Positions 1-64,000 of a stretch of DNA of 64,000 nucleotides are shown one piece after another; the stretch's first letter is position 1, and the number at the start of each line of letters is the position of its first letter. Both the position numbers and the translations under genes were made by a program. The notes beneath the pieces were generated by a model. The model was not told the origin of the DNA and ran no database searches. It saw nothing but the letters and a program-made list of their open reading frames with translations. The stretch is from Haliscomenobacteraceae bacterium (GTDB lineage: Bacteria; Bacteroidota; Bacteroidia; Chitinophagales; Saprospiraceae), in assembly GCA_947501115.1 (NCBI GenBank), contig CANMVX010000021.1, positions 1-64,000 on the forward strand, read 5' to 3'.

Positions 1-1629
1 GGTGAAATACGGAAAATGAAAGTGGCTATTTCTTATGTAAGTGAAGCCCAGGCACGATTGAACCTCGAGAATGAGCTAAGCCACTGGGATTTTGACAAAG
101 TAGTGGCTGAAAGCAGAACGGATTGGAACAACTGGTTAAGCAGAATAACTATTGAAGGAGGTACTGAAACAGAACAAAAGCGCTTTTATACCGACTTATG
201 GCATGCATTGCAAGGAAGACGGATTATTTCAGATGTAAATGGGAAATATTCAGATATGACTGGACCCGTTCGGATAATACGACAAATACCATTGGATGCC
301 AACGGGAAACCAGCTTACAATCATCATAATTCAGACTCTTTTTGGGGTGCCCAATGGACATTGAATACCCTTTGGCATTTGGTTTATCCAGAAGTAACTG
401 AATCTTTTGTTAACTCCATGATAATAATGTATGAGGATGGCGGACTTATTCCTAGAGGTCCCGCAGGTGGAAATTATACTTACGTAATGACAGGCGCAGC
501 GACAACGCCCTTCATTGTCAGCGCCTATCTAAAAGGAATAAAAGGCTTTGACATTGAAAAAGGATATGAAGGATTAAGGAAAAATCATTTCCCGGGTGGT
601 ATGATGAGTAAAATAGGCTATGAGCATAATACCTTTAAAGGTGGAGGTATTGAGTATTATATGGAAAAGGGCTATGTTCCCCACCCTTTAAGTAAAATAA
701 AATACGGCTTTCATCAAGACGGATCCACTCAAACACTGGAATATGCTTATCAGGACTATGCTTTAGCACAGTTTGCCAAAAAATTAGGAAAAACAGAAGA
801 TTACCATCTTTTCATGAAAAGAGCCACTTACTATAAAAATATTTGGAATGCAGAAATAGGTTGGATGTGGAATCGGACAATAGATGGAAAATGGGGAGAA
901 CCCGTTGATATTCTCAGGTACGATAATGGATGGGAAGAAGGAAATGCGGCACAATATACCTGGTTTGTTCCGCATGATGTACAAGGATTAATCTCTTTAA
1001 TGGGAAGTAGAGAAATTTTTAACGCCAAATTAAACACATCCTTTGTTGAAGCAGAAAAACATGATTTTACTTCAGGGAAATCACATGATAAAGAGTTACT
1101 TGAGAAGTTAAGACGGGTTTACATAAATTATGGAAATCAACCAAGCATTCAAACTGCCTATTTATTTAACTATTCAGGGGCTCCCTGGTTAACTCAATAC
1201 TGGTCCAGAAAGGTCGTTGAAAAAGTATATAGTGGTTTATCACCTTATTACGGTTACAGCGGAGATGAAGATCAAGGATTGATGGGAAGTTTAGCCGTTT
1301 TAATGAAATCGGGTATTTTTTCCACCAATGGAGGCACCTCCGAGAACCCATTTTATGAAATTAGCAGTCCTATATTCAATAAAATAACTTTTCATTTACA
1401 TTCAGATTATTATAAGGGAAAAAGCTTTATCATAGAGGCTCCAAATAATAGCGCAAAGAATTTTTATATCCAGTCTGCCACCTTAAATGATAAACCATTG
1501 GATAAACCATGGATTTTACATGAAACAGTAACAAATGGCGGAAAATTAATTCTTAAGATGGGCAGCACACCTAATAAAACATGGGGAATTAAACCAGAAC
1601 AAGCCCCCCCTTCCATGACAAGTTTTTAA
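1..1629 (+). CDS. GH92 family alpha-mannosidase, C-terminal part (5' end outside window)
   Basis: The frame is open from base 1, so the true start lies upstream; about 540 residues are present against roughly 750 for a full GH92 enzyme. The family removes alpha-mannose from glycans with calcium help, usually as an exported or lipid-anchored protein. Visible hallmarks are the central (alpha/alpha)6 segment (WGAQWTLNTLWHLVYPE, then YVMTGAATTPFIVSAY), the acidic loop SGDEDQGLMG that corresponds to the catalytic base region, and a C-terminal beta-sandwich beginning near NPFYEISSPIF. It converges with the regulator gene at 1638 with 8 bp between stops. The family call is firm; the exact linkage cut is not readable from sequence. 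Confidence 0.9.
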   Translation, partial: GEIRKMKVAISYVSEAQARLNLENELSHWDFDKVVAESRTDWNNWLSRITIEGGTETEQKRFYTDLWHALQGRRIISDVNGKYSDMTGPVRIIRQIPLDANGKPAYNHHNSDSFWGAQWTLNTLWHLVYPEVTESFVNSMIIMYEDGGLIPRGPAGGNYTYVMTGAATTPFIVSAYLKGIKGFDIEKGYEGLRKNHFPGGMMSKIGYEHNTFKGGGIEYYMEKGYVPHPLSKIKYGFHQDGSTQTLEYAYQDYALAQFAKKLGKTEDYHLFMKRATYYKNIWNAEIGWMWNRTIDGKWGEPVDILRYDNGWEEGNAAQYTWFVPHDVQGLISLMGSREIFNAKLNTSFVEAEKHDFTSGKSHDKELLEKLRRVYINYGNQPSIQTAYLFNYSGAPWLTQYWSRKVVEKVYSGLSPYYGYSGDEDQGLMGSLAVLMKSGIFSTNGGTSENPFYEISSPIFNKITFHLHSDYYKGKSFIIEAPNNSAKNFYIQSATLNDKPLDKPWILHETVTNGGKLILKMGSTPNKTWGIKPEQAPPSMTSF

Positions 1630-1637
1630 CAAATGCC

Positions 1638-2261
1638 TTAGTTGGAATCTTTATTTGATAAAAAGAGAGCTATGAGTTCACCTTTACTATTTATCTCTAA
1701 TTTACGGTAAATTTTTTGAATGTGAAATCTAACACCATCAATAGAGATTCCAACTCTATCAGCAATCAATTTATAGCTTAATCCTGCACTTATCTCCTTA
1801 GCTATGTTTAATTCTTTGACTGTTAAAACTTCCTCTACAATACTTAACTTTTGATAGTTTTTTATCAACAATGGTAGTAAAGAAATACTTACACTATTTC
1901 CTAATTTGAACATGGCATCAACGTGATGAGCAAACTCCAATGCACTTTCACTTTTCAAGCAAAAGCCATTTGCCCCAGCTTTAAATGTTTCAAAAATCCT
2001 GAAAGAATTTTCTGGCTCTGTGATTACTAAAATATTAATCCAGGGGAATTTTCTCTTTATCTCAGACAATGGATTATAGTTATCCCCTAAGGATGGTAGT
2101 AAGGTGGTAATAACCAAGGTATTATTTTTACCACTTGGCAAAGAAGCATCATCTAAAGAGAATAATAATTTATATTCAGGAAAACCTGATAATACTTCCT
2201 TAATTTTTATCTCCAGGAATTGATCATCCAGCAAAAGAATAATATACTTATCCCCTTCCAT
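1638..2261 (-). CDS. LuxR-type regulator with degenerate receiver domain (copy 1)
   Basis: The product has 207 residues. The N-terminal 1-120 looks like a response-regulator receiver: it keeps the acidic pair D12-D13, the switch T81 and the lysine K103. At the phosphoacceptor position the sequence reads VITTLLP, so the usual Asp is Thr52/Thr53. Residues 146-200 form a LuxR/FixJ helix-turn-helix (LTVKELNIAKEISAGLSYK, then IADRVGISIDGVRFHIQ). The gene overlaps the upstream membrane-regulator gene by 14 bp, so the two are translationally coupled. A near-identical pair lies at 3525-5272. Inference: a DNA-binding protein controlled by something other than Asp phosphorylation, perhaps by its membrane partner. 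Confidence 0.8.
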   Translation of the reverse strand: MEGDKYIILLLDDQFLEIKIKEVLSGFPEYKLLFSLDDASLPSGKNNTLVITTLLPSLGDNYNPLSEIKRKFPWINILVITEPENSFRIFETFKAGANGFCLKSESALEFAHHVDAMFKLGNSVSISLLPLLIKNYQKLSIVEEVLTVKELNIAKEISAGLSYKLIADRVGISIDGVRFHIQKIYRKLEINSKGELIALFLSNKDSN

Positions 2262-3378
2262 TAATAATATAATTTTCTGGAAAACAACTCATTATGGCAA
2301 AAAAAGTATTATTAAAAGTTTTAACATTTTTAAATCCAGCATTTTCCGCCAGTTTTACTATGTTATTGTTTTCTAAAAATCCATCTTCTAATAATGTAAT
2401 AGCATAGGAAATTCTTAGATTAGTTATAAAAGCTTCATAATTTAAATCTTTTATACTAGTTAAATGAAAAAGAATCAGATCAGATTCAATGCCTGTTTCT
2501 TTGATTAAATCTTTAATAGTAAAATCAGTTGATAGATAGGCTTTTGATGTATTTTCCCAATGTACAAGTTTCTCCTCTATGACTAATGGGTCTATTGATT
2601 TGATTCTATTATCTAAAAGGGACGACTCATTTAAAGTTGCCTTTGCAAGTAAAGGATAACCCGTCATGAGCGAAGGATATAAAGCGAGAAAAACAAAGAA
2701 AAGGAAAGAGATAATAATAGAAAATAAAGTGGTCCAGTTTACCAAGATACTTTTATCTAATTCTATGAATCCGATGATTAAATAAAAGAAGTTTATGATT
2801 ACCCAAGAGCTCAAAAAATAAAAATAAAATTTGTTTATTTTTTTCTTGTTAATATCCTCTTTGTTGATTTGTTGAAAATTCTTGTAAATTTTCAGCAAAT
2901 ATAGCCCCGAAATAAGACCCAAAGAATGACGGATTATTCTCATTAAACTAACCCCAAAATAACCCATAATTACCTCCTTATCCCATCCTTTTGCAATGAA
3001 AGCGGTGATATTTGATAATTGCTCTAGTCTGGATAAAAAGATATGAAAATAAAGGAAGTTGAATATTCCCAGCAATATTGGAATAAATAGCGGAAAATGA
3101 AATATATCAAAGGTATATTTCCCCTTCATTAAATAAATAAAAAAAACAAACAACACTAATGGAGTGGTATTAAGAAGTATTGCGGGCCAAAGGGTGAAAT
3201 AGAAGTATAAATTTACATACCCTAAATTTCTAAGAAGCACCTGAACATTGCTAAAGAAAAAGGAAGTGTATAGGAAAATTAGAAAAATTTTAAAGGCTCC
3301 TTTAGGGAACTTTAGTAACATCCAAATTAATGAGATAATTAGGATTAATAAATTAAAATATATAAAGATACTTGTCAA
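2248..3378 (-). CDS. Membrane protein with AraC-type HTH C-terminus (copy 1)
   Basis: The product has 376 residues. About six to seven hydrophobic helices fill residues 1-240, with a charged lysine-rich loop (NKEDINKKKINK) near 175-190. The C-terminal 110 residues look like an AraC/XylS double helix-turn-helix: a YLSTDFTIKDL element, then an NLRISYAITLLEDG stretch and LAENAGFKNVKTFNNTF, matching the usual R..A..LL and vGF.s...F pattern. This is a membrane-tethered transcription factor layout. No sensor domain outside the membrane is recognisable. It overlaps the pseudo-receiver LuxR gene downstream, so both proteins probably act together. Ligand and targets are unknown. Confidence 0.75.
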   Translation of the reverse strand: MTSIFIYFNLLILIISLIWMLLKFPKGAFKIFLIFLYTSFFFSNVQVLLRNLGYVNLYFYFTLWPAILLNTTPLVLFVFFIYLMKGKYTFDIFHFPLFIPILLGIFNFLYFHIFLSRLEQLSNITAFIAKGWDKEVIMGYFGVSLMRIIRHSLGLISGLYLLKIYKNFQQINKEDINKKKINKFYFYFLSSWVIINFFYLIIGFIELDKSILVNWTTLFSIIISFLFFVFLALYPSLMTGYPLLAKATLNESSLLDNRIKSIDPLVIEEKLVHWENTSKAYLSTDFTIKDLIKETGIESDLILFHLTSIKDLNYEAFITNLRISYAITLLEDGFLENNNIVKLAENAGFKNVKTFNNTFFAIMSCFPENYIINGRG

Positions 3379-3524
3379 AACATTAAGTTTTTTTTACAAA
3401 AGTACAAAATAGAATGATATAATGTATCAATTTTATTTTAAAAACGCTATAAAAATTTGAAAATCATATAATTAGATGATTAAGAAAAAAGGCTTAGAGG
3501 GAGTTTAGTCCATTCATTTACATT

Positions 3525-4154
3525 CTAATACTCGTTGGAATCTTTATTTGATAAAAAGAGGGCTATGAGTTCACCCTTACTATTTATCTCCAATTTACGG
3601 TAAATTTTTTGAAGGTGGAATCTAACGCCATCAATAGAGATTCCAACTCTATCGGCAATCAATTTATAGCTTAATCCCGCACTTAATTCTTTAGCTATGT
3701 TTATTTCTTTAACTGTTAAAACTTCCTGAACGATACTTTTCTTTTGAAAATTTTTGATCATCAAAGGAAGTAAAGACATACTTAAACTATTTCCTAATTT
3801 GAACATAGTTTCAACGTGATGAGCAAATTCCTGTGCAGTTTCACTTTTTAGGCAAAAGCCATTTGCCCCAGCTTTAAATGTTTCAAAAATCCTGAAAGAA
3901 TTTTCTGGCTCTGTGATTACTAAAATATTAATCCAGGGGAATTTTCTTCTTATCTCAGATAATGGATTATAGTTATCCCCTAAGGATGGAAGTAAAGTAG
4001 TGATAACCAGGGTATTATTTTTATCACTATGCGAAGATACATCATCTAAAGAAAATAATAATTTATATTCTGAATTGGCAGATAATACAACCTTCATTTT
4101 TTTCTCTAAGGATAAATCATCCAATAAAAGTATAATATTCTTGTTTACTTCCAT
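3525..4154 (-). CDS. LuxR-type regulator with degenerate receiver domain (copy 2)
   Basis: The product has 209 residues and is a close paralogue of the protein at 1638-2261; long blocks are identical, including GDNYNPLSEI, KFPWINILVITEPENSF and GLSYKLIADRVGISIDGVRF. It has the same missing phosphoacceptor (VITTLLP) and the same LuxR helix-turn-helix, now with FHLQ instead of FHIQ in the recognition region. Its ATG shares one base with the stop of the upstream membrane-regulator gene (TAATG), a tighter junction than the 14-bp overlap in copy 1. The region nearest the N-terminus and the linker before the HTH carry most of the differences. Confidence 0.8.
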   Translation of the reverse strand: MEVNKNIILLLDDLSLEKKMKVVLSANSEYKLLFSLDDVSSHSDKNNTLVITTLLPSLGDNYNPLSEIRRKFPWINILVITEPENSFRIFETFKAGANGFCLKSETAQEFAHHVETMFKLGNSLSMSLLPLMIKNFQKKSIVQEVLTVKEINIAKELSAGLSYKLIADRVGISIDGVRFHLQKIYRKLEINSKGELIALFLSNKDSNEY

Positions 4155-5272
4155 TATTTAATATAATTTTCAGGTAAACAATTCATTATGGCGAAAAAAG
4201 TATTATTAAAAGATTTAACATTTTTAAATCCAGCATTGCCTGCCAGTTTAGCCATACTATTATTTTCTAAAAAACCCTCTTCAATAAGTTTAATAGCATA
4301 AGAAATTCTTAGATTAGTTATGTAAGCATTATAATTTAATCCTTTTATACTAGTTAAATGAAAAAGAAGAAAATCAGATTCAATGCCTGACTCTTTGATT
4401 AAATCTTTAATAGTAAAATCAGTTGATAGATAAGAACTCGATGTATTTTCCCAATGTGTCAGTTTCTTCTCAATGACTAAAGGGTCTATTGATTTGATTA
4501 TATTATCTAAAAGGAAGGCTTCATTTATAGTTGCCTTTGCCAGCAAAGGATAACCAGTCATGAGAGAAGGAGATAAAGCAATAAAAACAAAGAAAAAAAA
4601 GGAAATAATAACAGAGAATAAAGTGGTCCAGACAACTAAAATACTTTTATCTAATTCTATGAATCCTATAATCATATAAAAGAAATGTATAAGAACCCAA
4701 GAAATTATAAAATAGAAATAAAATTTGTTAATTTTTTTCTTGTTAATATCCTCTTTGTTGATTTGTTGAAAATTCTTATAAATGTTCAGCAAATAAAATC
4801 CTGAAATAAATCCCAGGGAATGACGAATTATTCTCATTAAACCAACGCCAACATATCCAATGTTTACCTCCTTAACATAACCATTTGTAATAAAATCATT
4901 GATATTTGATAATTGTTCAGGTTTTGATAAAAAGAAATGAAAATAAAGAAAATTGAATATTGACAATATTAAAGGAATAAATAAAGGAAAATGAAATAAG
5001 TGAAATGTATATTTTCCCTTCAATAAATAGATAAAAAAAACAAACACCACTAAAGGGGTGGCATTAAAAAGAATGGAAGGCCAAAGCGTGAAGTAGAAAA
5101 ACAAATTAACATCCTCTAAATCTCTACATATTAACTGAATGTTACTAAAGAAAAAGGTGACGTATAGAAAGGTTAGAAAAAACTTAAAGACCCCATTAGG
5201 AAACTTCAAGATCATCCATATTATAGAAATAATTAGGATAATAAAATTGGAACATAAAATTATAGTTGTCAT
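4154..5272 (-). CDS. Membrane protein with AraC-type HTH C-terminus (copy 2)
   Basis: The product has 372 residues and is the paralogue of the protein at 2248-3378 along its whole length: the same multi-helix membrane part, the same NKEDINKKKINKFYFYF loop and the same AraC-like tail (LRISYAIKLIEEG, then LAGNAGFKNVKSFNNTFF). It differs more than the LuxR partners do, mainly in the membrane helices and the loop near residue 120-140, which is where a signal would be read if the copies have diverged in specificity. It is the first gene of the downstream copy of the two-gene unit. Confidence 0.75.
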   Translation of the reverse strand: MTTIILCSNFIILIISIIWMILKFPNGVFKFFLTFLYVTFFFSNIQLICRDLEDVNLFFYFTLWPSILFNATPLVVFVFFIYLLKGKYTFHLFHFPLFIPLILSIFNFLYFHFFLSKPEQLSNINDFITNGYVKEVNIGYVGVGLMRIIRHSLGFISGFYLLNIYKNFQQINKEDINKKKINKFYFYFIISWVLIHFFYMIIGFIELDKSILVVWTTLFSVIISFFFFVFIALSPSLMTGYPLLAKATINEAFLLDNIIKSIDPLVIEKKLTHWENTSSSYLSTDFTIKDLIKESGIESDFLLFHLTSIKGLNYNAYITNLRISYAIKLIEEGFLENNSMAKLAGNAGFKNVKSFNNTFFAIMNCLPENYIK

Positions 5273-5353
5273 AACTGAAAGAAAACCCCAAAATTAAAAA
5301 TATAATATTGAATTTCCTATCATTTGATATTGAAAAATTCGATTTTTAAAAAA

Positions 5354-6523
5354 TTAAGTATTCAGGAGGTTTTCCGTCACCAGAGCAAAGGCACCAAGCA
5401 TGGGCGCACTATCGCCGAGCGTTGATATTTTTATTTCGCAATCTGAGGCAAGTTGTGGCAGACTATGCAAGTTGATACCTTTATTAATGGCAAATCTCAT
5501 AGACTCTAAAACGGGCATAAAGCCACCACCAACAATAATCAATTCTGGGTTTAACAGGTCAATGAGCACCGCTAATGATTTTCCTAATTGTTCTCCCATA
5601 GCATGAAGATTATCTGCCAACGGATAATCATAATCTGTTGAATGAGTGAAAATCCATTTATAATCAAACGACTCCTCTATTTTCTGAAAAAAAGAAGCCT
5701 CAAGGGCTAAACCAGAAACCAGCGTTTCAAGGCAACCTGTTTTACCACAAACACATAATTTGTTGTTGTTTTCTGCGAAAATGTGACCAAATTCGCCAGC
5801 AAATCCGGAGTGTCCCGTTTGCAACTGACCATTAGAAATGACACTAACTGCCAAACCTTTTGACAAGTTAACAGAAATTACGTTGGTTAAATCCTTTGCC
5901 AGCCCATAATAATTCTCTCCTAAGGCCATTAGATGAGTATCATTTTCAATAAAAACGGGAATCCCCCAAATAGTGGAAAAATAATCAGTCAAAGGAATGT
6001 CTAAATGCAAGAAAGAATAGCTAACTCCTTTTTTAGCGTTTACTCTACCTGTAATTCCAATACCGGCACCCAATATTCTATCTATAGGTAATTGTAGTTC
6101 TTTAATTATATCCGGAATCAAATGAGTAAGGGATGCTAAAGATTCACCTTTATCCTTAATATCAAAATGTGTTGATTCATAGACATAAATGGATTTTCTA
6201 TCCAAATTTAAAACATTAATTTTCAATGAATTCAATAGAATTTCAATGGAAAATAAATAGCCCATTTCAGGATTTAGTATATAGGTAGCAGGTCTTCTTC
6301 CTCCAGAAGACTCCCTTTTACCAGCATTTACCAATAAGGCTTGTGATTCGAACTCATCGACCAACTTTGTACCTGTAGGAATACTAAGTTCCATAAAATG
6401 ACAAAGTTCAGGAATACTCAGCTCTTGATATTGCAATAAAAGCTTAATAATCTTTCGCTTATGATTATTTTGCCGCGAGATTTTATTAAAATCAACAGAG
6501 CGTTCTAAGAAGTTCCAAATCAT
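5354..6523 (-). CDS. ROK family transcriptional regulator (NagC/XylR type)
   Basis: The product has 389 residues. An N-terminal winged helix at about 20-65 (IIKLLLQYQELSIPELCHF and so on) is followed by a ROK sugar-kinase-like domain. Visible ROK features are a GAGIGITGRVN phosphate-binding strand near 152-162, ENDTHLMALGE at about 193-203, GEFGHIF at 243-249 and the zinc motif with Cys257, Cys259 and Cys264 plus His247. The winged helix plus full ROK domain points to a sugar-responsive repressor rather than a kinase. Its position near the GH92 mannosidase suggests glycan-derived sugar control, but that is inference. It runs codirectionally with the FISUMP gene, 10 bp apart. Confidence 0.88.
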   Translation of the reverse strand: MIWNFLERSVDFNKISRQNNHKRKIIKLLLQYQELSIPELCHFMELSIPTGTKLVDEFESQALLVNAGKRESSGGRRPATYILNPEMGYLFSIEILLNSLKINVLNLDRKSIYVYESTHFDIKDKGESLASLTHLIPDIIKELQLPIDRILGAGIGITGRVNAKKGVSYSFLHLDIPLTDYFSTIWGIPVFIENDTHLMALGENYYGLAKDLTNVISVNLSKGLAVSVISNGQLQTGHSGFAGEFGHIFAENNNKLCVCGKTGCLETLVSGLALEASFFQKIEESFDYKWIFTHSTDYDYPLADNLHAMGEQLGKSLAVLIDLLNPELIIVGGGFMPVLESMRFAINKGINLHSLPQLASDCEIKISTLGDSAPMLGAFALVTENLLNT

Positions 6524-6533
6524 TAGATTTTCT

Positions 6534-7160
6534 TTACTTATTTTTCACGCAGCGCAGATACATTCCGTAATTAATAAAACCATAATTTCTTTCTACTTTG
6601 TCGTTATCAGATTGCATTCTAAAATAGAAATGAGTTAATGCGGACTCCTCTGTGGACGTCCAAAAATAAACGGCTCTGTCCATATTCGAAAATCCACCGT
6701 CAAAAATTCTGACACCGCCTGGTCTGGCATTAAATCCTAAAGAAGATCCATTATCTTTTCTACCCCAAAATTCAGGATCTTTTAATCTGGATGCGGCTAC
6801 TTCAGCCCCCCCGGCAGCATTTACTAGATTACTCCATTCCACATCTGTTGCCAGGTGAAAACCATCAGGAAGAATACCTCTTTCATCAGAAACAGCGTAA
6901 TAATTATAAAGAATACCAAAAGATTTTTCATTCGCAGGATCATTATTCTGGTAACACCATGCGGGAGATTTGCCTTTTCCAGCATTTAACCATTCTGCTT
7001 CTGTTTTTGCTTCGGGAATTGGATCGCCATTATTAAATTTCTTTACAGTCAAATTTTCTGTCATCCATTCATCATTTCCGATAACCACCGTACCATTATC
7101 AGATTTACAGGAGTAGAATACAGAAAGAAGTAATAATAATAAAAATCTAGTTGTCTTCAT
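6534..7160 (-). CDS. FISUMP-type lipoprotein
   Basis: The product has 208 residues. It has a hydrophobic N-terminus ending at FYSCKS, a plausible lipoprotein cleavage site with Cys18. The rest matches the Fibrobacter succinogenes major paralogous domain: WMTENL near the start, LYNYYAV, GWHLPTD-like GFHLATDVEW, a WG.-DNGSSLGFNARPGG block, FWTSTEE and the terminal YGMYLRCVKN. The domain is widespread in Bacteroidota surface proteins; its function is not established. It lies upstream of the ROK gene on the same strand. Confidence 0.85.
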   Translation of the reverse strand: MKTTRFLLLLLLSVFYSCKSDNGTVVIGNDEWMTENLTVKKFNNGDPIPEAKTEAEWLNAGKGKSPAWCYQNNDPANEKSFGILYNYYAVSDERGILPDGFHLATDVEWSNLVNAAGGAEVAASRLKDPEFWGRKDNGSSLGFNARPGGVRIFDGGFSNMDRAVYFWTSTEESALTHFYFRMQSDNDKVERNYGFINYGMYLRCVKNK

Positions 7161-7313
7161 TTTAAAAATTTTTACAAAAATACATAACCTGAATTAAAGG
7201 CATCCCTAAAATGGATAAAAATCAAATAAATAATGAAAAATCTAAGTTCAAAGCAAAAATAACCTGACATAATTGCCGATTTTACTTACTTTTGACTTAT
7301 TGAAAATTCAAAT

Positions 7314-8753
7314 ATGGCAACTGAAACACTGACCTCCACAGATCAAATCATTTTACGGGACCCTAATGCCTATCAAGGACATGTACATGAATTCCAGGAA
7401 TTAAGGAATTCAAAAGAATCTGCCAGAAGATTTTATATGGAGAGTTATGGATGTCAGATGAATTTTGCAGATAGCGAAATTGTTGCCTCTGTGCTTTCTG
7501 ACGCCGGATTTGTTCCGACACGTGACATGGAAGACGCAGATTTAATACTTATTAATACTTGCTCTATAAGAGAGAAAGCAGAAGAAACGGTTAGAAAAAG
7601 ATTAAGGGAATTTAATAAAGTAAAAAAACAAAAACCGGGCACGCTCATCGGTGTATTAGGATGCATGGCCGAGCGCTTAAAAGAGAAATTTCTGCAGGAA
7701 GAAAAAATAGTTGATATAGTAGTTGGTCCTGACGCTTACAGAGATTTACCGATGTTAGTTGACACGGCAGAACTGGGTGAAAAAGGAATTAATGTATTTC
7801 TATCGAGAGAAGAAACGTATGCCGATATCAGTCCTTTAAGATTGGGTTCCAATGGCATTTCTGCTTACATATCCATTATGCGCGGCTGTGATAACATGTG
7901 CTCGTTTTGTGTTGTTCCTTTCACCCGGGGTCGGGAACGCAGTCGTGATTTGTTTAGCATTTTAGCGGAGGTTAAGGACCTGGAACAAAACAACTACAAA
8001 GAAATAACCCTTCTAGGTCAAAACGTTGACTCTTATAAATGGGAAAATCCTGAAACTAATGAGGTTATAAGTTTTGCATTGTTACTTAAATTAGTGGCCG
8101 AATCAGCTCCCAAAATACGAATAAGATTTTCAACCTCCCACCCCAAAGATATTACCAACGAAGTTTTAGAAACCATTGCTTCATATAATAATATTTGTAA
8201 ATATATACATCTACCTGTACAATCAGGTAATAGTCGGATTTTAAAAATGATGAACCGAACGTATGACAGTGTTTGGTACAAAGAAAGGGTGGACGCCATA
8301 AGAAGAATAATTCCTGAATGTGCCATTTCATCTGACATCATTGTTGGTTTCTGTTCAGAAACAGAAGAAGAGTTTCAGGATACTCTTGATATGGTAAGGT
8401 ATTCAAACTATACCTTATGTTATATGTATCATTATTCAGAACGTCCAGGCACCTTAGCGGCAAAAAAGTATTCCGATGATATATCAGATGAGGTGAAACA
8501 ACGAAGATTATCGGAAACCATCGTTGTTCAGCGTCAAAATTCCTATGAAAATAATCTGCTTGACATTGGAAAAACATTTGAAGTATTAATAGAAGGCGAT
8601 TCAAAGAAATCAAATCAGCAGTTTGCAGGTAGAAATTCTCAAAATAAAGTCATTGTATTTCGCAAAAGTGGTGACTATAAACCAGGTGATTTTGTCATGG
8701 TACAAGTAACGGATGTAACGAGTGGTACTTTACTTGGAAAATTAGTATCATAA
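7314..8753 (+). CDS. miaB: tRNA-2-methylthio-N6-dimethylallyladenosine synthase MiaB
   Basis: The product has 479 residues, normal for MiaB. This radical-SAM methylthiotransferase adds the 2-methylthio group to i6A37 of tRNAs reading UNN codons. The UPF0004 domain carries the three cluster cysteines Cys47 (YGCQMN), Cys83 (NTCSIR) and Cys117 (LGCMAE). The radical-SAM motif is [10 protein letters not shown] with Cys192, Cys196 and Cys199, and a TRAM domain closes the protein ([12 protein letters not shown] to LLGKLV). Its TAA is directly followed by the ATG of the sigma-54 activator, so it heads the operon. A TACTTTTG box at 7287-7294 fits the phylum's -7 element, but no clear -33 is seen. Confidence 0.97.
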
Positions 8754-10079
8754 ATGGAAAATCTTCAATCCATAAAGCAACGTTATGGCATAATTGGTCA
8801 TTCTCCTCTACTCGACAGGGCATTAAATACAGCGGTAAGAGTAGCATCGACTGATTTAAGCACCCTGATAACTGGTGAAAGTGGCGTTGGAAAGGAAGTA
8901 TTTTCAAAAATCATCCATGGTCTAAGCGCAAGAAAACACCAAAAATTTATAGCAATAAATTGTGGAGCCATTCCTGAAGGAACTATAAATTCGGAATTAT
9001 TCGGACATGAAAAAGGTGCTTTTACGGGTGCTGTTGGCGATAGAAAGGGGTATTTTGAAACTTATGATGGTGGTACTATTTTTTTAGATGAAATTGGCGA
9101 GTTACCTCTTGATACACAAGCTTATCTATTAAGAGTACTGGAAAGTGGTGAGTTTATAAGAGTGGGCTCCAGTAATGTCCTCAAAACTAACGTTCGCATC
9201 ATTGCTGCAACGAATGTAAATTTAGCTGAAAACATAAAAAGAAGTAAATTTAGGGAAGACCTATTTTACAGACTAAACTCGGTGACTATTCAGGTGCCCG
9301 CCTTAAGGGAAAGGCCGGAAGACATTTACATGTTATTTAGAAGGTTTACCGTTGATTTCAGCGAAAAATATAGAACACCTCCCATACAATTAGATGATAA
9401 CGCCATCCATCTTCTTCAGCAGTATGCCTGGCCTGGAAATATCAGAGAGCTCAAAAATGTGGCGGAAAAAGTCTCTGTAATGACAGAGGAAAGGATGATT
9501 GGTTATGAAAAGTTAATAGATATTGTGCCAACGTTGGGTGAACGGAATCTGCCCGTCGCATCAAAAGATAAGGGAAATTTTGATGGCTCTGGTTTTCAGG
9601 AACGTGAAATTCTGTACAAAGTACTTTTTGATATGAAAAAGGATTTGACAGATTTAAAAGGCCTCATTTTCGAAATCATTAGAAACAACGATTTACAGGT
9701 TAAAGATATAAATCAACTTAAAACATTAGAGGACATTAATCATTTGAGCAATGTTTCTAATCCTAATGAATCATTTCACGAAAAACCTTTTGTTACTCCC
9801 CTACCCTCTAAAATGGGAAATGAATACTCCTTGGACGAAAATTTTCAGGATATGAGCACGACAAAACCATTTATTCTACAGCCCAATATGACCAATAGAC
9901 CCTCTAATTTTGGTAATGCAGAGGTAATGGATGAAAGCCTTAGAATGGATGATCAGGAGAAAATTCTAATACTTAAAGCCCTTAAAAAATTTAAAGGAAG
10001 AAGAAAAGAAGCTGCGTTAGAATTAGGAATATCTGAAAGAACCCTTTATCGTAAGATAAAACAATATGATCTGGAATGA
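8754..10079 (+). CDS. Sigma-54-dependent transcriptional activator
   Basis: The product has 441 residues. An AAA+ domain begins almost at the N-terminus, so there is no receiver or GAF sensor. Walker A is GESGVGKE (41-48), the sigma-54 contact loop is GAFTGA (88-93), Walker B is GTIFLDEIGE (107-116), and a Fis-type helix-turn-helix ends the protein (ALELGISERTLYRKIKQ). A 100-residue low-complexity linker separates the ATPase from the HTH. The gene abuts miaB and overlaps lptE by 4 bp, an arrangement seen repeatedly in Bacteroidota. Without a sensor domain, control is probably by protein partners or expression level (inference). Confidence 0.93.
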   Translation: MENLQSIKQRYGIIGHSPLLDRALNTAVRVASTDLSTLITGESGVGKEVFSKIIHGLSARKHQKFIAINCGAIPEGTINSELFGHEKGAFTGAVGDRKGYFETYDGGTIFLDEIGELPLDTQAYLLRVLESGEFIRVGSSNVLKTNVRIIAATNVNLAENIKRSKFREDLFYRLNSVTIQVPALRERPEDIYMLFRRFTVDFSEKYRTPPIQLDDNAIHLLQQYAWPGNIRELKNVAEKVSVMTEERMIGYEKLIDIVPTLGERNLPVASKDKGNFDGSGFQEREILYKVLFDMKKDLTDLKGLIFEIIRNNDLQVKDINQLKTLEDINHLSNVSNPNESFHEKPFVTPLPSKMGNEYSLDENFQDMSTTKPFILQPNMTNRPSNFGNAEVMDESLRMDDQEKILILKALKKFKGRRKEAALELGISERTLYRKIKQYDLE

Positions 10080-10588
10080 AACTAAAACTTTTGGGTATTC
10101 TTACCCTTTGCCTTCTTATCATGGTCTCCATATTACAAAGTTGCACTATTTCCCTGTCGGGTGCTACCTTAGACCCTGAATTAAAAACTTTTTACATTCC
10201 AAACTTTACAAACAATGCAGAAAATGCCTTACCCTCTCTTTCCCAGAGACTTACAGAAGATCTGAAAGATAAAGTAAGAGCAGAATCCCGATTAGTACTT
10301 AGCGAAGAAGAACCAGATATAGAATTTAGAGGCACCTTAGTAGATTATCGTATCACGGCTGAGGCACCACGAACGGGAGAAAGTACCGCCATAAACAGAT
10401 TAACTATTACTTTGGCCATTTCCTATTTTAACAACAGGAAGAACACTGAAATATGGCAAAAGAATTTTTCATTCTTTTACGATTTCAGTAGTGCCATCGA
10501 TTTTTCCTCAGTACAGGAAACAGCAAATAAAGCGATTAGCAAACAAATTATGGAAGATATATTCAATGCTGCATTCTCAAATTGGTAA
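10076..10588 (+). CDS. lptE: LptE-like LPS-assembly lipoprotein
   Basis: The product has 170 residues. A signal peptide leads to a lipobox ending ILQSCTIS (Cys23). The mature part has the small alpha/beta pattern of LptE: FYIPNFTNNA, then LTEDLKDKVRAESRLVL, DIEFRGTLVDYRI and a C-terminal helix with QETANKAISKQIMEDIFN. LptE plugs the LptD barrel and helps insert lipopolysaccharide in the outer leaflet. The placement directly after the sigma-54 activator (ATGA overlap at 10076) is typical of this phylum. Sequence conservation in the family is weak, so the call rests on both pattern and context. Confidence 0.8.
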   Translation: MKLKLLGILTLCLLIMVSILQSCTISLSGATLDPELKTFYIPNFTNNAENALPSLSQRLTEDLKDKVRAESRLVLSEEEPDIEFRGTLVDYRITAEAPRTGESTAINRLTITLAISYFNNRKNTEIWQKNFSFFYDFSSAIDFSSVQETANKAISKQIMEDIFNAAFSNW

Positions 10589-12531
10589 TGAAAAATGAAC
10601 CTTCTAATTTAGCTCAATTCAAATATTACATTGAAAATCTCGTAGGCGAAGTTTTTACCGATTACGAGTCTTTATGGCATTGGTCCATAAATAATACAGA
10701 AATTTTCTGGGGAAGTCTCCTAACTTATTTCGATATAATCATTCACCACCCATGTAAAAAGGTATTAACGGGTGAGGAGCTACACGAAAAAAATTGGTTT
10801 CCGGGTTTGACATTAAATTATGCCGAACATGTTTTTAGACAATTCCGTGAAGACCAGCCTGCCCTATATTACCAATCTGAAACTGAACCGTTAAGGGCTA
10901 TTTCCTGGATGGAAATGAAACAGCAAACAGCAGCAATACAGACTTTTTTTAAAATAAATGGCTGCGAACAAGGAGATAGAATAGCTGCCATTTTACCACA
11001 CCAACCAGAAGCTTCCTATAGTTTTTTTGCTGCCAATGGCATAGGAGCCATCTGGAGCAGTTGTTCTCCAGAATTCGGAAAATTAGCGATTGAAGAAAGA
11101 TTCAGCGCTATTGAACCCAGCTTTTTAATCGCGGTGTCACACTATCAATACGGAGGGAAAATATTTGACAAAACGGAGCAAATAAGAGAAATCCGCGCGC
11201 AGATACCATCTATTAAATCAATAATATGGATTTCGGAAAATAACTTTCCCCTTGAAACTGGGGAAGTTCGATGGAATACTATACAGGATCTTTATCAAAA
11301 GGAGGAACTTACGTTTGAACCTTTATCCTTTAATCATCCCATATATATTTTGTTCTCCTCTGGAACAACCGGCAAACCCAAAGCCATTATCCATAGTCAG
11401 GGTGGCATTTTGTTAGAACATTTAAAATATTTAGCCTTACATAATGAAGTAAAAAAAGGAGACAAATACTTTTGGTACACGAGTACCGGCTGGATGATGT
11501 GGAATTTTTTACAATCTGCCTTTATTGTCGGTGCCATACCTGTAATGTATAATGGTAATCCTACCTATCCCGATGAACATATTCTCTGGAAGCTGGCTGA
11601 AAATACAGCGACTAATCATTTTGGGACCAGCCCTTCCTATTTGACTGCTATTTCTCAAAAAAACCTACAACCTGGTTACTTATTTAATTTATCGGCATTA
11701 AGAACCATAAGTTCAACAGGATCTCCTCTTTCCGTTGAACATTTTGATTTTGTAGAAAAATCTTTTCCTCATGAAATACCCTTGATTTCAATGAGTGGTG
11801 GAACAGACGTATGTACCGCATTTGTCGGAGGTTGTTCATTAAAACCAATCATAAAAGGACAAATTCAAGCAAGATGTCTAGGCGCGGCTGTTTTTTCATA
11901 TAGTGAAAACGGAGAAAAACAAATAGATATCGAAGGAGAATTGGTTATTACGAAGGCAATGCCTTCCATGCCCCTTGGATTTTGGGGTGACGATGACCAA
12001 TCAAAAATTAAGCGGAGTTATTATGAAAAATTTAGTGGACTCTGGTGTCATGGAGATTGGGTAACCATTACGCAGCAAGGAGGAGTCATCATTTCCGGTC
12101 GCTCCGATGCCACTTTAAATAAATTTGGCATTAGGATTGGAACAGCTGAAATATATCGATCACTGCAAAGGATTTCTAATATTACCGACGGGTTAATAAT
12201 CCACATTAAAACAAGTTTAACTGAATCAAAATTAGTTCTTTTTGTTTGTTTGATTGACGGAATCACCTTAGATGAAGTACTTAAGAGACAAATCCATCAG
12301 ACCTTAAAAGAAGATTATTCTCCGAGACATTGCCCTGACGAAATATATGTATTAAAAGAAATTCCCTACACATTGAGCGGCAAAAAAATAGAACTACCCG
12401 TAAAAAAACTATTTGAAGGAGAACTTCCCAAATATTTACTGAGTAGAGAATCATTAAGAAACCCAGCATCCTGGGATGAACTTATTGCATTATATCTGGA
12501 ATGGAAAAGAAAAAGGGAAACTATTAAATAA
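10588..12531 (+). CDS. Acetoacetyl-CoA synthetase
   Basis: This is an adenylate-forming ligase of about 647 residues that activates acetoacetate to acetoacetyl-CoA in the cytosol. The ATP loop is FSSGTTGKPKAI; further marks are WYTSTGWMMWN, SMSGGTDVCTAFVGG (diagnostic for acetoacetyl- rather than acetyl-CoA synthetases), the hinge WCHGDWV and the C-terminal lysine region LSGKKIELPVKK. I place the start at the ATG sharing a base with the lptE stop (TAATG). A TTG six bases upstream would add only two residues. It looks like the last gene of the miaB operon; the metabolic link to that operon is not obvious. Confidence 0.92.
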   Translation: MKNEPSNLAQFKYYIENLVGEVFTDYESLWHWSINNTEIFWGSLLTYFDIIIHHPCKKVLTGEELHEKNWFPGLTLNYAEHVFRQFREDQPALYYQSETEPLRAISWMEMKQQTAAIQTFFKINGCEQGDRIAAILPHQPEASYSFFAANGIGAIWSSCSPEFGKLAIEERFSAIEPSFLIAVSHYQYGGKIFDKTEQIREIRAQIPSIKSIIWISENNFPLETGEVRWNTIQDLYQKEELTFEPLSFNHPIYILFSSGTTGKPKAIIHSQGGILLEHLKYLALHNEVKKGDKYFWYTSTGWMMWNFLQSAFIVGAIPVMYNGNPTYPDEHILWKLAENTATNHFGTSPSYLTAISQKNLQPGYLFNLSALRTISSTGSPLSVEHFDFVEKSFPHEIPLISMSGGTDVCTAFVGGCSLKPIIKGQIQARCLGAAVFSYSENGEKQIDIEGELVITKAMPSMPLGFWGDDDQSKIKRSYYEKFSGLWCHGDWVTITQQGGVIISGRSDATLNKFGIRIGTAEIYRSLQRISNITDGLIIHIKTSLTESKLVLFVCLIDGITLDEVLKRQIHQTLKEDYSPRHCPDEIYVLKEIPYTLSGKKIELPVKKLFEGELPKYLLSRESLRNPASWDELIALYLEWKRKRETIK

Positions 12532-12539
12532 TTTCCCTT

Positions 12540-12617
12540 TGGGGTGAAAGACCGGATTCGAACCGGCGGCCTCCAGAGCCACAAACTGGCGCTCTAACCG
12601 ACTGAGCTACAATCACC
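12540..12617 (-). tRNA. tRNA-His (GTG anticodon) with three U-U stem mismatches
   Basis: Read on the minus strand the sequence folds as a tRNA: a four-pair D stem GCTC/GAGC, anticodon loop TTGTGGC (GUG, His), T stem GCCGG/CCGGT around TTCGAAT, a G at -1 opposite C73 (the His identity pair) and an encoded CCA. The acceptor stem GTGATTG/CTTTCAC has U-U at 5:68 and 6:67, and the anticodon stem has U-U at 31:39. It ends 9 bp from the acetoacetyl-CoA synthetase stop, on the opposite strand. It may be functional or decaying. Confidence 0.88.
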
Positions 12618-12652
12618 ATTTATGTTATCTTTCAATAACAGCGCAAATATAT

Positions 12653-13177
12653 TTATTTTTTTTGATTTTTTTTCAAATTTGGCAAAGAGAATATTTTTTT
12701 ATTTTTCTTTTCCCAGGAGAATTTGTCTCTTTTTTGAATAACATAGCGAATAGACATGGCAGATTGCATTCTAAAGGAAAGCGCAGAAGGAATAAAGACG
12801 GGTAAATAATCCCAGGTAAAATTCAATCTGGCGAAGGTAAACTCCAGACCTGCAGCACCAACGATGCCAAAACCGTCTTCTCTCAGGGCATTTTCAGTAT
12901 TTTGCAGAGGTAAATGTAGTCCACCTCCAAAAAATAAATTTAACCTTCTTGAGAGAATGGCCTTATGATCGACGGCAAGAAGGGTTAGAGCCGTCTCATT
13001 TTTCTTCCTATTTGTCTGCAAAATAGCCTCAGCCGTAAAGCTTTCGTACAATCTTTGTTTAACAGAAAGCCCCCACTCAGTCCCTAATCTCATACCTGCG
13101 GTAGTATTATAAGATTGAGCAAAAGAAATATTTGCCGACAGGCACAAGACAATAAAAACAACTATTTGATTCTTCAT
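12653..13177 (-). CDS. Exported beta-barrel-like protein, unknown function
   Basis: The product has 174 residues. The signal peptide ends at NISFAQS. The mature part alternates short hydrophobic beta-like stretches with glycines and aromatics (MRLGTEWGLSVKQRLYESFTAE, LFFGGGLHLPL, FGIVGAAGLEFTFARLNFTWDYLP, and SIRYVIQK near the end), as in small outer-membrane barrels of Bacteroidota. A lysine-rich tail (KKNKKIFSLPNLKKNQKK) follows, which is unusual for a barrel whose C-terminus normally ends on the last strand; it may be cytosolic or periplasmic overhang. I do not recognise a family. Confidence 0.6.
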   Translation of the reverse strand: MKNQIVVFIVLCLSANISFAQSYNTTAGMRLGTEWGLSVKQRLYESFTAEAILQTNRKKNETALTLLAVDHKAILSRRLNLFFGGGLHLPLQNTENALREDGFGIVGAAGLEFTFARLNFTWDYLPVFIPSALSFRMQSAMSIRYVIQKRDKFSWEKKNKKIFSLPNLKKNQKK

Positions 13178-13219
13178 AAAGTAATAACGACAAAATGGTA
13201 AACATTTGGTGTGTAAGAA

Positions 13220-14686
13220 TCAATTTTTTCTCGGATCATTTCCACTCATAAAATTAAATGGAGGTAATCTGTCACCTACCAGTGATTTATATTTAAAATC
13301 TGCACCGGTTCTTTTCAATTTTTCCTCTTTAGCTTTTTGAAGCATCATAGGATTTGTAAAAAGTTCCATAGCAGAAATGGCCATTGTTTTTGCCGCCACC
13401 AACATACCACTCAAACCAATAGACGAACCGCCTGAAGCTACTGCCTGCCAACTATGAGCGACGGTACCGGGCACCCAAGTTGCTGCGGCTATAGAGGCAG
13501 TGGGCGTTACCCAACTAACATCCCCAACATCGGAAGAAGCGGGTCCTCCTCTTTCTTCTACTCTAAATTTCTCTATTTTCAAAGCATCTTCAGGTTTATA
13601 ATCGGCTGGAGGAAAAGAACTAATCAATTCTTCTGCAAAGGCTCTTTCCTGAGGAGAATAAGCAACCCCACCAATTTTAGATAACTTATTAAACATCAGA
13701 TTTGACAAAGTTTCATTTATCAAAATATTATAATAACCTGAAACTATCTCCTCTGACACCTCAGTTTCGGTACCTATTGCGGCACCTTGAGCACATTTTT
13801 TCACCCTTTCAAACAACCGAATCACCTCTTTCACTTCAGGATGGCGCACAATATAATAAACCTCAGCTTTTGCAGGAACCACGTTGGGAGCCATAGAACC
13901 ATTGGTAATCGCGTAATGAATCCTTGCGTCAGGTTCCACATGTTCCCTCATCATATTTACCATATCGTTCATAGCCTCCACTCCATCAAGTGCACTTCTA
14001 CCTCTCCATGGAGCCATAGCAGCGTGAGCTGAAACACCTTTAAAAGTGAATTTTGCAGAAACGATCGCCAAAGAAGATTCTGCACTCGCATCATTTCTAC
14101 TGGCAGGGTGCCAGGTAAGAACGGCATCGACATCGTCTAATAGACCACCTCTTGCCATAAAAACCTTACCGCCTCCGCCTTCTTCGGCAGGCGTTCCATA
14201 CACTCTGATCGTACCTTTAATCTTCTCTTTAATCATCCAATCTTTCAAAGCGATGGCAGCTGCTGCAGAACCTGTTCCAAAAAGGTGGTGTCCACAAGCA
14301 TGACCAGGCGCCCTTTCCTCTAAAGGCTCCATATTTGCAGAAACTTTTTGAGATAAACCAGGCAATGCGTCATATTCTGCCAGAAAACCAAGAACAGGTT
14401 TTCCTTCACCGAATTCTGCAATAAAAGCGGTGGACATACCCTCTTGACCCGATACTACCTTGAAACCATTATCTTTTAGTAAATTTTGGAGTAACAATGT
14501 ACTTTTATCTTCTTGAAAGCCCAATTCAGCTAACTCCCAGATAGCTAAGGAAGTCTTTTCATATTGTGCTTTATTTTTATCTATGTGTTGTACAACTACT
14601 TTTTCAGTAGCAGATAGTCCCGTATTCTGTGCATTTAAATTTATGCAAGCGAATACAAGTAAAAATAAGGTAGTCTTGATATTCAT
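13220..14686 (-). CDS. M20 family amidohydrolase (AbgB-like), exported
   Basis: The product has about 488 residues from the chosen ATG at 14686, which gives a clean signal peptide (MNIKTTLFLLVFACINLNAQ) and lies one base after the stop of the upstream gene; an ATG seven codons earlier would overlap that gene. The M20 core is visible as LAEYDALPG, GHACGHHLFGTG, PAEEGGGGK and a dimerisation segment with KGVSAHAA. It is closest to aminobenzoyl-glutamate utilisation protein B, which cleaves an amide of an aromatic amine. The signal peptide suggests periplasmic action, so the substrate may be a dipeptide or acyl-amino acid rather than a folate fragment. Confidence 0.88.
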   Translation of the reverse strand: MNIKTTLFLLVFACINLNAQNTGLSATEKVVVQHIDKNKAQYEKTSLAIWELAELGFQEDKSTLLLQNLLKDNGFKVVSGQEGMSTAFIAEFGEGKPVLGFLAEYDALPGLSQKVSANMEPLEERAPGHACGHHLFGTGSAAAAIALKDWMIKEKIKGTIRVYGTPAEEGGGGKVFMARGGLLDDVDAVLTWHPASRNDASAESSLAIVSAKFTFKGVSAHAAMAPWRGRSALDGVEAMNDMVNMMREHVEPDARIHYAITNGSMAPNVVPAKAEVYYIVRHPEVKEVIRLFERVKKCAQGAAIGTETEVSEEIVSGYYNILINETLSNLMFNKLSKIGGVAYSPQERAFAEELISSFPPADYKPEDALKIEKFRVEERGGPASSDVGDVSWVTPTASIAAATWVPGTVAHSWQAVASGGSSIGLSGMLVAAKTMAISAMELFTNPMMLQKAKEEKLKRTGADFKYKSLVGDRLPPFNFMSGNDPRKN

Positions 14687-14687
14687 G

Positions 14688-15674
14688 TTAATCAAAAAGT
14701 TTATCATATTGATTCGTTTGAGACAATATTTCAGGTTTTAATAATTGATCATTTTGTTTTCCAAGGATAAGTGTTCCCGCTTCTTTTTCCCACTCCTCCA
14801 ATAGCTTGAGACCAGATTCTTCAAAAACACCATTTTGCAAATCTATGGCATTCATAAAATTGTTTGAGGCGTGCATAAAACGCTCTAATTCGCCCATTTT
14901 ATTTCCTACATCCTCAGCAACAGCCTCCATCGCAGTATCAAATAAAGCTCTTTTGTCCGGATTACCTTTGATAATACTTCTGGCCGACTGCATAGCATTA
15001 TGTGTTGCGTGAACAGCCTTTTGTTCTTGTTCTTTAATTAAAATCTGATCGTTAATGTCTTCATATAGAATAGTAGAATTGTCAAACATTCTGGTTAAAA
15101 TCTGATAAAGAACCACCATTTTCTGATAAAGAGCCTCTAATCGTAAATTTGACTCTTGTAAACGACCGGCTTTTCTAGATTTAACAATTAAATCGGTTTG
15201 TTGATCATTCAATCGGGCGGTTTGCGCTTCTGCCAAATTTTGCTTAATGAGTAATTCATTATTATGAATCAGCTCTTTCATTTTGTGCATCTGCCCTCTC
15301 AACTTTGCAGACTGTTTCTTTAAATTATCCAGATTAGCACTCAACTCAGCCAGATATTTATTCAAAATACTTATGGGATCAATTTTAACAAAAAAACTGG
15401 TTATCCAGCGCATGGTATTTTTATAGATGAACCATAGTGACTTTCTGGTAGAAGGGTCTATAAGAGCATAAGCGGTAACCATCGTTAATAAAACCAGCAA
15501 TGTTAAGGGTATTGGCTGGGTAAGAAAACCAATGAGAGCAGGTAAGAAAACGAAGGTTAAAAAACCTAATCCAGCTAAAACACCGATAAGAAATACTAAT
15601 CCAGTAACTCCCTCCGGTTTCCGCCAAAAGGACTGTGATGCAGAAAGAGCAGAAATATCTTGATTGTTATCCAT
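14688..15674 (-). CDS. Inner-membrane coiled-coil protein, unknown function
   Basis: The product has 328 residues. Two membrane helices lie at about 23-50 and 53-72. They are followed by a long cytosolic helical part: coiled-coil character is strong from about 105 to 200 (NLDNLKKQSAKLRGQMHKMK and the following NELLIKQNLAEAQTARL). The late region is charged and helical. The overall look recalls PspA- or LemA-like membrane scaffolds, but no diagnostic motif is present. It is the promoter-proximal gene of the pair with the amidohydrolase, separated by one base. Confidence 0.6.
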   Translation of the reverse strand: MDNNQDISALSASQSFWRKPEGVTGLVFLIGVLAGLGFLTFVFLPALIGFLTQPIPLTLLVLLTMVTAYALIDPSTRKSLWFIYKNTMRWITSFFVKIDPISILNKYLAELSANLDNLKKQSAKLRGQMHKMKELIHNNELLIKQNLAEAQTARLNDQQTDLIVKSRKAGRLQESNLRLEALYQKMVVLYQILTRMFDNSTILYEDINDQILIKEQEQKAVHATHNAMQSARSIIKGNPDKRALFDTAMEAVAEDVGNKMGELERFMHASNNFMNAIDLQNGVFEESGLKLLEEWEKEAGTLILGKQNDQLLKPEILSQTNQYDKLFD

Positions 15675-15793
15675 ATCGGTCGTTAAATAAAGGTAAAGCG
15701 TGCAATTTAGTCAAAAAGAAAGAAAACTTCAAGTACTGAATAAAGGTATATTGCGCTTTAAAAGTTAAATTTGTTTTTTGAAAAAAATCTAAA

Positions 15794-17062
15794 ATGATCC
15801 AGCAAGTTCAAGTATCGAATGAAATAGGCGAGTTAAAAAAAGTTATTATACATCGTCCCGACGAAGGAATAAGTAGAATTTCACCCAAACGTTCGGCTGA
15901 ACTACTATTTGATGATATTGTTCATTTGCCATTAATGCAAAAAGAACACGACATTTTCAGGAAGGTTTTACACGCGTTTGTAGGTCAGCAAAATGTTTTA
16001 GAGGTTGAAGATCTACTATTAACTTCACTTTCTGTCAATGAAATTGAAAAAAATAAGTTGATCGAATGGGTAGTACAACACGAAGAGCTCCCCACTTCTA
16101 TGTTGCATCTTTTAAAGAAGATGCCAAACGACACCTTAAAAGAAGTGCTCATAACAGGCTATGTCGAGGAGGAAGATTATATTTTATTTGACCCTGTTCC
16201 AAATTTTATTTTTACCCGGGATATTGCGGTGACCATAAATAACCACGTGCTAATAACCAAAGCCGCAAAGGAAGCAAGACATAGAGAAAATTATTTATCT
16301 CGATTTATATTTGGTGTACATCCATTATTTGATGAACTTAGAAAGCAGGAAAAAATCATTAATTTGAATATTATTGATCTGTTTCCACCATCAAGACAAG
16401 GCGAATCTGCTCACATTGAAGGGGGAGATGTCATGATGATTCATCCAGATTATTTACTTATCGGCTGTAGTGAACGAAGTAATGCTTATGGTATTGAGTC
16501 ATTGCGAAAAGTGCTATTTGAAAAAAAGGTAGTAAAAAACGTGGTGAAGGTCAGCATTCCAAATGATCGATCGTTCATGCACATTGATACTTTGTTTACC
16601 CAAATAAACAGCCATCATGTTATTGCCTACAAACCGCTGGTGGTAGAAGGATCGGGCGTTGCAGTTACCGTTTATTCTGAAGATGGCGCACAGAAAGAAT
16701 TTTATTCACTAGCAGAATTCTGGCGTTCAGAAATAGATGAGCAAGTTATTTTTATTTATTCAGGGGGCGGCGTCTCTCCTTATCAGGAAAGGGAACAATG
16801 GACGGATGGCTGTAATTTAGTAGCCCTAAAACCTGGCGTTGCTTTAGCTTATGATAGAAATCCTAAAACGGAACAAACCCTCATTGCTCATGGGTACAAT
16901 ATTCTACCAGCCAATCAATTCCTTCAACAAATTGAAGAGGGAACACTCAGCATCAAGGATGTTGAAAATACCATAATTACTCTGCCTTCCAGTGAGTTAT
17001 CCAGAGCCAGAGGTGGGTCTCATTGTATGACTTGTCCTATTCACCGTTCAAACATAAACTAA
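15794..17062 (+). CDS. Arginine deiminase family protein
   Basis: The product has 422 residues, the usual length for arginine deiminase, which hydrolyses arginine to citrulline and ammonia. The catalytic set is in place: FTRD (140-143), EGGD (209-212), FMHIDTLF with His263 and Asp265, and Cys411 in RGGSHCMTCP. The first residues (NEIGELKKVIIHRP) fit the guanidine-modifying fold. No carbamate kinase or ornithine transcarbamoylase gene is nearby, so it is not part of an ADI energy operon here; related Bacteroidota enzymes may act on other guanidino compounds. The thioesterase ATG overlaps its stop by one base. Confidence 0.85.
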   Translation: MIQQVQVSNEIGELKKVIIHRPDEGISRISPKRSAELLFDDIVHLPLMQKEHDIFRKVLHAFVGQQNVLEVEDLLLTSLSVNEIEKNKLIEWVVQHEELPTSMLHLLKKMPNDTLKEVLITGYVEEEDYILFDPVPNFIFTRDIAVTINNHVLITKAAKEARHRENYLSRFIFGVHPLFDELRKQEKIINLNIIDLFPPSRQGESAHIEGGDVMMIHPDYLLIGCSERSNAYGIESLRKVLFEKKVVKNVVKVSIPNDRSFMHIDTLFTQINSHHVIAYKPLVVEGSGVAVTVYSEDGAQKEFYSLAEFWRSEIDEQVIFIYSGGGVSPYQEREQWTDGCNLVALKPGVALAYDRNPKTEQTLIAHGYNILPANQFLQQIEEGTLSIKDVENTIITLPSSELSRARGGSHCMTCPIHRSNIN

Positions 17063-17469
17063 TGTACGTACACACCTTTCAAAAAAGAGTTCGCTACGGT
17101 GAAACAGACCAAATGGGTTACCTCTATTATGGAAACTATGCCCAATATTACGAAATTGGCAGAGTTGAAATGCTTAGAAGTTTAGGGATAACCTATAAAA
17201 ATTTAGAAGAAGATTATGGAACTTTTATGCCGGTTTTACATTTGGAATGTCGTTATGTTCGTCCTGCCCGTTACGATGATTTACTTACTATAGAAACTAC
17301 CCTTAGAAAACTACCTTCAAAGGATATTGTTTTCAATATGGAAATTAGAAATGAGGCAGGGAAAATAGTGAATGGTGGCAGAGTCAGGCTATGTTTCCTC
17401 GATAAACACACGGAAAAAGCGGTGAATGCTCCTGCCGTTTTATTGGATGTATTACAACCTTTTTTTTAA
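17062..17469 (+). CDS. Acyl-CoA thioesterase, hotdog fold (YbgC/4HBT type)
   Basis: The product has 135 residues when started at the ATG that shares a base with the previous stop; this places the conserved RVRYGETDQMGYLYYGNYAQYYE motif near the N-terminus as in YbgC-like enzymes. The Asp in ETDQMG is the catalytic residue in this family. The rest fits a single hotdog domain (PVLHLECRYVRPARYDDLL, VRLCFLDK). It probably hydrolyses short or aromatic acyl-CoAs in the cytosol. An upstream in-frame start inside the deiminase gene exists but would add 13 unrelated residues. Confidence 0.88.
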   Translation: MYVHTFQKRVRYGETDQMGYLYYGNYAQYYEIGRVEMLRSLGITYKNLEEDYGTFMPVLHLECRYVRPARYDDLLTIETTLRKLPSKDIVFNMEIRNEAGKIVNGGRVRLCFLDKHTEKAVNAPAVLLDVLQPFF

Positions 17470-17485
17470 AATTACTTTTATTTTT

Positions 17486-18487
17486 ATGATGAGACAAAGT
17501 CTAAAAAGGTATTGGACATCTATGAAACCATGGGCAAAGAAAGTTTCTTTTCCCGGTTTCTTTAAAGTACCTATTTGGGACGTAATTAGTTTTTCCTTAA
17601 AAGAGTTTCAACGGTTTGACCTAATGATTCGGGCGAATGCCGTTTCTTTTAGTTTTTTTCTTGCCTTGTTTCCCTCACTCATCGCTTTGTTCACACTAAC
17701 CCCTTTTTTAAAAGAATCTATCTTAGGATTTCTACCTGCTGATTATTCATTTGATGCCTATTTACAAGAAGAAATTCAAAAAATAATGCCAGGTAATGCA
17801 GGGGACAGATTGTTTAATTTTATTGAAGACATCACCACACAACCCAGAATAGGATTATTTTCTTTTGGATTTTTGTCCGCTATTTTCTTTGCTTCCAATG
17901 GTATCTTAGCACTCATAAGAGGATTTGAAAAAGACGAAATGCCCTCCTTTTTGCAATGGAACATGTTTAAAAAAAGATTAAATGCTATTTTGCTTACCTT
18001 TATCATAGGAGCGCTCGTTATCATCTCCGTCATATTGGTTATCATGGGCAGTTGGTTGACCACCTTACTCGTTCAATACATAAAAGTTGGAAAAATACTT
18101 GCCTTTCTTTTGAACCTTAGTCGTTGGGGGGTTATCATAGCCTTATTTTATTCATCTATTTCCCTCATTTATAAATTTGGGGCTGCGACCAAACAAAAAT
18201 TTCTATTTTTTACTCCCGGTTCCGCACTGGCCACTTTACTTTGTTTAGGTAGCTCCATCGTTTTTTCCTATTATGTAAACCAATTTAATACCTATAACGA
18301 ACTGTATGGATCTATTGGAACCATTATTGTCCTTATGTTATGGATACAATTGAACACCCTATCTATCCTCATAGGATTCGAATTAAATGCTGGAATAATG
18401 ATAAACAGAGTGATTAAGCAAAAATTCACCATTGAATACAATGCTGAAATAAAATGTAATGAAAGAAATGATGAAGAAGTTAAATAA
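17486..18487 (+). CDS. YihY/BrkB family membrane protein
   Basis: The product has about 333 residues from the first ATG of the ATGATG pair after the thioesterase stop; a start 60 bases earlier would overlap that gene. About six membrane helices are present, with the family signature around NAVSFSFFLALFPSLIALFTL and the later stretches GALVIISVILVIMGSWL and YGSIGTIIVLMLWIQLNTLSILIGFELNA. The family is wrongly called ribonuclease BN in older annotations; its transport or envelope role is unresolved. The tail is charged (KCNERNDEEVK) and overlaps the start of the next gene by about 29 bp. Confidence 0.9.
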   Translation: MMRQSLKRYWTSMKPWAKKVSFPGFFKVPIWDVISFSLKEFQRFDLMIRANAVSFSFFLALFPSLIALFTLTPFLKESILGFLPADYSFDAYLQEEIQKIMPGNAGDRLFNFIEDITTQPRIGLFSFGFLSAIFFASNGILALIRGFEKDEMPSFLQWNMFKKRLNAILLTFIIGALVIISVILVIMGSWLTTLLVQYIKVGKILAFLLNLSRWGVIIALFYSSISLIYKFGAATKQKFLFFTPGSALATLLCLGSSIVFSYYVNQFNTYNELYGSIGTIIVLMLWIQLNTLSILIGFELNAGIMINRVIKQKFTIEYNAEIKCNERNDEEVK

Positions 18488-19562
18488 ATCGATGGTATTC
18501 TTTTTTTTGATGGCGAGCCTTTTTTATCAGAATAAGGTATTTGCACAAAAATATAGTAATGCCTTTTTACAAATTGGCGTGGGTGCTGCCGGTCAGGGAT
18601 TAGCTTACGCCTGTGTTGCTTCCACCGATAATACCAATGCAGCCTACTGGAATCCAGCGGGAATAGTTAGAAACAACCATAATCAATGGGAAATTTCTGC
18701 CATGCACAGTGAATGGTTTGGGGGTATTGGCAAATATGATTACCTGGGGGTAACACTACCCGGCAAAAACGAAAAGCAAAGAATAGCCCTATCTCTTATT
18801 AGATTTGGGGTAGATGATATTCCCAATACTTTATCCCTTTACAATGAAGACGGGACCGTCAATTTTGATAATTTAAGTTCTTTTTCCGCCTCAGACTATG
18901 CTTTTCTTTTTTCTTACAGTAAAAAAATAGGAAAGAACACAGGAATAAATCCCCTTTCAATGGGTTTAAATGCCAAAATCATTCATAGAAATATTGGAAA
19001 ATTTGCTAATTCCTGGGGCTTTGGATTAGATGCCGGGATGCAGTACCACAAAAACAATGTTAAAGCGGGCATAATGTTCAGGGACATAACATCTACTTTC
19101 AATGTCTGGCGATTTTCATTTTCCGAAGAAGAAAAAAATATTTTAGGTGTAACTGGTAACGATCTACCTTCGGAAAGACTAGAGATTACGAATCCACAAA
19201 TCGTTGTAGGCGCCTCTTTCCTAAAGCGATTTAACAAAATTGGGATAAGCCCTGAATTAGATTTTTATATTCAAACAGACGGAAGACGAAATACCCTTTT
19301 TTCAACTGACAAATTAAGTATAGATCCCGCTTTAGGCTGTGAAATCAACTTCATTTCCAAAGTATTTTTACGATTTGGTGCTAATCAGTTTCAATTTTTT
19401 CCCGTTGGAAACAATCAAAAAACATGGGCCACCAGACCCGCTTTTGGTGCAGGATTTAAGACCAGAAGCTTACAAATTGATTACGGCTTTAACAACCCCG
19501 GCATAGGAAATGGGGCACATTCCCATATCATTTCTACTATCGTGCGATTTGGCGGTAAATGA
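18459..19562 (+). CDS. PorV/PorQ family outer-membrane protein (T9SS-associated)
   Basis: The product has 367 residues with a signal peptide (cleavage near KVFAQKYSN). The opening of the mature protein, FLQIGVGAAGQGLAYACVASTDNTNAAYWNPAGI, is the signature of the FadL-like PorV/PorQ family that shuttles cargo in type IX secretion. The body alternates beta strands and the protein ends in an aromatic strand (HIISTIVRFGGK), as expected for a barrel. A start four codons in (ATG 18471) would give an equally good signal peptide. With the sorting-signal protein at 45625 it shows that T9SS operates in this organism. Confidence 0.85.
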   Translation: MKEMMKKLNKSMVFFFLMASLFYQNKVFAQKYSNAFLQIGVGAAGQGLAYACVASTDNTNAAYWNPAGIVRNNHNQWEISAMHSEWFGGIGKYDYLGVTLPGKNEKQRIALSLIRFGVDDIPNTLSLYNEDGTVNFDNLSSFSASDYAFLFSYSKKIGKNTGINPLSMGLNAKIIHRNIGKFANSWGFGLDAGMQYHKNNVKAGIMFRDITSTFNVWRFSFSEEEKNILGVTGNDLPSERLEITNPQIVVGASFLKRFNKIGISPELDFYIQTDGRRNTLFSTDKLSIDPALGCEINFISKVFLRFGANQFQFFPVGNNQKTWATRPAFGAGFKTRSLQIDYGFNNPGIGNGAHSHIISTIVRFGGK

Positions 19563-19571
19563 TAAAAAAAA

Positions 19572-19603
19572 TTTGTATTTGAAATAAAAAGGAAATAGAT
19601 TTG
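19572..19603 (+). promoter_or_regulatory. Promoter of the 6S-like RNA (TTTG / TAGATTTG)
   Basis: A TTTG at 19572-19575 is followed after 20 bases by TAGATTTG at 19596-19603, an exact match to the Bacteroidota -7 consensus TAnnTTTG with the expected spacing to the -33 element. The predicted start lies at about 19609, exactly where the closing stem of the RNA begins. Confidence 0.75.
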
Positions 19604-19608
19604 TCGTT

Positions 19609-19798
19609 CATACAGGCGACCCACGTTTTTGACTCTACATTTTTAATAAATTAAGACCGGACTCGGAGTGACAAGGGCGGGCCTCAGCCAATAACATTGG
19701 TTTCCATATAGGAACAAGGGGATTACCGAACCACAAAGGCTGTCTTAATCCTGCTTTTAAGAGGGTCCAAAAACCTTCCTATCGCCTGTATGTTTTTT
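19609..19798 (+). ncRNA. 6S-like regulatory RNA (6S-Flavo type candidate)
   Basis: About 190 nt without coding capacity. The ends form a perfect 11-bp stem, CATACAGGCGA (19609-19619) with TCGCCTGTATG (19782-19792), followed by a T run as in an intrinsic terminator. Inside, ATTAAGAC (19650-19657) pairs perfectly with GTCTTAAT (19742-19749), and a CCAAT/ATTGG hairpin lies at 19688-19700. A long closing rod with internal bubbles, the length and the dedicated promoter match 6S RNA, which mimics an open promoter and binds housekeeping RNA polymerase. It is not SRP RNA (no GGAA-type loop motif), RNase P or tmRNA by size. The family name is inference. Confidence 0.72.
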
Positions 19799-19800
19799 AT

Positions 19801-20433
19801 TTAGAATGTTGGGGGCTTCAAATATTTTATATGCCCATTTAATCTGGCTTTTTCTTTGATGTTATTCACCTCTAATACATGAGGAATGAAAACATTCAAG
19901 TGTTTAATCAGATACTTTAATCTTTCATTTTCTACTGGTATTTGAATCAATTCCAATTCTTGATGTATGCTCAAACCTATGTAATGTGCAAAGTCAAAAG
20001 AAAATAATTCTTCAGGATCAACAGGCAGTTTTTTCTTTATTTCTAATAAATCAAATAATTGGTTCAATTTGGATAAAAGTAAAGTCTGAAATTGAAGCTC
20101 TGATGTTGGAATACTTGGTAGAAATTCAATTTTACCGGTTAAATAATCATCTTGCTTAGCCGGGTAATTAAAATCAACCACATGAAAGACTCTTTTTCCT
20201 AAGAGTTCAACATCGCAGGAACCGTCTAATTCAAGATTATAAATAGATAAAAGTTCCAATTCTGTACCAGCGTCTATAATTTTTCCTTTGATATAAGGTA
20301 TTATTCCAAAATTCTCCCTGTTCTCTTCACAATGTCTTATTAATTTTTTGTATCGGGGTTCAAAAATATGTAGATTCACTTTTTCGTTAGGAAATACGAC
20401 TAGTTGAAGCGGAAAAAGAGGTAATACTCGCAT
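19801..20433 (-). CDS. LON substrate-binding domain protein
   Basis: The product has 210 residues and consists of the N-terminal (PUA-like) domain of Lon protease only: LPLFPLQLVVFPNEKVNLHIFEPRYKKLI and a following FGIIPY strand, then the helical half with YIGLSIHQELELIQI. There is no AAA+ or protease domain. Stand-alone LON-domain proteins are common in bacteria and thought to bind unfolded proteins or act as adaptors; the role is not settled. It converges with the 6S-like RNA, whose T run ends only a few bases from this gene's stop. Confidence 0.9.
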   Translation of the reverse strand: MRVLPLFPLQLVVFPNEKVNLHIFEPRYKKLIRHCEENRENFGIIPYIKGKIIDAGTELELLSIYNLELDGSCDVELLGKRVFHVVDFNYPAKQDDYLTGKIEFLPSIPTSELQFQTLLLSKLNQLFDLLEIKKKLPVDPEELFSFDFAHYIGLSIHQELELIQIPVENERLKYLIKHLNVFIPHVLEVNNIKEKARLNGHIKYLKPPTF

Positions 20434-20480
20434 TTATATGTTATTTTAGTTTTTAGTTATTTCAATGTAAAAACCTATTT

Positions 20481-23400
20481 ATGAAAACAAATTTAAACTA
20501 TTTATTCACCGTTTTCGGTATTATTTTTCTCTGTTTTTTCGAAACTTCTTGTAAAAAGGAAGACAAAATTATCATTAATACGTTAACCGTTGACAATCCT
20601 TACCTGGTTAGTTATACCTCTGGGATCATTTCGACTCAGTCGGATATACAAATCGTTTTTGCTTCAACAAATATACCTGGAGCTGAAGCTGGCATTGAGG
20701 TAGAAGCCTCGTCTTTAACCTTTTCCCCGAAAATAGAAGGAAAAGTTTATTGGAAAAATAAAAATACGCTCGTTTTTGAACCTTCAGAACCTATTCCTCC
20801 TGCTCAAAATTATAAAGTTACTTTAGATATTGCAAGTTTAATTAAAGATGCCAAAGCGCCCTACGATACATTTAGTTTTAGTTTTGCAACAAGAGAACAA
20901 CATTTGGGAGTAACCATTGAAGGACTTAAAATATTTGATAATCAAGACAAAAACAAAATCACCTTTTCTGGATCTATTTTTACTGAAGATATAGTTTCCA
21001 AGAAAGAGTTAAGATCTTGTGTGGAGGCCAAAATAGATGGAAAATTGGTAGATATCGTTTGGGAAAATGACTTGAATGATAAAACGCATATATTTTCTAT
21101 AGCAAACATTCAAAGAATTGAAAAACAACAAGATATAAAAATAAAACTACTCGGTGAAAAAATAGGTGCACCGGAAGATTATGAAATAACCTATACTGTC
21201 CCTGCGATTGGTGTTTTTACGATGATCAAAGTTAGTCCTGTAAACAACTTAACTGAAGGTATAAGAGTCGAATTTTCTGAACTTTTGGATCCCAATCAAG
21301 ACCTGGAGGGATTTATTGACATAGAGGGATATTCAGGTTCCCTACCCTATTTGATTGAACAAAATACTATTCGGATTTTCCCCGAAAATATTTCACCGGG
21401 AAACTACGTACTTAAAGTTTTAAAAGGGATAAAATCATCCTCTGGAATTACCTTAAACAAATTAATACAGGAGAATTTTTATATAAATCCTTCCTTTCCC
21501 GCAGTCACTTTATCTGGCACTGGAGCCATTGTTCCTCATACTGAAGGTGTTTTATTTCCATTCAATGCGATAGGACTTTCTGCCGTAGATGTAGAAATAT
21601 TCAAAGTTGGCAGCCATAATATTGTCTCGCTTTTAAAGGATAATGATATAAATGAAGCGAATTACAATATGTATAGGGTTGGAAAAATTATTAAGCAAAA
21701 AACAATAACCCTACATCATGTCAATCCTTTAAAAGATGGCATGGAATGGAAAGAATTTTACCTGGATCTAAATGATTTAATTAAAACAGATCCAGGTGCC
21801 ATTTATCAAGTGAGAATTGGTTTTAGACAAGAATATGCTATTAATCCTTGTTTAGATCAGTCCTCCATAGATATTGAAAAATCCCAGTCCGACCAAATTT
21901 ATTTCAAGGATGAAAGCGGAAACAGGATGAGTATCATGGATAATTTTTACGGAGGCATTCCATACAACGATAATTATACCTGGGCTAATCGTGATAATCC
22001 ATGTTTTCCTGAATTTTATAATTCAGATCGTTTTGTGTCTGGAAATCTTTTAGTTTCAAATTATGGCATCACTGCAAAACGAGGTTCCGATGATTTAGTG
22101 TGGGTTTCTGTATCAGATTTAATAACTACTGACCCATTAGGAAATATTTCTATTGATGTTTATAATGAGGCTAATGACCTGGTAGCACAACAGAAAACAG
22201 ACCAGGAGGGCATAGCAAAAATCAATGTGAAGAATGAAAATCCAGCGGTTGTGGTGGCTCACTCTGGTAAAAACAAAGGATATTTAAGATTAAAAGAGGA
22301 AGATGCTCTGAATTTAAGTCGTTTTGATATTTCTGGGGAACAAGTCAAAGGGGATGTAAGAGGTTTCATTTATGCTGAAAGAAATATTTGGAAACCAGGA
22401 GATAGTTTATATTTTAACTTTATGTTACTCGACAAAAAAGCCACTTTACCCAAAGAATATCCCATAACAATGGAGCTTTTTGATGCTAAAGGTCAGCTTT
22501 ACGAGAAAAGGGTTACTAATAAACAATTAAATGGCATTTACCCACTGTCTCTTTCTACCCAAGTAAACGATCAGACAGGCACCTGGCGAATAAGTGTCAA
22601 AGCTGGAGCTAATACTTTCGAAAAATCGTTCAAAATAGAGTCTATTAAACCCAATAGATTAAAATCGACCTTGGTTTTTGATTATACATTATTGAAAAAA
22701 AACCAGGAGCCATTTAACGCGCAAATAAAAGCAAACTGGTTGACAGGTATCCCAGCCTATGAATGTAAAGCCGTTGTGGAACTCAAGTTAAAAGATGAAG
22801 CAACTGTCTTTAATACCTTTCCATCCTTTACGTTTGGTAATGAATTTTTTAAAAATAATTCATCGGATGCTAAAACCGTTTTTAACGGACCATTGAGCAC
22901 TTTAGGAACAGGTGCTTTTTCTCTTAAAATATCAGAAAATCCTGACGTTTCAGGCAAATTAACCGCATTATTTCAAACAAGAGTTTTTGAACCCTCAGGC
23001 GATTTCAGTACAACCATTGAAAAGATAACTTATCATCCATTTTCTTCTTATGTGGGTATTGAAATACCCTTAAATAATTGGGGAGAACCCGTTTTAGCTG
23101 AAAATAAACCATCCATTCTAAGGTTTGCCATAGCCGATAACGAGGGAAATCCGCTAAAAAATAAACAAATTAGTGTCAGTTTATTTAAAACAGATTGGTA
23201 CTGGTGGTGGGATAATAATCAGTACAAAAACACTGATTTTAATACAGAAACGGCAAAAGAAACGGTCAAAGAAATCATGTTAACTACCGATTCAAAAGGT
23301 ATTGCTACATGGAAATTAACTATCAATGAATGGGGAAGATATTTACTTTTGGCGGAAGATGTTTCTTCAGGACACAGATCCGCTCAATACATCCACTCGG

Positions 23401-26072
23401 GATACCCAGATGGGGCAAGTGATTTAAATGAAAAAAACCTGCTTTCGTTGATGCCTGTTAAGACAGATAAGAGTAAATACAAACCTGGTGAAAAAGCCAT
23501 TTTGTCATTTCCAGGTTCCAGTGAAGGTACGGCTATCGTAACCATAGAAAATGGAAGCAGCGTGTTACAATCCATAAGAGTAAAAACAAAAAAGGGAACA
23601 AACACCGTATCTATTCCTGTAAATAAAGAAATGGCGCCTAATGTATATGCCTACGTGTCATTTATACAATCATATAAAACGGTTAAAAATGATTTGCCGA
23701 TAAGGATGTTCGGCATTTGTCCCATTAAAGTTGAAGATCCATCGTCCATCTTGAAACCTAAAATTCTTACCAAAGAAAGTTTCAAACCCGGTGAAAAAAT
23801 AGCTATAGCCATTTCAGAGGAATCAGGAAAGGCAATGACCTATACCTTATCTGTTGTAGATGAAGGTTTATTGGGAATCACCCGATTTAAAACCCCCGAC
23901 CCTCATGCCTCTTTTTATTCAAAGATAGGGTTAGGCATAAGAACCTGGGACATTTACAATAAAGTTTTAGGAACCTACGTCACTGATTTTGGAAATTTAT
24001 TAGCCGTTGGTGGTGACGAAAGTTATCAATCTGATGCGTTAAATAATACAGGTACCCAATTTAATTCCGTTGTTTTCAGCCTCGGTCCCTTTACCTTGAA
24101 AAAAGGAGAAAAAGTAAATCATACCCTTACATTACCCAATTATATGGGTGCTGTAAGAATTATGGTTGTAGCTAAAAATGAAGCTTCTTTTGGTTCGGCT
24201 GAAAAATTAGTACCCGTAAAAAGCCCGCTTATGCTTTTTGCATCCGCACCAAAAACCCTTGCGACAGGGGACGAATTTTCATTACCCGTAAACATATTTA
24301 GCACCCAAAATAATATAGGTAAAGTAGTTATTACTGCCGAGGATGAGGCAGGAATACTTAAAAATAATACCCCCGGTGTTTCTATAAATATGCAGGGTCT
24401 AAAAGAAAAACTTTCTCAAATATCCTTTAAGGCAGGCAATAAAACAGGCCTGGCTAAAGTAAAGATTAAAATTTCAAGTGCACAAGGTTCTGCATTTCAA
24501 ATGATTGAAATACCTGTTCGAAATCCTAATCCTATCACCTATCGCATAAAATCACAAGTGCTCAAACCAGGTGAAATGTGGACAGAAGACCTGCAAAGTT
24601 TTGGACAAAAAGGTACGAGAGATATTATACTGGAAACCTCAAGTCTTTCAAATATTGGCTTACAAAAAAGGCTTTCCTTTTTACTAACTTATCCTTACGG
24701 ATGTTTAGAACAAACCGTTTCCGCTGCCTTTTCTCAATTGTACCTTGACCAATGGGTTAAGCTGACACCTTATCAGGTTAAACTAAGACAAAAACATATT
24801 CAATCTGCTATACAGCAAATGAATAAATTTCAATTATCCTCAGGTGGTTTCTCCTACTGGCCGGGAAATTATCAATTTGATGAATGGGTTACCAGTTATA
24901 CCGGGCAATTTTTATTAGAGGCCAAAACAGCTGGCTTTATTGTACCTGCAAATATGCTTAAGAAATGGGAAAAATTTCAAGTGAAGCTCGTAAAAGGGTT
25001 AAATATAAATGAGGCCTGGGCGTCTGCTGAAACGTCGCAAATGAATCAGGCATACAGACTTTATACCTTAGCCTTGGCAGGAAAGGCCGAGAAAGGTGCA
25101 ATGAATCAAATGAGAGAAACAAAGTCACTTTATCTATCCGCTGCCAACAGGCTGGCTGGCGCTTATGCCCTGGCAGGCAATAAAGATATAGCCATCAAAA
25201 TTTTAAACAGTAAACAAAAACTGCAAACCAACATTGGCTATTATAATTCTTATGGCTCTGATCTAAGAGATAAAGCGCAATTATTAGAATCTTATATACT
25301 TTCGGGTAATAAGACGGTTTCAGCTAACCTGGCCTTGCAAATGGGAAAAGATCTGTCATCAAATAACTGGTATTCAACCCATTCTACTGCTTATGCATTA
25401 TTAGCTCTCAGTAAATATCTGGGGAACCAAAAAGCGGGGGAACCAACCAAATTTAGATTTAATTCAAAGGAAACAAATGGAAAATGGGTGGATGTCCAAC
25501 ACAATGAAGCCACAAGTTTCACCCAGTTTCAAGATTTTTCAGGCAGGCAAAAAGTGCAAATTAAAAATACAGGCAAATCTACCTTATTCTTTCAATGGGT
25601 ACAATCCGGTCAGGAGGAACTTGGAAAAGTGGTAGCCTCAAACAAAGGAATTTTACTCAACGTAGATTTCAAGTCTTTAAATGGTAAAAAATTAGAACCG
25701 GCACAGATACCTCAGGGTGAGGATTTTATTGCTGAAATAACGGTAAAACATTCAGGAGAAAATCCCTACCATTATCAAGATCTCGGTTTAACTCAGGTGT
25801 TTCCCTCAGGTTGGGAAATTATTAATGAAAGAATCACCGATTTTAATAATCAATCAGGTATAAATTATGATTATTTAGATATCAAAACAGATAGAACCTC
25901 TTATTTTTTTAGCTTACAGGAAAGAGAGGTCAAAAAGTTTACGGTAAAACTAAATGCCACTTTTCAGGGCCGTTATTATTTTCCCGCAGCAAATGTGTCA
26001 GATATGTATAATTATTCTATTTCTGCCAATACAGACGGAAAATGGATTTATGTGTCAAACGTAAAAAAATAA
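20481..26072 (+). CDS. Alpha-2-macroglobulin family lipoprotein
   Basis: The product has 1863 residues. The N-terminus ends in a lipobox (FFETSC, Cys24), so it is probably lipid-anchored in the periplasm. A chain of macroglobulin-like beta domains fills the first 1300 residues. The bait region is not distinct; the YTLSVVDEGLLGITRF strand and the TWDIYN segment are typical of the MG7-8 area. The thioester motif is intact: YPYGCLEQT with Cys1408 and the Gln two residues on. It precedes an alpha/alpha toroid (LSSGGFSYWPG) and a C-terminal receptor-binding-like domain. These proteins trap proteases covalently. The usual partner gene pbpC is not adjacent; a DUF1080 gene follows. Confidence 0.93.
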   Translation: MKTNLNYLFTVFGIIFLCFFETSCKKEDKIIINTLTVDNPYLVSYTSGIISTQSDIQIVFASTNIPGAEAGIEVEASSLTFSPKIEGKVYWKNKNTLVFEPSEPIPPAQNYKVTLDIASLIKDAKAPYDTFSFSFATREQHLGVTIEGLKIFDNQDKNKITFSGSIFTEDIVSKKELRSCVEAKIDGKLVDIVWENDLNDKTHIFSIANIQRIEKQQDIKIKLLGEKIGAPEDYEITYTVPAIGVFTMIKVSPVNNLTEGIRVEFSELLDPNQDLEGFIDIEGYSGSLPYLIEQNTIRIFPENISPGNYVLKVLKGIKSSSGITLNKLIQENFYINPSFPAVTLSGTGAIVPHTEGVLFPFNAIGLSAVDVEIFKVGSHNIVSLLKDNDINEANYNMYRVGKIIKQKTITLHHVNPLKDGMEWKEFYLDLNDLIKTDPGAIYQVRIGFRQEYAINPCLDQSSIDIEKSQSDQIYFKDESGNRMSIMDNFYGGIPYNDNYTWANRDNPCFPEFYNSDRFVSGNLLVSNYGITAKRGSDDLVWVSVSDLITTDPLGNISIDVYNEANDLVAQQKTDQEGIAKINVKNENPAVVVAHSGKNKGYLRLKEEDALNLSRFDISGEQVKGDVRGFIYAERNIWKPGDSLYFNFMLLDKKATLPKEYPITMELFDAKGQLYEKRVTNKQLNGIYPLSLSTQVNDQTGTWRISVKAGANTFEKSFKIESIKPNRLKSTLVFDYTLLKKNQEPFNAQIKANWLTGIPAYECKAVVELKLKDEATVFNTFPSFTFGNEFFKNNSSDAKTVFNGPLSTLGTGAFSLKISENPDVSGKLTALFQTRVFEPSGDFSTTIEKITYHPFSSYVGIEIPLNNWGEPVLAENKPSILRFAIADNEGNPLKNKQISVSLFKTDWYWWWDNNQYKNTDFNTETAKETVKEIMLTTDSKGIATWKLTINEWGRYLLLAEDVSSGHRSAQYIHSGYPDGASDLNEKNLLSLMPVKTDKSKYKPGEKAILSFPGSSEGTAIVTIENGSSVLQSIRVKTKKGTNTVSIPVNKEMAPNVYAYVSFIQSYKTVKNDLPIRMFGICPIKVEDPSSILKPKILTKESFKPGEKIAIAISEESGKAMTYTLSVVDEGLLGITRFKTPDPHASFYSKIGLGIRTWDIYNKVLGTYVTDFGNLLAVGGDESYQSDALNNTGTQFNSVVFSLGPFTLKKGEKVNHTLTLPNYMGAVRIMVVAKNEASFGSAEKLVPVKSPLMLFASAPKTLATGDEFSLPVNIFSTQNNIGKVVITAEDEAGILKNNTPGVSINMQGLKEKLSQISFKAGNKTGLAKVKIKISSAQGSAFQMIEIPVRNPNPITYRIKSQVLKPGEMWTEDLQSFGQKGTRDIILETSSLSNIGLQKRLSFLLTYPYGCLEQTVSAAFSQLYLDQWVKLTPYQVKLRQKHIQSAIQQMNKFQLSSGGFSYWPGNYQFDEWVTSYTGQFLLEAKTAGFIVPANMLKKWEKFQVKLVKGLNINEAWASAETSQMNQAYRLYTLALAGKAEKGAMNQMRETKSLYLSAANRLAGAYALAGNKDIAIKILNSKQKLQTNIGYYNSYGSDLRDKAQLLESYILSGNKTVSANLALQMGKDLSSNNWYSTHSTAYALLALSKYLGNQKAGEPTKFRFNSKETNGKWVDVQHNEATSFTQFQDFSGRQKVQIKNTGKSTLFFQWVQSGQEELGKVVASNKGILLNVDFKSLNGKKLEPAQIPQGEDFIAEITVKHSGENPYHYQDLGLTQVFPSGWEIINERITDFNNQSGINYDYLDIKTDRTSYFFSLQEREVKKFTVKLNATFQGRYYFPAANVSDMYNYSISANTDGKWIYVSNVKK

Positions 26073-26105
26073 CAAAAAAAGGGTATCTTAGAAATTAAAA
26101 AGCTG

Positions 26106-26963
26106 ATGAAAATGTATAAAACTTTATGGAATGTAGGTTTTTTGGTTCTGGGAGTTTGCCTGATTATGGGTATGTCCCATGATTTTAAAAAAAATGATGG
26201 ATGGATTGATTTGTTCAACGGAAAGAACCTAGATGGATGGATTGTCAAAATTGCCAAACATGAAACAGGGGAAAATTATGGGGAAACCTTTAGAGTACGG
26301 GACGGAGAACTGCAAGTTTCTTATGAAAACTATACTGCTTTTGATTTTCAGTATGGACACATTTTCTTTGAAAAACCATTTAACTATTATTTGATTGACA
26401 TTGATTATAAGTTTTTTGGTGAACAGGCACCCAAAGGAGAAGGTTGGGCATGGAGAAACAGTGGCGTAATGCTTCATGGCCAATCTCCACTCACCATGAC
26501 CAAAGATCAAGATTTCCCCATTTCTATTGAGGCCCAATTTTTAGGAGGCGATGGGAAAAATAACCGTACTACCTGTAATTTATGTACTCCTGGTACCAAT
26601 GTAGTTATGAAAGATAAATTGGTAACCCAACACTGTATTAACTCCACCTCCAAAACCTATCATGGAGACCAATGGGTAAATGCTAAGTTTTTAGTGTTGG
26701 GAGATTCTATCATTCAGCATTTTGCCAATGATGAAATGGTACTTTCCTATCAAAAACCACAATTTGGTGGTGGTACTGTAAATCGTCATAACCCCGCTGA
26801 AAAGAGAGACGGGGAATTAATCAAAGGTGGATATATTTCCTTACAAAGTGAAAGTCACCCTATTGCTTTTAGAAAAGTCAGGCTTTATAATTTGGAATCT
26901 TATGTTTCCAATCCCAAAAAACTGGCAAAAAAACTAAAAGAGTTAGGTGTTGCTAATGAATGA
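26106..26963 (+). CDS. DUF1080 (3-keto-disaccharide hydrolase-like) exported protein
   Basis: The product has 285 residues with an N-terminal hydrophobic signal. The DUF1080 concanavalin-like fold is evident from WIDLFNGKNLDGW at the start, then ENYTAFDFQYGHIFFEKPF, GEGWAWRNSGVMLHGQSP, ISIEAQFLGG and the closing GGYISLQSESHPIAFRKVRLYNL. Members include hydrolases of 3-keto-sugars and many uncharacterised exported proteins. The Gfo/Idh/MocA oxidoreductase at 53457, a common partner in 3-keto-sugar pathways, is not adjacent. It lies 33 bp after the macroglobulin gene and converges with udk, 3 bp apart. Confidence 0.88.
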   Translation: MKMYKTLWNVGFLVLGVCLIMGMSHDFKKNDGWIDLFNGKNLDGWIVKIAKHETGENYGETFRVRDGELQVSYENYTAFDFQYGHIFFEKPFNYYLIDIDYKFFGEQAPKGEGWAWRNSGVMLHGQSPLTMTKDQDFPISIEAQFLGGDGKNNRTTCNLCTPGTNVVMKDKLVTQHCINSTSKTYHGDQWVNAKFLVLGDSIIQHFANDEMVLSYQKPQFGGGTVNRHNPAEKRDGELIKGGYISLQSESHPIAFRKVRLYNLESYVSNPKKLAKKLKELGVANE

Positions 26964-26966
26964 AAA

Positions 26967-27584
26967 TTACTTGGGCAAGTAACTGGTAATAAACCCCTTC
27001 ACCACTTGTAATGCCTGATCGAAATGCTTGTTATTGTTAATAATAATATCAACATCGTCTGCGAAAGGTTTAATATACTTTTCGTAGGCGGGCATTACAT
27101 GGTTTTCATAACGATATAATACATCATCTATAGGATAATTTCTTTCCGTTTGATCCCTTCGGATACGTCGGATAACTTTTAGATTATCTTTTGCCTGAAC
27201 AAATAAAGAAAGGTCGAGAATCTTTCTAATCTCCTCAAAATAAAGGATAAAAAGGCCTTCAACAATAATAATGGGCGCAGGATTAAAATCAAGCAATTTA
27301 GGTGTAAGATCTTTATTATTAAAGGTATATTCTTCTCTAATAATGGCTTTACCCGCTTTCAATGAACAAATATCTGCGTATAATTCATCCTTAAAAATGG
27401 ACTGAGGCAAATCAAAATTTGAAATACCTTGCTTATCCAGGTCTTGAAATTCTCTCGGTTTGTAGTAATCATCCTGAGAAATAAAACAAACCTGATCAGG
27501 CGTAAAATTCTTCTTTAAATGGAGAATAAAACTGGTTTTTCCAGATCCACTACCTCCTGTAATTCCAATAATATATGGTTGCAC
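26967..27584 (-). CDS. udk: Uridine kinase
   Basis: The product has 205 residues. The P-loop GITGGSGSGKTSF (8-20) is followed by the uridine-kinase-type SQDDYYKPREFQD and the nucleoside segment NFDLPQSI. A lid with RRIRRDQTERNYPIDDVL completes the P-loop kinase fold. It phosphorylates uridine and cytidine with ATP or GTP for pyrimidine salvage in the cytosol. It is divergent from a CNT nucleoside transporter with 70 bp between starts, so uptake and phosphorylation are genetically linked. Confidence 0.95.
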   Translation of the reverse strand: MQPYIIGITGGSGSGKTSFILHLKKNFTPDQVCFISQDDYYKPREFQDLDKQGISNFDLPQSIFKDELYADICSLKAGKAIIREEYTFNNKDLTPKLLDFNPAPIIIVEGLFILYFEEIRKILDLSLFVQAKDNLKVIRRIRRDQTERNYPIDDVLYRYENHVMPAYEKYIKPFADDVDIIINNNKHFDQALQVVKGFITSYLPK

Positions 27585-27654
27585 GCGATTTGTTTTCCCA
27601 AAAATAGTTAATCCGCCACTCTTTGCTTAGTTTTATGCAATAAAAAAGGAATTA

Positions 27655-28962
27655 ATGGATTTACTTCTTACCATTTCACGTGCAACACTAGGCATGGCAG
27701 TACTTATAGGTATTGGATATTTAATGAGTTCACACAAGAAATCAATTGCTTGGCGAACCATATTTTTAGGAGTTTTATTGCAATTTATTTTAGCTGTATT
27801 AGTGTTGAAGGTACCTTTTATAAACAAAGGATTTGACTATGCGGCTGGTTTTTTCCAGGTAATTCTAAAATTTTCAGAAGAAGGAGCGACTTTCCTTTTT
27901 GGAAATTTAGTCTCAGATACCAAATCTTTTGGATATATTTTTGCCTTTCAGGTTTTACCAACCATCGTATTTTTCTCAGCGGTTTCCTCCATATTATATT
28001 ATTTTGGCATTTTGCAGAAGATCATATATGTATTAGCCATCATTATGAAAAAAACCCTTGGAGTGACAGGCCCTGAAAGTTTAGCGGCGGCAGCTAACAT
28101 ATTTGTTGGACAAACGGAAGCCCCATTGGTGGTAAAACCATACATAAGTAGTTTTACAAGATCGGAACTGATGTGTTTGATGACAGGAGGAATGGCCACC
28201 ATTGCGGGAGGTGTATTTGCGGCTTACGTAGGCTTTTTAGGAGGTGATGACCCGGTACAACAACTCTTCTTTGCAAAACATTTATTAACGGCATCTATCA
28301 TTTCTGCTCCAGCTGCCATCGTTGCTGCTAAGCTAATTGTACCCGAAACGGTAGAAAAAAGTGCAGAAGCGAATCTTGAAGTTATTGAAGACAACGGAAA
28401 TAATCTATTAGATGCCATTTCAAGAGGTACTACCGACGGATTAAAATTAGCTATTAATGTAGGTGCAATGCTGCTGGTTTTTACCGCTTTAGTCTATATG
28501 CTAAATGATTTTATTATGCAATTCCCTGGTAAATGGTTAGGGGTTAACGAGTATATTAAAGAAACTACCTCTGGTCGTTTTGAAGGATTAACTTTTACCT
28601 ATATTCTCGGGCTCATTTTTGCTCCCATCGCCTGGTTACTTGGCACTCCAACGCAAGACATTGTCATTGTGGGCCAGCTACTTGGTCAAAAAACAGTCAT
28701 AAATGAATTTGTTGCCTATTCTGATCTCGGTTTACTAAGAGAAAAAGGTATTGTCCTCGACCCTAAATCACTCATCATAGTTACTTATGCCTTATGTGGA
28801 TTCTCAAATTTTGCATCCATTGGCATTCAAATTGGAGGCATTAGCGCCCTCGCTCCTAATAAAAGACAAGAGTTAACTGAGTTAGGTTTTAAAGCCATGG
28901 TGGGTGGAACCATCGCTTGTTTTATGACCGCCATTGTTGCTTCTGTTCTTTACTATTTCTAA
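27655..28962 (+). CDS. Concentrative nucleoside transporter (NupC/CNT family)
   Basis: The product has 435 residues with roughly eight to ten membrane segments. CNT hallmarks are GNIFVGQTEAP-like ANIFVGQTEAPLVVKPYI, LMTGGMATIAGGVFAAYV and the late YALCGFSNFASIGIQIGG followed by MVGGTIACFMTA. It imports nucleosides using an ion gradient. The divergent uridine kinase makes a salvage pair. The start is the ATG preceding MDLLLTISRATLGMAVL, 70 bp from the udk start. Its stop precedes the ferredoxin ATG by 73 bp. Confidence 0.95.
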   Translation: MDLLLTISRATLGMAVLIGIGYLMSSHKKSIAWRTIFLGVLLQFILAVLVLKVPFINKGFDYAAGFFQVILKFSEEGATFLFGNLVSDTKSFGYIFAFQVLPTIVFFSAVSSILYYFGILQKIIYVLAIIMKKTLGVTGPESLAAAANIFVGQTEAPLVVKPYISSFTRSELMCLMTGGMATIAGGVFAAYVGFLGGDDPVQQLFFAKHLLTASIISAPAAIVAAKLIVPETVEKSAEANLEVIEDNGNNLLDAISRGTTDGLKLAINVGAMLLVFTALVYMLNDFIMQFPGKWLGVNEYIKETTSGRFEGLTFTYILGLIFAPIAWLLGTPTQDIVIVGQLLGQKTVINEFVAYSDLGLLREKGIVLDPKSLIIVTYALCGFSNFASIGIQIGGISALAPNKRQELTELGFKAMVGGTIACFMTAIVASVLYYF

Positions 28963-29035
28963 AAAACAGAGGAAACATAAAACTAAAAAAAATATTTCGT
29001 TGTTAAAGGTATTTATTACCCGAACAAAAATCATC

Positions 29036-29380
29036 ATGGCTACTATTGTATTTACCTTTGAAGACAAAACGATTCATCAGCCAATTCAGATTGAAAATGT
29101 TAGTGTTGACCAAAGTATTTTAGACATTGCAGAAGATAATGATATTCATCTAAACCATAACTGTGGCGGCGTTTGTGCATGCAGTACCTGTCATATCTAC
29201 ATTCATCAAGGCGATAAATACCTGGAGGAAATATCTGATAAAGAGGAAGATTTCATAGACAGAGCTATTAAACCAAAATTAAACAGTCGCCTCGCTTGCC
29301 AGTGTATCGTACTTTCCGATGATGCTATCATTAAGGTAGAAATACCAGATCAGCATCGAATTATTGGTCACGAACATTAA
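29036..29380 (+). CDS. 2Fe-2S ferredoxin (adrenodoxin/Isc type)
   Basis: The product has 114 residues. Cluster cysteines follow the adrenodoxin pattern: Cys43, Cys49 and Cys52 in NCGGVCACSTCH, and Cys88 in LACQC, 35 residues further. Two extra cysteines (Cys47, Cys90) sit beside them. I chose ATG 29036 because it gives MATIVFTFEDKTI, the normal ferredoxin start; a longer reading overlaps the transporter gene and has no homologous look. It is followed after 26 bp by iscX, so an electron-donor role in Fe-S assembly is likely. No iscS or iscU is in the window. Confidence 0.92.
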   Translation: MATIVFTFEDKTIHQPIQIENVSVDQSILDIAEDNDIHLNHNCGGVCACSTCHIYIHQGDKYLEEISDKEEDFIDRAIKPKLNSRLACQCIVLSDDAIIKVEIPDQHRIIGHEH

Positions 29381-29406
29381 TTAATTAAATTTTAAAAGAG
29401 CTAACC

Positions 29407-29652
29407 ATGCCATTTCAAGAATTCGAGAATTTACCCATTAAATGGTCAGACCACGAAGATATTGCCATTAAATTATATGAAAAATTTGGTGACGAATTTG
29501 GGGAAAGCAAAATATATAGAATCCGCTTTACTGAGCTTTTAGATTGGATTCTGGAGATTCCTCTTTTTGTTGGAACAAGAGAAGAATCGACAGAAGGACA
29601 TTTAGAACAGATTCAAGCAAAATGGGTCTATGAATGGCGCGATAACCAGTAA
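29407..29652 (+). CDS. iscX: IscX-like Fe-S assembly protein
   Basis: The product has 81 residues against about 66 for E. coli IscX, the extra being a short N-terminal extension and a small loop. The family pattern is clear: IKWSDHEDIAIKLYEKFGD, the RFTELLDWI helix and the acidic LEQIQAKWVYEW end. IscX binds the cysteine desulfurase IscS and modulates iron delivery. Location right after a ferredoxin mirrors the fdx-iscX end of isc operons. The gene is short, but codon use and spacing are normal. Confidence 0.87.
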   Translation: MPFQEFENLPIKWSDHEDIAIKLYEKFGDEFGESKIYRIRFTELLDWILEIPLFVGTREESTEGHLEQIQAKWVYEWRDNQ

Positions 29653-29668
29653 ATAAACTTATTATTTT

Positions 29669-30178
29669 ATGTCTAGTTTAGCTCATTTTAGTCAGGTCAA
29701 GGCTTTTTTGTTCGATGTGGATGGCGTCTTTACTAATAATGAGGTTCAGATCACGGAGGCCGGGGAACTACTAAGAACCATACACTTAAGAGATAGTTTT
29801 GCCCTTAAAGTAGCTCTTCGAGAGGGATTTCCTATTGGTATAATCACCGGTGGAACCAGCTTGGGGATAGCTAAAAGGCTCAACGAGCTGGGTATAGAAT
29901 TTGTAGCCGTCGGGAAACATCATAAAGTTCCCTCTTTACATGAATTCGCCCAAAAATATGCCCTAGATTACAATAATATTTTATATATGGGTGATGATTT
30001 TCCTGATATCCCTGTATTAAATAAAGTGGGCTTACCTTGTTGCCCATCTGACGCTATACCCGAAATATTTCCTTTGGCAACTTACATTTCCCCCATTCCC
30101 GGAGGCCGTGGCTGTATCAGAGATGTCATTCAAAAAACCTTGCAAATTCAAGGAAAATGGAATGTAAATATGTCTTAA
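29669..30178 (+). CDS. KdsC-like HAD phosphatase
   Basis: The product has 169 residues, the usual size for the capless HAD subfamily C0 that includes KDO-8-phosphate phosphatase. The nucleophile loop is FLFDVDGVFT (Asp16, Asp18); GIITGG supplies the motif II threonine; the motif IV region is YMGDDFPDIP. KdsC releases KDO for lipopolysaccharide core synthesis in the cytosol. It stands 16 bp after iscX and just before a UbiA-type gene. Bacteroidota often place this phosphatase near UbiA and Maf genes. Confidence 0.88.
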   Translation: MSSLAHFSQVKAFLFDVDGVFTNNEVQITEAGELLRTIHLRDSFALKVALREGFPIGIITGGTSLGIAKRLNELGIEFVAVGKHHKVPSLHEFAQKYALDYNNILYMGDDFPDIPVLNKVGLPCCPSDAIPEIFPLATYISPIPGGRGCIRDVIQKTLQIQGKWNVNMS

Positions 30179-30201
30179 TATAATTCAAACATGCTATTAA
30201 C

Positions 30202-31134
30202 GTGTTATTCCGACTAATACGCCTTCCGAATTTGATTATTGTTGCAGTAACTCAAGGACTGATTTATTACCAACTTTTACACAAAACCTTCAGAAATTAC
30301 TCCCTGTCGGGTACATTTAATTCTTTTGAATTTGTATTATTCGCTGTTGCAACGATACTTATAACAGCATCAGGATATATTATAAATGATATTTATGACA
30401 TTGAAACCGACAGGATTAATAAACCAGATAAAAGGATAATTCAGGTTCATTTAAGTGTTTCTAACGCATGGAAAATCTATTTTTCCATGATAATCACTGG
30501 CGCGCTTACCTCCCTATATTTGGCTGTAGTAAGAAATAATTTATTTTATTGGTTTATCTATCCGGCCGCCGTTTTTTTGCTTTATGGTTATAGCCGTTGG
30601 TTCAAAGGCACACCCTACGTTGGAAATATATTAGTCTCCCTGTTTTGCGCCGCCGTACCAGGTATATTTTTCCTTTCTGAGGCCTCTATTTTAAAAGAAC
30701 TTAAAATAAAAGACCTCTCTTCATTTTTATCATTACATGGATTGTTACTTTCCTACGTCATATTTGCCTTTTTAACAAATTTGTATAGAGAGATAGTTAA
30801 AGATCTTCAGGACGAAGCGGGCGATAAACTGGCAAATATTAATACCGCTGCTGTCTATTTTGGTAAAAAAAATACAAAGTTTGTTGCCCTATTCATCGCA
30901 TTGGTCATTTCAATGGTCATAACCTTTACTTTTAGTCAGGCTATTTTTTCAAATATTCCCTATTTATTCGCCGTACAGTGTTTACTTATCCAAAGTCCAT
31001 TGTCTGTTAGCATTATAAAATTAATTCAGGCTAAAGATGATAAAGCTTACAGAAACGTTGGATTATGGATAAAGTTAATCATGATAAACGGTTTAATTTT
31101 AATAACCTACCTAACTATTAATCCTTATGGATAA
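30202..31134 (+). CDS. UbiA family prenyltransferase
   Basis: The product has 310 residues with about eight to nine membrane helices. The two aspartate motifs are NDIYDIETDRINKP (first, binding the prenyl diphosphate through Mg) and YREIVKDLQDEAGD (second). The pattern is close to the geranylgeranylglycerol-phosphate geranylgeranyltransferase branch found in Bacteroidota, but the substrate is not decided by sequence. The start is GTG; an in-frame stop lies 21 bp upstream, so no ATG alternative exists before it. It overlaps the Maf gene by 8 bp. Confidence 0.85.
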   Translation: MLFRLIRLPNLIIVAVTQGLIYYQLLHKTFRNYSLSGTFNSFEFVLFAVATILITASGYIINDIYDIETDRINKPDKRIIQVHLSVSNAWKIYFSMIITGALTSLYLAVVRNNLFYWFIYPAAVFLLYGYSRWFKGTPYVGNILVSLFCAAVPGIFFLSEASILKELKIKDLSSFLSLHGLLLSYVIFAFLTNLYREIVKDLQDEAGDKLANINTAAVYFGKKNTKFVALFIALVISMVITFTFSQAIFSNIPYLFAVQCLLIQSPLSVSIIKLIQAKDDKAYRNVGLWIKLIMINGLILITYLTINPYG

Positions 31135-31723
31135 TCTAAATCCACCTTTTCCACCCTTCAGTAAAGTCATTGTGTTAGCCTCAAAATCGCCCAGGAGAGC
31201 GCAATTATTGAGAGACGCTGGATTCAACTTCCGAATTCATCAAATGGATGTTAACGAAGATTTTTCCAGCGATATGCCGGTTGCAGAGGTCGCGGCTTAT
31301 CTGGCCGATAAAAAGGCTACCGCCGCGGATTTAGGTATAATAAATGAAAATGAAATTTTACTTACCGCTGATAGTGTGGTTGTTATAAATAACCAAATAT
31401 TAAATAAGCCTGGCAGCAAAGAAGAGGCATTCGAAATGTTACAGCTGCTAAGTGACAAAACACATATCGTTTACACCGGGGTTTGCTTGCGAAATATGGA
31501 TAAAAAGGTCGTATTTTCTAATCAAACCAACGTAACATTTGGAACCTTGAGCGACCACGAAATCAATTATTATATCGACCAGTTTAATCCTATGGATAAA
31601 GCTGGGTCTTATGGAATTCAGGAATGGATAGGATTTTGTAAAATAAGAAAAATAGAGGGAGAATACGCCAATGTCATGGGATTGCCTGTTTACGCTATTT
31701 ATGAAGAACTATTAAAATTTTAG
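31127..31723 (+). CDS. maf: Maf-like nucleotide pyrophosphatase
   Basis: The product has 198 residues. The conserved start LASKSPRRAQLLRDAGFNF, the DSVVVINNQILNKP block and GSYGIQEWIGFCKIRKIEGEYANVMG-type C-terminal half are typical of Maf/YhdE proteins, which hydrolyse non-canonical or excess nucleoside triphosphates. It overlaps the prenyltransferase gene by 8 bp. Its stop overlaps the stop of the opposed SRPBCC gene by four bases, leaving no room for a terminator. Confidence 0.93.
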   Translation: MDNLNPPFPPFSKVIVLASKSPRRAQLLRDAGFNFRIHQMDVNEDFSSDMPVAEVAAYLADKKATAADLGIINENEILLTADSVVVINNQILNKPGSKEEAFEMLQLLSDKTHIVYTGVCLRNMDKKVVFSNQTNVTFGTLSDHEINYYIDQFNPMDKAGSYGIQEWIGFCKIRKIEGEYANVMGLPVYAIYEELLKF

Positions 31724-32160
31724 TCTGGTTTTTGATCATTCAATAATTGAAAAAAAGCATTAGCATTTTGATGAATCAGTTCTTTTATTTTATTACCAAT
31801 CATTGATTTGACTAAAAGAGGTAATTTTAATTGAACATTATAATTAGCCAGGGTATCATTTGGTGAAGATTCTGTTAGTATAAAATCAATGCTGGCAGAG
31901 ATTACCCCCCATTTTCCCTCTTGTGAAATATCTACGGTAAAATTTTTAGGCTCATTTTTTTTATGAATTTGTAAGGTACCCGAAAGCATACTGGAAAAAC
32001 CACTAATATTTAGGTTTCCCGACACTAAATATACATCTTCCCTCAATTTTTCAATAGAACTTATATTCGGAATAAGTTTTCCAATCAGATGAGGATCTAC
32101 TAAAAAATTCCAGGTCCTGTCTATTGGAAAATGTATTTCATGTGTACCTTCTACTTTCAT
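31720..32160 (-). CDS. SRPBCC / CoxG-like protein
   Basis: The product has 146 residues from the ATG at 32160, giving MKVEGTHEIHFPIDRTWNFLVDP, the normal opening of the carbon monoxide dehydrogenase subunit G family. A longer reading adds 39 residues with no family match. The fold has a helix-grip ligand pocket; LIPNISSIEKL and the terminal helix fit. No CO dehydrogenase genes are in the window, so a role in that enzyme is not indicated; the family also includes lipid- or cofactor-binding proteins of unknown role. It is divergent from a metallophosphoesterase. Confidence 0.8.
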   Translation of the reverse strand: MKVEGTHEIHFPIDRTWNFLVDPHLIGKLIPNISSIEKLREDVYLVSGNLNISGFSSMLSGTLQIHKKNEPKNFTVDISQEGKWGVISASIDFILTESSPNDTLANYNVQLKLPLLVKSMIGNKIKELIHQNANAFFQLLNDQKPD

Positions 32161-32218
32161 TTTCTTGCAAAAAAACGATAAAATTTTGTAATTTGAACAG
32201 TCAAACAAAATATTTTTT

Positions 32219-33205
32219 ATGAAAAGAAGAAGTTTACTATCAAACAGTTTATGGTTATTTCTGCCATTTAGCAGCAAACCAATCCTTTGGAAAAATCAAA
32301 AAACAGAAAGAGGCACTTTTTCAAAAGATGGTCATAGACTTCGATTCTATCAAAAAGAGGTTACCGAATCATTCTCCTGTCTTTTTATAGCTGACACACA
32401 TTTATTTAAAGACGATGAAAGAGGGAATGAATATACAATGTACAGTGGCAGAATGGCCAAAGCCTATAATAAGACAAAACATTTTCAGACAGGAGAAGAA
32501 ACTCATCCAGAAAAAGCATTCGTAGAGACGCTACAAATAGCCAAAAAACAAAATGTTTCCTTATTAATATTAGCTGGAGATATCTTTAGTTTTCCATCGG
32601 AAGCTGCCATAACTTTTGTCATGGATGAATTACAAAAAGTAGGCATACCCTATCTTTTTACAGCGGGCAATCATGACTGGCACTTTGAAGGAATGCCGGG
32701 AAGTTCTGATTATTTAAGAGAAACATGGATTAAAAAACGACTTACTCCCTTATATCAAGGTGAGAATACACTGTATGCTGTTAGGAAAATAAATGGCATA
32801 AGGATACTAACTATTGATAACTCCACGTATGAAATTAAAGAAGAACAACTTACCTTTTTGAAAGAGCAAATAGCCCAAAATGAACCCATCCTTTTGTGTG
32901 TGCACATACCATTTTACATTCAAGGCCGAGGTTTAGGATTTGGCTGTGCGCATCCTGATTGGAATGGTAAAAACGATAAAAATTTTGCATTGGAGCGACG
33001 TGAAAAATGGTCAGAAAGCGGTCATTCCATTCACACTTTATCCTTTTATTCTCTGGTTAAGTCATCAAATAATATTATAGGCATCATTTCAGGTCATATT
33101 CATCAGGAATCCATAGACATAATGAAGAACGGACTTCCACAAATAGTAGCTCCAGCCAATGCTTACGGAGGGTATCTTTCGATTGAATTTGAAAAAGAAA
33201 CATAA
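32219..33205 (+). CDS. Calcineurin-like metallophosphoesterase
   Basis: The product has 328 residues. All five metal motifs are present in order: IADTHLF (Asp, His), LAGDIFSF (Asp), TAGNHDWHFEG (Asn-His-Asp), CVHIPFY (His) and SGHIHQES (His-x-His). The N-terminus MKRRSLLSNSLWLFLPF has twin basic residues and a short hydrophobic run, possibly an export or membrane-anchor signal. Substrate is not predictable. The gene shares a 58-bp divergent promoter region with the SRPBCC gene and converges with pnuC. Confidence 0.9.
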   Translation: MKRRSLLSNSLWLFLPFSSKPILWKNQKTERGTFSKDGHRLRFYQKEVTESFSCLFIADTHLFKDDERGNEYTMYSGRMAKAYNKTKHFQTGEETHPEKAFVETLQIAKKQNVSLLILAGDIFSFPSEAAITFVMDELQKVGIPYLFTAGNHDWHFEGMPGSSDYLRETWIKKRLTPLYQGENTLYAVRKINGIRILTIDNSTYEIKEEQLTFLKEQIAQNEPILLCVHIPFYIQGRGLGFGCAHPDWNGKNDKNFALERREKWSESGHSIHTLSFYSLVKSSNNIIGIISGHIHQESIDIMKNGLPQIVAPANAYGGYLSIEFEKET

Positions 33206-33221
33206 AACGGCAGGTAAATAC

Positions 33222-33839
33222 TTAAGAAACTGACACCTCTTTTTTCCAAAGAATGAAGCCTCTCCACGCCATAATAAAGAAAATAATATACATTAGAGAA
33301 AACAGAGATAAATCTTTATAATAATTTAGTGGAATAGCTATGGCATTTGACACAAGGTAAGCCAGCCAGTTTTCAATTTTTCGTTTTGCCATCCACCACA
33401 TGCCAAGAATAGAAAAAGAGGTAACTAAGGCATCAGCCATGGGCGTATTACTATCCGTATTAAATTTTAGCCAACTAAAAAGAATTATCCAGGAAGCAAA
33501 AGCCAGTATTAATCCAACGAACCGTTCTTTAGTAGAACTCCAGGTGATAGGAAAAGCCAGTGTTTGATCTGACTTTTTCTGCAACCAGGCGTACCATCCG
33601 AATATACTCATCCCAAAATAGTATATATGCAATAAACCTTCCGCATATAACGGAGGTGATATTTTAAAGAAATAAATGTAAGCTGCCAATGAAACGCCGA
33701 TAATACCTGTAGGGAAAACCAGCACATTATTTTTAAGGGCATACCATACACTAAGTATTTGAGCTACCGTACTTATCCACTCAAGCGTTGAAATAGCTGC
33801 AAAATTTTCTCCTATTTGTTGAATGATATTCAATAACAT
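33222..33839 (-). CDS. pnuC: Nicotinamide riboside transporter PnuC
   Basis: The product has 205 residues with seven membrane segments as in the SWEET-like PnuC family. Diagnostic stretches are LEWISTVAQILSVWYALKNNV, FPTGIIGVSLAAYIYF, HIYYFGMSIFGWYAWLQK and the late WLAYLVSNAIAIPLNYYK. It takes up nicotinamide riboside by facilitated diffusion for NAD synthesis. The kinase NadR that traps the substrate is not in the window. Confidence 0.92.
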   Translation of the reverse strand: MLLNIIQQIGENFAAISTLEWISTVAQILSVWYALKNNVLVFPTGIIGVSLAAYIYFFKISPPLYAEGLLHIYYFGMSIFGWYAWLQKKSDQTLAFPITWSSTKERFVGLILAFASWIILFSWLKFNTDSNTPMADALVTSFSILGMWWMAKRKIENWLAYLVSNAIAIPLNYYKDLSLFSLMYIIFFIMAWRGFILWKKEVSVS

Positions 33840-33980
33840 GTCGTGGTTATAAGTGAGTCATAATTCAAGGTTAATTATTTAAAGAAACAAATAATTTAAT
33901 GGAATACAGATAAAAAAGTAAAATTATATTACTAAAATGACCTAAAAACTTTAATTTCGTATGTTATTAAAAACGTAAAC

Positions 33981-36425
33981 ATGAAATTCAACTTATCTTC
34001 TTTTTTCTATTTATTCCTAACCCTAGCTATGCTGTTTCTTTTAAACACAAAAATAGGTCCTTTACCCCCTTTGGCAAAATTTCTTGACCCATTTAATGGA
34101 TTTTGGCAACAAGCTGAACCCAGGCAAATGGAAACAGAAAGTACCCTAAATATAAAAGGATTGACGGGAAAAGTTAATATCTATTTTGATGAAAACAGGA
34201 TTCCACATATTGAAGCTGAAAATGAAGAAGATTTATATTTTGCCCAAGGATTTATTGTTGCCAGAGATAGGTTATGGCAATTAGATTTTCAAACCAGATT
34301 TGCTGCGGGAAGACTTTCTGAAGTTATTGGTGAAAAGGCTATCGATTTAGACAAATATAACCGACGAATGGGTATGGGCTTCGGTGCCAGAAACATGGAA
34401 GCATTTGTCAAAAAAGATAAACAAATGCACATGGTTCTTGACGCTTATACTGCGGGAATCAATGCCTATATCAGTACGCTTAAACCAAAAGATTATCCGA
34501 TAGAATTTAAACTGTTAGATTACAAGCCTGAAAATTGGAAACCCATTAATTCAGCGTATCTGTTAAAATTAATGTCAGCTACCCTGGCAGCGGCTTCCAA
34601 TGATTTTTATCTGTCCAATGCTTTATCAAAATTTGGACCTGAGATTATAAAAGATTTGTTTCCAAATTATCCATTCAGAGAAGATCCCATTATACCGACG
34701 GGAACAACATGGGATTTTGATCCTGTACTTGTGCCCAAAGTACCTGAGGACGTATCCCTTTCCACGACAGGTATTAAACTTAATCCAAAGGAAGAAGGCT
34801 TGGGGAGTAATAATTGGGCTATGTCGGGAAGTAAAACATCTACTGGCTATCCATTATTGGCAAACGACCCTCACCTTGAAATGACTTTACCCGCCATTTG
34901 GTATCAAAATCAATTGACAGCACCCGGCATAAATGTGTATGGAGTTACTATACCAGGTTCTCCTGGAGTGATTATAGGATTTAACAAAGATGTTGCCTGG
35001 GGCGTAACTAATGTTGGATCTGACGTCCTTGACTGGTATAAAATCACTTTTAAGGATGAATCTAAAAATGAATATTTAGTAGGAAAAGAATGGAAGAAGG
35101 TAAAGAAAGTAGTTGAGGTCATCAAAGTCAGAGGTCAGGCAACTATTTCAGAAACGGTTCTTTACACTCACCACGGTCCCATCGTATATTTAGAAGGCGA
35201 TAAACCTACCGCCTTACCAAAATCAAATAATATTCCCGTTGGCTATGCTTTAAAATGGATTGCGCATCAGCCATCGAATGATATTAAAACATTTTACGAA
35301 TTAAACAGAGCTAAGAATCATTCAGATTACAAAGCTGCTTTATTACACTATGTAGCTCCTGCGCAGAATTTCATTTTTGCCAGTAAAGAAAATGACATAG
35401 CTATTACGCCCAATGGTTATTTTCCATTGAAATGGAAAGGTCAAGGTAAATTTCTACTCGACGGAAGTAATCCCGCCCATGAATGGCAAGGAAGAGTACC
35501 TGCAGACCAAAATCCAACCGTCAAAAATCCACAAAGAGGCTTTGTCTCCTCTGCCAATCAATTTTCAGCAGATACAACCTATCCTTACTATTTGCATTGG
35601 GAATTTACCGGATATGAAAGAGGAGCAAGAATCAACAGACAACTTGCCAATATGAATAAGGCCACTGTTGATGACTTTAGACAGTTACAAAATGATAATT
35701 ATAGCATTCACGCAGAAAATGTAAAGGATGTATTAATTAAAAATGTAAATGTTTCTGCCCTGGATGCCCGGGAGAAAAAGGCACTGGCAATCATTAAAGA
35801 TTGGGCATACAGGTATGACGCAAAGGAAATATCCCCTTCAATTTTTGAATGGTGGCATAAAAGGTTAGCTAGTGGTATTTGGGAAGATGAATTTTCAGAT
35901 ACAAAAAATCCAACGGTTATTCCTTCCAGGGATAGAACGGTACAGCTCCTTTTAACAGATGATACAGCGAAATGGTATGATAATATCAAAACACCTGCCA
36001 TTGAAACTAAAGGAGACATAGTTACCACTACTTTTAAAGAAACGATTGATAGTCTGTTTAAGACTCATGGAGAAATAAGTTCAACGTGGGAATGGGGCAA
36101 TGTAAAAGGAACGAATGTTGCCCATTTAGCAAAAATTTCAGGATTTGGAACAAAGTCCTTATATACAGGAGGTTCAAAAACGGCGGTAAATGCTATTTCT
36201 CAAACAACAGGACCATCCTGGAAAATGATCGTTTCATTGGGTGATAAAGTTGAAGCTTATGGACTTTTCCCAGGTGGTGAATCAGGCAATCCTGGCAGTT
36301 TTTATTACGATAATATGGTTGAAAATTGGGCTGGTGGTAAATTAAATTCCCTCTATTTTTATGAAAAGGGAAAGCCAGACGCAAAAAGAATCAAACAAAC
36401 CATTTCTCTCATTTCAAAAAAATAA
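33981..36425 (+). CDS. Penicillin acylase family protein
   Basis: The product has 814 residues. The N-terminal hydrophobic stretch (LYLFLTLAMLFLLNT-like) is a signal or anchor. This Ntn-hydrolase is made as one chain and cut before the catalytic serine: GLGSNNWAMSG gives Ser276 as the new N-terminal nucleophile, with the usual SNxW sequence. The alpha part has the GFIVARDRLWQLDFQTRFAAGRLSE motif; the beta part has GYALKWIAHQP and ENDIAITPNGYFPLKW. Relatives hydrolyse acyl-homoserine lactones or beta-lactam side chains in the periplasm; which applies here is open. Confidence 0.93.
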   Translation: MKFNLSSFFYLFLTLAMLFLLNTKIGPLPPLAKFLDPFNGFWQQAEPRQMETESTLNIKGLTGKVNIYFDENRIPHIEAENEEDLYFAQGFIVARDRLWQLDFQTRFAAGRLSEVIGEKAIDLDKYNRRMGMGFGARNMEAFVKKDKQMHMVLDAYTAGINAYISTLKPKDYPIEFKLLDYKPENWKPINSAYLLKLMSATLAAASNDFYLSNALSKFGPEIIKDLFPNYPFREDPIIPTGTTWDFDPVLVPKVPEDVSLSTTGIKLNPKEEGLGSNNWAMSGSKTSTGYPLLANDPHLEMTLPAIWYQNQLTAPGINVYGVTIPGSPGVIIGFNKDVAWGVTNVGSDVLDWYKITFKDESKNEYLVGKEWKKVKKVVEVIKVRGQATISETVLYTHHGPIVYLEGDKPTALPKSNNIPVGYALKWIAHQPSNDIKTFYELNRAKNHSDYKAALLHYVAPAQNFIFASKENDIAITPNGYFPLKWKGQGKFLLDGSNPAHEWQGRVPADQNPTVKNPQRGFVSSANQFSADTTYPYYLHWEFTGYERGARINRQLANMNKATVDDFRQLQNDNYSIHAENVKDVLIKNVNVSALDAREKKALAIIKDWAYRYDAKEISPSIFEWWHKRLASGIWEDEFSDTKNPTVIPSRDRTVQLLLTDDTAKWYDNIKTPAIETKGDIVTTTFKETIDSLFKTHGEISSTWEWGNVKGTNVAHLAKISGFGTKSLYTGGSKTAVNAISQTTGPSWKMIVSLGDKVEAYGLFPGGESGNPGSFYYDNMVENWAGGKLNSLYFYEKGKPDAKRIKQTISLISKK

Positions 36426-36429
36426 TCTC

Positions 36430-36771
36430 ATGTTAATATTAATCATCATAGTTAGTTGTTTTATAGCACAAAGTTTTTTACCCTGGTGGATCATTGCACC
36501 TGTCTGTCTAATAGCCAGTTTTTTCTTCTCATCATCAAAAAAACAGGCTTTTTGGAGTGGCTTTGCTGGGGTATTCATTTTGTGGCTAGTTAAAATACTC
36601 AGTTTAAGTTTACCAAATGAACATTTATTAGCCAACAAAGTAGGGCAGGTTTTCATGTTACCCGCCGCTGATACCAATTGGATGGTAATGATTTTCGTTA
36701 GTTCTTTGATTGGTGGAATCGTTGGAGGCCTTAGTAGTTTAACGGGATATTCTTTCCAAAAAAATAGCTAA
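36430..36771 (+). CDS. Small integral membrane protein
   Basis: The product has 113 residues from the ATG five bases after the acylase stop; a longer reading overlaps the acylase by 65 bp. Three to four hydrophobic segments are seen (LILIIIVSCFIAQSFLPWW, FWSGFAGVFILWLVKIL and MVMIFVSSLIGGIVGGL). The final helix is glycine-rich. No family is recognised with confidence; it resembles small membrane proteins with a repeated GGxxG packing motif. It may be cotranscribed with the acylase. Confidence 0.65.
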   Translation: MLILIIIVSCFIAQSFLPWWIIAPVCLIASFFFSSSKKQAFWSGFAGVFILWLVKILSLSLPNEHLLANKVGQVFMLPAADTNWMVMIFVSSLIGGIVGGLSSLTGYSFQKNS

Positions 36772-36972
36772 AAATAGAGATAAACAGACCTTAGTCTATT
36801 ATTACCATACATTTTGCTAAATTATTTATTCAAAAGTTTTTATTGGTGATAAATCTATTTATATTTATTTAAGTTTTGTAAACTAAAATATGAACAACTA
36901 AAATGGATAAAGTAAAGTCTTTCTTTAAATAAAAATAATTCACTCAATTTTTTAATTAACAATAGTCAACTT

Positions 36973-39900
36973 ATGGTACAATTTTTCGAAAAAGTGACGA
37001 GAACGATGAAAAAGCAGGCAATGCTTTTTTGTCTCTTGTTTATTTCTTCTGCCATGTTTGGTCAAATCACTGGAACGGTGGTTGACGCTGACAATGGAGA
37101 ACCGCTTATTGGTGCATCGGTAGTTATTGCTGGAACATCTACAGGAACCGTAACCGATTTGGATGGATCCTTTTCCATTAATGCGAAGGCAGGAGACGTG
37201 TTGGAAATATCCTACACAGGCTACACTGCTAAAACGTTAACACTGGGTGCTGAAACGAAACTAAGCATTTCGTTAAGTCAAGGAGTTACCATCGATGAAA
37301 TCATCGTAACAGGTTACGCCGTTGAAAGCAAGCGTCAAACAACAGGTGCGGTGTCAACGGTACCCGCGAAACAAATGGCTGCTATACCTTCGGGTAACGT
37401 GGAACAACAATTACAGGGACGTGTAGCGGGTGTAACCGTACTTACCAATGGCCAACCAGGAACAACAAGTCAAATTCGTGTTCGTGGTTTTGGTGCTTTT
37501 GGTGGAAACGCTCCTTTATACATTGTTGACGGGGTGCCTACTGAAAATACCGATTTCATCAATCCAGATGATATTGAGACGGTAACCGTTCTTAAAGATG
37601 CCGCTTCTGCCTCTATCTATGGTGCAAGAGCAGCCAATGGTGTGGTCGTTTATACCACAAAATCAGGTACAAGAAAGGCTAGAAAAATGGAAGTAACTTA
37701 CAACGGCTTGACAGGATTTACTGATCCAAACGTTAATGGTTCTCCGAAAATGCTTGATCCTCAGCAAATGGCCGATTGGACGCACGTTGCATACCGCAAT
37801 AACGCAGCTGCCAATGGAACAGCTGTTAGCTACACCCACCCACAATACGGAAACCAGGCGACACCTCGTATGCCAACTTATTTGCATGCAAATGGTGCCA
37901 ATGGTGTCGTTGGAAATGTAGATTTAGCTGCTATCGAAGCGGCATACAAAGCCAATCCAATTAATGTGTTTTTAATTAAACCAAATCTGGAAGGAACTAA
38001 CTGGTATGACGCTATTACTCGAGTTGCTCCTTTGCAGCGTCATAGTTTAGGATTTAGTGGGGGAACGGAGAATGGACGTTACTATATTGGATTAGGTGCT
38101 CAGAATCAATCAGGTATCTTATATGAAAACGAATTCAAACGTTATTCATTCCGTGCTAACTCTGAATGGGATTTATTGCCTTGGTTAAGTGTGGGTGAAA
38201 ACCTTCAGGTTACCTACAGAGCTGTTTTAGGTCAACAGGGTGATGCCGGTGGTATTGGTGTGGCCGACGACGAATCAGAGGTTTTGTCTGCTTATAGAAT
38301 GCCTACCATTCTTCCAGTATTTGATGAATTTGGAAGTTATGCCAGTACAAAAGCAGCTGGTTTTAATAATCCAAGAAATCCTTTAAGAAGATTAAGACTT
38401 AACAGTGGTGACGATGGTGGTTTCAATACCAGTGCCTTTGGTAACTTGTATTTATTAATTAAACCAGTTAAAGGTTTAACCATTAAATCTTCATTAGGAG
38501 GAAACTATAATAACAACTACTACAAGAATTATAACTACATCTATTTGGGCGATTCTGAACCAGAAGCATCCAATACCTTCAGTGAAGGAGGTGGTTATGG
38601 AATGAGCTGGGTGTTATCAAATACAGCCTCTTATAAAGCTCAATTAGGCGCTCATGGTTTTACTGCCTTAGCGGGTGTAGAAGCGTTGAATACAGGAAAA
38701 GGTCGTTTCTTTAACGGAAGCGGTATTAACCCATTTTCTACAGATTTGAATTTTGTTAACCTATCAACAGTACAAAGTCCACAGGTTAACAGTGGTTTGT
38801 ACAATGGCGTTAATTTCTATTCTATTTTTGGAAAATTAGACTATAATTTCAAAGAAAAGTATTACCTGACAGGGGTACTTCGTCGTGATGGTGCATCTCG
38901 TTTTGGTGCTAACTCACGTTATGGCATATTTCCAGCCTTTTCAGCAGCTTGGCGTGTAACCTCAGAAGACTTCCTGAAAGATGTTACCTGGATTAGAGAC
39001 TTGAAAGTTCGTGGTGGATGGGGAGAAATGGGTAACTCTAATAACGTTGACCCAAGTAACCAGTTTTTCTTATACCGTTCTGACCGTGGTTCAACTTTTT
39101 ATCCAATTAGCGGACAAAGTAGTGGTGTGGATGAAGGATTTGCTTCCAGTAGAATTGGTAATCCTGATGCCAGATGGGAAACAAGTGAAACCATTAACAT
39201 TGGATTTGATATCTCTATGTTCGACAATAAGTTGGAAGTTATTTTTGACTGGTGGAAAAAAACTACCAGAGACCTTCTATTTACTGTTCCTCTTCCAGGT
39301 GTTGCAGGAAATTATGCTGCATCTCCTGCCGTTAACGTAGGAAGTATGTTAAACAGAGGTATTGACTTCCAAATTATCAACAGAGGTAATTTAGGATCAA
39401 AATTAACCTACGAACTGACGTTGAATAATGCTTTCCTACATAATGAAATCACTAAGTTAGCTGATGGTATTCCATTCTTCGACGGTGGATCATATAGAGG
39501 TATTGCACCGATTAGAAATCAACCTGGTTATGGACTTTCTGAGTTTTTCGGATATAAAATGATTGGATATTTCAATACCAAAGCGGAGGTTGATGCTTCC
39601 AAACAACCTGGTGCAGGTGTAGGTCGTTTCAAATACGAAGATGTTAATGGAGACGGACAAATCACACCTGCTGACCGTACATTCATCGGCAGTCCAATCC
39701 CTAAATTTACAGGAGGTGCCAACTTTAATGTTGGATATAAAAACCTACATGCAGAAATTTACTTATATACTTCTATTGGTAATAAAATTTTCAACCAGTC
39801 AAAATGGTTCACTGATTTCTTTGGTTCATTCGAAGGATCGGCAAAAGGCATTCGTGCTTTAGACTCGTGGACAACTGCTTTAGGAAATGACGCAAAAGCA

Positions 39901-40206
39901 CCAATTTGGGAAAGTGCCTCTAACATTAGTACGAATGGCGCAGCCAATTCATGGTACGTAGAAGATGGTTCTTTCCTACGTATTCAAAGATTAGCTATGT
40001 ATTACGATTTTGATTCTTCTCTTTTAAAGAGATTGAAATTATCAAAACTTAGCGTTGGTGTTTCTGCAAATAATATTTGGACACTTACAAAATATACTGG
40101 TTTAGACCCAATGGTAGGTGGTGGAGCTGATACAAACTTCGGTATAGATGTTGGTAACTACCCAGTTACACCATCATACATGTTGAATTTCTCCATTGGC
40201 TTCTAA
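36973..40206 (+). CDS. SusC/RagA family TonB-dependent outer-membrane transporter
   Basis: The product has 1077 residues. It has a signal peptide (either from 36973 or the internal ATG at 37006), a carboxypeptidase-regulatory-like domain (ITGTVVDADNGEPLIGASV, through DLDGSFSI) and a TonB-type plug (LYIVDGVPTENTDFINPDDIE, then DAASASIYGARAANGV). A 22-strand barrel ends in MLNFSIGF. It works with the SusD partner downstream to import oligosaccharides, peptides or other large substrates. Arg codons CGT/CGA/CGC and GGT Gly are much more frequent than in neighbouring genes, a sign of strong expression. No glycoside hydrolase follows it. Confidence 0.95.
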   Translation: MVQFFEKVTRTMKKQAMLFCLLFISSAMFGQITGTVVDADNGEPLIGASVVIAGTSTGTVTDLDGSFSINAKAGDVLEISYTGYTAKTLTLGAETKLSISLSQGVTIDEIIVTGYAVESKRQTTGAVSTVPAKQMAAIPSGNVEQQLQGRVAGVTVLTNGQPGTTSQIRVRGFGAFGGNAPLYIVDGVPTENTDFINPDDIETVTVLKDAASASIYGARAANGVVVYTTKSGTRKARKMEVTYNGLTGFTDPNVNGSPKMLDPQQMADWTHVAYRNNAAANGTAVSYTHPQYGNQATPRMPTYLHANGANGVVGNVDLAAIEAAYKANPINVFLIKPNLEGTNWYDAITRVAPLQRHSLGFSGGTENGRYYIGLGAQNQSGILYENEFKRYSFRANSEWDLLPWLSVGENLQVTYRAVLGQQGDAGGIGVADDESEVLSAYRMPTILPVFDEFGSYASTKAAGFNNPRNPLRRLRLNSGDDGGFNTSAFGNLYLLIKPVKGLTIKSSLGGNYNNNYYKNYNYIYLGDSEPEASNTFSEGGGYGMSWVLSNTASYKAQLGAHGFTALAGVEALNTGKGRFFNGSGINPFSTDLNFVNLSTVQSPQVNSGLYNGVNFYSIFGKLDYNFKEKYYLTGVLRRDGASRFGANSRYGIFPAFSAAWRVTSEDFLKDVTWIRDLKVRGGWGEMGNSNNVDPSNQFFLYRSDRGSTFYPISGQSSGVDEGFASSRIGNPDARWETSETINIGFDISMFDNKLEVIFDWWKKTTRDLLFTVPLPGVAGNYAASPAVNVGSMLNRGIDFQIINRGNLGSKLTYELTLNNAFLHNEITKLADGIPFFDGGSYRGIAPIRNQPGYGLSEFFGYKMIGYFNTKAEVDASKQPGAGVGRFKYEDVNGDGQITPADRTFIGSPIPKFTGGANFNVGYKNLHAEIYLYTSIGNKIFNQSKWFTDFFGSFEGSAKGIRALDSWTTALGNDAKAPIWESASNISTNGAANSWYVEDGSFLRIQRLAMYYDFDSSLLKRLKLSKLSVGVSANNIWTLTKYTGLDPMVGGGADTNFGIDVGNYPVTPSYMLNFSIGF

Positions 40207-40251
40207 TCTTTCATAACTTTAATTTGTTTCTTAAATATAAAAAACAAGAAA

Positions 40252-41985
40252 ATGAATAATACTTTTAAAAGGATGTCAATGGTCATGGCTATGGTTATGG
40301 TCCTGGTTGTATCCTGTAGAGATTCCTTTTTAGAGGTAGCCCCAACAGGCTCCCTCGCAGACGCTCAGTTAGCTACAAAAGCTGGCGTAGAGGGCGTATT
40401 AATTGGTGCTTATGCCGCACTAAATGGTGTTTTTGGAAATCGTCTTGAAGGTCCAAACCACTGGGTAACAGGTAGTATCTGTGGTGGTGAGGCAAATAAG
40501 GGAACTGACCCGGGTGACTATTCTTCCATTAACCCAATGCAACGTTATGAAACGGATCCAACCCAAGGCGATCTTTCCTCTTTATGGAGAGGCCGTTACG
40601 AAGGAGTTAGCCGTTGTAACACCGTACTAAGACTTTTGAGCCAAGCTAAAGATGTCAGCCCAGCTGATGCTGCCAGAATTGCAGGGGAAGCCAGATTATT
40701 GAGAGGTCATTTCTATTTTGACCTTAAAAAACACTTCAACAGTATCCCATACTTTGACGAAAAAACACCTGCTGCTGAAATTCCGAAAGTAGCAAATTCG
40801 CCAGCAGTTTGGGACAAAATCGAAGCTGATTTCCAGTTTGCTTTCACCAACCTACCTGAAACTCAAGGTCAGGCTGGTCGTGTAAACAAGTGGGCTGCCG
40901 CTGCTTATATGGGTAAAGCTAAACTTTACCAAAAGAAGTATGCCGAAGCTAAAACCTGGTTTGACAATACCATTACTAATGGTAAGACAACTAACGGTAG
41001 AAAATATCAATTACTTGACGATTATACTCAAATATTTAACGCTGAGTTTGATAATCATGCTGAAGCAGTTATGGACGTAGAATCGTCTATGAATACAGGT
41101 AACGTAGCGAATGCAAACTACTATGATGACCTTAACTATCCTTATAATACAGGTTTAGATGGTCCTGGTAACTGCTGTGGATTCTTCCAACCATCTTTTG
41201 ATATGGCAAATACTTTCCGCACAAAAGACGGTCTTCCTCTTTTAGATGGAACGTATAATAGTGACGCCAATGCCTTAAAGCATGACTACGGTGTTGAATC
41301 TAGTGCTCCATTTACACCTGATGCAGGTCCGGTGGATCCACGTTTAGATCATTCCATTGGTCGTCGTGGCATTCCATATCTTGACTGGATTGCTCACCCT
41401 GGTAAAGCATGGATTCGCGCTCAACCTTATGCTGGTCCTTATTCTCCAAAGAAATATGTTTACTATAAGTCTCAGGAAAATAAATTGACTGACGGTAGCT
41501 CATGGACACGTGGTTATGCCACTATGAATTACACTATCATTCGTTTTGCTGATGTTCTTTTAATGGCAGCAGAAGCAGAAATTGAAGCTGGTTCTTTGAC
41601 TAAAGCAAGAGAATTAACAAACCTGGTTCGTGCCCGTGCCGCTAATAAAGCTCACTGGGTTAAAAAAGCTGACGGAACACCCGCAGCTAATTATGTGATT
41701 GCCCTTTATCCTGAATCAGCTTTTGCTTCTAAAGCTTCCGCAAATGAAGTAGTTAGAATGGAAAGAAAACTTGAACTTTCTGGTGAAGGTCATAGATTCT
41801 TCGACCTAGTTCGTTGGGGTATCGCTGAACCAGTGCTAAATGCTTACCTTAGAAATGAAGCTAAAATTTTAGTAACTAAATTTGGTGGTGCTAAATTTAC
41901 CGCTGGAAACGATGAGTATTATCCAATTCCTCAACGTGAAATAGATTTACAAGGTACCGTTCTAAAACAAAATCCTGGTTATTAA
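40252..41985 (+). CDS. SusD/RagB family substrate-binding lipoprotein
   Basis: The product has 577 residues. The N-terminal lipobox is VVSCRDSF, so it is surface-anchored near its SusC partner. The TPR-rich SusD fold is indicated by SLWRGRYEGVSRCNTVLRLL, then EARLLRGHFYFDLKKHF, VNKWAAAAYMGKAKLYQKK and the terminal ELSGEGHRFFDLVRWG. The start lies 45 bp after susC; a strong terminator follows. The pair forms a pedal-bin transporter; the ligand is not predictable from this locus. Confidence 0.95.
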   Translation: MNNTFKRMSMVMAMVMVLVVSCRDSFLEVAPTGSLADAQLATKAGVEGVLIGAYAALNGVFGNRLEGPNHWVTGSICGGEANKGTDPGDYSSINPMQRYETDPTQGDLSSLWRGRYEGVSRCNTVLRLLSQAKDVSPADAARIAGEARLLRGHFYFDLKKHFNSIPYFDEKTPAAEIPKVANSPAVWDKIEADFQFAFTNLPETQGQAGRVNKWAAAAYMGKAKLYQKKYAEAKTWFDNTITNGKTTNGRKYQLLDDYTQIFNAEFDNHAEAVMDVESSMNTGNVANANYYDDLNYPYNTGLDGPGNCCGFFQPSFDMANTFRTKDGLPLLDGTYNSDANALKHDYGVESSAPFTPDAGPVDPRLDHSIGRRGIPYLDWIAHPGKAWIRAQPYAGPYSPKKYVYYKSQENKLTDGSSWTRGYATMNYTIIRFADVLLMAAEAEIEAGSLTKARELTNLVRARAANKAHWVKKADGTPAANYVIALYPESAFASKASANEVVRMERKLELSGEGHRFFDLVRWGIAEPVLNAYLRNEAKILVTKFGGAKFTAGNDEYYPIPQREIDLQGTVLKQNPGY

Positions 41986-42010
41986 TTAACTCCTTTTGTT
42001 TTATAAAAAA

Positions 42011-42046
42011 GGGTGCCTCAATGCGTAAAATTGAGGCGCCCTTTTT
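42011..42046 (+). terminator. Intrinsic terminator after the susCD operon
   Basis: GGGTGCCTCAA (42011-42021) pairs with TTGAGGCGCCC (42031-42041) with one G-T pair, a 9-base loop and a run of five T directly after. It lies 25 bp past the SusD stop and isolates susCD from the following lipoprotein gene. Confidence 0.88.
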
Positions 42047-42075
42047 AATTTTACATGCACTCAAAATAAAAGTTT

Positions 42076-45000
42076 ATGCGTATTTTAATTAACCTATTTT
42101 GTCTCTCCCTTATCCTTTCCTGTGATAAAAAAGAGTTCCTGTTTACAAAAATAGATGCCTCTGCTTCAGGTGTCACTTTTGAAAATAAAATAACTGTTAA
42201 TGATACCCTAAATGCTTTGGTGAGTGAATTCGTTTATAATGGTGGTGGTGTTGCTATCGCCGATTTGAATGGCGACCAATTGAATGATTTGTTTTTTACT
42301 GCAAGCCAATCTGATAATTCTCTTTACATAAATAATGGGAATTTTAAGTTTACTGAAACATCTAAAATATCAGGTACCCAGAAACCCTCTAACCAATTCT
42401 GGTCATCTGGCGTAACTATCCTAGATATTAATTTAGATGGCAAACAAGACATCTATGTGTGTAATACGCTAAATGGAAAGGCCGATTACCGAAAAAATTT
42501 CTTATATATTAACAATGGTAATAAGTCCAATGGTACGCCCACATTTACTGAAATGGCCGCTGAATATGGTTTAGCAGATACTTCCCATGCTTCTCATGCA
42601 CAATTTTTTGACTACGACCTGGACGGAGATCTCGATGTTTTTATCGGCGTTAATTGGGTTGAGGAAAAATATCCTCACGAATTTATTGAAAAACGTATCG
42701 GAAAAGAGGCCTTAAACCGGGATAGACTTTTCAGAAATGACTGGAACGATAAGTTAGGACACCCCGTATTTACCGATGTTGCGGAAGAAGCGGGTATTCA
42801 ACTGGATGGTTACAGTCATAGTACCCTCATCGTCGATTTTAATGAAGATCATTATCCTGATATTTATGTGGCCAACGATTTTGAAAGCGATGACCTTATT
42901 TTCATAAACAATAAGAATGGTACTTTTACCAATCACGCAGCGTCAATTTTTAAGCATATCAGTCTGACGGCTATGGGAAGTGATGTTGGTGATGTCAATA
43001 GTGACGGCCTGCAGGACCTTTTAACCACTGAAATGCAGCCATTTTATAATAAAAGGAAAAAATTATTTCAGGGGGAAAGTAGTTATCAAAGAGAAATTTT
43101 CACCAAAAGGTTTGGTTACAATCATCAATTCATGAGAAACACCTTACAGGTAAACCAGGGAGTTAATCCTAAAACCGGGTTGCCTGTATTTTCAGAGCAA
43201 GGTATGTTTTCAGGAATTCATGAAACAGACTGGTCATGGACCGCACTATTTGCAGATTTTGATAACGATGGACATCAAGATGTTTTTATTTCTAATGGTT
43301 ATCCTAAAGATGTTACAGATCATGATTTCTCTATTTTCCGATCCTACGCCAGTCGTTTAGTAAGCACAGAGGAATTATTAGCCGCCGTTCCCGAGGTGAA
43401 ATCTCCTAATTTCCTCTTCAAAAATAAGGGTGATCTCTCCTTTGAAAATATAACTGCTGCCGCTGGAATGCAAATTCCCAGCTTCTCAAATGGTGCAGCT
43501 TATGGCGATTTAGATAATGATGGTGATTTAGATCTAGTTGTGAATAATATTAATGATAAAGCATTTATTTTTAAAAACAATGTACTCCCAGAAAAACAAA
43601 ATTATATTCGCTTAAAATTAATCGGGTCCGATAAAAATCCTGAGGCTATCGGTGCCTCGGCCATCATTTATAGCAAAAACCATAAACAAAAGCAATCTTT
43701 GCTTTCAGGAAGAGGATATTTATCACAATCGGAATTAATATTTCAGTTTGGCCTCAACCAGGAAAAAAAGGCGGACTCTATTCAAATTATTTGGCCGGGT
43801 GGTTATTTACAAACTATCTATAATGTCAGTGCAAATCAAACGAAAATAGTAAGCTTTGACAAAAATAAAATGTCAACAGAACAGATATTTCCAAAAAGTA
43901 ATTCAACGATTTTCACTGAAAATGCAGCCGAATTAAATCTTAATTATCTTCATACAGACAAAGATTTTATTGATTTTAATATTCAGAGAACCCTCCCACA
44001 TAAACTTTCCCAATATGGGCCGGCCATAGCTGTTGGAGACCTAAATGGCGATGCACTGGAAGATTTTATTGTCAGTGGAAGTAAAAACCAGGACCAGACT
44101 ATTTTTTACCAACTGGAAAATGGCCAATTTGAATCAAAAAGTTACCATTTCAAAAATACCGAAGCGGGTGATGAAGAAGATGCTGGAATTTTAATCTTTG
44201 ATGCAGATGGAGATGGCTTAAATGACCTTTATTTTGCACGGGGCTGTGCTCAATTTGAACCAAATAATCCATTGTATAAAGACCAGTTATTTCTAAATAA
44301 AGGAAATAAGTTATTTGAATATCAGATCAATGCCTTACCAACTATCACCTCAAATGGTTCGTGTGTAAAAGCAGCTGATGTTGATAATGACGGAGATTTA
44401 GATCTATTTATTGGCAGTCGTTCTCTTCCTTTTAGTTATCCCCTACCCGACAGATCTTTTATACTTATAAATGAAAGTAAAAAAGGTAAACCTTCCTTTC
44501 GAGACGCCACTGCCGAAATTAATAAAGATTTACTTTATCCTGGCCTGATCACAGATGCAATATGGACAGATTTTAATAATGATAACACTATCGATTTAAT
44601 ACTCACAGGAGAATGGATGCCCATTCGATTTTTTGCAAATCAACAGGGAAAATTAAATGAAATATCCACGGGTTTAGAAAAACAAACGGGTTGGTGGAAC
44701 AGTATTACCGGTTTTGATAAAGATAACGATGGGGATACTGACTACGTTGTAGGGAATTTTGGTACTAATCTTAATATGGTGGCCTCGGAAAAGGAACCCT
44801 TATCAATGTATGCAAAAGACCTGGATAAAAATGGAAGCATAGATCCTCTTTTATCGAGGTATTGGCCTGATAGCCTTGGCGTTAGAAAAGAATATTTATA
44901 CCACCCACTTCAGGACGTTATCGGTCAATTTTCTGGTATTAGAAAACAATATAACTCATTTGGAGAATACGGAGCAGCGACTGCTTCCGACATATTCAGC

Positions 45001-45615
45001 AGATTAAACATGGAAAATGTGATTAAAAAGCAGGTTGTTCTTATGAAATCAAGTTGGATAGAAAATTTGGGATCCGGCCAATTCAAGATTCATTCTCTAC
45101 CTTTTGAAGCACAAATGGCTCCTATTTATGCCGCTGTAACCACAGATTTAAATAACGATGGACTTTTAGATATAAATCTGGTTGGCAATGATTTCGGAAT
45201 AGAAGTACAACAAGGTAAAGCGGATGCTTTAAATGGTTTAACCCTGATAAATCAAAAAGGACCTTCATTTACATCTATTCCATTTACAAAATCAGGATTT
45301 TATGTACCTGGCGACGGTAAAAGCTTAACCTCGATACCGGTTAAAAATGCACTGTACTATCTGGCAGGTCAAAATAATGATAAGTTACTGGCTTTTCGCT
45401 TAAACAGCGAAGGAAATAAAATGATTCCATTTCTTAAAAATGAAAGACATGCTATAATTTATTTAAAAAATGGAACTAAACGCAAAACGGAATCCTACTT
45501 TGGACATTCTTTTAATTCTCAGTCGGGTAATTTCATACACGTTAATAACACTATGGCAAAAATTGAATATTATGGCAAGGGTGGAATTAAACTGCGAACG
45601 TGGTTGAATCAATAA
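42076..45615 (+). CDS. FG-GAP/VCBS repeat lipoprotein with UnbV/ASPIC domain
   Basis: The product has 1179 residues. The lipobox is LILSCDKK (Cys16). Two stretches of FG-GAP repeats form beta-propellers, with calcium-type loops such as DLNGDQLND, DYDLDGDLD, DADGDGLND and DVDNDGDLD. Between them lies a UnbV/ASPIC domain (about residues 505-600, with GRGYLSQSELIFQFGL and IIWPGGYLQTIYNVSANQT). Such proteins accompany many SusC/SusD pairs in Bacteroidota and are seen at the cell surface; their role in glycan or protein binding is not proved. It starts 90 bp after the SusD gene, beyond a terminator, so it has separate or read-through expression. Confidence 0.9.
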   Translation: MRILINLFCLSLILSCDKKEFLFTKIDASASGVTFENKITVNDTLNALVSEFVYNGGGVAIADLNGDQLNDLFFTASQSDNSLYINNGNFKFTETSKISGTQKPSNQFWSSGVTILDINLDGKQDIYVCNTLNGKADYRKNFLYINNGNKSNGTPTFTEMAAEYGLADTSHASHAQFFDYDLDGDLDVFIGVNWVEEKYPHEFIEKRIGKEALNRDRLFRNDWNDKLGHPVFTDVAEEAGIQLDGYSHSTLIVDFNEDHYPDIYVANDFESDDLIFINNKNGTFTNHAASIFKHISLTAMGSDVGDVNSDGLQDLLTTEMQPFYNKRKKLFQGESSYQREIFTKRFGYNHQFMRNTLQVNQGVNPKTGLPVFSEQGMFSGIHETDWSWTALFADFDNDGHQDVFISNGYPKDVTDHDFSIFRSYASRLVSTEELLAAVPEVKSPNFLFKNKGDLSFENITAAAGMQIPSFSNGAAYGDLDNDGDLDLVVNNINDKAFIFKNNVLPEKQNYIRLKLIGSDKNPEAIGASAIIYSKNHKQKQSLLSGRGYLSQSELIFQFGLNQEKKADSIQIIWPGGYLQTIYNVSANQTKIVSFDKNKMSTEQIFPKSNSTIFTENAAELNLNYLHTDKDFIDFNIQRTLPHKLSQYGPAIAVGDLNGDALEDFIVSGSKNQDQTIFYQLENGQFESKSYHFKNTEAGDEEDAGILIFDADGDGLNDLYFARGCAQFEPNNPLYKDQLFLNKGNKLFEYQINALPTITSNGSCVKAADVDNDGDLDLFIGSRSLPFSYPLPDRSFILINESKKGKPSFRDATAEINKDLLYPGLITDAIWTDFNNDNTIDLILTGEWMPIRFFANQQGKLNEISTGLEKQTGWWNSITGFDKDNDGDTDYVVGNFGTNLNMVASEKEPLSMYAKDLDKNGSIDPLLSRYWPDSLGVRKEYLYHPLQDVIGQFSGIRKQYNSFGEYGAATASDIFSRLNMENVIKKQVVLMKSSWIENLGSGQFKIHSLPFEAQMAPIYAAVTTDLNNDGLLDINLVGNDFGIEVQQGKADALNGLTLINQKGPSFTSIPFTKSGFYVPGDGKSLTSIPVKNALYYLAGQNNDKLLAFRLNSEGNKMIPFLKNERHAIIYLKNGTKRKTESYFGHSFNSQSGNFIHVNNTMAKIEYYGKGGIKLRTWLNQ

Positions 45616-45624
45616 TCACTGATT

Positions 45625-47403
45625 ATGAACATTTTATTAAGGAAATGCTTAATTATATTCATTTTACTATTCAGTACAGTGAATGGATATTCGCAGGACT
45701 TTTTAAATGTTTACCTTGATTCCATTCATTATGCTGAAACAAAAATAAAGAGGCTCCCCAACGGTGATATTATCCTGGCCACCTCAAGTTTAGAATCTTT
45801 GCGCAACGGAGGTAAAGAAGCAAGGCTTTTTTGCCAAAGAATAAATTATTGTGGACAGGTTATGTGGTCTTATGCTTATAAAGTACCTGACGACCATATT
45901 ATTATGAATGACTTGGCTATTTTAAATACCAATGAAATAGTACTTTATGGTAGTATTTATAAAGGCCTCAAGGAATCTATCTTTTTGATGAAAATCAATA
46001 TTGAAAATGGATTAAATGAAGAAATGAAAGTATTTAACCCGGGTACAGTAGATCATTTCACCTATTCCATTGATATAAAAGATAATACAATTATTATTTA
46101 CGGATTACTATTAGATTTCAACACCAAAAAAAATGGATTTATTGCCCAATTTAACACAAAACTCAACTTTATGTGGGCTAAAAAATTCTTTCCTTTTGAA
46201 TCTTCCGGAAAGATAGCCATTCAATTAGATCATTCATTTATTGCCTTTTCCGGCAACTACCTTTTTAACCTTAGCAAAGAAGGTTCTCCGTTTTGGGCTT
46301 ATGAAATGAAGGGAGATAAAACAGTCAAAATAATTGGAGGGCCGCTCATAACTGCCGATGGTACCGTTTTTGAAGGCGTTGCAGACAATTCTCATTTTCT
46401 ATTTAAAATAAATAATAAAGGGGAAAAAATATGGGAAACGCAGCGATACAAAGGACTTGGAAAAGCTTCTGCCCTAAGTAATTTAAAAAATGGATCTATT
46501 TATGTGAGCTTATTAACCCAAACCAACGATAAAAAAAACCTATCTCATATAGTATTTTTAAACGATGGATTAGTTTCCTCCATTTCAAATATATTATTAC
46601 CCCAAAATTTAAGTTCCACCTTACTTAATCAACAAGTTGATAACCAAAATATAAATACCCTCATAGGATCCATTGACCCATTTATAAGTAAAAAAGGCGA
46701 TATAAATTCTTTCCTTTTTCAATACGAGGTGATGGGTGAAAGCATGGAATGCCTGGAAACAGAACCATTAGACATGTTGTCTTCAAATTATACCCCCATC
46801 AAATTTGAATCTGTTAATCCTGTTTTTACCTCTTTTTCATTTACCCAGGAAAATATTTTCAGACCAGATACTGTCTCATGGAAAAGAATATATAACCCAT
46901 TTTGTTTAAGAGAAATAGAGGAATTACCCCTTGTTACAGACACAACCCTGGCTTGCGATGCAACATGGAAAATCAACTTACCTGGAGAAGAATACATTTG
47001 GTGGGATAATGTCCAGTCTAAGGAAAGGAATATTACCGTTCCCGGGACCTATAAAGCCTATAAACTATCTTGTTCTGACCCAAGTATTCATCATTTTACC
47101 TTAAAAAAAGAAAATTGTGATTGCCCGTTTTTTATTCCCAATGCATTTAGTCCTAATAATGACGGAACAAACGACTTTTTAGAGGTGTATTCTGCTTGTG
47201 CAATCACTGATTACCAATGGAAAGTATATTCAAGATGGGGAAATTTGATCGATAGCGGAATGAACTCGGCATGGACAGGAAACATTTCCGGGGAATTAAT
47301 TTCACAAGGTTCATATATTTTCATTATTAACTATACCCTTAAAGATGTGGATGGAAAAATGATTAAAGGTCAGAAGGAACAAATTATAAATCTGGTCCGA
47401 TAG
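45625..47403 (+). CDS. T9SS type B sorting-domain protein
   Basis: The product has 592 residues with a signal peptide (ending near VNGYSQDF). The middle is a beta-rich region of unknown function with repeated short FLMKINIENG/FIAQFNTKLN units like a propeller. The last 90 residues are the gliding-motility-associated type B signal: CPFFIPNAFSPNNDGTNDF, then YQWKVYSRWGNLI, W-GN and a final GQKEQIINLV strand. The signal directs export across the outer membrane by T9SS. It follows the UnbV lipoprotein by 9 bp, so the two may be cotranscribed. Confidence 0.88.
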   Translation: MNILLRKCLIIFILLFSTVNGYSQDFLNVYLDSIHYAETKIKRLPNGDIILATSSLESLRNGGKEARLFCQRINYCGQVMWSYAYKVPDDHIIMNDLAILNTNEIVLYGSIYKGLKESIFLMKINIENGLNEEMKVFNPGTVDHFTYSIDIKDNTIIIYGLLLDFNTKKNGFIAQFNTKLNFMWAKKFFPFESSGKIAIQLDHSFIAFSGNYLFNLSKEGSPFWAYEMKGDKTVKIIGGPLITADGTVFEGVADNSHFLFKINNKGEKIWETQRYKGLGKASALSNLKNGSIYVSLLTQTNDKKNLSHIVFLNDGLVSSISNILLPQNLSSTLLNQQVDNQNINTLIGSIDPFISKKGDINSFLFQYEVMGESMECLETEPLDMLSSNYTPIKFESVNPVFTSFSFTQENIFRPDTVSWKRIYNPFCLREIEELPLVTDTTLACDATWKINLPGEEYIWWDNVQSKERNITVPGTYKAYKLSCSDPSIHHFTLKKENCDCPFFIPNAFSPNNDGTNDFLEVYSACAITDYQWKVYSRWGNLIDSGMNSAWTGNISGELISQGSYIFIINYTLKDVDGKMIKGQKEQIINLVR

Positions 47404-47476
47404 ATGGATGTGTGACCAATATTACAAATCAATATTTTTTTAACACATATATTCGCGGTAAATAAAAAATGGTTCT

Positions 47477-48214
47477 ATGAAAAGGTCGATTTCCCTATTA
47501 TCTTTTGTGTTAAGTTCGTTATTACTTACCTCCTCTTGTAATTCCTCCAACACAACAGGAGGAATAAATTTCCAATTGAATGCACCGGAATTTTCCGAAA
47601 AAATAGCAAGTACACCTGGTGGTGTTGTCTTAGATGTTAGGACACCTGGAGAGTTTGAACAAGGACACATAGCCAATGCAACAAATATTAGTTGGAATGA
47701 TCCGACTTTCGATGGTAAAATTAATAACATTCCAAAAACAACCCCAATATTCATTTACTGCCTAAGTGGCAGCAGAAGTATGTCTGCGGCTAATTTTATG
47801 CGAAATAATGGTTATTCAAATGTTTATGAATTAATGGGTGGTATCATGAAATGGTCTGCCGCTAATCTGCCAATTACCACCGATAGTTCGGTGAAAAAAG
47901 TAGCTGGTATGGACTTAGCTTCTTTCAAAGAGCTAACCAAAGGAGATAAAATAGTTTTAGTCGATTTTTATGCAGACTGGTGCCTTCCATGTAAAAAAAT
48001 GGAGCCTTTCTTAAATGAAATAGCTAATGAAAAAAAGGAAAAGGTAACCTTGATCCGTATAAATGCTGACGAGCAAAGTGAATTATGTAAAAGTTTAAAA
48101 ATTGACGCTCTACCCTATTTACAATTATACAAAAACGAGGAATTAATGTGGGAAAAAGTAGGATTTATTGATAAAATGGGCATTGAAAAAGAAATTGACC
48201 TAATAAAATTTTGA
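47477..48214 (+). CDS. Rhodanese-thioredoxin fusion lipoprotein
   Basis: The product has 245 residues. The lipobox LLTSSC gives Cys21. A rhodanese domain covers about 35-132 with active-site loop YCLSGSRS (Cys95). A thioredoxin domain covers about 145-245 with WCLPC (Cys169, Cys172) and the cis-proline region DALPYLQLY. Both catalytic cysteine sets are intact. In the periplasm the protein could pass sulfane sulfur from rhodanese Cys to the thioredoxin dithiol, or reduce persulfides. A perfect inverted repeat follows the gene. Confidence 0.9.
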   Translation: MKRSISLLSFVLSSLLLTSSCNSSNTTGGINFQLNAPEFSEKIASTPGGVVLDVRTPGEFEQGHIANATNISWNDPTFDGKINNIPKTTPIFIYCLSGSRSMSAANFMRNNGYSNVYELMGGIMKWSAANLPITTDSSVKKVAGMDLASFKELTKGDKIVLVDFYADWCLPCKKMEPFLNEIANEKKEKVTLIRINADEQSELCKSLKIDALPYLQLYKNEELMWEKVGFIDKMGIEKEIDLIKF

Positions 48215-48236
48215 TATTTATTACCTTAAAGATATT

Positions 48237-48300
48237 TTAAAATGAGTATATTGTTCTGCCTTTTAACAAAAGGGCATCAAAAACAATATACTCATTTTAA
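48237..48300. repeat. 19-bp perfect inverted repeat with nested hairpin
   Basis: TTAAAATGAGTATATTGTT (48237-48255) is matched exactly by its reverse complement at 48282-48300. The 26-base interior folds again (TGCCTTTT with AAAAGGGCA around a short loop). T runs follow on both strands, so it can serve as a two-way terminator. It occupies most of the 95 bp between the rhodanese-thioredoxin and transporter genes, ending 9 bp before the latter's ATG. Confidence 0.9.
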
Positions 48301-48309
48301 TTTATTCTT

Positions 48310-49161
48310 ATGCAATCAAGTGTATTATCCGTCGTCCTGTTACCATTAGGATTAGCTATCATAATGATGGGCTTAGGTTTATCTCTCACCATTGCCGATT
48401 TCAAAAGAATAATAACCTATCCGAAAGCCATTATCATTGGCTTGTTTTGTCAGATGATAATCCTTCCCTTCATTTGCTATTTCATAGCGGTAGGATTTAA
48501 ATTATCTCCTGAATTAGCGGTCGGACTCATGTTACTTGCGGCGGCACCCGGTGGCCCAACCTCTAACCTTTTTTCCCATGTAGCAAAAGGAGACGTAGCA
48601 TTAAATGTCTCATTAACCGCAATAAATAGTCTATTATCTGTCTTTTCCATTAGTCTTATCGTAAATATTTCCATAGCTACCTTCATGGCAACGGGGGATG
48701 TAATTCCTCTACAGTTTAAAAAAATCATGGAAGTGTGCCTCATTGTTTTAGGTCCTGTCTCCATTGGTATGTTAATAAGGTCAAAAGCACCAAAGATTGC
48801 AGAAAAACTAAATAAACCAGTTAAAATAGCTTCTGCCGTTTTTCTGGCTATCATTATCATTCTTACTCTTTATAGCGAAAAAGAAAAATTACCGCTTTAT
48901 TTCTCCCTGGTAGGCATCCCCGCTTTACTTTTCAATATTTTGTGCATGGCTATCGGTTATTATATACCCAGATTGTTTTCTCTTGAAAAATCTCAAGCCA
49001 TAGCCATCGGTATGGAAATTGGTATTCACAATGGGACTTTAGCCATATTCATTGCCTTAAGCGTCATTGGAAATAATATAATGGCCACTCCGGCGGCTAT
49101 TTATAGCTTATTCATGTTTTTCACTGCCGCCATTTTTGGCGTATTAGTTAATAAATTTTAG
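48310..49161 (+). CDS. Bile acid:sodium symporter (BASS) family transporter
   Basis: The product has 283 residues with nine to ten membrane helices. Family stretches include LIIMMGLGLSLTIADFKRI-like opening helices, GLMLLAAAPGGPTSNLFSHVAKGDVALNVSLTAI with the crossover prolines/glycines, and a late GIHNGTLAIFIA. The family carries organic anions such as sulfonated or carboxylated acids with sodium. The substrate is unknown here. The start codon is 10 bp from a large hairpin that could limit upstream transcription into this gene. Confidence 0.92.
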   Translation: MQSSVLSVVLLPLGLAIIMMGLGLSLTIADFKRIITYPKAIIIGLFCQMIILPFICYFIAVGFKLSPELAVGLMLLAAAPGGPTSNLFSHVAKGDVALNVSLTAINSLLSVFSISLIVNISIATFMATGDVIPLQFKKIMEVCLIVLGPVSIGMLIRSKAPKIAEKLNKPVKIASAVFLAIIIILTLYSEKEKLPLYFSLVGIPALLFNILCMAIGYYIPRLFSLEKSQAIAIGMEIGIHNGTLAIFIALSVIGNNIMATPAAIYSLFMFFTAAIFGVLVNKF

Positions 49162-49253
49162 ACTTTTCATTAATTTTTTTAATTTATACATTAAATTAAT
49201 TATTAAATCTACTAATTCTATAGGATTTATATATTTTTGCAATAAAAAAAGAT

Positions 49254-49889
49254 ATGAGTTTACAATTAGGTGATATAGCTCCAAACTTCAATGCTTCAAC
49301 AACTGTTGGTGACATTGACTTCCATGAATATTTAGGTGATAGCTGGGGGGTATTATTCTCACATCCTGCAGATTTCACACCAGTATGTACTACTGAACTT
49401 GGACGAACAGCCAAACTTAAAGGCGAATTTTCTAAGAGAAATGTAAAAGTTTTGGCTGTGAGTGTAGATTCATTAGTTAAACATCATCATTGGGTTGAAG
49501 ATATCAATCAAACACAACAATGTGAAGTTGATTTTCCAATTATTGCAGATGAAAACAGGGTTGTTGCCAATTTGTATGGGATGATTCATCCCAATGCTTC
49601 TGAAACTTTTACTGTGCGGTCTTTATTTGTTATAGGACCAGATAAAAAGGTTAAACTTACAATTACCTACCCAGCTTCTACCGGTAGGAATTTTAATGAA
49701 GTATTAAGAGTAATAGATTCATTGCAACTGACAGCTAATTATAGTGTGGCAACACCTGCAGATTGGAATGAAGGCGAAAAAGTAATAGTAGTGCCCTCTA
49801 TAACTACAGAAGATGCCCTTTTGAAATTTCCAAAAGGTGTAGATGTAATTAAGCCCTATCTAAGATATACACCACAACCAAATCTTTAA
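49254..49889 (+). CDS. 1-Cys peroxiredoxin (Prx6 group)
   Basis: The product has 211 residues. The peroxidatic cysteine is Cys45 in HPADFTPVCTTE. The long C-terminal domain (TVRSLFVIGPDKKVKLTITYPASTGRN, ending near KPYLRYTPQ) is typical of Prx6. It reduces peroxides in the cytosol using external thiol donors. A TATTTTTG box at 49232-49239 lies 14 bp upstream of the ATG, consistent with the phylum's -7 element, but no matching -33 was found, so the promoter call is weak. Confidence 0.95.
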   Translation: MSLQLGDIAPNFNASTTVGDIDFHEYLGDSWGVLFSHPADFTPVCTTELGRTAKLKGEFSKRNVKVLAVSVDSLVKHHHWVEDINQTQQCEVDFPIIADENRVVANLYGMIHPNASETFTVRSLFVIGPDKKVKLTITYPASTGRNFNEVLRVIDSLQLTANYSVATPADWNEGEKVIVVPSITTEDALLKFPKGVDVIKPYLRYTPQPNL

Positions 49890-49899
49890 TCACTAGATT

Positions 49900-50265
49900 T
49901 TATTCCACCTTATTATAAACTTCCATTTTAAAGGCAGGCGTGCAAAAACACAGGAACACAAGATCTTCTGTTCCTGTGTTTTTAATGTGTTGGGGCGTAT
50001 TCTTGGGAATATTGACAGTTTCTCCCCGTTGAACCTCCCCTATACTTTGGCTATTCAGATACATTTCCCCCATTCCCGCTAAAATATAATACCATTCATC
50101 TGTGTCTGACAACAAATGATTTTCAGTTACCATACCGGGTTTAACTGTAGCCTTGGCAATGGAACCATCTGAATGATTCACTTCATTAAAGAGCTCATTA
50201 ATAAAACATCCTTCTCCTGAAAAATATGTTTTTGCAGGATCTTCTTTAAAAACAGCTTTATTCAT
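49900..50265 (-). CDS. Small cupin-domain protein
   Basis: The product has 121 residues from ATG 50265 (MNKAVFKED), the start after a weak purine-rich stretch; a longer reading adds 17 residues with no match. A single cupin barrel is visible: VKPGMVTENHLLSDTDEWYYILAGMGEMYLN is cupin motif 1, and NIPKNTPQHIKNTGTEDLVFLCFCTPAF is motif 2. The metal-ligand His and Glu in motif 1 are present. The substrate is unknown. It is divergent from the serine-hydrolase fusion and convergent with the peroxiredoxin, 10 bp apart. Confidence 0.82.
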   Translation of the reverse strand: MNKAVFKEDPAKTYFSGEGCFINELFNEVNHSDGSIAKATVKPGMVTENHLLSDTDEWYYILAGMGEMYLNSQSIGEVQRGETVNIPKNTPQHIKNTGTEDLVFLCFCTPAFKMEVYNKVE

Positions 50266-50315
50266 TTTTTCTTGTTTTTGAAAATTAATATTTGTTAATT
50301 TTGAATAAAACGGCA

Positions 50316-52844
50316 ATGAAAAATCTTTCCACCTTATCCTTGTTTATTATTGGTCTTTTATCTTTCCACTGCCTGGCTGCACAAGATAATCACAGATTAA
50401 CCTCATTAAATAAAGTAGTAGATACCCTTTTACAAAGAAATGAATTTAATGGTACCCTGTTATATGCAGTAAATGGAAAAATACAGTATGAAAAATCATT
50501 TGGGAACCTTAGTTTATCCGATAAAACGCCTATAGACAAGTCTTCCAGTTTTAATCTGGCTTCATTAACCAAACAATTCATTGGTCTGTTAGCATTAAAA
50601 GTAAAAGAAAAATATCCCTTTAGCCTGGATGATCAGATACAGAAACACCTCCTTTCATTTCCTTATGCAAACATAAAAATAAAACATCTGCTATATCATA
50701 CGTCTGGACTTCAAGAATATTTTTATTGGGCAGAAAATCAAACTGGACCTTTGGATACCATTGAAAACAATGATGTCCTGGCATTTTTAGTCAATCAAAA
50801 GCCCGCCTTATTATTCACACCAGGATCAAAATTTCAATATTGTAACACCGGCTTTATCATTATGACGCTGGTTTTGGAAAAAATAACTGCAAAGCCAGTC
50901 AATGAATTAATGGATCAATTTTTAATCCAACCCTTGAACCTGACAAATACAAAAATTCATACCATTAATACTTATCATTCCTTTCCAAATAGGGTGAAAG
51001 GATTTAAAGAGGAAAATGGAAAATTAGTGCAAAATGATTTGTATCGGATAGACGGTGTGTTTGGTGACGGAAATTTATATTCTTCCGCAAATGATTTATT
51101 AAAATGGACAGAGGCCTGGAAAAGGGAATTCTTAAAAGCTAAAAACAACCTGGTGGATGCCTTCCAACCTACTGTTTTAAATAATGGAAAATTATCAAAT
51201 TATGGATTTGGTTTTCAGATAGATACCCTAAATATACAATACTCCCACACTGGATCATGGGTTGGATTTTATAATTATATGGCGACCAATTTGAAATCAA
51301 AGGAAACCATCATTCTATTAACGAATAATTCAAATCCTACCGCGTCCAGAGCTATTCAACAATGGTTTAATCATAAAACAGTTGAATTTCAAAAAAGCAC
51401 ATTGATAACCAATGTTCGAATTATTGATGGTACAGGTCTACCCGAAAGAAAAGGTTCTCTCAGGATTAAAGGGAATAAAATAGTGGAAATGGGTCTGTTG
51501 AATCCATACATTGGTGAAGAAGTGATAGACGGGCAAGACAATATATTAGCACCTGGATTCATTGATACTCACAGTCATCATGAAGGTGGATTAGAAGAAA
51601 ATCTGGAAGCCCTACCTGTTTTAAGTCAGGGAATTACCACCATTTGTATTGGACAAGATGGCTTTAGCCAACCCATGGATTCTCTGAAAAGCAGATATGC
51701 ACAGCATAAGCCTGCCATTAATTTACTTAGTTACACTGGACATGCCAGTTTGAGAATCAAACAAATGGGATTAAGGGGATTATTTAGAACTGCCTCCGAT
51801 AAAGAGGTAGAAGGTATGAAACTGGATCTGGAAAATGAACTAAAAAAAGGCTCCTTTGGCATTTCCACCGGTCTGGAATACGAGGAAGGCTTTTTCTCAA
51901 ATAAAAATGAGGTCCTTTCTTTAGCTCAAATAGCAGCAAAATATAAGGCCAGATATATGAGCCATATAAGAAGCGAGGATATTCAAATTGAGAATGCGAT
52001 AGAGGAAATTATACAAATTGGAGCCCAGGTTAATCTGCCAGTTCAAATTTCACATATAAAAATTGCACAGAAAAGTAAGTGGGGAAATGCCCCTCAGATC
52101 ATCCAGCAACTGCAAGCAGCAAGGCAAAAGGGAGTCAAAATCAGTGCAGATATTTATCCTTATACCTATTGGCAATCGACCTTAAGAGTATTATTTCCAA
52201 ACAGAGATTATGATAATCCTGCCGCGGCTGAATTTGCGGTTAATCAATTATTTGATCCCAGCGAAAGTATCTTATTACGCTTTGCTCCTAACAAGGATTA
52301 TGTCGGAAAAACAATTTCCCAAATTGCTGAAATAAAAAAGTCAACAGATGCTGAAACCTTACAACGATTGGTAGCGGATGCCTCCCTTTTTGAGGAAAAT
52401 AACCCCGATTATTCCGGCTCCATTGAAGGAATAATGGGTAAGGCGATGTCAGAAGAGGATCTGAAAACCTTTTTATCCTGGCCATTTACCAATGTCTGTT
52501 CTGATGGAGGATTTACAGGTCACCCACGTGGAAGAGGTGCATTTCCCAGAATAATTTCAAATTATGTAAGAAATCAGCCTTTACTCACTTTACCAACAGC
52601 CATTTACAAAATGACAGGCCTTTGTGCTGAAAACCTGGGATTAACTGATCGAGGCGTTCTAACATCGGGAAATTTTGCGGATATGGTTCTTTTTAACCCT
52701 GCCATTATTCAAGATAAAGCAACCATTACTCAACCTCAAGCACTGAGTGAAGGTATATTACAAGTTTGGGTAAATGGTATTTCCGTTTATAAAGACGGTA
52801 AATCTACTCATCAATATCCAGGCATAATTATAACCAGAAATTAA
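50316..52844 (+). CDS. Serine beta-lactamase-like hydrolase fused to D-aminoacylase
   Basis: The product has about 842 residues from the ATG at 50316 (a TTG 24 bp upstream is less likely and would extend into the divergent promoter). The signal peptide ends near FHCLAAQ. Residues 30-355 are a class C-type serine hydrolase: SLTK (83-86), YCN (175-177) and HTG (311-313). Residues 363-842 are an N-acyl-D-amino-acid deacylase of the amidohydrolase superfamily: VRIIDGTG, the metal DTHSHH (His419, His421), then GISTGLEY and the terminal SGNFADMVLFNP. This is a periplasmic two-enzyme chain probably acting on D-amino-acid peptides such as peptidoglycan fragments. Confidence 0.93.
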   Translation: MKNLSTLSLFIIGLLSFHCLAAQDNHRLTSLNKVVDTLLQRNEFNGTLLYAVNGKIQYEKSFGNLSLSDKTPIDKSSSFNLASLTKQFIGLLALKVKEKYPFSLDDQIQKHLLSFPYANIKIKHLLYHTSGLQEYFYWAENQTGPLDTIENNDVLAFLVNQKPALLFTPGSKFQYCNTGFIIMTLVLEKITAKPVNELMDQFLIQPLNLTNTKIHTINTYHSFPNRVKGFKEENGKLVQNDLYRIDGVFGDGNLYSSANDLLKWTEAWKREFLKAKNNLVDAFQPTVLNNGKLSNYGFGFQIDTLNIQYSHTGSWVGFYNYMATNLKSKETIILLTNNSNPTASRAIQQWFNHKTVEFQKSTLITNVRIIDGTGLPERKGSLRIKGNKIVEMGLLNPYIGEEVIDGQDNILAPGFIDTHSHHEGGLEENLEALPVLSQGITTICIGQDGFSQPMDSLKSRYAQHKPAINLLSYTGHASLRIKQMGLRGLFRTASDKEVEGMKLDLENELKKGSFGISTGLEYEEGFFSNKNEVLSLAQIAAKYKARYMSHIRSEDIQIENAIEEIIQIGAQVNLPVQISHIKIAQKSKWGNAPQIIQQLQAARQKGVKISADIYPYTYWQSTLRVLFPNRDYDNPAAAEFAVNQLFDPSESILLRFAPNKDYVGKTISQIAEIKKSTDAETLQRLVADASLFEENNPDYSGSIEGIMGKAMSEEDLKTFLSWPFTNVCSDGGFTGHPRGRGAFPRIISNYVRNQPLLTLPTAIYKMTGLCAENLGLTDRGVLTSGNFADMVLFNPAIIQDKATITQPQALSEGILQVWVNGISVYKDGKSTHQYPGIIITRN

Positions 52845-53353
52845 TGGAACCTTTACTAACGGAACGATTAATATTAAGATCTTTTTCATTAGACAATGCG
52901 AAGGATATATATGAATTAAACGGTGATCCTGATGTCCTGAAATATACCGGGGATAAACCCTTTGGCAGCATCGAAGAAGCGAGGGAATTTATTTCAAATT
53001 ATAATCATTTTGAAAAATGGAAAAGAGGCCGTTGGGGCGTATTTCTTCGTGAAAAAAATACATTTATTGGTTGGTGTGGACTTAAATACCATGAAGATAC
53101 CGGGGAAACGGATTTAGGTTATCGTTTTAAAAAAGTATACTGGGGAAAAGGATATGGTACTGAAGCGGCCAGCATTTGTATAAAAGATGGCTTTACCAGA
53201 CTTCATTTACAGCGAATATATGCAGAAGCTTATGCTGAAAATATTGGGTCAATAAGGATAATGGAAAAGGTAGGCATGAAGTTCCTAAAAGATATCATAT
53301 TAGAGGACGCACCAGGCAAGGTCTATGAAATGCTAAAAACAAATTACAAATAA
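52844..53353 (+). CDS. GNAT family N-acetyltransferase (RimJ/RimL type)
   Basis: The product has 169 residues. It begins LLTERLILRSFSLDNAKDIYEL, typical of the RimJ/RimL branch, and has the acetyl-CoA loop GLKYHEDTGETDLGYRFKK then YWGKGYGTEAA and the late IGSIRIMEKVGMKF. The TAATG junction with the fusion gene upstream means translational coupling, so a joint job in D-amino-acid or peptide metabolism is possible but unproved. The acceptor is unknown. Confidence 0.9.
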   Translation: MEPLLTERLILRSFSLDNAKDIYELNGDPDVLKYTGDKPFGSIEEAREFISNYNHFEKWKRGRWGVFLREKNTFIGWCGLKYHEDTGETDLGYRFKKVYWGKGYGTEAASICIKDGFTRLHLQRIYAEAYAENIGSIRIMEKVGMKFLKDIILEDAPGKVYEMLKTNYK

Positions 53354-53456
53354 AGGAGGTCATACCTTTGGGAACTTAAAAAAAAGTTATTACTTTAGAT
53401 AAGCTATTTACAGATAGCCAAATATAATTCTGTAAACATCAAAAACCTTAGTTAAA

Positions 53457-54914
53457 ATGCGAAAAAGCAAAAAGGCAGAAGAGTCCCGCCGGTCCTTTTT
53501 AAAAAAAGGAGTGGTAGCTTCCTCTTTTTTTATTGTTCCCAGATATGTTTTGGGTGGAACGGGTTACACAGCACCCAGTGACCGATTAAACATTGCCGCC
53601 ATTGGCGCAGGAGGAAAAGGCTCCAGTGATATTTTCAATGCCTCGGTAAAAGGTAGAGAAAGAATTGCCGCCTTATGTGACGTAGATTTTTCGGGTAGTG
53701 CAAAAAAATCTGTCGCTAACTTTCCAGATGCCAAATTATACAAAGATTATCGGGTTATGCTCGATGAGATGAAAGATATTGATGCTGTAACCATTTCAAC
53801 ACCAGATCATTCCCATGGGCCAGCGGCCATGTATGCCATGCAAAGAGGTAAACATGTTTATGTGCAAAAACCTATGGCTCATAATATTAGAGAAACAAGA
53901 ATTATGACTGAGTTTGCGCGTAACAATAAAATTGTTACCCAGATGGGAAATCAGGGTGGATCAAATCCACTCCTTGATTTAGTCAAAAAATGGGTTGATT
54001 CCGGCGTCATTGGAAAAGTAGCCAAAGTACAGGTTTGGACGAACAGACCTGTATGGCCGCAGGGAGTACCTTTACAGGCTCCAGATGAAAGTAAAAAACC
54101 GGCTGATCTGGACTGGAATTTATGGCTGGGACCAGGAAAAGAGACCGCTTATGTTCCTAATATGCACCCTTTCAATTGGAGAGGTTGGTGGGAATACGGA
54201 ACAGGAGCCTTAGGTGATGTTGGTTGCCATTTAATTGATATTCCATTTAGAACCCTTGGACTTAAATATCCAACGGATGCTGAGTGCAGTGTTGCTTCCG
54301 TTTTCAGTAAAATGTGGAATGCAGATTATAATCCTGAAGGATGTCCTCCCTCCTCGTTTATTACCCTTCATTTTGCACCAACAACTAAAAATGATACGAA
54401 ATTAGAATTAACATGGAGTGATGGAGGCATTAGACCTGCGCATCCAGAAATAATTCCTGAAAATATGGATATTGGCGGAACAGATAGTGCAAATGGGGTT
54501 CTTATGATTGGTGAAAAAGGTATCATTTCTACCAATATCAATGATAGCTCACCAATGATGCCGAAATTGTTCCTTTATGACGGTACCCAAGAATTTGGTC
54601 CAAATGCTGCCGATGTGGTAGAATCTGAATATGGCCATCAGCGTAAATGGGTGGAGGCTTGTAAAGCTGGCTTCAATAGCGCTGAGCACAAGGCACTTAC
54701 CTCATCATTTGATTATGCCGGTCCAATGACAGAAACCGTTCTCATGGGTAATCTGGCTATAAGAAGCTATAATCTTAGAAAAGAGGTAAATGGTAAAATG
54801 CAGTTTTATGGCAGAAGAAAGTTACTTTGGGATGGTGCAAATATGAAAATCACCAATTTCGAAGATGCCAACCAATTTGTTGGCAGAGAATATAGAAAAG
54901 GCTGGGAAATGTAA
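53457..54914 (+). CDS. Tat-exported Gfo/Idh/MocA family oxidoreductase
   Basis: The product has 485 residues. The Tat signal is SRRSFLK (10-16) followed by a hydrophobic core ending near VLGGTG. The Rossmann loop is AAIGAGGKGSSD (48-58). The catalytic region is VQKPMAHNI, the equivalent of the usual EKP with Glu replaced by Gln; the C-terminal beta-sheet domain has WLGPGKETAYVP and NWRGWWEYGTGALGDVGCH. Such periplasmic enzymes oxidise or reduce sugars and often pair with DUF1080 proteins in Bacteroidota. A strong terminator follows. Confidence 0.92.
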   Translation: MRKSKKAEESRRSFLKKGVVASSFFIVPRYVLGGTGYTAPSDRLNIAAIGAGGKGSSDIFNASVKGRERIAALCDVDFSGSAKKSVANFPDAKLYKDYRVMLDEMKDIDAVTISTPDHSHGPAAMYAMQRGKHVYVQKPMAHNIRETRIMTEFARNNKIVTQMGNQGGSNPLLDLVKKWVDSGVIGKVAKVQVWTNRPVWPQGVPLQAPDESKKPADLDWNLWLGPGKETAYVPNMHPFNWRGWWEYGTGALGDVGCHLIDIPFRTLGLKYPTDAECSVASVFSKMWNADYNPEGCPPSSFITLHFAPTTKNDTKLELTWSDGGIRPAHPEIIPENMDIGGTDSANGVLMIGEKGIISTNINDSSPMMPKLFLYDGTQEFGPNAADVVESEYGHQRKWVEACKAGFNSAEHKALTSSFDYAGPMTETVLMGNLAIRSYNLRKEVNGKMQFYGRRKLLWDGANMKITNFEDANQFVGREYRKGWEM

Positions 54915-54939
54915 TCCCCTTTTTGAAATGTAAATTTTA

Positions 54940-54977
54940 AAAGCCGCAGTATTTATAACATATTGCGGCTTTTTTTT
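54940..54977 (+). terminator. Intrinsic terminator after the Gfo/Idh/MocA gene
   Basis: AAAGCCGCAGTAT (54940-54952) pairs with ATATTGCGGCTTT (54960-54972), one G-T pair, 7-base loop, followed by a run of T. It marks the boundary between ordinary chromosome and the repeat-rich accessory region. Confidence 0.88.
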
Positions 54978-55020
54978 AAAATTCAATAGCTTTATTATTA
55001 TTCCCTTAGTTAGGTTGTAT

Positions 55021-55273
55021 CTATTTTCTGAGAAAAGCTTCTATATCCATGTTATGATGTAATATTCTGTCTATGTAAATAATTTCTGATGCTATCTTAT
55101 AAAAAATAATATGTGATTTTACATTTATTCTTCTATGTCCCTTTTTAACAAAATCAATGGATTCACCCATTTCTGAATTATTGCAAATTTCATTTATTAC
55201 TTTAAATATTTCTTCATAATATTTCATCTAAGTCCCTCAAAGCGAGTCGGCTTAATTCAAAGTTGGAAATCAT
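55021..55273 (-). pseudogene. Broken ParE/RelE-type toxin gene
   Basis: Starting at the ATG overlapping the parD stop (ATGA at 55270-55273), the frame gives MISNFELSRLALRDLDEIL and stops at 55214. Another frame, 55021-55227, continues as KYYEEIFKVINEIC, then GHRRINVKSHIIFYK and the final RILHHNMDIEAFL, which is the C-terminal ParE core. About 15 residues of helix 2 (the part between LDEI and KYYEE in ParE proteins) are missing and the frame is lost. The join lies in the near-repeat GAAATATT/GAAGAAATATT, suggesting a slippage deletion. The toxin is almost surely inactive. Confidence 0.85.
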
Positions 55274-55515
55274 TCTTGATATCTTTGATTAAGATCCTTT
55301 AAGTGTTTCATTGGATCAAAGTTGTCAACGTAACCACTCCTCTCTCCAGCTTCAATGGCTTCCCGAAGGATTTTAATTTTTTGTTCTCTTTCATCAACGA
55401 GTCTCAAACCCTCTCTAATTACTTCACTAGCTGAAGAATATCTGCCTGTTTCTATGCTTTTTTCAATGATACGTTCGAAATAATCCCCTAAGGTAACAGA
55501 TGTATTTTTTAACAT
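55270..55515 (-). CDS. parD: ParD-like antitoxin
   Basis: The product has 81 residues. The N-terminal ribbon-helix-helix (SVTLGDYFERIIEKSIETGRYSSASEVIREGLRLV) is the CC2985/ParD type; the tail (MKHLKDLNQRYQE) would fold on ParE. The stop overlaps the toxin ATG by 4 bp, the normal parDE layout. The toxin is broken, so the antitoxin now has no evident target unless it serves another ParE. The start is the ATG before MLKNTSVTLG, 500 bp from the previous operon's terminator. Confidence 0.9.
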   Translation of the reverse strand: MLKNTSVTLGDYFERIIEKSIETGRYSSASEVIREGLRLVDEREQKIKILREAIEAGERSGYVDNFDPMKHLKDLNQRYQE

Positions 55516-56158
55516 ATTTCTTTTTCACAAAAATACCAAAGTTTGGTATTAAAAGCAAGAATTTTTATTTATTGTCTTAGCATGAATGACCTGAAAACAG
55601 TTGAAAAATATAACTAAGAAATTAGAACGGATGATGCCTGATATAAATAAAAAATCATAAGACTCTTAACCAACGATATACTCTCTAATTATCAAATCGT
55701 CTTATTTATATGATGGAAATGGAAACTAATGATTTAAATTCCAATAAAAAAATAAAAATAATCCAGGAATCAAATGAATCACAGTTCAGACTATAATGAT
55801 ATACTCTATGTAAAAAAATATCGAAATATATGAGTAAAAAAGAAATTACCCTTCAAAAAATCCAGCTACCTAATTGAATTGGAGCCATTATTTTGAAATT
55901 CTCAAAGAAGACAACGACTAAAATTGTCTGAACAATGATTTTTCTGATTAAATGATTAATTATTATAGCTGTATTCAAGTCACAAATGCAACTTTACGTT
56001 TTGCAGATTTTTAAATGGTCAACAATAAATATTAACTGGACACAACCAAAAAGGGATTAAAAACGTTCTCGAACACATAATAGACATACTTTACTTTATA
56101 TATAGATATTAAAAACCCAGAGAGGGTCTAATAAATAATAAAAGGAAAAAATCAAAAA
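55516..56158. other. Degenerate intergenic region with DUF1016 remnant
   Basis: This is 643 bp of AT-rich sequence with no open gene. It contains a 58-bp repeat (55755-55812) shared with 59163-59220. At 55877-55918 one frame reads NWSHYFEILKEDND, which matches the conserved WSHY..L segment of DUF1016/YhcG PDDEXK nucleases; stops lie on both sides. Otherwise I see only short stop-filled frames. Confidence 0.6.
55755..55812 (+). repeat. 58-bp direct repeat, copy 1
   Basis: It matches 59163-59220 at 54 of 58 bases by eye (core AATAATCCAGGAATCAAATG, then the ATCACAGTTCAGAC portion). Similarity fades downstream. The two copies flank the M20 pseudogene, RloAB and the hsdR remnant. Confidence 0.85.
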
Positions 56159-56947
56159 ATGGATAAGAAACTACTAAAAGAGATTTTGTCAATTCCCTCT
56201 TACACTGGTAATGAGAGTAAATTGGTCCATTTTATATGTGAGTTCTTGGAAGAGAACAAAATACCATATAAAGTGGATGAGCTGTTCAATATTTATTGCA
56301 CCAAAGGTGATGCTGATATATATCCTTGTGTTGTGGCGCACACAGATACTGTTCATAACAACCATTATATTGATGTTCGAACGGAATTAAAGAAAAATAG
56401 TAGGGACGTATTAAAAGAGGCTTACAAAGGTTATGATGCCAAAGGGAAACCAACGGGCATTGGTGGTGACGACAAGGCTGGCGTTTTCGCTTGTTTAACC
56501 TTATTATTAGAGTTACCCGTGTTAAAAGCTGCTTTCTTTGTGTCAGAGGAGATTGGTTGTATTGGTTCAAATGAAGCGGATGAAGCTTTTTTTGAAAATG
56601 TTGGTTATGCTATACAATTTGACGCGCCCTTTGATTATATGCTGACAGAAGTATCCTCTGGCGTTCCCTTGTTTGACAGGAGGAGTGAATTTTTCAAAAA
56701 AGCGAATAATGTGTTAGTTGAATACATTATCCCGCAGTATGGTTCGCACCCTTTTACAGATGTTTATGCGATGAAAAAACTATTTAATTTTAGCTGTATT
56801 AATTTGTCTATTGGTTATTATGACCATCACACAGCAGACTAATATGTCATTTTAGAAGATGTGGCAAATGGTATAAAAATAGGGAGAGAGATGATTCCAA
56901 GTCTGGGTTATGAAAAATACAGAAAGAGATATGTGCCAGTTATTTAA
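56159..56947 (+). pseudogene. M20/M42-like metallohydrolase interrupted by one stop codon
   Basis: The frame starts at ATG 56159 and runs 227 codons to TAA at 56840-56842, then stays open for 34 more codons (YVILEDVANGIKIGREMIP onward) to a true stop at 56945-56947. GAA to TAA is the simplest single change, since HTADEYVILEDV is what one would expect. Metal and catalytic motifs are intact: VAHTDTVH, GIGGDDKAGV, EEIGCIGS. The short size (262 codons) is like phage- or plasmid-borne relatives of peptidase T. The cut removes the last metal-side helix, so function is doubtful, though read-through is possible. Confidence 0.75.
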
Positions 56948-57088
56948 AGCAAAGGCGACCGGCTTATCCATCAAAATGGATGAATAACCCTATAACACCG
57001 GAATATGAAAGTATGTAAAGCAATAAAAAGCATGTTCATTTGTTTTTAATTGCTATATTTGCAATATAATTTCAAAAAAAGGACTAAA

Positions 57089-58351
57089 ATGATAATAGAA
57101 ATTCATTTAAGCAATTTTTACTCTATAAAAGAAGAGGTTGTTTTAGATCTGAAAGCGGGAAATAGTAAAACTCAAAAATCACAAGATTTGAGTCATAATG
57201 TCTTTGATTTTGAAGACACTCAACTATTAAAATCAGTGGCATTGTATGGTGCCAACGCCTCGGGCAAAAGTAATATCATCAAAGGCATACAGTTTTGCGT
57301 GAGAATGATTTTAAATTCGCACAACCATAACGAGAATGTAATTTTTAATTTCAAACCTTTTAAATTTCAGGGCTTTGAAAAAAAACCAAGTACTTTTAAA
57401 ATACTTTTTGCAATCAAAAAAATAGAATATGAATACAGTTTTTCACTGAATCAAACAGAAATCATTACAGAGGAATTGTATTATTACCCAAACGGACGAA
57501 GAGCTAAAGTATTTACAAGGAATGAAACCTTGAGTAATGAAAAAAGTAAAATCTATTCCTTTTCTTCAGCAATAAAAAAGCCCTTGGATGTAGCCGAAAA
57601 CACCTCTAAGAAAACACTTTATATTTCGCGAGCCAGCCAAATGGACAGAGAATTAGCAAAAGACATTTTCCGTTTTTTCAGCGAATCATTTTTTTTAGGA
57701 TATATTGGCTTTGATAACATTGCCGTAGAAAAATTGTTTAATGAAAACAAAAATCAAGTTTTAAAAGCACTGCAAATTGCAGATAGCGACATTATTGATA
57801 TTAAAATCAAAAATGAACTAAAACCGGCAAAAAATCTCAATGCCGATTTTGCAAACAATACTGCATCCATAAAAGATGAAATCCAGCCCCATTTAATAAT
57901 TACCTCTTTTCACAAATCAAACCCCAAAGTAGCATTTGATTTTACTGCCGAAGAATCAGCTGGTACGAAGGCGCTATTTGTGTTTATGCTCACAATTTTA
58001 GATGTAATCAAAAACAATAAAATGCTGTTAGTTGATGAAATTGAAATGAGCTTGCACACAAAAATTGTCGAATACATTATCGAGTTGTTCAATGCCAGCC
58101 AATCCGCACAACTGATTTACTCTACACACAACACCAATCTTTTGAATTTGGATAAATTACGAAAGGATCAAATCTATTTCGTAAACAAAAAAGAAGATGG
58201 TGCTACTGACCTTTATTCTTTATTTGATTACAAAGACTTTAGAGATACTATGGATGTTGAAAAAGCCTATTTGCAGGGCCGTTTCGATGCCATCCCGTAT
58301 ATAAACGACTCCTTTGAGAATTTAAAAAGTTTATTGAATGAGTCGAAATAA
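57089..58351 (+). CDS. rloA: RloA-like / AbiL-type AAA ATPase
   Basis: The product has 420 residues from ATG 57089 (the upstream part of the frame reads through AT-rich leader). It belongs to the OLD/ABC-like ATPase group: Walker A GANASGKS (54-61), an ABC-signature-like EESAGTKALF (288-297), Walker B LLVDEIE (313-319) and the H-loop STHNT (His347). A coiled insertion separates the ATPase halves. It overlaps rloB by 14 bp. In this family the ATPase senses DNA ends or phage activity and controls a partner nuclease; AbiLi and RloA are the named relatives. A TATATTTG box at 57054-57061 is a possible promoter element. Confidence 0.88.
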   Translation: MIIEIHLSNFYSIKEEVVLDLKAGNSKTQKSQDLSHNVFDFEDTQLLKSVALYGANASGKSNIIKGIQFCVRMILNSHNHNENVIFNFKPFKFQGFEKKPSTFKILFAIKKIEYEYSFSLNQTEIITEELYYYPNGRRAKVFTRNETLSNEKSKIYSFSSAIKKPLDVAENTSKKTLYISRASQMDRELAKDIFRFFSESFFLGYIGFDNIAVEKLFNENKNQVLKALQIADSDIIDIKIKNELKPAKNLNADFANNTASIKDEIQPHLIITSFHKSNPKVAFDFTAEESAGTKALFVFMLTILDVIKNNKMLLVDEIEMSLHTKIVEYIIELFNASQSAQLIYSTHNTNLLNLDKLRKDQIYFVNKKEDGATDLYSLFDYKDFRDTMDVEKAYLQGRFDAIPYINDSFENLKSLLNESK

Positions 58352-58901
58352 AAGAATACCAAAAGGGAAGGAAATAAATCCTACTTTTTATGTTTTTTGG
58401 GAGGGCGAAACAGAAGAATCTTACATTAATTATTTGCGTTCAAAATACAGGCTTCCTATTTTGATTGATGCAAAAATCGCAGGCAACCGAATTACCGGAA
58501 AATACATTCAAAACTACAAAAAAGACAAAGCTAATCACCCAAAAGACATAACTTATTTAGTTTATGATATAGATGTGACGGAAATGTTAAGGAAATTACA
58601 AGCTATCAAAAATACTATACTATTAAGCTCCAATCCTTGTTTTGAACTTTGGTATTTGTTGCATGTTCAAGAACAAACAGCAGAAATCACAAGTAAGGAA
58701 TGCATTCAAAAATTAAAACAGCAATTTCCAAATTATGGTAAAGGTCTGTTTAATAATGATTTGAAAAATAAAATTGAAAAAGGTCAAAGTAAAGCTGTGA
58801 ATATAGCTTCAAAATTACAAGAGTTTAAAAATCCTTCTTCGCAAATGTTTGTATTTATTAATGAAATAGAAAAAGTTAAAAAACAAAACAACAAACTATG
58901 A
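58338..58901 (+). CDS. rloB: RloB family protein (TOPRIM-like effector)
   Basis: The product has 187 residues. The RloB pattern is FWEGETEESYINYL (Glu22 and Glu24/26), the acidic VYDIDV (Asp77, Asp79) and SNPCFELWYLLHV (98-110). The Glu followed by DxD arrangement is that of a TOPRIM metal site, so it is the likely nuclease partner of the ATPase, a split version of the OLD or GajA design. The two genes overlap by 14 bp. The stop is overlapped by a further ATG (ATGA) leading into an hsdR-like stub, so the operon originally continued. Confidence 0.87.
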   Translation: MSRNKRIPKGKEINPTFYVFWEGETEESYINYLRSKYRLPILIDAKIAGNRITGKYIQNYKKDKANHPKDITYLVYDIDVTEMLRKLQAIKNTILLSSNPCFELWYLLHVQEQTAEITSKECIQKLKQQFPNYGKGLFNNDLKNKIEKGQSKAVNIASKLQEFKNPSSQMFVFINEIEKVKKQNNKL

Positions 58902-58940
58902 GTTACGAATACTCAGAAGATAATTAGATAGAACAAACAG
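58899..58940 (+). pseudogene. Possible hsdR (type I restriction R subunit) 5' remnant
   Basis: An ATG overlapping the rloB stop gives MSYEYSEDN, then TAG, then IEQT, after which similarity ends. With one base change the first 14 residues read MSYEYSEDNLIEQT, which I recognise as the usual opening of type I restriction subunit R (YSED.LIEQ). The remainder is lost at a junction with a repeat-bearing element at about 58941. This is a short match, so the call is moderate. Confidence 0.55.
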
Positions 58941-58941
58941 A

Positions 58942-59140
58942 ATATTCCGGTCAAACTGGGTTCTTCGTCACTTTTGGTTATTGCAGTTATTTTTAGCTCA
59001 CATTCTTGTCAATCACACCCTTTTCAATGAAATTTCCGGTAACATCAGTGCAGGTTCTTGGTCATTGCTATTTTTCTTGTTAATGAATAAATATGAAATT
59101 TCACCAAAAGTGACGAAGAACCCACTTTACCCCGGAATAC
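58942..59140. mobile_element. Inverted-repeat element of about 200 bp (MITE-like or IS remnant)
   Basis: Perfect 21-bp inverted arms GGGTTCTTCGTCACTTTTGG+T (58958-58978) and their complement (59103-59123), extended outward imperfectly on both sides (ATTCCGG). The arms recall ends of ISL3-type elements, but there is no transposase. GAATACTCAGA occurs at 58907-58917 and 59135-59145. Confidence 0.65.
58988..59038 (+). repeat. Imperfect direct repeat, copy 1
   Basis: The core AGCTCACATTCTTGTCAATC, followed by a similar CA-CC-TTTTCAAT tail, is found again at 61338-61388. Homology extends left into GGTTCT...TTTTGGT, giving about 80 bp in total. Confidence 0.8.
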
Positions 59141-59162
59141 TCAGATTCAAACAAAAAAAATC

Positions 59163-59220
59163 AAAATAATCCAGGAATCAAATGAATCACAGTTCAGACC
59201 ATAATGACATACTTGATGTA
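59163..59220 (+). repeat. 58-bp direct repeat, copy 2
   Basis: Matches 55755-55812 with about four mismatches. It runs straight on into the 148-bp repeat that starts at 59241. Confidence 0.85.
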
Positions 59221-59240
59221 CAAAACAGCCAAAAAAATGA

Positions 59241-59388
59241 GTGAAATCTGATTCAGACCAGGAGCTATATAATCATCTGAAAAACCGAGGATGGCAGCAC
59301 CAAAATACAGGTGCAACTCAATGATAATATCGTTGTCAAGGAATACTTGTATTAATGAATACTTATGAATTAAATGGTTTATCTTTAT
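59241..59388 (+). repeat. 148-bp direct repeat, copy 1
   Basis: Same length and over 90 percent identical by eye to 63012-63159. One frame reads TEDGSTKIQVQLNDNIVV, resembling the opening of RhuM-type virulence proteins (DGkt.I.V.L.d.tVW). No longer gene follows. Confidence 0.88.
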
Positions 59389-59688
59389 TCAGATATAAAA
59401 GGAAACGAACCTTCCCTAATACAGACCAAAATAAGCCCCTGTGGAAAAGAATGCGGTAGGTATAAGCCTTTGGCAGAGAGTTTAAAATGACAGTATTTCG
59501 ACATACGGAACGAGTAAGCCAATACTCAGTGCCCAAAGAGCTCAGGGAAGCACAGGATATTCTATTATCTAAAATGATAAATGGAGGTCAAATTGAGGCG
59601 TAGATGCTTGATGGCAAAGAAAAGAAAACGGTAGTTTTGAAATGATTAACTTAAAAGTGAATCAAAAACTTGCATAATTCAATTATAA
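59389..59688. other. Degenerate stretch before the TAC-like operon
   Basis: About 300 bp without an intact gene. A stop-interrupted frame contains YSVPKELREAQDILLSKMING and then DGKEKKTVVLK, evidently the relic of a coding sequence that I cannot name. The next gene starts with GTG at 59689. Confidence 0.5.
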
Positions 59689-60207
59689 GTGAATACATTT
59701 GCACTTGAAATATTTGACGACCAAGGGCAGGTTTGCACTTTTTACACCGTGAGGTGGGAAGATGCAACCCTTTCGGAAACCGATAAGTTTTTTCAAAAAT
59801 TCAGATACGATGAACAACTCAAAAATTCATTACGAGAACTGGCAAGCTTTCTTGAAGTGGTCATTGGAGATGAACATGGAGCGTTGGAATATTTCTTCAG
59901 ATTTGAAAATGCTGCACAAGCACTTCCCCCTTCGGGTACTTACAAAGTGCAAGATATATCTATCAAATATGGTAATTTCCCCCTCCGATTGTATTGCTTG
60001 CGAATTTCAGAAAACTTGGTGGTATTGTTCAATGGTGGGGAAAAAACAGCTGGTACAGCACAAGGCGGAAGAACAAGTATGGTATTTCAGGAAGCCAATA
60101 TTTTCGCCAAACGTATTTTGGACGCATTACAACAAAAAGAAATTTACATTACTACTGACCAAAGAGCTTTTCGCTATTACGATGACAGTGATGAAATAAT
60201 AATTTAA
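59689..60207 (+). CDS. Putative toxin of a TAC-like operon (HigB/RelE-like core, unfamiliar)
   Basis: The product has 172 residues, GTG start (an in-frame stop directly precedes it, so no earlier start exists). The late part, LRLYCLRISENLVVLFNGGEKT then FQEANIFAKRILDALQQ, resembles the HigB/Gp49 RelE-fold core, where a basic and aromatic beta sheet attacks mRNA on the ribosome. The first 90 residues (CTFYTVRWEDATLSETDKFF and on) form an N-terminal extension not found in classic HigB. It is followed 12 bp later by an XRE-HTH gene and a SecB-like gene. The toxin role is inferred from gene order and this core. A second frame inside it is a shadow. Confidence 0.6.
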   Translation: MNTFALEIFDDQGQVCTFYTVRWEDATLSETDKFFQKFRYDEQLKNSLRELASFLEVVIGDEHGALEYFFRFENAAQALPPSGTYKVQDISIKYGNFPLRLYCLRISENLVVLFNGGEKTAGTAQGGRTSMVFQEANIFAKRILDALQQKEIYITTDQRAFRYYDDSDEIII

Positions 60208-60219
60208 AAGATAAACAAA

Positions 60220-60633
60220 ATGAGGAGTAAGATATTTCAAGAAATATTAGACGAAACCCCGGAAGATGTTGAAATCTTTGTGAGGCTTTATGCCGACCTG
60301 GTGGTTCGCATCAATCAGCTATTACTAGAAAACAACATCAGCAAAAAACAACTCGCAGATAAGTTGGATAAAAAACCATCGGAAATTTCCAAATGGCTTA
60401 GCGGTGAACATAATTTCACTCTTCGTTCACTGGCAAAATTGTCAGCTGAACTGGGAGAACCATTATTAGAAGTGCCCAAGAAAAAAGCAAAGACAGAATT
60501 TGTAGAAGATGGATTTATTTGCAGGGTGCACACCTTTGTTAGTTACACAATGCTCGACACAAAAACGAGTGGAAAAGTTTGGCAATTTGCCGAAGAAACA
60601 GAACCCTATAATGAATTGAGCAATGCAGGATAA
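60220..60633 (+). CDS. XRE-family antitoxin with C-terminal extension (HigA-like)
   Basis: The product has 137 residues. A helix-turn-helix spans about 30-88 (ENNISKKQLADKLDKKPSEI, then SGEHNFTLRSLAKLSAEL). After it comes a 50-residue tail (from KKAKTEFVEDGF to the end, with KVWQFAEETEP), beyond what DNA binding needs. In known TAC systems a similar tail on HigA (the chaperone-addiction region) is bound by SecB-like chaperones. The downstream SecB-like gene overlaps this gene by 11 bp. It probably represses the operon and neutralises the first gene's product. Confidence 0.8.
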   Translation: MRSKIFQEILDETPEDVEIFVRLYADLVVRINQLLLENNISKKQLADKLDKKPSEISKWLSGEHNFTLRSLAKLSAELGEPLLEVPKKKAKTEFVEDGFICRVHTFVSYTMLDTKTSGKVWQFAEETEPYNELSNAG

Positions 60634-61075
60634 AAATGTTTTTGACCCTGAAAAGATTGCTTTGATTGATTTCAAAATGATAAAAGGACAGACGGATACT
60701 CCTGAAATGTTTGACATTAACAAAGTTATCGGCTACAAATTGGACAACACCTTACAATTGGGCTTCAACCTTGAGGAAAAACTGGCTAAAGCAGCTTTCA
60801 AAGTAAGTGTTATGACTGACAGTAAAGGTGAAAACGAATGCGAAGCAACTGGAAATTTTCATTTGATTTTTATTTACCGAATAGAAAATTTAGAAGAGCT
60901 TGCCTCTCCGGAAAAAAACAAACGATTGCATTTAAATCCTGCATTAACCAATGCAATTTCATCGGTTACCTATTCCACCTCAAGAGGAATACTTTTAACC
61001 CGTTTACAAGGAACTGCATTACAGAATTTTGTATTACCCATTATCAATCCTAATAACCTGTTGATTAACAAATAA
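60623..61075 (+). CDS. SecB-like chaperone (TAC system)
   Basis: The product has 150 residues. The pattern fits SecB: an N-terminal beta half with LQLGFNLEEKLAKAAFKVSV and FHLIFIYRIENLEEL, and the hallmark C-terminal part with ALTNAISSVTYSTSRGILLT, QGTA, and FVLPIINPNNLL, parallel to SecB's helix, RGGFPPLLLPP and NF..L ending. The genome probably also has its own housekeeping protein-export chaperones; this one lies 11 bp inside the antitoxin gene, so it is part of the module. Its likely job is to fold or protect the antitoxin through the C-terminal tail. Confidence 0.72.
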   Translation: MQDKNVFDPEKIALIDFKMIKGQTDTPEMFDINKVIGYKLDNTLQLGFNLEEKLAKAAFKVSVMTDSKGENECEATGNFHLIFIYRIENLEELASPEKNKRLHLNPALTNAISSVTYSTSRGILLTRLQGTALQNFVLPIINPNNLLINK

Positions 61076-61260
61076 TTCCTACGGCTTATTTTTGAATCAA
61101 TTAGGCTGGTATATGATATTGGCATACGACAAAGAGGGCTTTGGCGAAGGAAGCACTTTGGGCAGACTGAATATAAAAGAGTCCAATCCGACCTTCCCGA
61201 CTTTGCTTACAATGAAGCTTATGAAATACTGATGGAAGAAAACATTACCAAGTCAATTGG

Positions 61261-61297
61261 TGGATAATCCGGTGGTCAATTTGAACCGGATTATCCA
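61261..61297. repeat. 12-bp perfect inverted repeat
   Basis: TGGATAATCCGG (61261-61272) and CCGGATTATCCA (61286-61297), 13-base loop. Short GGTGG motifs recur nearby. There is no T run, so it is not a standard terminator; it may be the end of a lost element. Confidence 0.75.
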
Positions 61298-61308
61298 GCC
61301 AGTTTGGT

Positions 61309-61388
61309 GGTTCTCCCTCCATTTTGGTGATTACATTTATTTTAAGCTCACATTCTTGTCAATCACAACCTTTTCAATATAGTTTCCG
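61309..61388 (+). repeat. Imperfect direct repeat, copy 2
   Basis: Homologous to the region starting at about 58961, including a decayed version of the inverted-arm sequence (GGTTCTCCCTCCATTTTGGT). The matching right arm is absent here. Confidence 0.75.
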
Positions 61389-61459
61389 TTTAATATTTGA
61401 TCTGAATATGCAAGGAATGACCAAAAGACTACATTGAATAACAAATAAAAATATAAAAG

Positions 61460-61939
61460 ATGAAAAAATACATTTCAATAATGGCTTGCCTTACAGTTTT
61501 CATGTTGACATCTTGTGAGAAAGACGACAATTTAGAACTTTCAACATCGGACTACATTATTTTCGGACATTTCTACGGAAAATGTGTTGGAGAACAATGC
61601 ATTGAAATTTTTAGGTTGGAAAATGAAAAACTATTTGAAGACACCAAAGACCAATATCCGAATTCAGGTGAATTTTATGGAGGAATCTGGGTTCAACTAT
61701 CGCAACAAAAATTCAATGACACAAAAGACTTGACAAAATACTTTCCGACAGATTTACTTAACGAAACAGAAAAAATAATTGGGCAACCAGACGCGGGAGA
61801 TTGGGGTGGACTTTATGTAGAATATAATTTAAATGGGATAAGAAAATTTTGGTTATTAGACCAAAAGAAAAGTAATGTTCCGACAAAATATCATAACTTC
61901 CATGACAAGATAAATGAAAAAATTGGACAACTACAATAA
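61460..61939 (+). CDS. Small lipoprotein, unknown function
   Basis: The product has 159 residues. The signal peptide ends in a lipobox (FMLTSCEK, Cys19). The mature protein starts with an acidic linker and has alternating beta and short helical stretches: YIIFGHFYGKCVGEQCIEIF, then GEFYGGIWVQLSQ and GLYVEYNLNGIRKFWLL. Two nearby cysteines (in GKCVGEQC) may form a disulfide. I do not recognise a family with certainty; similar lipoproteins of this size occur in Bacteroidota. It sits alone between repeat and pseudogene debris, with no partner gene. Confidence 0.75.
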   Translation: MKKYISIMACLTVFMLTSCEKDDNLELSTSDYIIFGHFYGKCVGEQCIEIFRLENEKLFEDTKDQYPNSGEFYGGIWVQLSQQKFNDTKDLTKYFPTDLLNETEKIIGQPDAGDWGGLYVEYNLNGIRKFWLLDQKKSNVPTKYHNFHDKINEKIGQLQ

Positions 61940-62080
61940 ATAACTCAGCCAACATCATCCGTACGCCCGAACCATAATAGAAAAATGAAAAGAAAATGAC
62001 ACTAAAAGAAGCTGGAATAAAAAGTTTAGAAGACACAGGCAAGAAAGCACAAGAAATATTATTTGAATTTATTAGCATTT

Positions 62081-62340
62081 GAATGGATTAAAATTGAACA
62101 AATTCAAGATAGAAAATCTATTGCATACTTTCTAAATTTAGATAAATGATAGGCCGAGGCCATTGTTCTTGCAACCGAAAGTGAAGCGGATCTAATCTTG
62201 TTGGACGAATCACCAGGCAGATTTCACGCAAAGCACGCAGGATTAGGAGTAACAGGAACCATCGGAATTTTAGTAAAAGCAAAAAGCAGGGACTTATTTC
62301 TGAACTCAAACCATTGATTCTCGACCTGAAAGCCAAACTC
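62081..62340 (+). pseudogene. DUF3368 (PIN-like) gene remnant
   Basis: The frame reads EWIKIEQIQDRKS, then after TGA-TAG at 62147-62152 continues AEAIVLATESEADLILLDES and FHAKHAGLGVTGTIGILVKAK; these are the DUF3368 nuclease-toxin blocks. A one-base loss in an A run near 62284 shifts it, with GLISELKPLILDL in the next frame. The first third of the protein is missing. The gene's usual UPF0175 antitoxin is not recognisable. Confidence 0.78.
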
Positions 62341-62993
62341 AAAAAAGAAGGAAATGAAACCGTGACAAATTGTCACACTTTGAAAACGCTTGCTGCCGAG
62401 GGCAAAATGCGGATGAACGATGTTGCTGATTCCGGGCAAATATTCAGGCTTATTCAATCTATTCTTTCCCCCAAAGAAGAGCCATTAAACTTTGGCTGGC
62501 AAAAGTAGCTGCCGAACGATTGGACGAAATGCAAGACCCTGAGCTAAGTATTGCCAGAGCATTGGAACAATAGGTAAAACTCGGATACACAGAAAGCTGG
62601 ATTAACCAACTGCTGAAAGGTATTGAAATACGTAAGGAACTTACAGACGAATGGAAAAACCGGGGATTAAAAGAAGGGAAGCAATTTGACACTTTAACAG
62701 ATATTATAACAGAGGCCTGGGCCGGTAAAACCACCAAAGAATATAAAGTTTTTAAAGGCTTAAAAAAAGAAAATCTGCTGGATAAAATGACCAATATGGA
62801 ATTGATATTGAACATGCTCGCAGAAGCACCTACCAAGGATATTTCGGCAGCAGTAGAACCTCAAAATTTTGAAGAAAGTAAAAACGTGCCGCTACAAGGC
62901 GGTAATGTAGCCAGGGTAGCACTCAAAGAGCTGGAATCTAAAACCGGAACAAAGGTGGTGAGTACCTTACACGCAAAAGAGGGATTACATTGA
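62335..62993 (+). pseudogene. BRO/antirepressor-like gene remnant fused to the DUF3368 debris
   Basis: Directly after the DUF3368 tail the same frame becomes GNETVTNCHTLKTLAAEGK and FRLIQSI, the central part of BRO-N-type phage antirepressors; its N-terminal domain is gone. A missing base near 62486 (PLNFG for PFKLW) shifts the frame, then KLWLAKVAAERLDEM continues, with TAG at 62571-62573 and then an open stretch to 62993 (GIEIRKELTDEWKNRGLKEG and later KELESKTGTKVVS). It is a deletion chimera of two genes plus later damage. Confidence 0.78.
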
Positions 62994-63011
62994 TACATCC
63001 CAAAAATATAG

Positions 63012-63159
63012 GTGAAATCTGATTCAGACCAGGAGCTATATAATCATCTGAAAAACCGAGAATGGCAGTACCAAAATACATGTGCAACCTAATGATAATA
63101 TCGTTGTCAAGGAATACTTGTATAAATGGATACTTCTGAATTAAATGGTTTATCTTTAT
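63012..63159 (+). repeat. 148-bp direct repeat, copy 2
   Basis: Same length and over 90 percent identical by eye to 59241-59388, same orientation. The two copies bracket the TAC-like operon, the lipoprotein and the DUF3368/BRO debris (3.6 kb). It ends just before the heptamer that opens the PIN module. Confidence 0.88.
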
Positions 63160-63179
63160 ATTGTTTCGTGTATAAGCGA

Positions 63180-63186
63180 GTTAGGC
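63180..63186 (+). other. attC-like half-site (GTTAGGC)
   Basis: GTTAGGC is preceded by TATAAGCGA; the reverse complement, GCCTAACTCGCTTATA, is close to GCCTAACAGCGTTATA at 63867-63882. The pair lies outside the PIN module in the orientation used by integron cassettes. A full attC fold is not shown. Confidence 0.3.
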
Positions 63187-63250
63187 AAAAGCCGTAAATA
63201 GGCAATACCCTAACATTGTATATTCTCAGAAAAGTCGTAATTTAGCAGCA

Positions 63251-63718
63251 ATGATAAAGCGCGTTTATATTGATACATCAGTATTTGGTGGAAATTTCGA
63301 TGAGGAATTTTCAACAGATACCATTACATTCTTTGATAGAGTTAGAAATGGAGAAATAACGATAATAGTTTCTGATATACTTGAGGCTGAATTATTAGGT
63401 GCGCCTGACTTTGTAAGACAACTTTTGGATAGTTTTTCAAATGAGTTCATAGAAAGAGTTAGATTATCAAAAGATGCTTCGGAATTAGCCGATAAGTATA
63501 TTGAAGGGAAAGTTGTAGGGAAAACAAGTAAGGCAGATTGTCAACATATTGCCATTGCAACAGTTTGTCATGCGGATGTTTTAGTTAGTTGGAATTTTAA
63601 ACATATTGTTAATTTAGATCGAATCAGAGGCTATAATGGAATTAATTTTCAAAATGGTCATCAAATGATTGAAATAAGAACGCCAAAAGAAATTTTTAAT
63701 TATGGAAACGAAGAATAA
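63251..63718 (+). CDS. PIN-domain toxin
   Basis: The product has 155 residues. The PIN nuclease fold is evident from VYIDTSVFGGNFDEEF (first Asp), the central VSDILEAELLGA (Glu), and KADCQHIAIATVCHADVLVSWNFKHIVN (third and fourth acidic positions, then the conserved WNFKH). A small partner gene overlaps its 3' end by 17 bp. PIN toxins cut RNA and are held by a cognate antitoxin. In most vapBC pairs the antitoxin comes first; here the partner is downstream. It lies next to the second 148-bp repeat and between heptamers. Confidence 0.88.
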   Translation: MIKRVYIDTSVFGGNFDEEFSTDTITFFDRVRNGEITIIVSDILEAELLGAPDFVRQLLDSFSNEFIERVRLSKDASELADKYIEGKVVGKTSKADCQHIAIATVCHADVLVSWNFKHIVNLDRIRGYNGINFQNGHQMIEIRTPKEIFNYGNEE

Positions 63719-63872
63719 AAAAGACACAAAAACATTTGATTCTATTAAGGTTATGCGTCAAATTCGAGATAAATTAAGTCTCGAAATTATGAATATGAGT
63801 TTTGAAGAAGAGCGAGCCTATTTAGATAAGTTGCTATCAAAAGGAAATAAAAAGTAAAACAGCCAGTGCCTA
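63702..63872 (+). CDS. Small antitoxin of the PIN module
   Basis: The product has 56 residues, read in the +1 frame relative to the toxin and starting 17 bp before the toxin stop. The sequence METKNKKDTKTFDSIKVMRQ, followed by RDKLSLEIMNMSFEEERAYLDK, is a charged helix pair of the kind seen beside PIN toxins of this group (FDAVKMMREIRDKLS...MSFEEE). No DNA-binding domain is visible, so autoregulation may be indirect. Its stop is immediately next to the GCCTAAC heptamer. Confidence 0.72.
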
Positions 63873-63882
63873 ACAGCGTTAT
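63867..63882 (+). other. attC-like half-site (GCCTAAC)
   Basis: GCCTAACAGCGTTATA overlaps the antitoxin stop region and is the inverted counterpart of the site at 63171-63186. No matching GTTAGGC follows within the remaining 120 bp of the window. Confidence 0.3.
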
Positions 63883-63961
63883 AAGCCATTTTAAAGCCAA
63901 AGAAAACAAACGTTTGACCTAAATAATTTGTAAATTTGAAAAGGATTTAAGACTGAAAAAT

Positions 63962-64000
63962 ATGTTTAACACGATAGAAATAGACAGAAGCAACCTGACG
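63962..64000 (+). CDS. Start of an open frame cut by the window end
   Basis: An ATG at 63962 opens MFNTIEIDRSNLT to the last base. A TAAATTTG box at 63931-63938 could be its -7 element. Only 13 codons are visible, so no function can be given. Confidence 0.35.
   Translation, partial: MFNTIEIDRSNLT

Follow-up and report, generated by a model that had tools for sequence, protein, structure and literature searches.

Toxin-antitoxin-chaperone (TAC) systems were first described as stress-responsive growth switches (PMC5105189, PMC4257090); three of them, CmdTAC, MqsRAC and HigBAC, are reported to be active against phage (PMC9519451, PMC11618068, PMC11980606). The antitoxin of such a system carries a chaperone-addiction domain (ChAD), which is reported to be transferable and to be absent from chaperone-independent antitoxins (PMC5105189). 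Contact between antitoxin and chaperone is reportedly broken in E. coli by the major tail protein of phage lambda (PMC11980606), and extra chaperone is reported to abolish protection by CmdTAC and to inhibit protection by MqsRAC (PMC9519451). Two sets of residues serve as landmarks: W108, R110 and Y114 of HigA1 (PMC6377645), an arrangement that we read as W-x-R-x3-Y, and the basic catalytic residues R68, R77 and K95 of HigB-TAC (PMC9098466). By 2014, 33 TAC chaperones were known that PF02556 did not include, and the association of toxin-antitoxin pairs with SecB is reported to have arisen several times (PMC4257090). Nine SecB sequences from Bacteroidetes are counted in PMC4361572, TAC not being named in the passages available; in those of PMC6504116 and PMC7159879 a SecB-like chaperone appears just in the reference lists.

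The locus considered here occupies positions 59689-61075 of the window (the whole stretch of DNA analysed, 64 kb) and consists of three intact ORFs, all on the (+) strand, in the order toxin candidate (T), antitoxin candidate (A), chaperone candidate (C). As the initial annotation had it, the genes are closely spaced or overlapping: 12 nt separate T from A, and A and C share 11 nt. Judged from sequence, structure models and analogy, this operon is very probably a TAC module and would act as a growth switch, probably a phage-triggered one.

Coordinates of the operon, its putative control sites and neighbouring features in the window
Feature	Position	Strand	Evidence and remarks
AbiL pair: AAA_21 ATPase, AbiLi-like, and RloB/AbiLii-like protein	57089..58901	+	PADLOC AbiLi 8.3e-83, AbiLii 1.4e-18; PF13304, PF13707; upstream of the TAC operon
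Possible remnant of hsdS 3' end	59538..59597	+	tblastn E=0.03, weak; distance from T about as that of hsdS in L023
Operator-like palindrome 1, TTAACTTAAAAGTGAA	59646..59661	.	exact match to family motif
Operator-like palindrome 2, TTCAATTATAAGTGAA	59678..59693	.	one mismatch; overlaps toxin GTG start codon
Toxin candidate (T)	59689..60207	+	172 aa, GTG start; divergent HigB/RelE relative; PDC-M64B 3.7e-52; Gp49/HigB profile link E=1.2e-9; dN/dS 0.12-0.16
Antitoxin candidate (A)	60220..60633	+	137 aa, HTH and C-terminal tail; PF01381 1.2e-10; PDC-M64C 7.1e-34
Antitoxin tail, putative chaperone-addiction domain	60475..60630	+	residues 86-137; RVHTFVSY, W121, C-terminal LSNAG; long tails only where chaperone gene present; tail alignment
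SecB-like chaperone candidate (C)	60623..61075	+	150 aa, 11-nt overlap with antitoxin gene
hsdR remnant (subunit R of type I restriction), split into two pieces that lie in two frames	61065..61261	+	tblastn E=7.7e-15; downstream of C

Three genes and their products

All three look like genes under purifying selection, since dN/dS against relatives is low (T and A each against three relatives, A at 0.07-0.24; C at 0.08 and 0.09 against two of them, the comparison with the third being saturated). Each protein also matches, by individual protein models, the phage-defence candidate PDC-M64 of PADLOC-DB (C at 1.7e-24), and so do all 30 toxins of the alignment described below. The PADLOC-DB entry as returned bears neither description nor mechanism, and a full-text literature search for the exact name PDC-M64 gave no paper. 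PDCs are candidates from a guilt-by-embedding approach (PMC12988326); the passages of that source on immunity discuss other PDCs, 'M64' being absent from them.

Standard family models pass the third protein by: C has no Pfam family and no match to an NCBIfam SecB model, PHROGs gave nothing of note, and PDB sequence searches with proteins of the operon, as single proteins and as profiles, gave no relevant match. Against Pfam SecB (PF02556) the window protein is likewise without a match, and one of 40 relatives reaches that model, at E=0.1. Yet a C profile aligns with a 5-row SecB alignment at E=3.5e-5 (profile-profile, probability 72%), an HMM of the same five SecB rows draws 35 of the 40 relatives at E<=1 in a 40-sequence search, and the best PDB matches of the C model in Foldseek are SecB chains, the top one being 5MTW, the M. 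tuberculosis TAC chaperone with a ChAD peptide. (A technical note: the structure models are of single chains, folded with 7-8 sequences; that of C is weak at its C-terminal end, residues 94-112 and 114-150 falling under pLDDT 50, and C is 11-13% identical to the M. tuberculosis TAC chaperone in the structure alignments.) The structure search thus assigns the modelled third protein to the SecB fold, and its earlier description as SecB-like holds on that ground, though no SecB HMM matches it; the HMM check, which could have counted against the description, gave no match, and the fold match is positive.

A Pfam SecB search matched four of 198 Bacteroidota genomes. In three of the four, the SecB protein follows a toxin (E 1.1e-41 to 3.1e-38) and an antitoxin (2.7e-29 to 1.7e-27) of the T and A families. 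At L101, L102 and L104, T- and A-family genes precede a Pfam SecB-family protein that is not matched by our chaperone profile; at E 0.1 this profile picks up none of the Pfam SecB proteins from L101-L104. Replacement of the chaperone or its extreme divergence suggest themselves as alternatives for these sequences.

The first protein, T, has no Pfam family of any kind, with nothing relevant in NCBIfam and nothing of note in PHROGs, and none of 30 toxin relatives matches PF05973 (Gp49/HigB) at E<=1. A toxin profile built from those 30 relatives draws matches from 70 of the 396 genomes searched in the order, and in whole genomes it reached Gp49 proteins at E 2.3e-7 to 9.8e-4. From the weak end of its list, eight stretches carrying short open frames were taken; the eight proteins concerned, which the toxin profile finds in the ORF set at E 1.3e-8 to 2e-5, are all Gp49/HigB (PF05973, 2.2e-7 or better). 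Aligning the T alignment with seven of these eight by hhalign gives a probability of 96.4 and E=1.2e-9 over 80 columns, covering window residues 29-125, against E=0.093 for the control with the chaperone alignment; the 12 nearest toxins taken by themselves give E=1.1e-7 over 36 columns. These comparisons support T as a divergent clade linked to the HigB/RelE superfamily, rather than the distinct class that had been held open for it. The call of a HigB-like toxin survives in the profile link to Gp49/HigB and fails in the Pfam search against PF05973.

A HigB core placed behind an unusual 90-residue N-terminal extension is to be rejected: in the profile alignment, which spans residues 29-125, the HigB-like domain begins at about residue 29 instead of 90, and the low-confidence model of T puts two strands and two helices ahead of residue 64. 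What T has in addition is a short strand region at the N-terminus, an insert around residues 81-91 and a C-terminal end. The order of elements in the model (pLDDT 44.5) fits a BECR fold, and a PDB structure search with it gave nothing useful; with so poor a model, the absence of HigB among the matches is no evidence.

Does this toxin do what HigB does? Six residues are invariant in the 30 aligned toxins (F34, G64, E73, R100, G116 and K119). Two of them, R100 and K119, align with the Gp49 positions equated with R77 and K95 of HigB-TAC, which argues for a ribosome-dependent RNase and against a member of the RelE superfamily with another target (ParE-like or other). That second proposal, which we consider unlikely, draws on the remaining basic catalytic position, R68, where T has a variable residue, S91, and on a strongly conserved family-specific stretch, F70-R/K71-x-E73 with A78-L79 (R/K at 71 judged by eye).

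The second protein conforms to its earlier description as an HTH antitoxin with a tail of about 50 residues; counted from the end of the HTH model, the tail has 52. In close relatives it opens with basic residues, often KKK or KRK, keeps a hydrophobic/aromatic patch and a Trp, and frequently ends in SNAG or NNVG/SNVG; the HigA1 arrangement is absent from the window tail. The motif proposed as chaperone bait, KVWQF, lies in the tail and includes W121, a Trp kept, by our count, in 15 of 18 aligned relatives. It is a plausible part of the bait; a second, aromatic patch, RVHTFVSY, starting at residue 102, is also kept in the nearest relatives (alignment, our count), so that KVWQF is not the sole candidate.

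Antitoxins end in two small residues at 33 of 62 three-gene loci, against none of the 62 toxins and none of the 62 chaperones; the same end occurs in 9 of 22 loci without A-C overlap. One can think of a C-terminal degron on the tailed antitoxins, but this stays an idea because tail-less antitoxins share the end (3 of 10), and because the comparison is confounded by common ancestry and by gene overlap at the start codon of the chaperone.

Tail and chaperone across related loci

Pooling the toxin and chaperone searches gives 75 distinct toxin ORFs, 62 of them with A and C, 10 with A only and 3 without A. The toxin search by itself contributes 56 ORFs: 53 have an adjacent antitoxin and 43 of these also have the chaperone, which is missing from the other 10 pairs. 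The T-A-C arrangement, in the M. tuberculosis order as first annotated, is far more than chance. A toxin widely found without the other two genes would have told against the TAC reading; in fact T was not found alone, the three exceptions among the 56 being one ORF at a contig end (L025) and two pieces of interrupted toxin genes.

If the tail is a chaperone-addiction domain, then tail and chaperone should be present or absent together, as is reported for the ChAD. Behind the HTH, 35-81 residues follow in 61 of the 62 three-gene loci, and 3-18 residues in all ten two-gene loci. (Three further loci with Pfam SecB, outside the main count, have tails of 28, 29 and 50 residues and thus bring the two groups closer together than the main count suggests.) On a tree of 70 toxins, from which L002 and L034 were dropped for their short toxin ORFs, the presence of the chaperone changes at least 9 times, 6 of these on well-supported branches, and in all six supported independent pairs the tail accompanies the chaperone (p=0.031 in a two-sided sign test); of 200 random pairings, 2 contained one pair without a difference. 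The evolutionary behaviour of the tail sequences supports their being ChAD-like. Since the chaperone profile misses the SecB proteins of L101-L104, the ten two-gene loci were searched with a SecB HMM as well: neither it (best E 0.53) nor the chaperone profile (best E 0.55) finds a hidden chaperone, and Pfam finds no SecB among ten ORFs near the antitoxins of these loci. Two downstream ORFs there have no assigned family (110 aa in L006, 132 aa in L073) and leave a little room for a hidden chaperone.

A more trivial reason for the joint presence can be imagined. The A and C genes overlap in 37 of the 59 loci with a usable chaperone ATG, so that one 3' deletion could remove tail and C at a stroke; the tail might then be a regulatory or DNA-binding extension with no functional coupling to C. 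This is improbable, given that two-gene antitoxins, which stop 3-18 residues after the HTH, occur at 6 to 9 independent points on the toxin tree and that among the 62 three-gene loci just one, L018, has C without a long tail, its antitoxin frame being broken into two pieces. Taken together, the SecB fold, the toxin not found alone and the tail that tracks the chaperone sustain the TAC reading as a whole.

Some loci depart from this plan. At L037, L047, L048 and L058, the ORFs upstream of related chaperones and tailed antitoxins are small and go unrecognised by the toxin profile, which suggests from sequence that one chaperone family is combined with several toxins. The window's own genome holds a second antitoxin-chaperone pair (L002, contig C54, about 23878-24858) whose toxin ORF has just 62 residues; G846, another genome of the genus, likewise has a toxin match with a 62-residue open frame. 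An antitoxin-chaperone remnant lacking a toxin may thus be retained.

Profile searches covered Bacteroidota; beyond the phylum, single proteins or narrow alignments were used. Two relatives lie on plasmids. A phage origin was considered and rejected: there is no toxin relative among 50,697 phage records, and in IMG/VR a single toxin or chaperone, or three other subfamily alignments, gave no match, while two narrower alignments led to one and the same viral contig, which bears the whole operon and a terminase.

Start region, neighbours and a possible mechanism

Near the toxin start the family has a 16-bp palindromic motif, TTNACTTAWAAGTNAA, with the core ACTTNNAAGT. Start regions were taken as about 100 bp upstream to 19 bp inside the gene, 15 of the 75 rows being dropped for want of a usable start or flank. 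The exact core occurs in 40 of 60 start regions against 0/60 inside the gene, 0/59 further upstream and at most 2 in shuffles; one mismatch being allowed, the figures are 52/60 against 6/60, 1/59 and at most 17, and eight loci have no core even then. The two window sites have their centres 32 bp apart; nowhere else does the window come within one mismatch of the 16-bp motif. A DNA hairpin predicted at 59640-59700 (z -3.3) is accounted for by these palindromes, which are putatively the operator of the antitoxin. GTG is the commonest toxin start by our rule (38 of 58). Many loci also have, by eye, a TAnnTTTG motif inside toxin codons 2-4; it is reminiscent of the Bacteroidota -7 element, and in that capacity would place the transcription start behind the GTG.

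The neighbourhood is one of defence genes, some of them in ruins. The window's T, A and C are intact beside restriction genes that have decayed; to the remnants listed in the table can be added a weak trace of an hsdR start upstream of the toxin (E=0.64). Directly behind C, an open hsdR (HSDR_N, SWI2_SNF2) runs off the fetched stretch in L023, L024, L026 and L027, and L121 and L123 have a full-length hsdR at the same place. Type I restriction-modification (RM)-like genes or remnants (E<=1e-6) are present in 12 of 28 distinct wider loci, a raw count, 18 of the loci having been picked by hand from the stronger hits and three repeats removed before counting.

Several details of these surroundings deserve record. 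In L026 a truncated copy of the hsdR start upstream of the toxin (2705-2835) is 92 percent identical to the start of the downstream hsdR (4382-4512), which suggests an insertion that duplicated the 5' end of hsdR. The AbiL and TAC genes of the window have three pairs of imperfect direct repeats around them, 59229-59388/63000-63159 (93 percent), 58959-59038/61309-61388 (85) and 55746-55817/59154-59225 (92), perhaps the boundaries of a cassette or of recombination. Downstream of short, apparently decayed frames, 63251-63718 is an ORF weakly like a PIN domain (PF16289, 1.4e-4). At L069 (2556-3521) a toxin-antitoxin pair with neither tail nor chaperone lies 250 bp ahead of a Cas9-like frame (PF16593 bridge helix, 9.3e-11).

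Computation gives the order of the genes, the fold of the chaperone, the family link of the toxin, the coupling of tail to chaperone, the palindrome and the defence genes nearby; from described TACs we infer autorepression, toxicity, chaperone dependence, proteolysis, a phage trigger and mRNA cleavage, along the following lines. The HTH domain of A would repress the operon from the palindromes at the toxin start, and A would hold T inactive. The tail would keep A unstable unless the dedicated SecB-like C is bound to it. On infection a trigger would draw C away; the likeliest is a phage protein, on the reported model of CmdTAC and HigBAC. A would then be degraded and T freed. Being a relative of HigB/RelE, T probably cuts mRNA at the ribosome, and growth would stop before phage is made.

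It may be asked whether phage enters into the matter at all. The operon might be a stress or plasmid-stabilising addiction module of TAC type with no anti-phage role, standing among defence genes by shared mobility: TACs were first seen as stress-responsive switches, two relatives are plasmid-borne, and the window copy has outlived its RM neighbours. We regard this as possible but on the doubtful side. The operon is catalogued as a phage-defence candidate, it has AbiL for a neighbour and type I RM genes or remnants recur beside its relatives, and three described TACs are reported to act against phage.

The phage-triggered switch can be carried a step further, into a tentative proposal that we would not press. 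Tail and SecB-like chaperone may form a detachable sensing cassette, added to or lost from one divergent clade of HigB-like toxins many times; in type I restriction loci it might arm a second, abortive layer that fires when restriction fails; and the active site of the toxin may be a rearranged one, made up of R71/E73 together with R100 and K119.

The practical lesson is that TAC-like systems appear to be not rare in Bacteroidota but missed by the usual models for SecB and HigB. Toxins that are related to one another, some accompanied by tail and chaperone and some not, are natural pairs for learning how an ordinary toxin-antitoxin becomes chaperone-dependent and what it gains by this against phage; the conserved palindrome at the toxin start offers a direct handle on regulation, and the position directly before hsdR suggests cooperation with restriction.

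Comparison with known systems

The architecture is already known, and the proteins are already on a list of defence candidates, all three matching PDC-M64 at 1.7e-24 or better. What appears to be new is the interpretation of PDC-M64 as a TAC whose toxin is HigB-like, the gain or loss of tail and chaperone together on repeated occasions, the palindrome and the position next to hsdR; these do not figure in the literature passages at hand, and earlier description elsewhere is possible.

With CmdTAC of E. coli the operon shares the three-gene architecture and a chaperone of the SecB fold. CmdT is described as an ADP-ribosyltransferase (PMC11618068) and by that description would differ from the window toxin, the latter's sole profile link being to Gp49/HigB, with no Pfam match. 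The two-gene HigBA-like pairs of Bacteroidota with Gp49 toxins (PF05973) resemble it in having the toxin followed by an HTH antitoxin (7 of 8 fetched stretches) and in detectable profile similarity; they differ in the shorter toxin (about 110-120 aa) and in having no chaperone match in the fetched stretches. Against the M. tuberculosis TAC (HigB1-HigA1-SecB-TA, Rv1955-Rv1956-Rv1957), the window system has a toxin that lacks one catalytic position and is some 50-60 residues longer than the Gp49 proteins compared, a tail built otherwise than that of HigA1, and a chaperone far removed in sequence, at the 11-13% identity given above. The two systems share a toxin, an HTH antitoxin with a C-terminal extension and a SecB-like chaperone, in that order, the toxin related to HigB and the predicted chaperone fold finding its best match in the M. 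tuberculosis protein itself.
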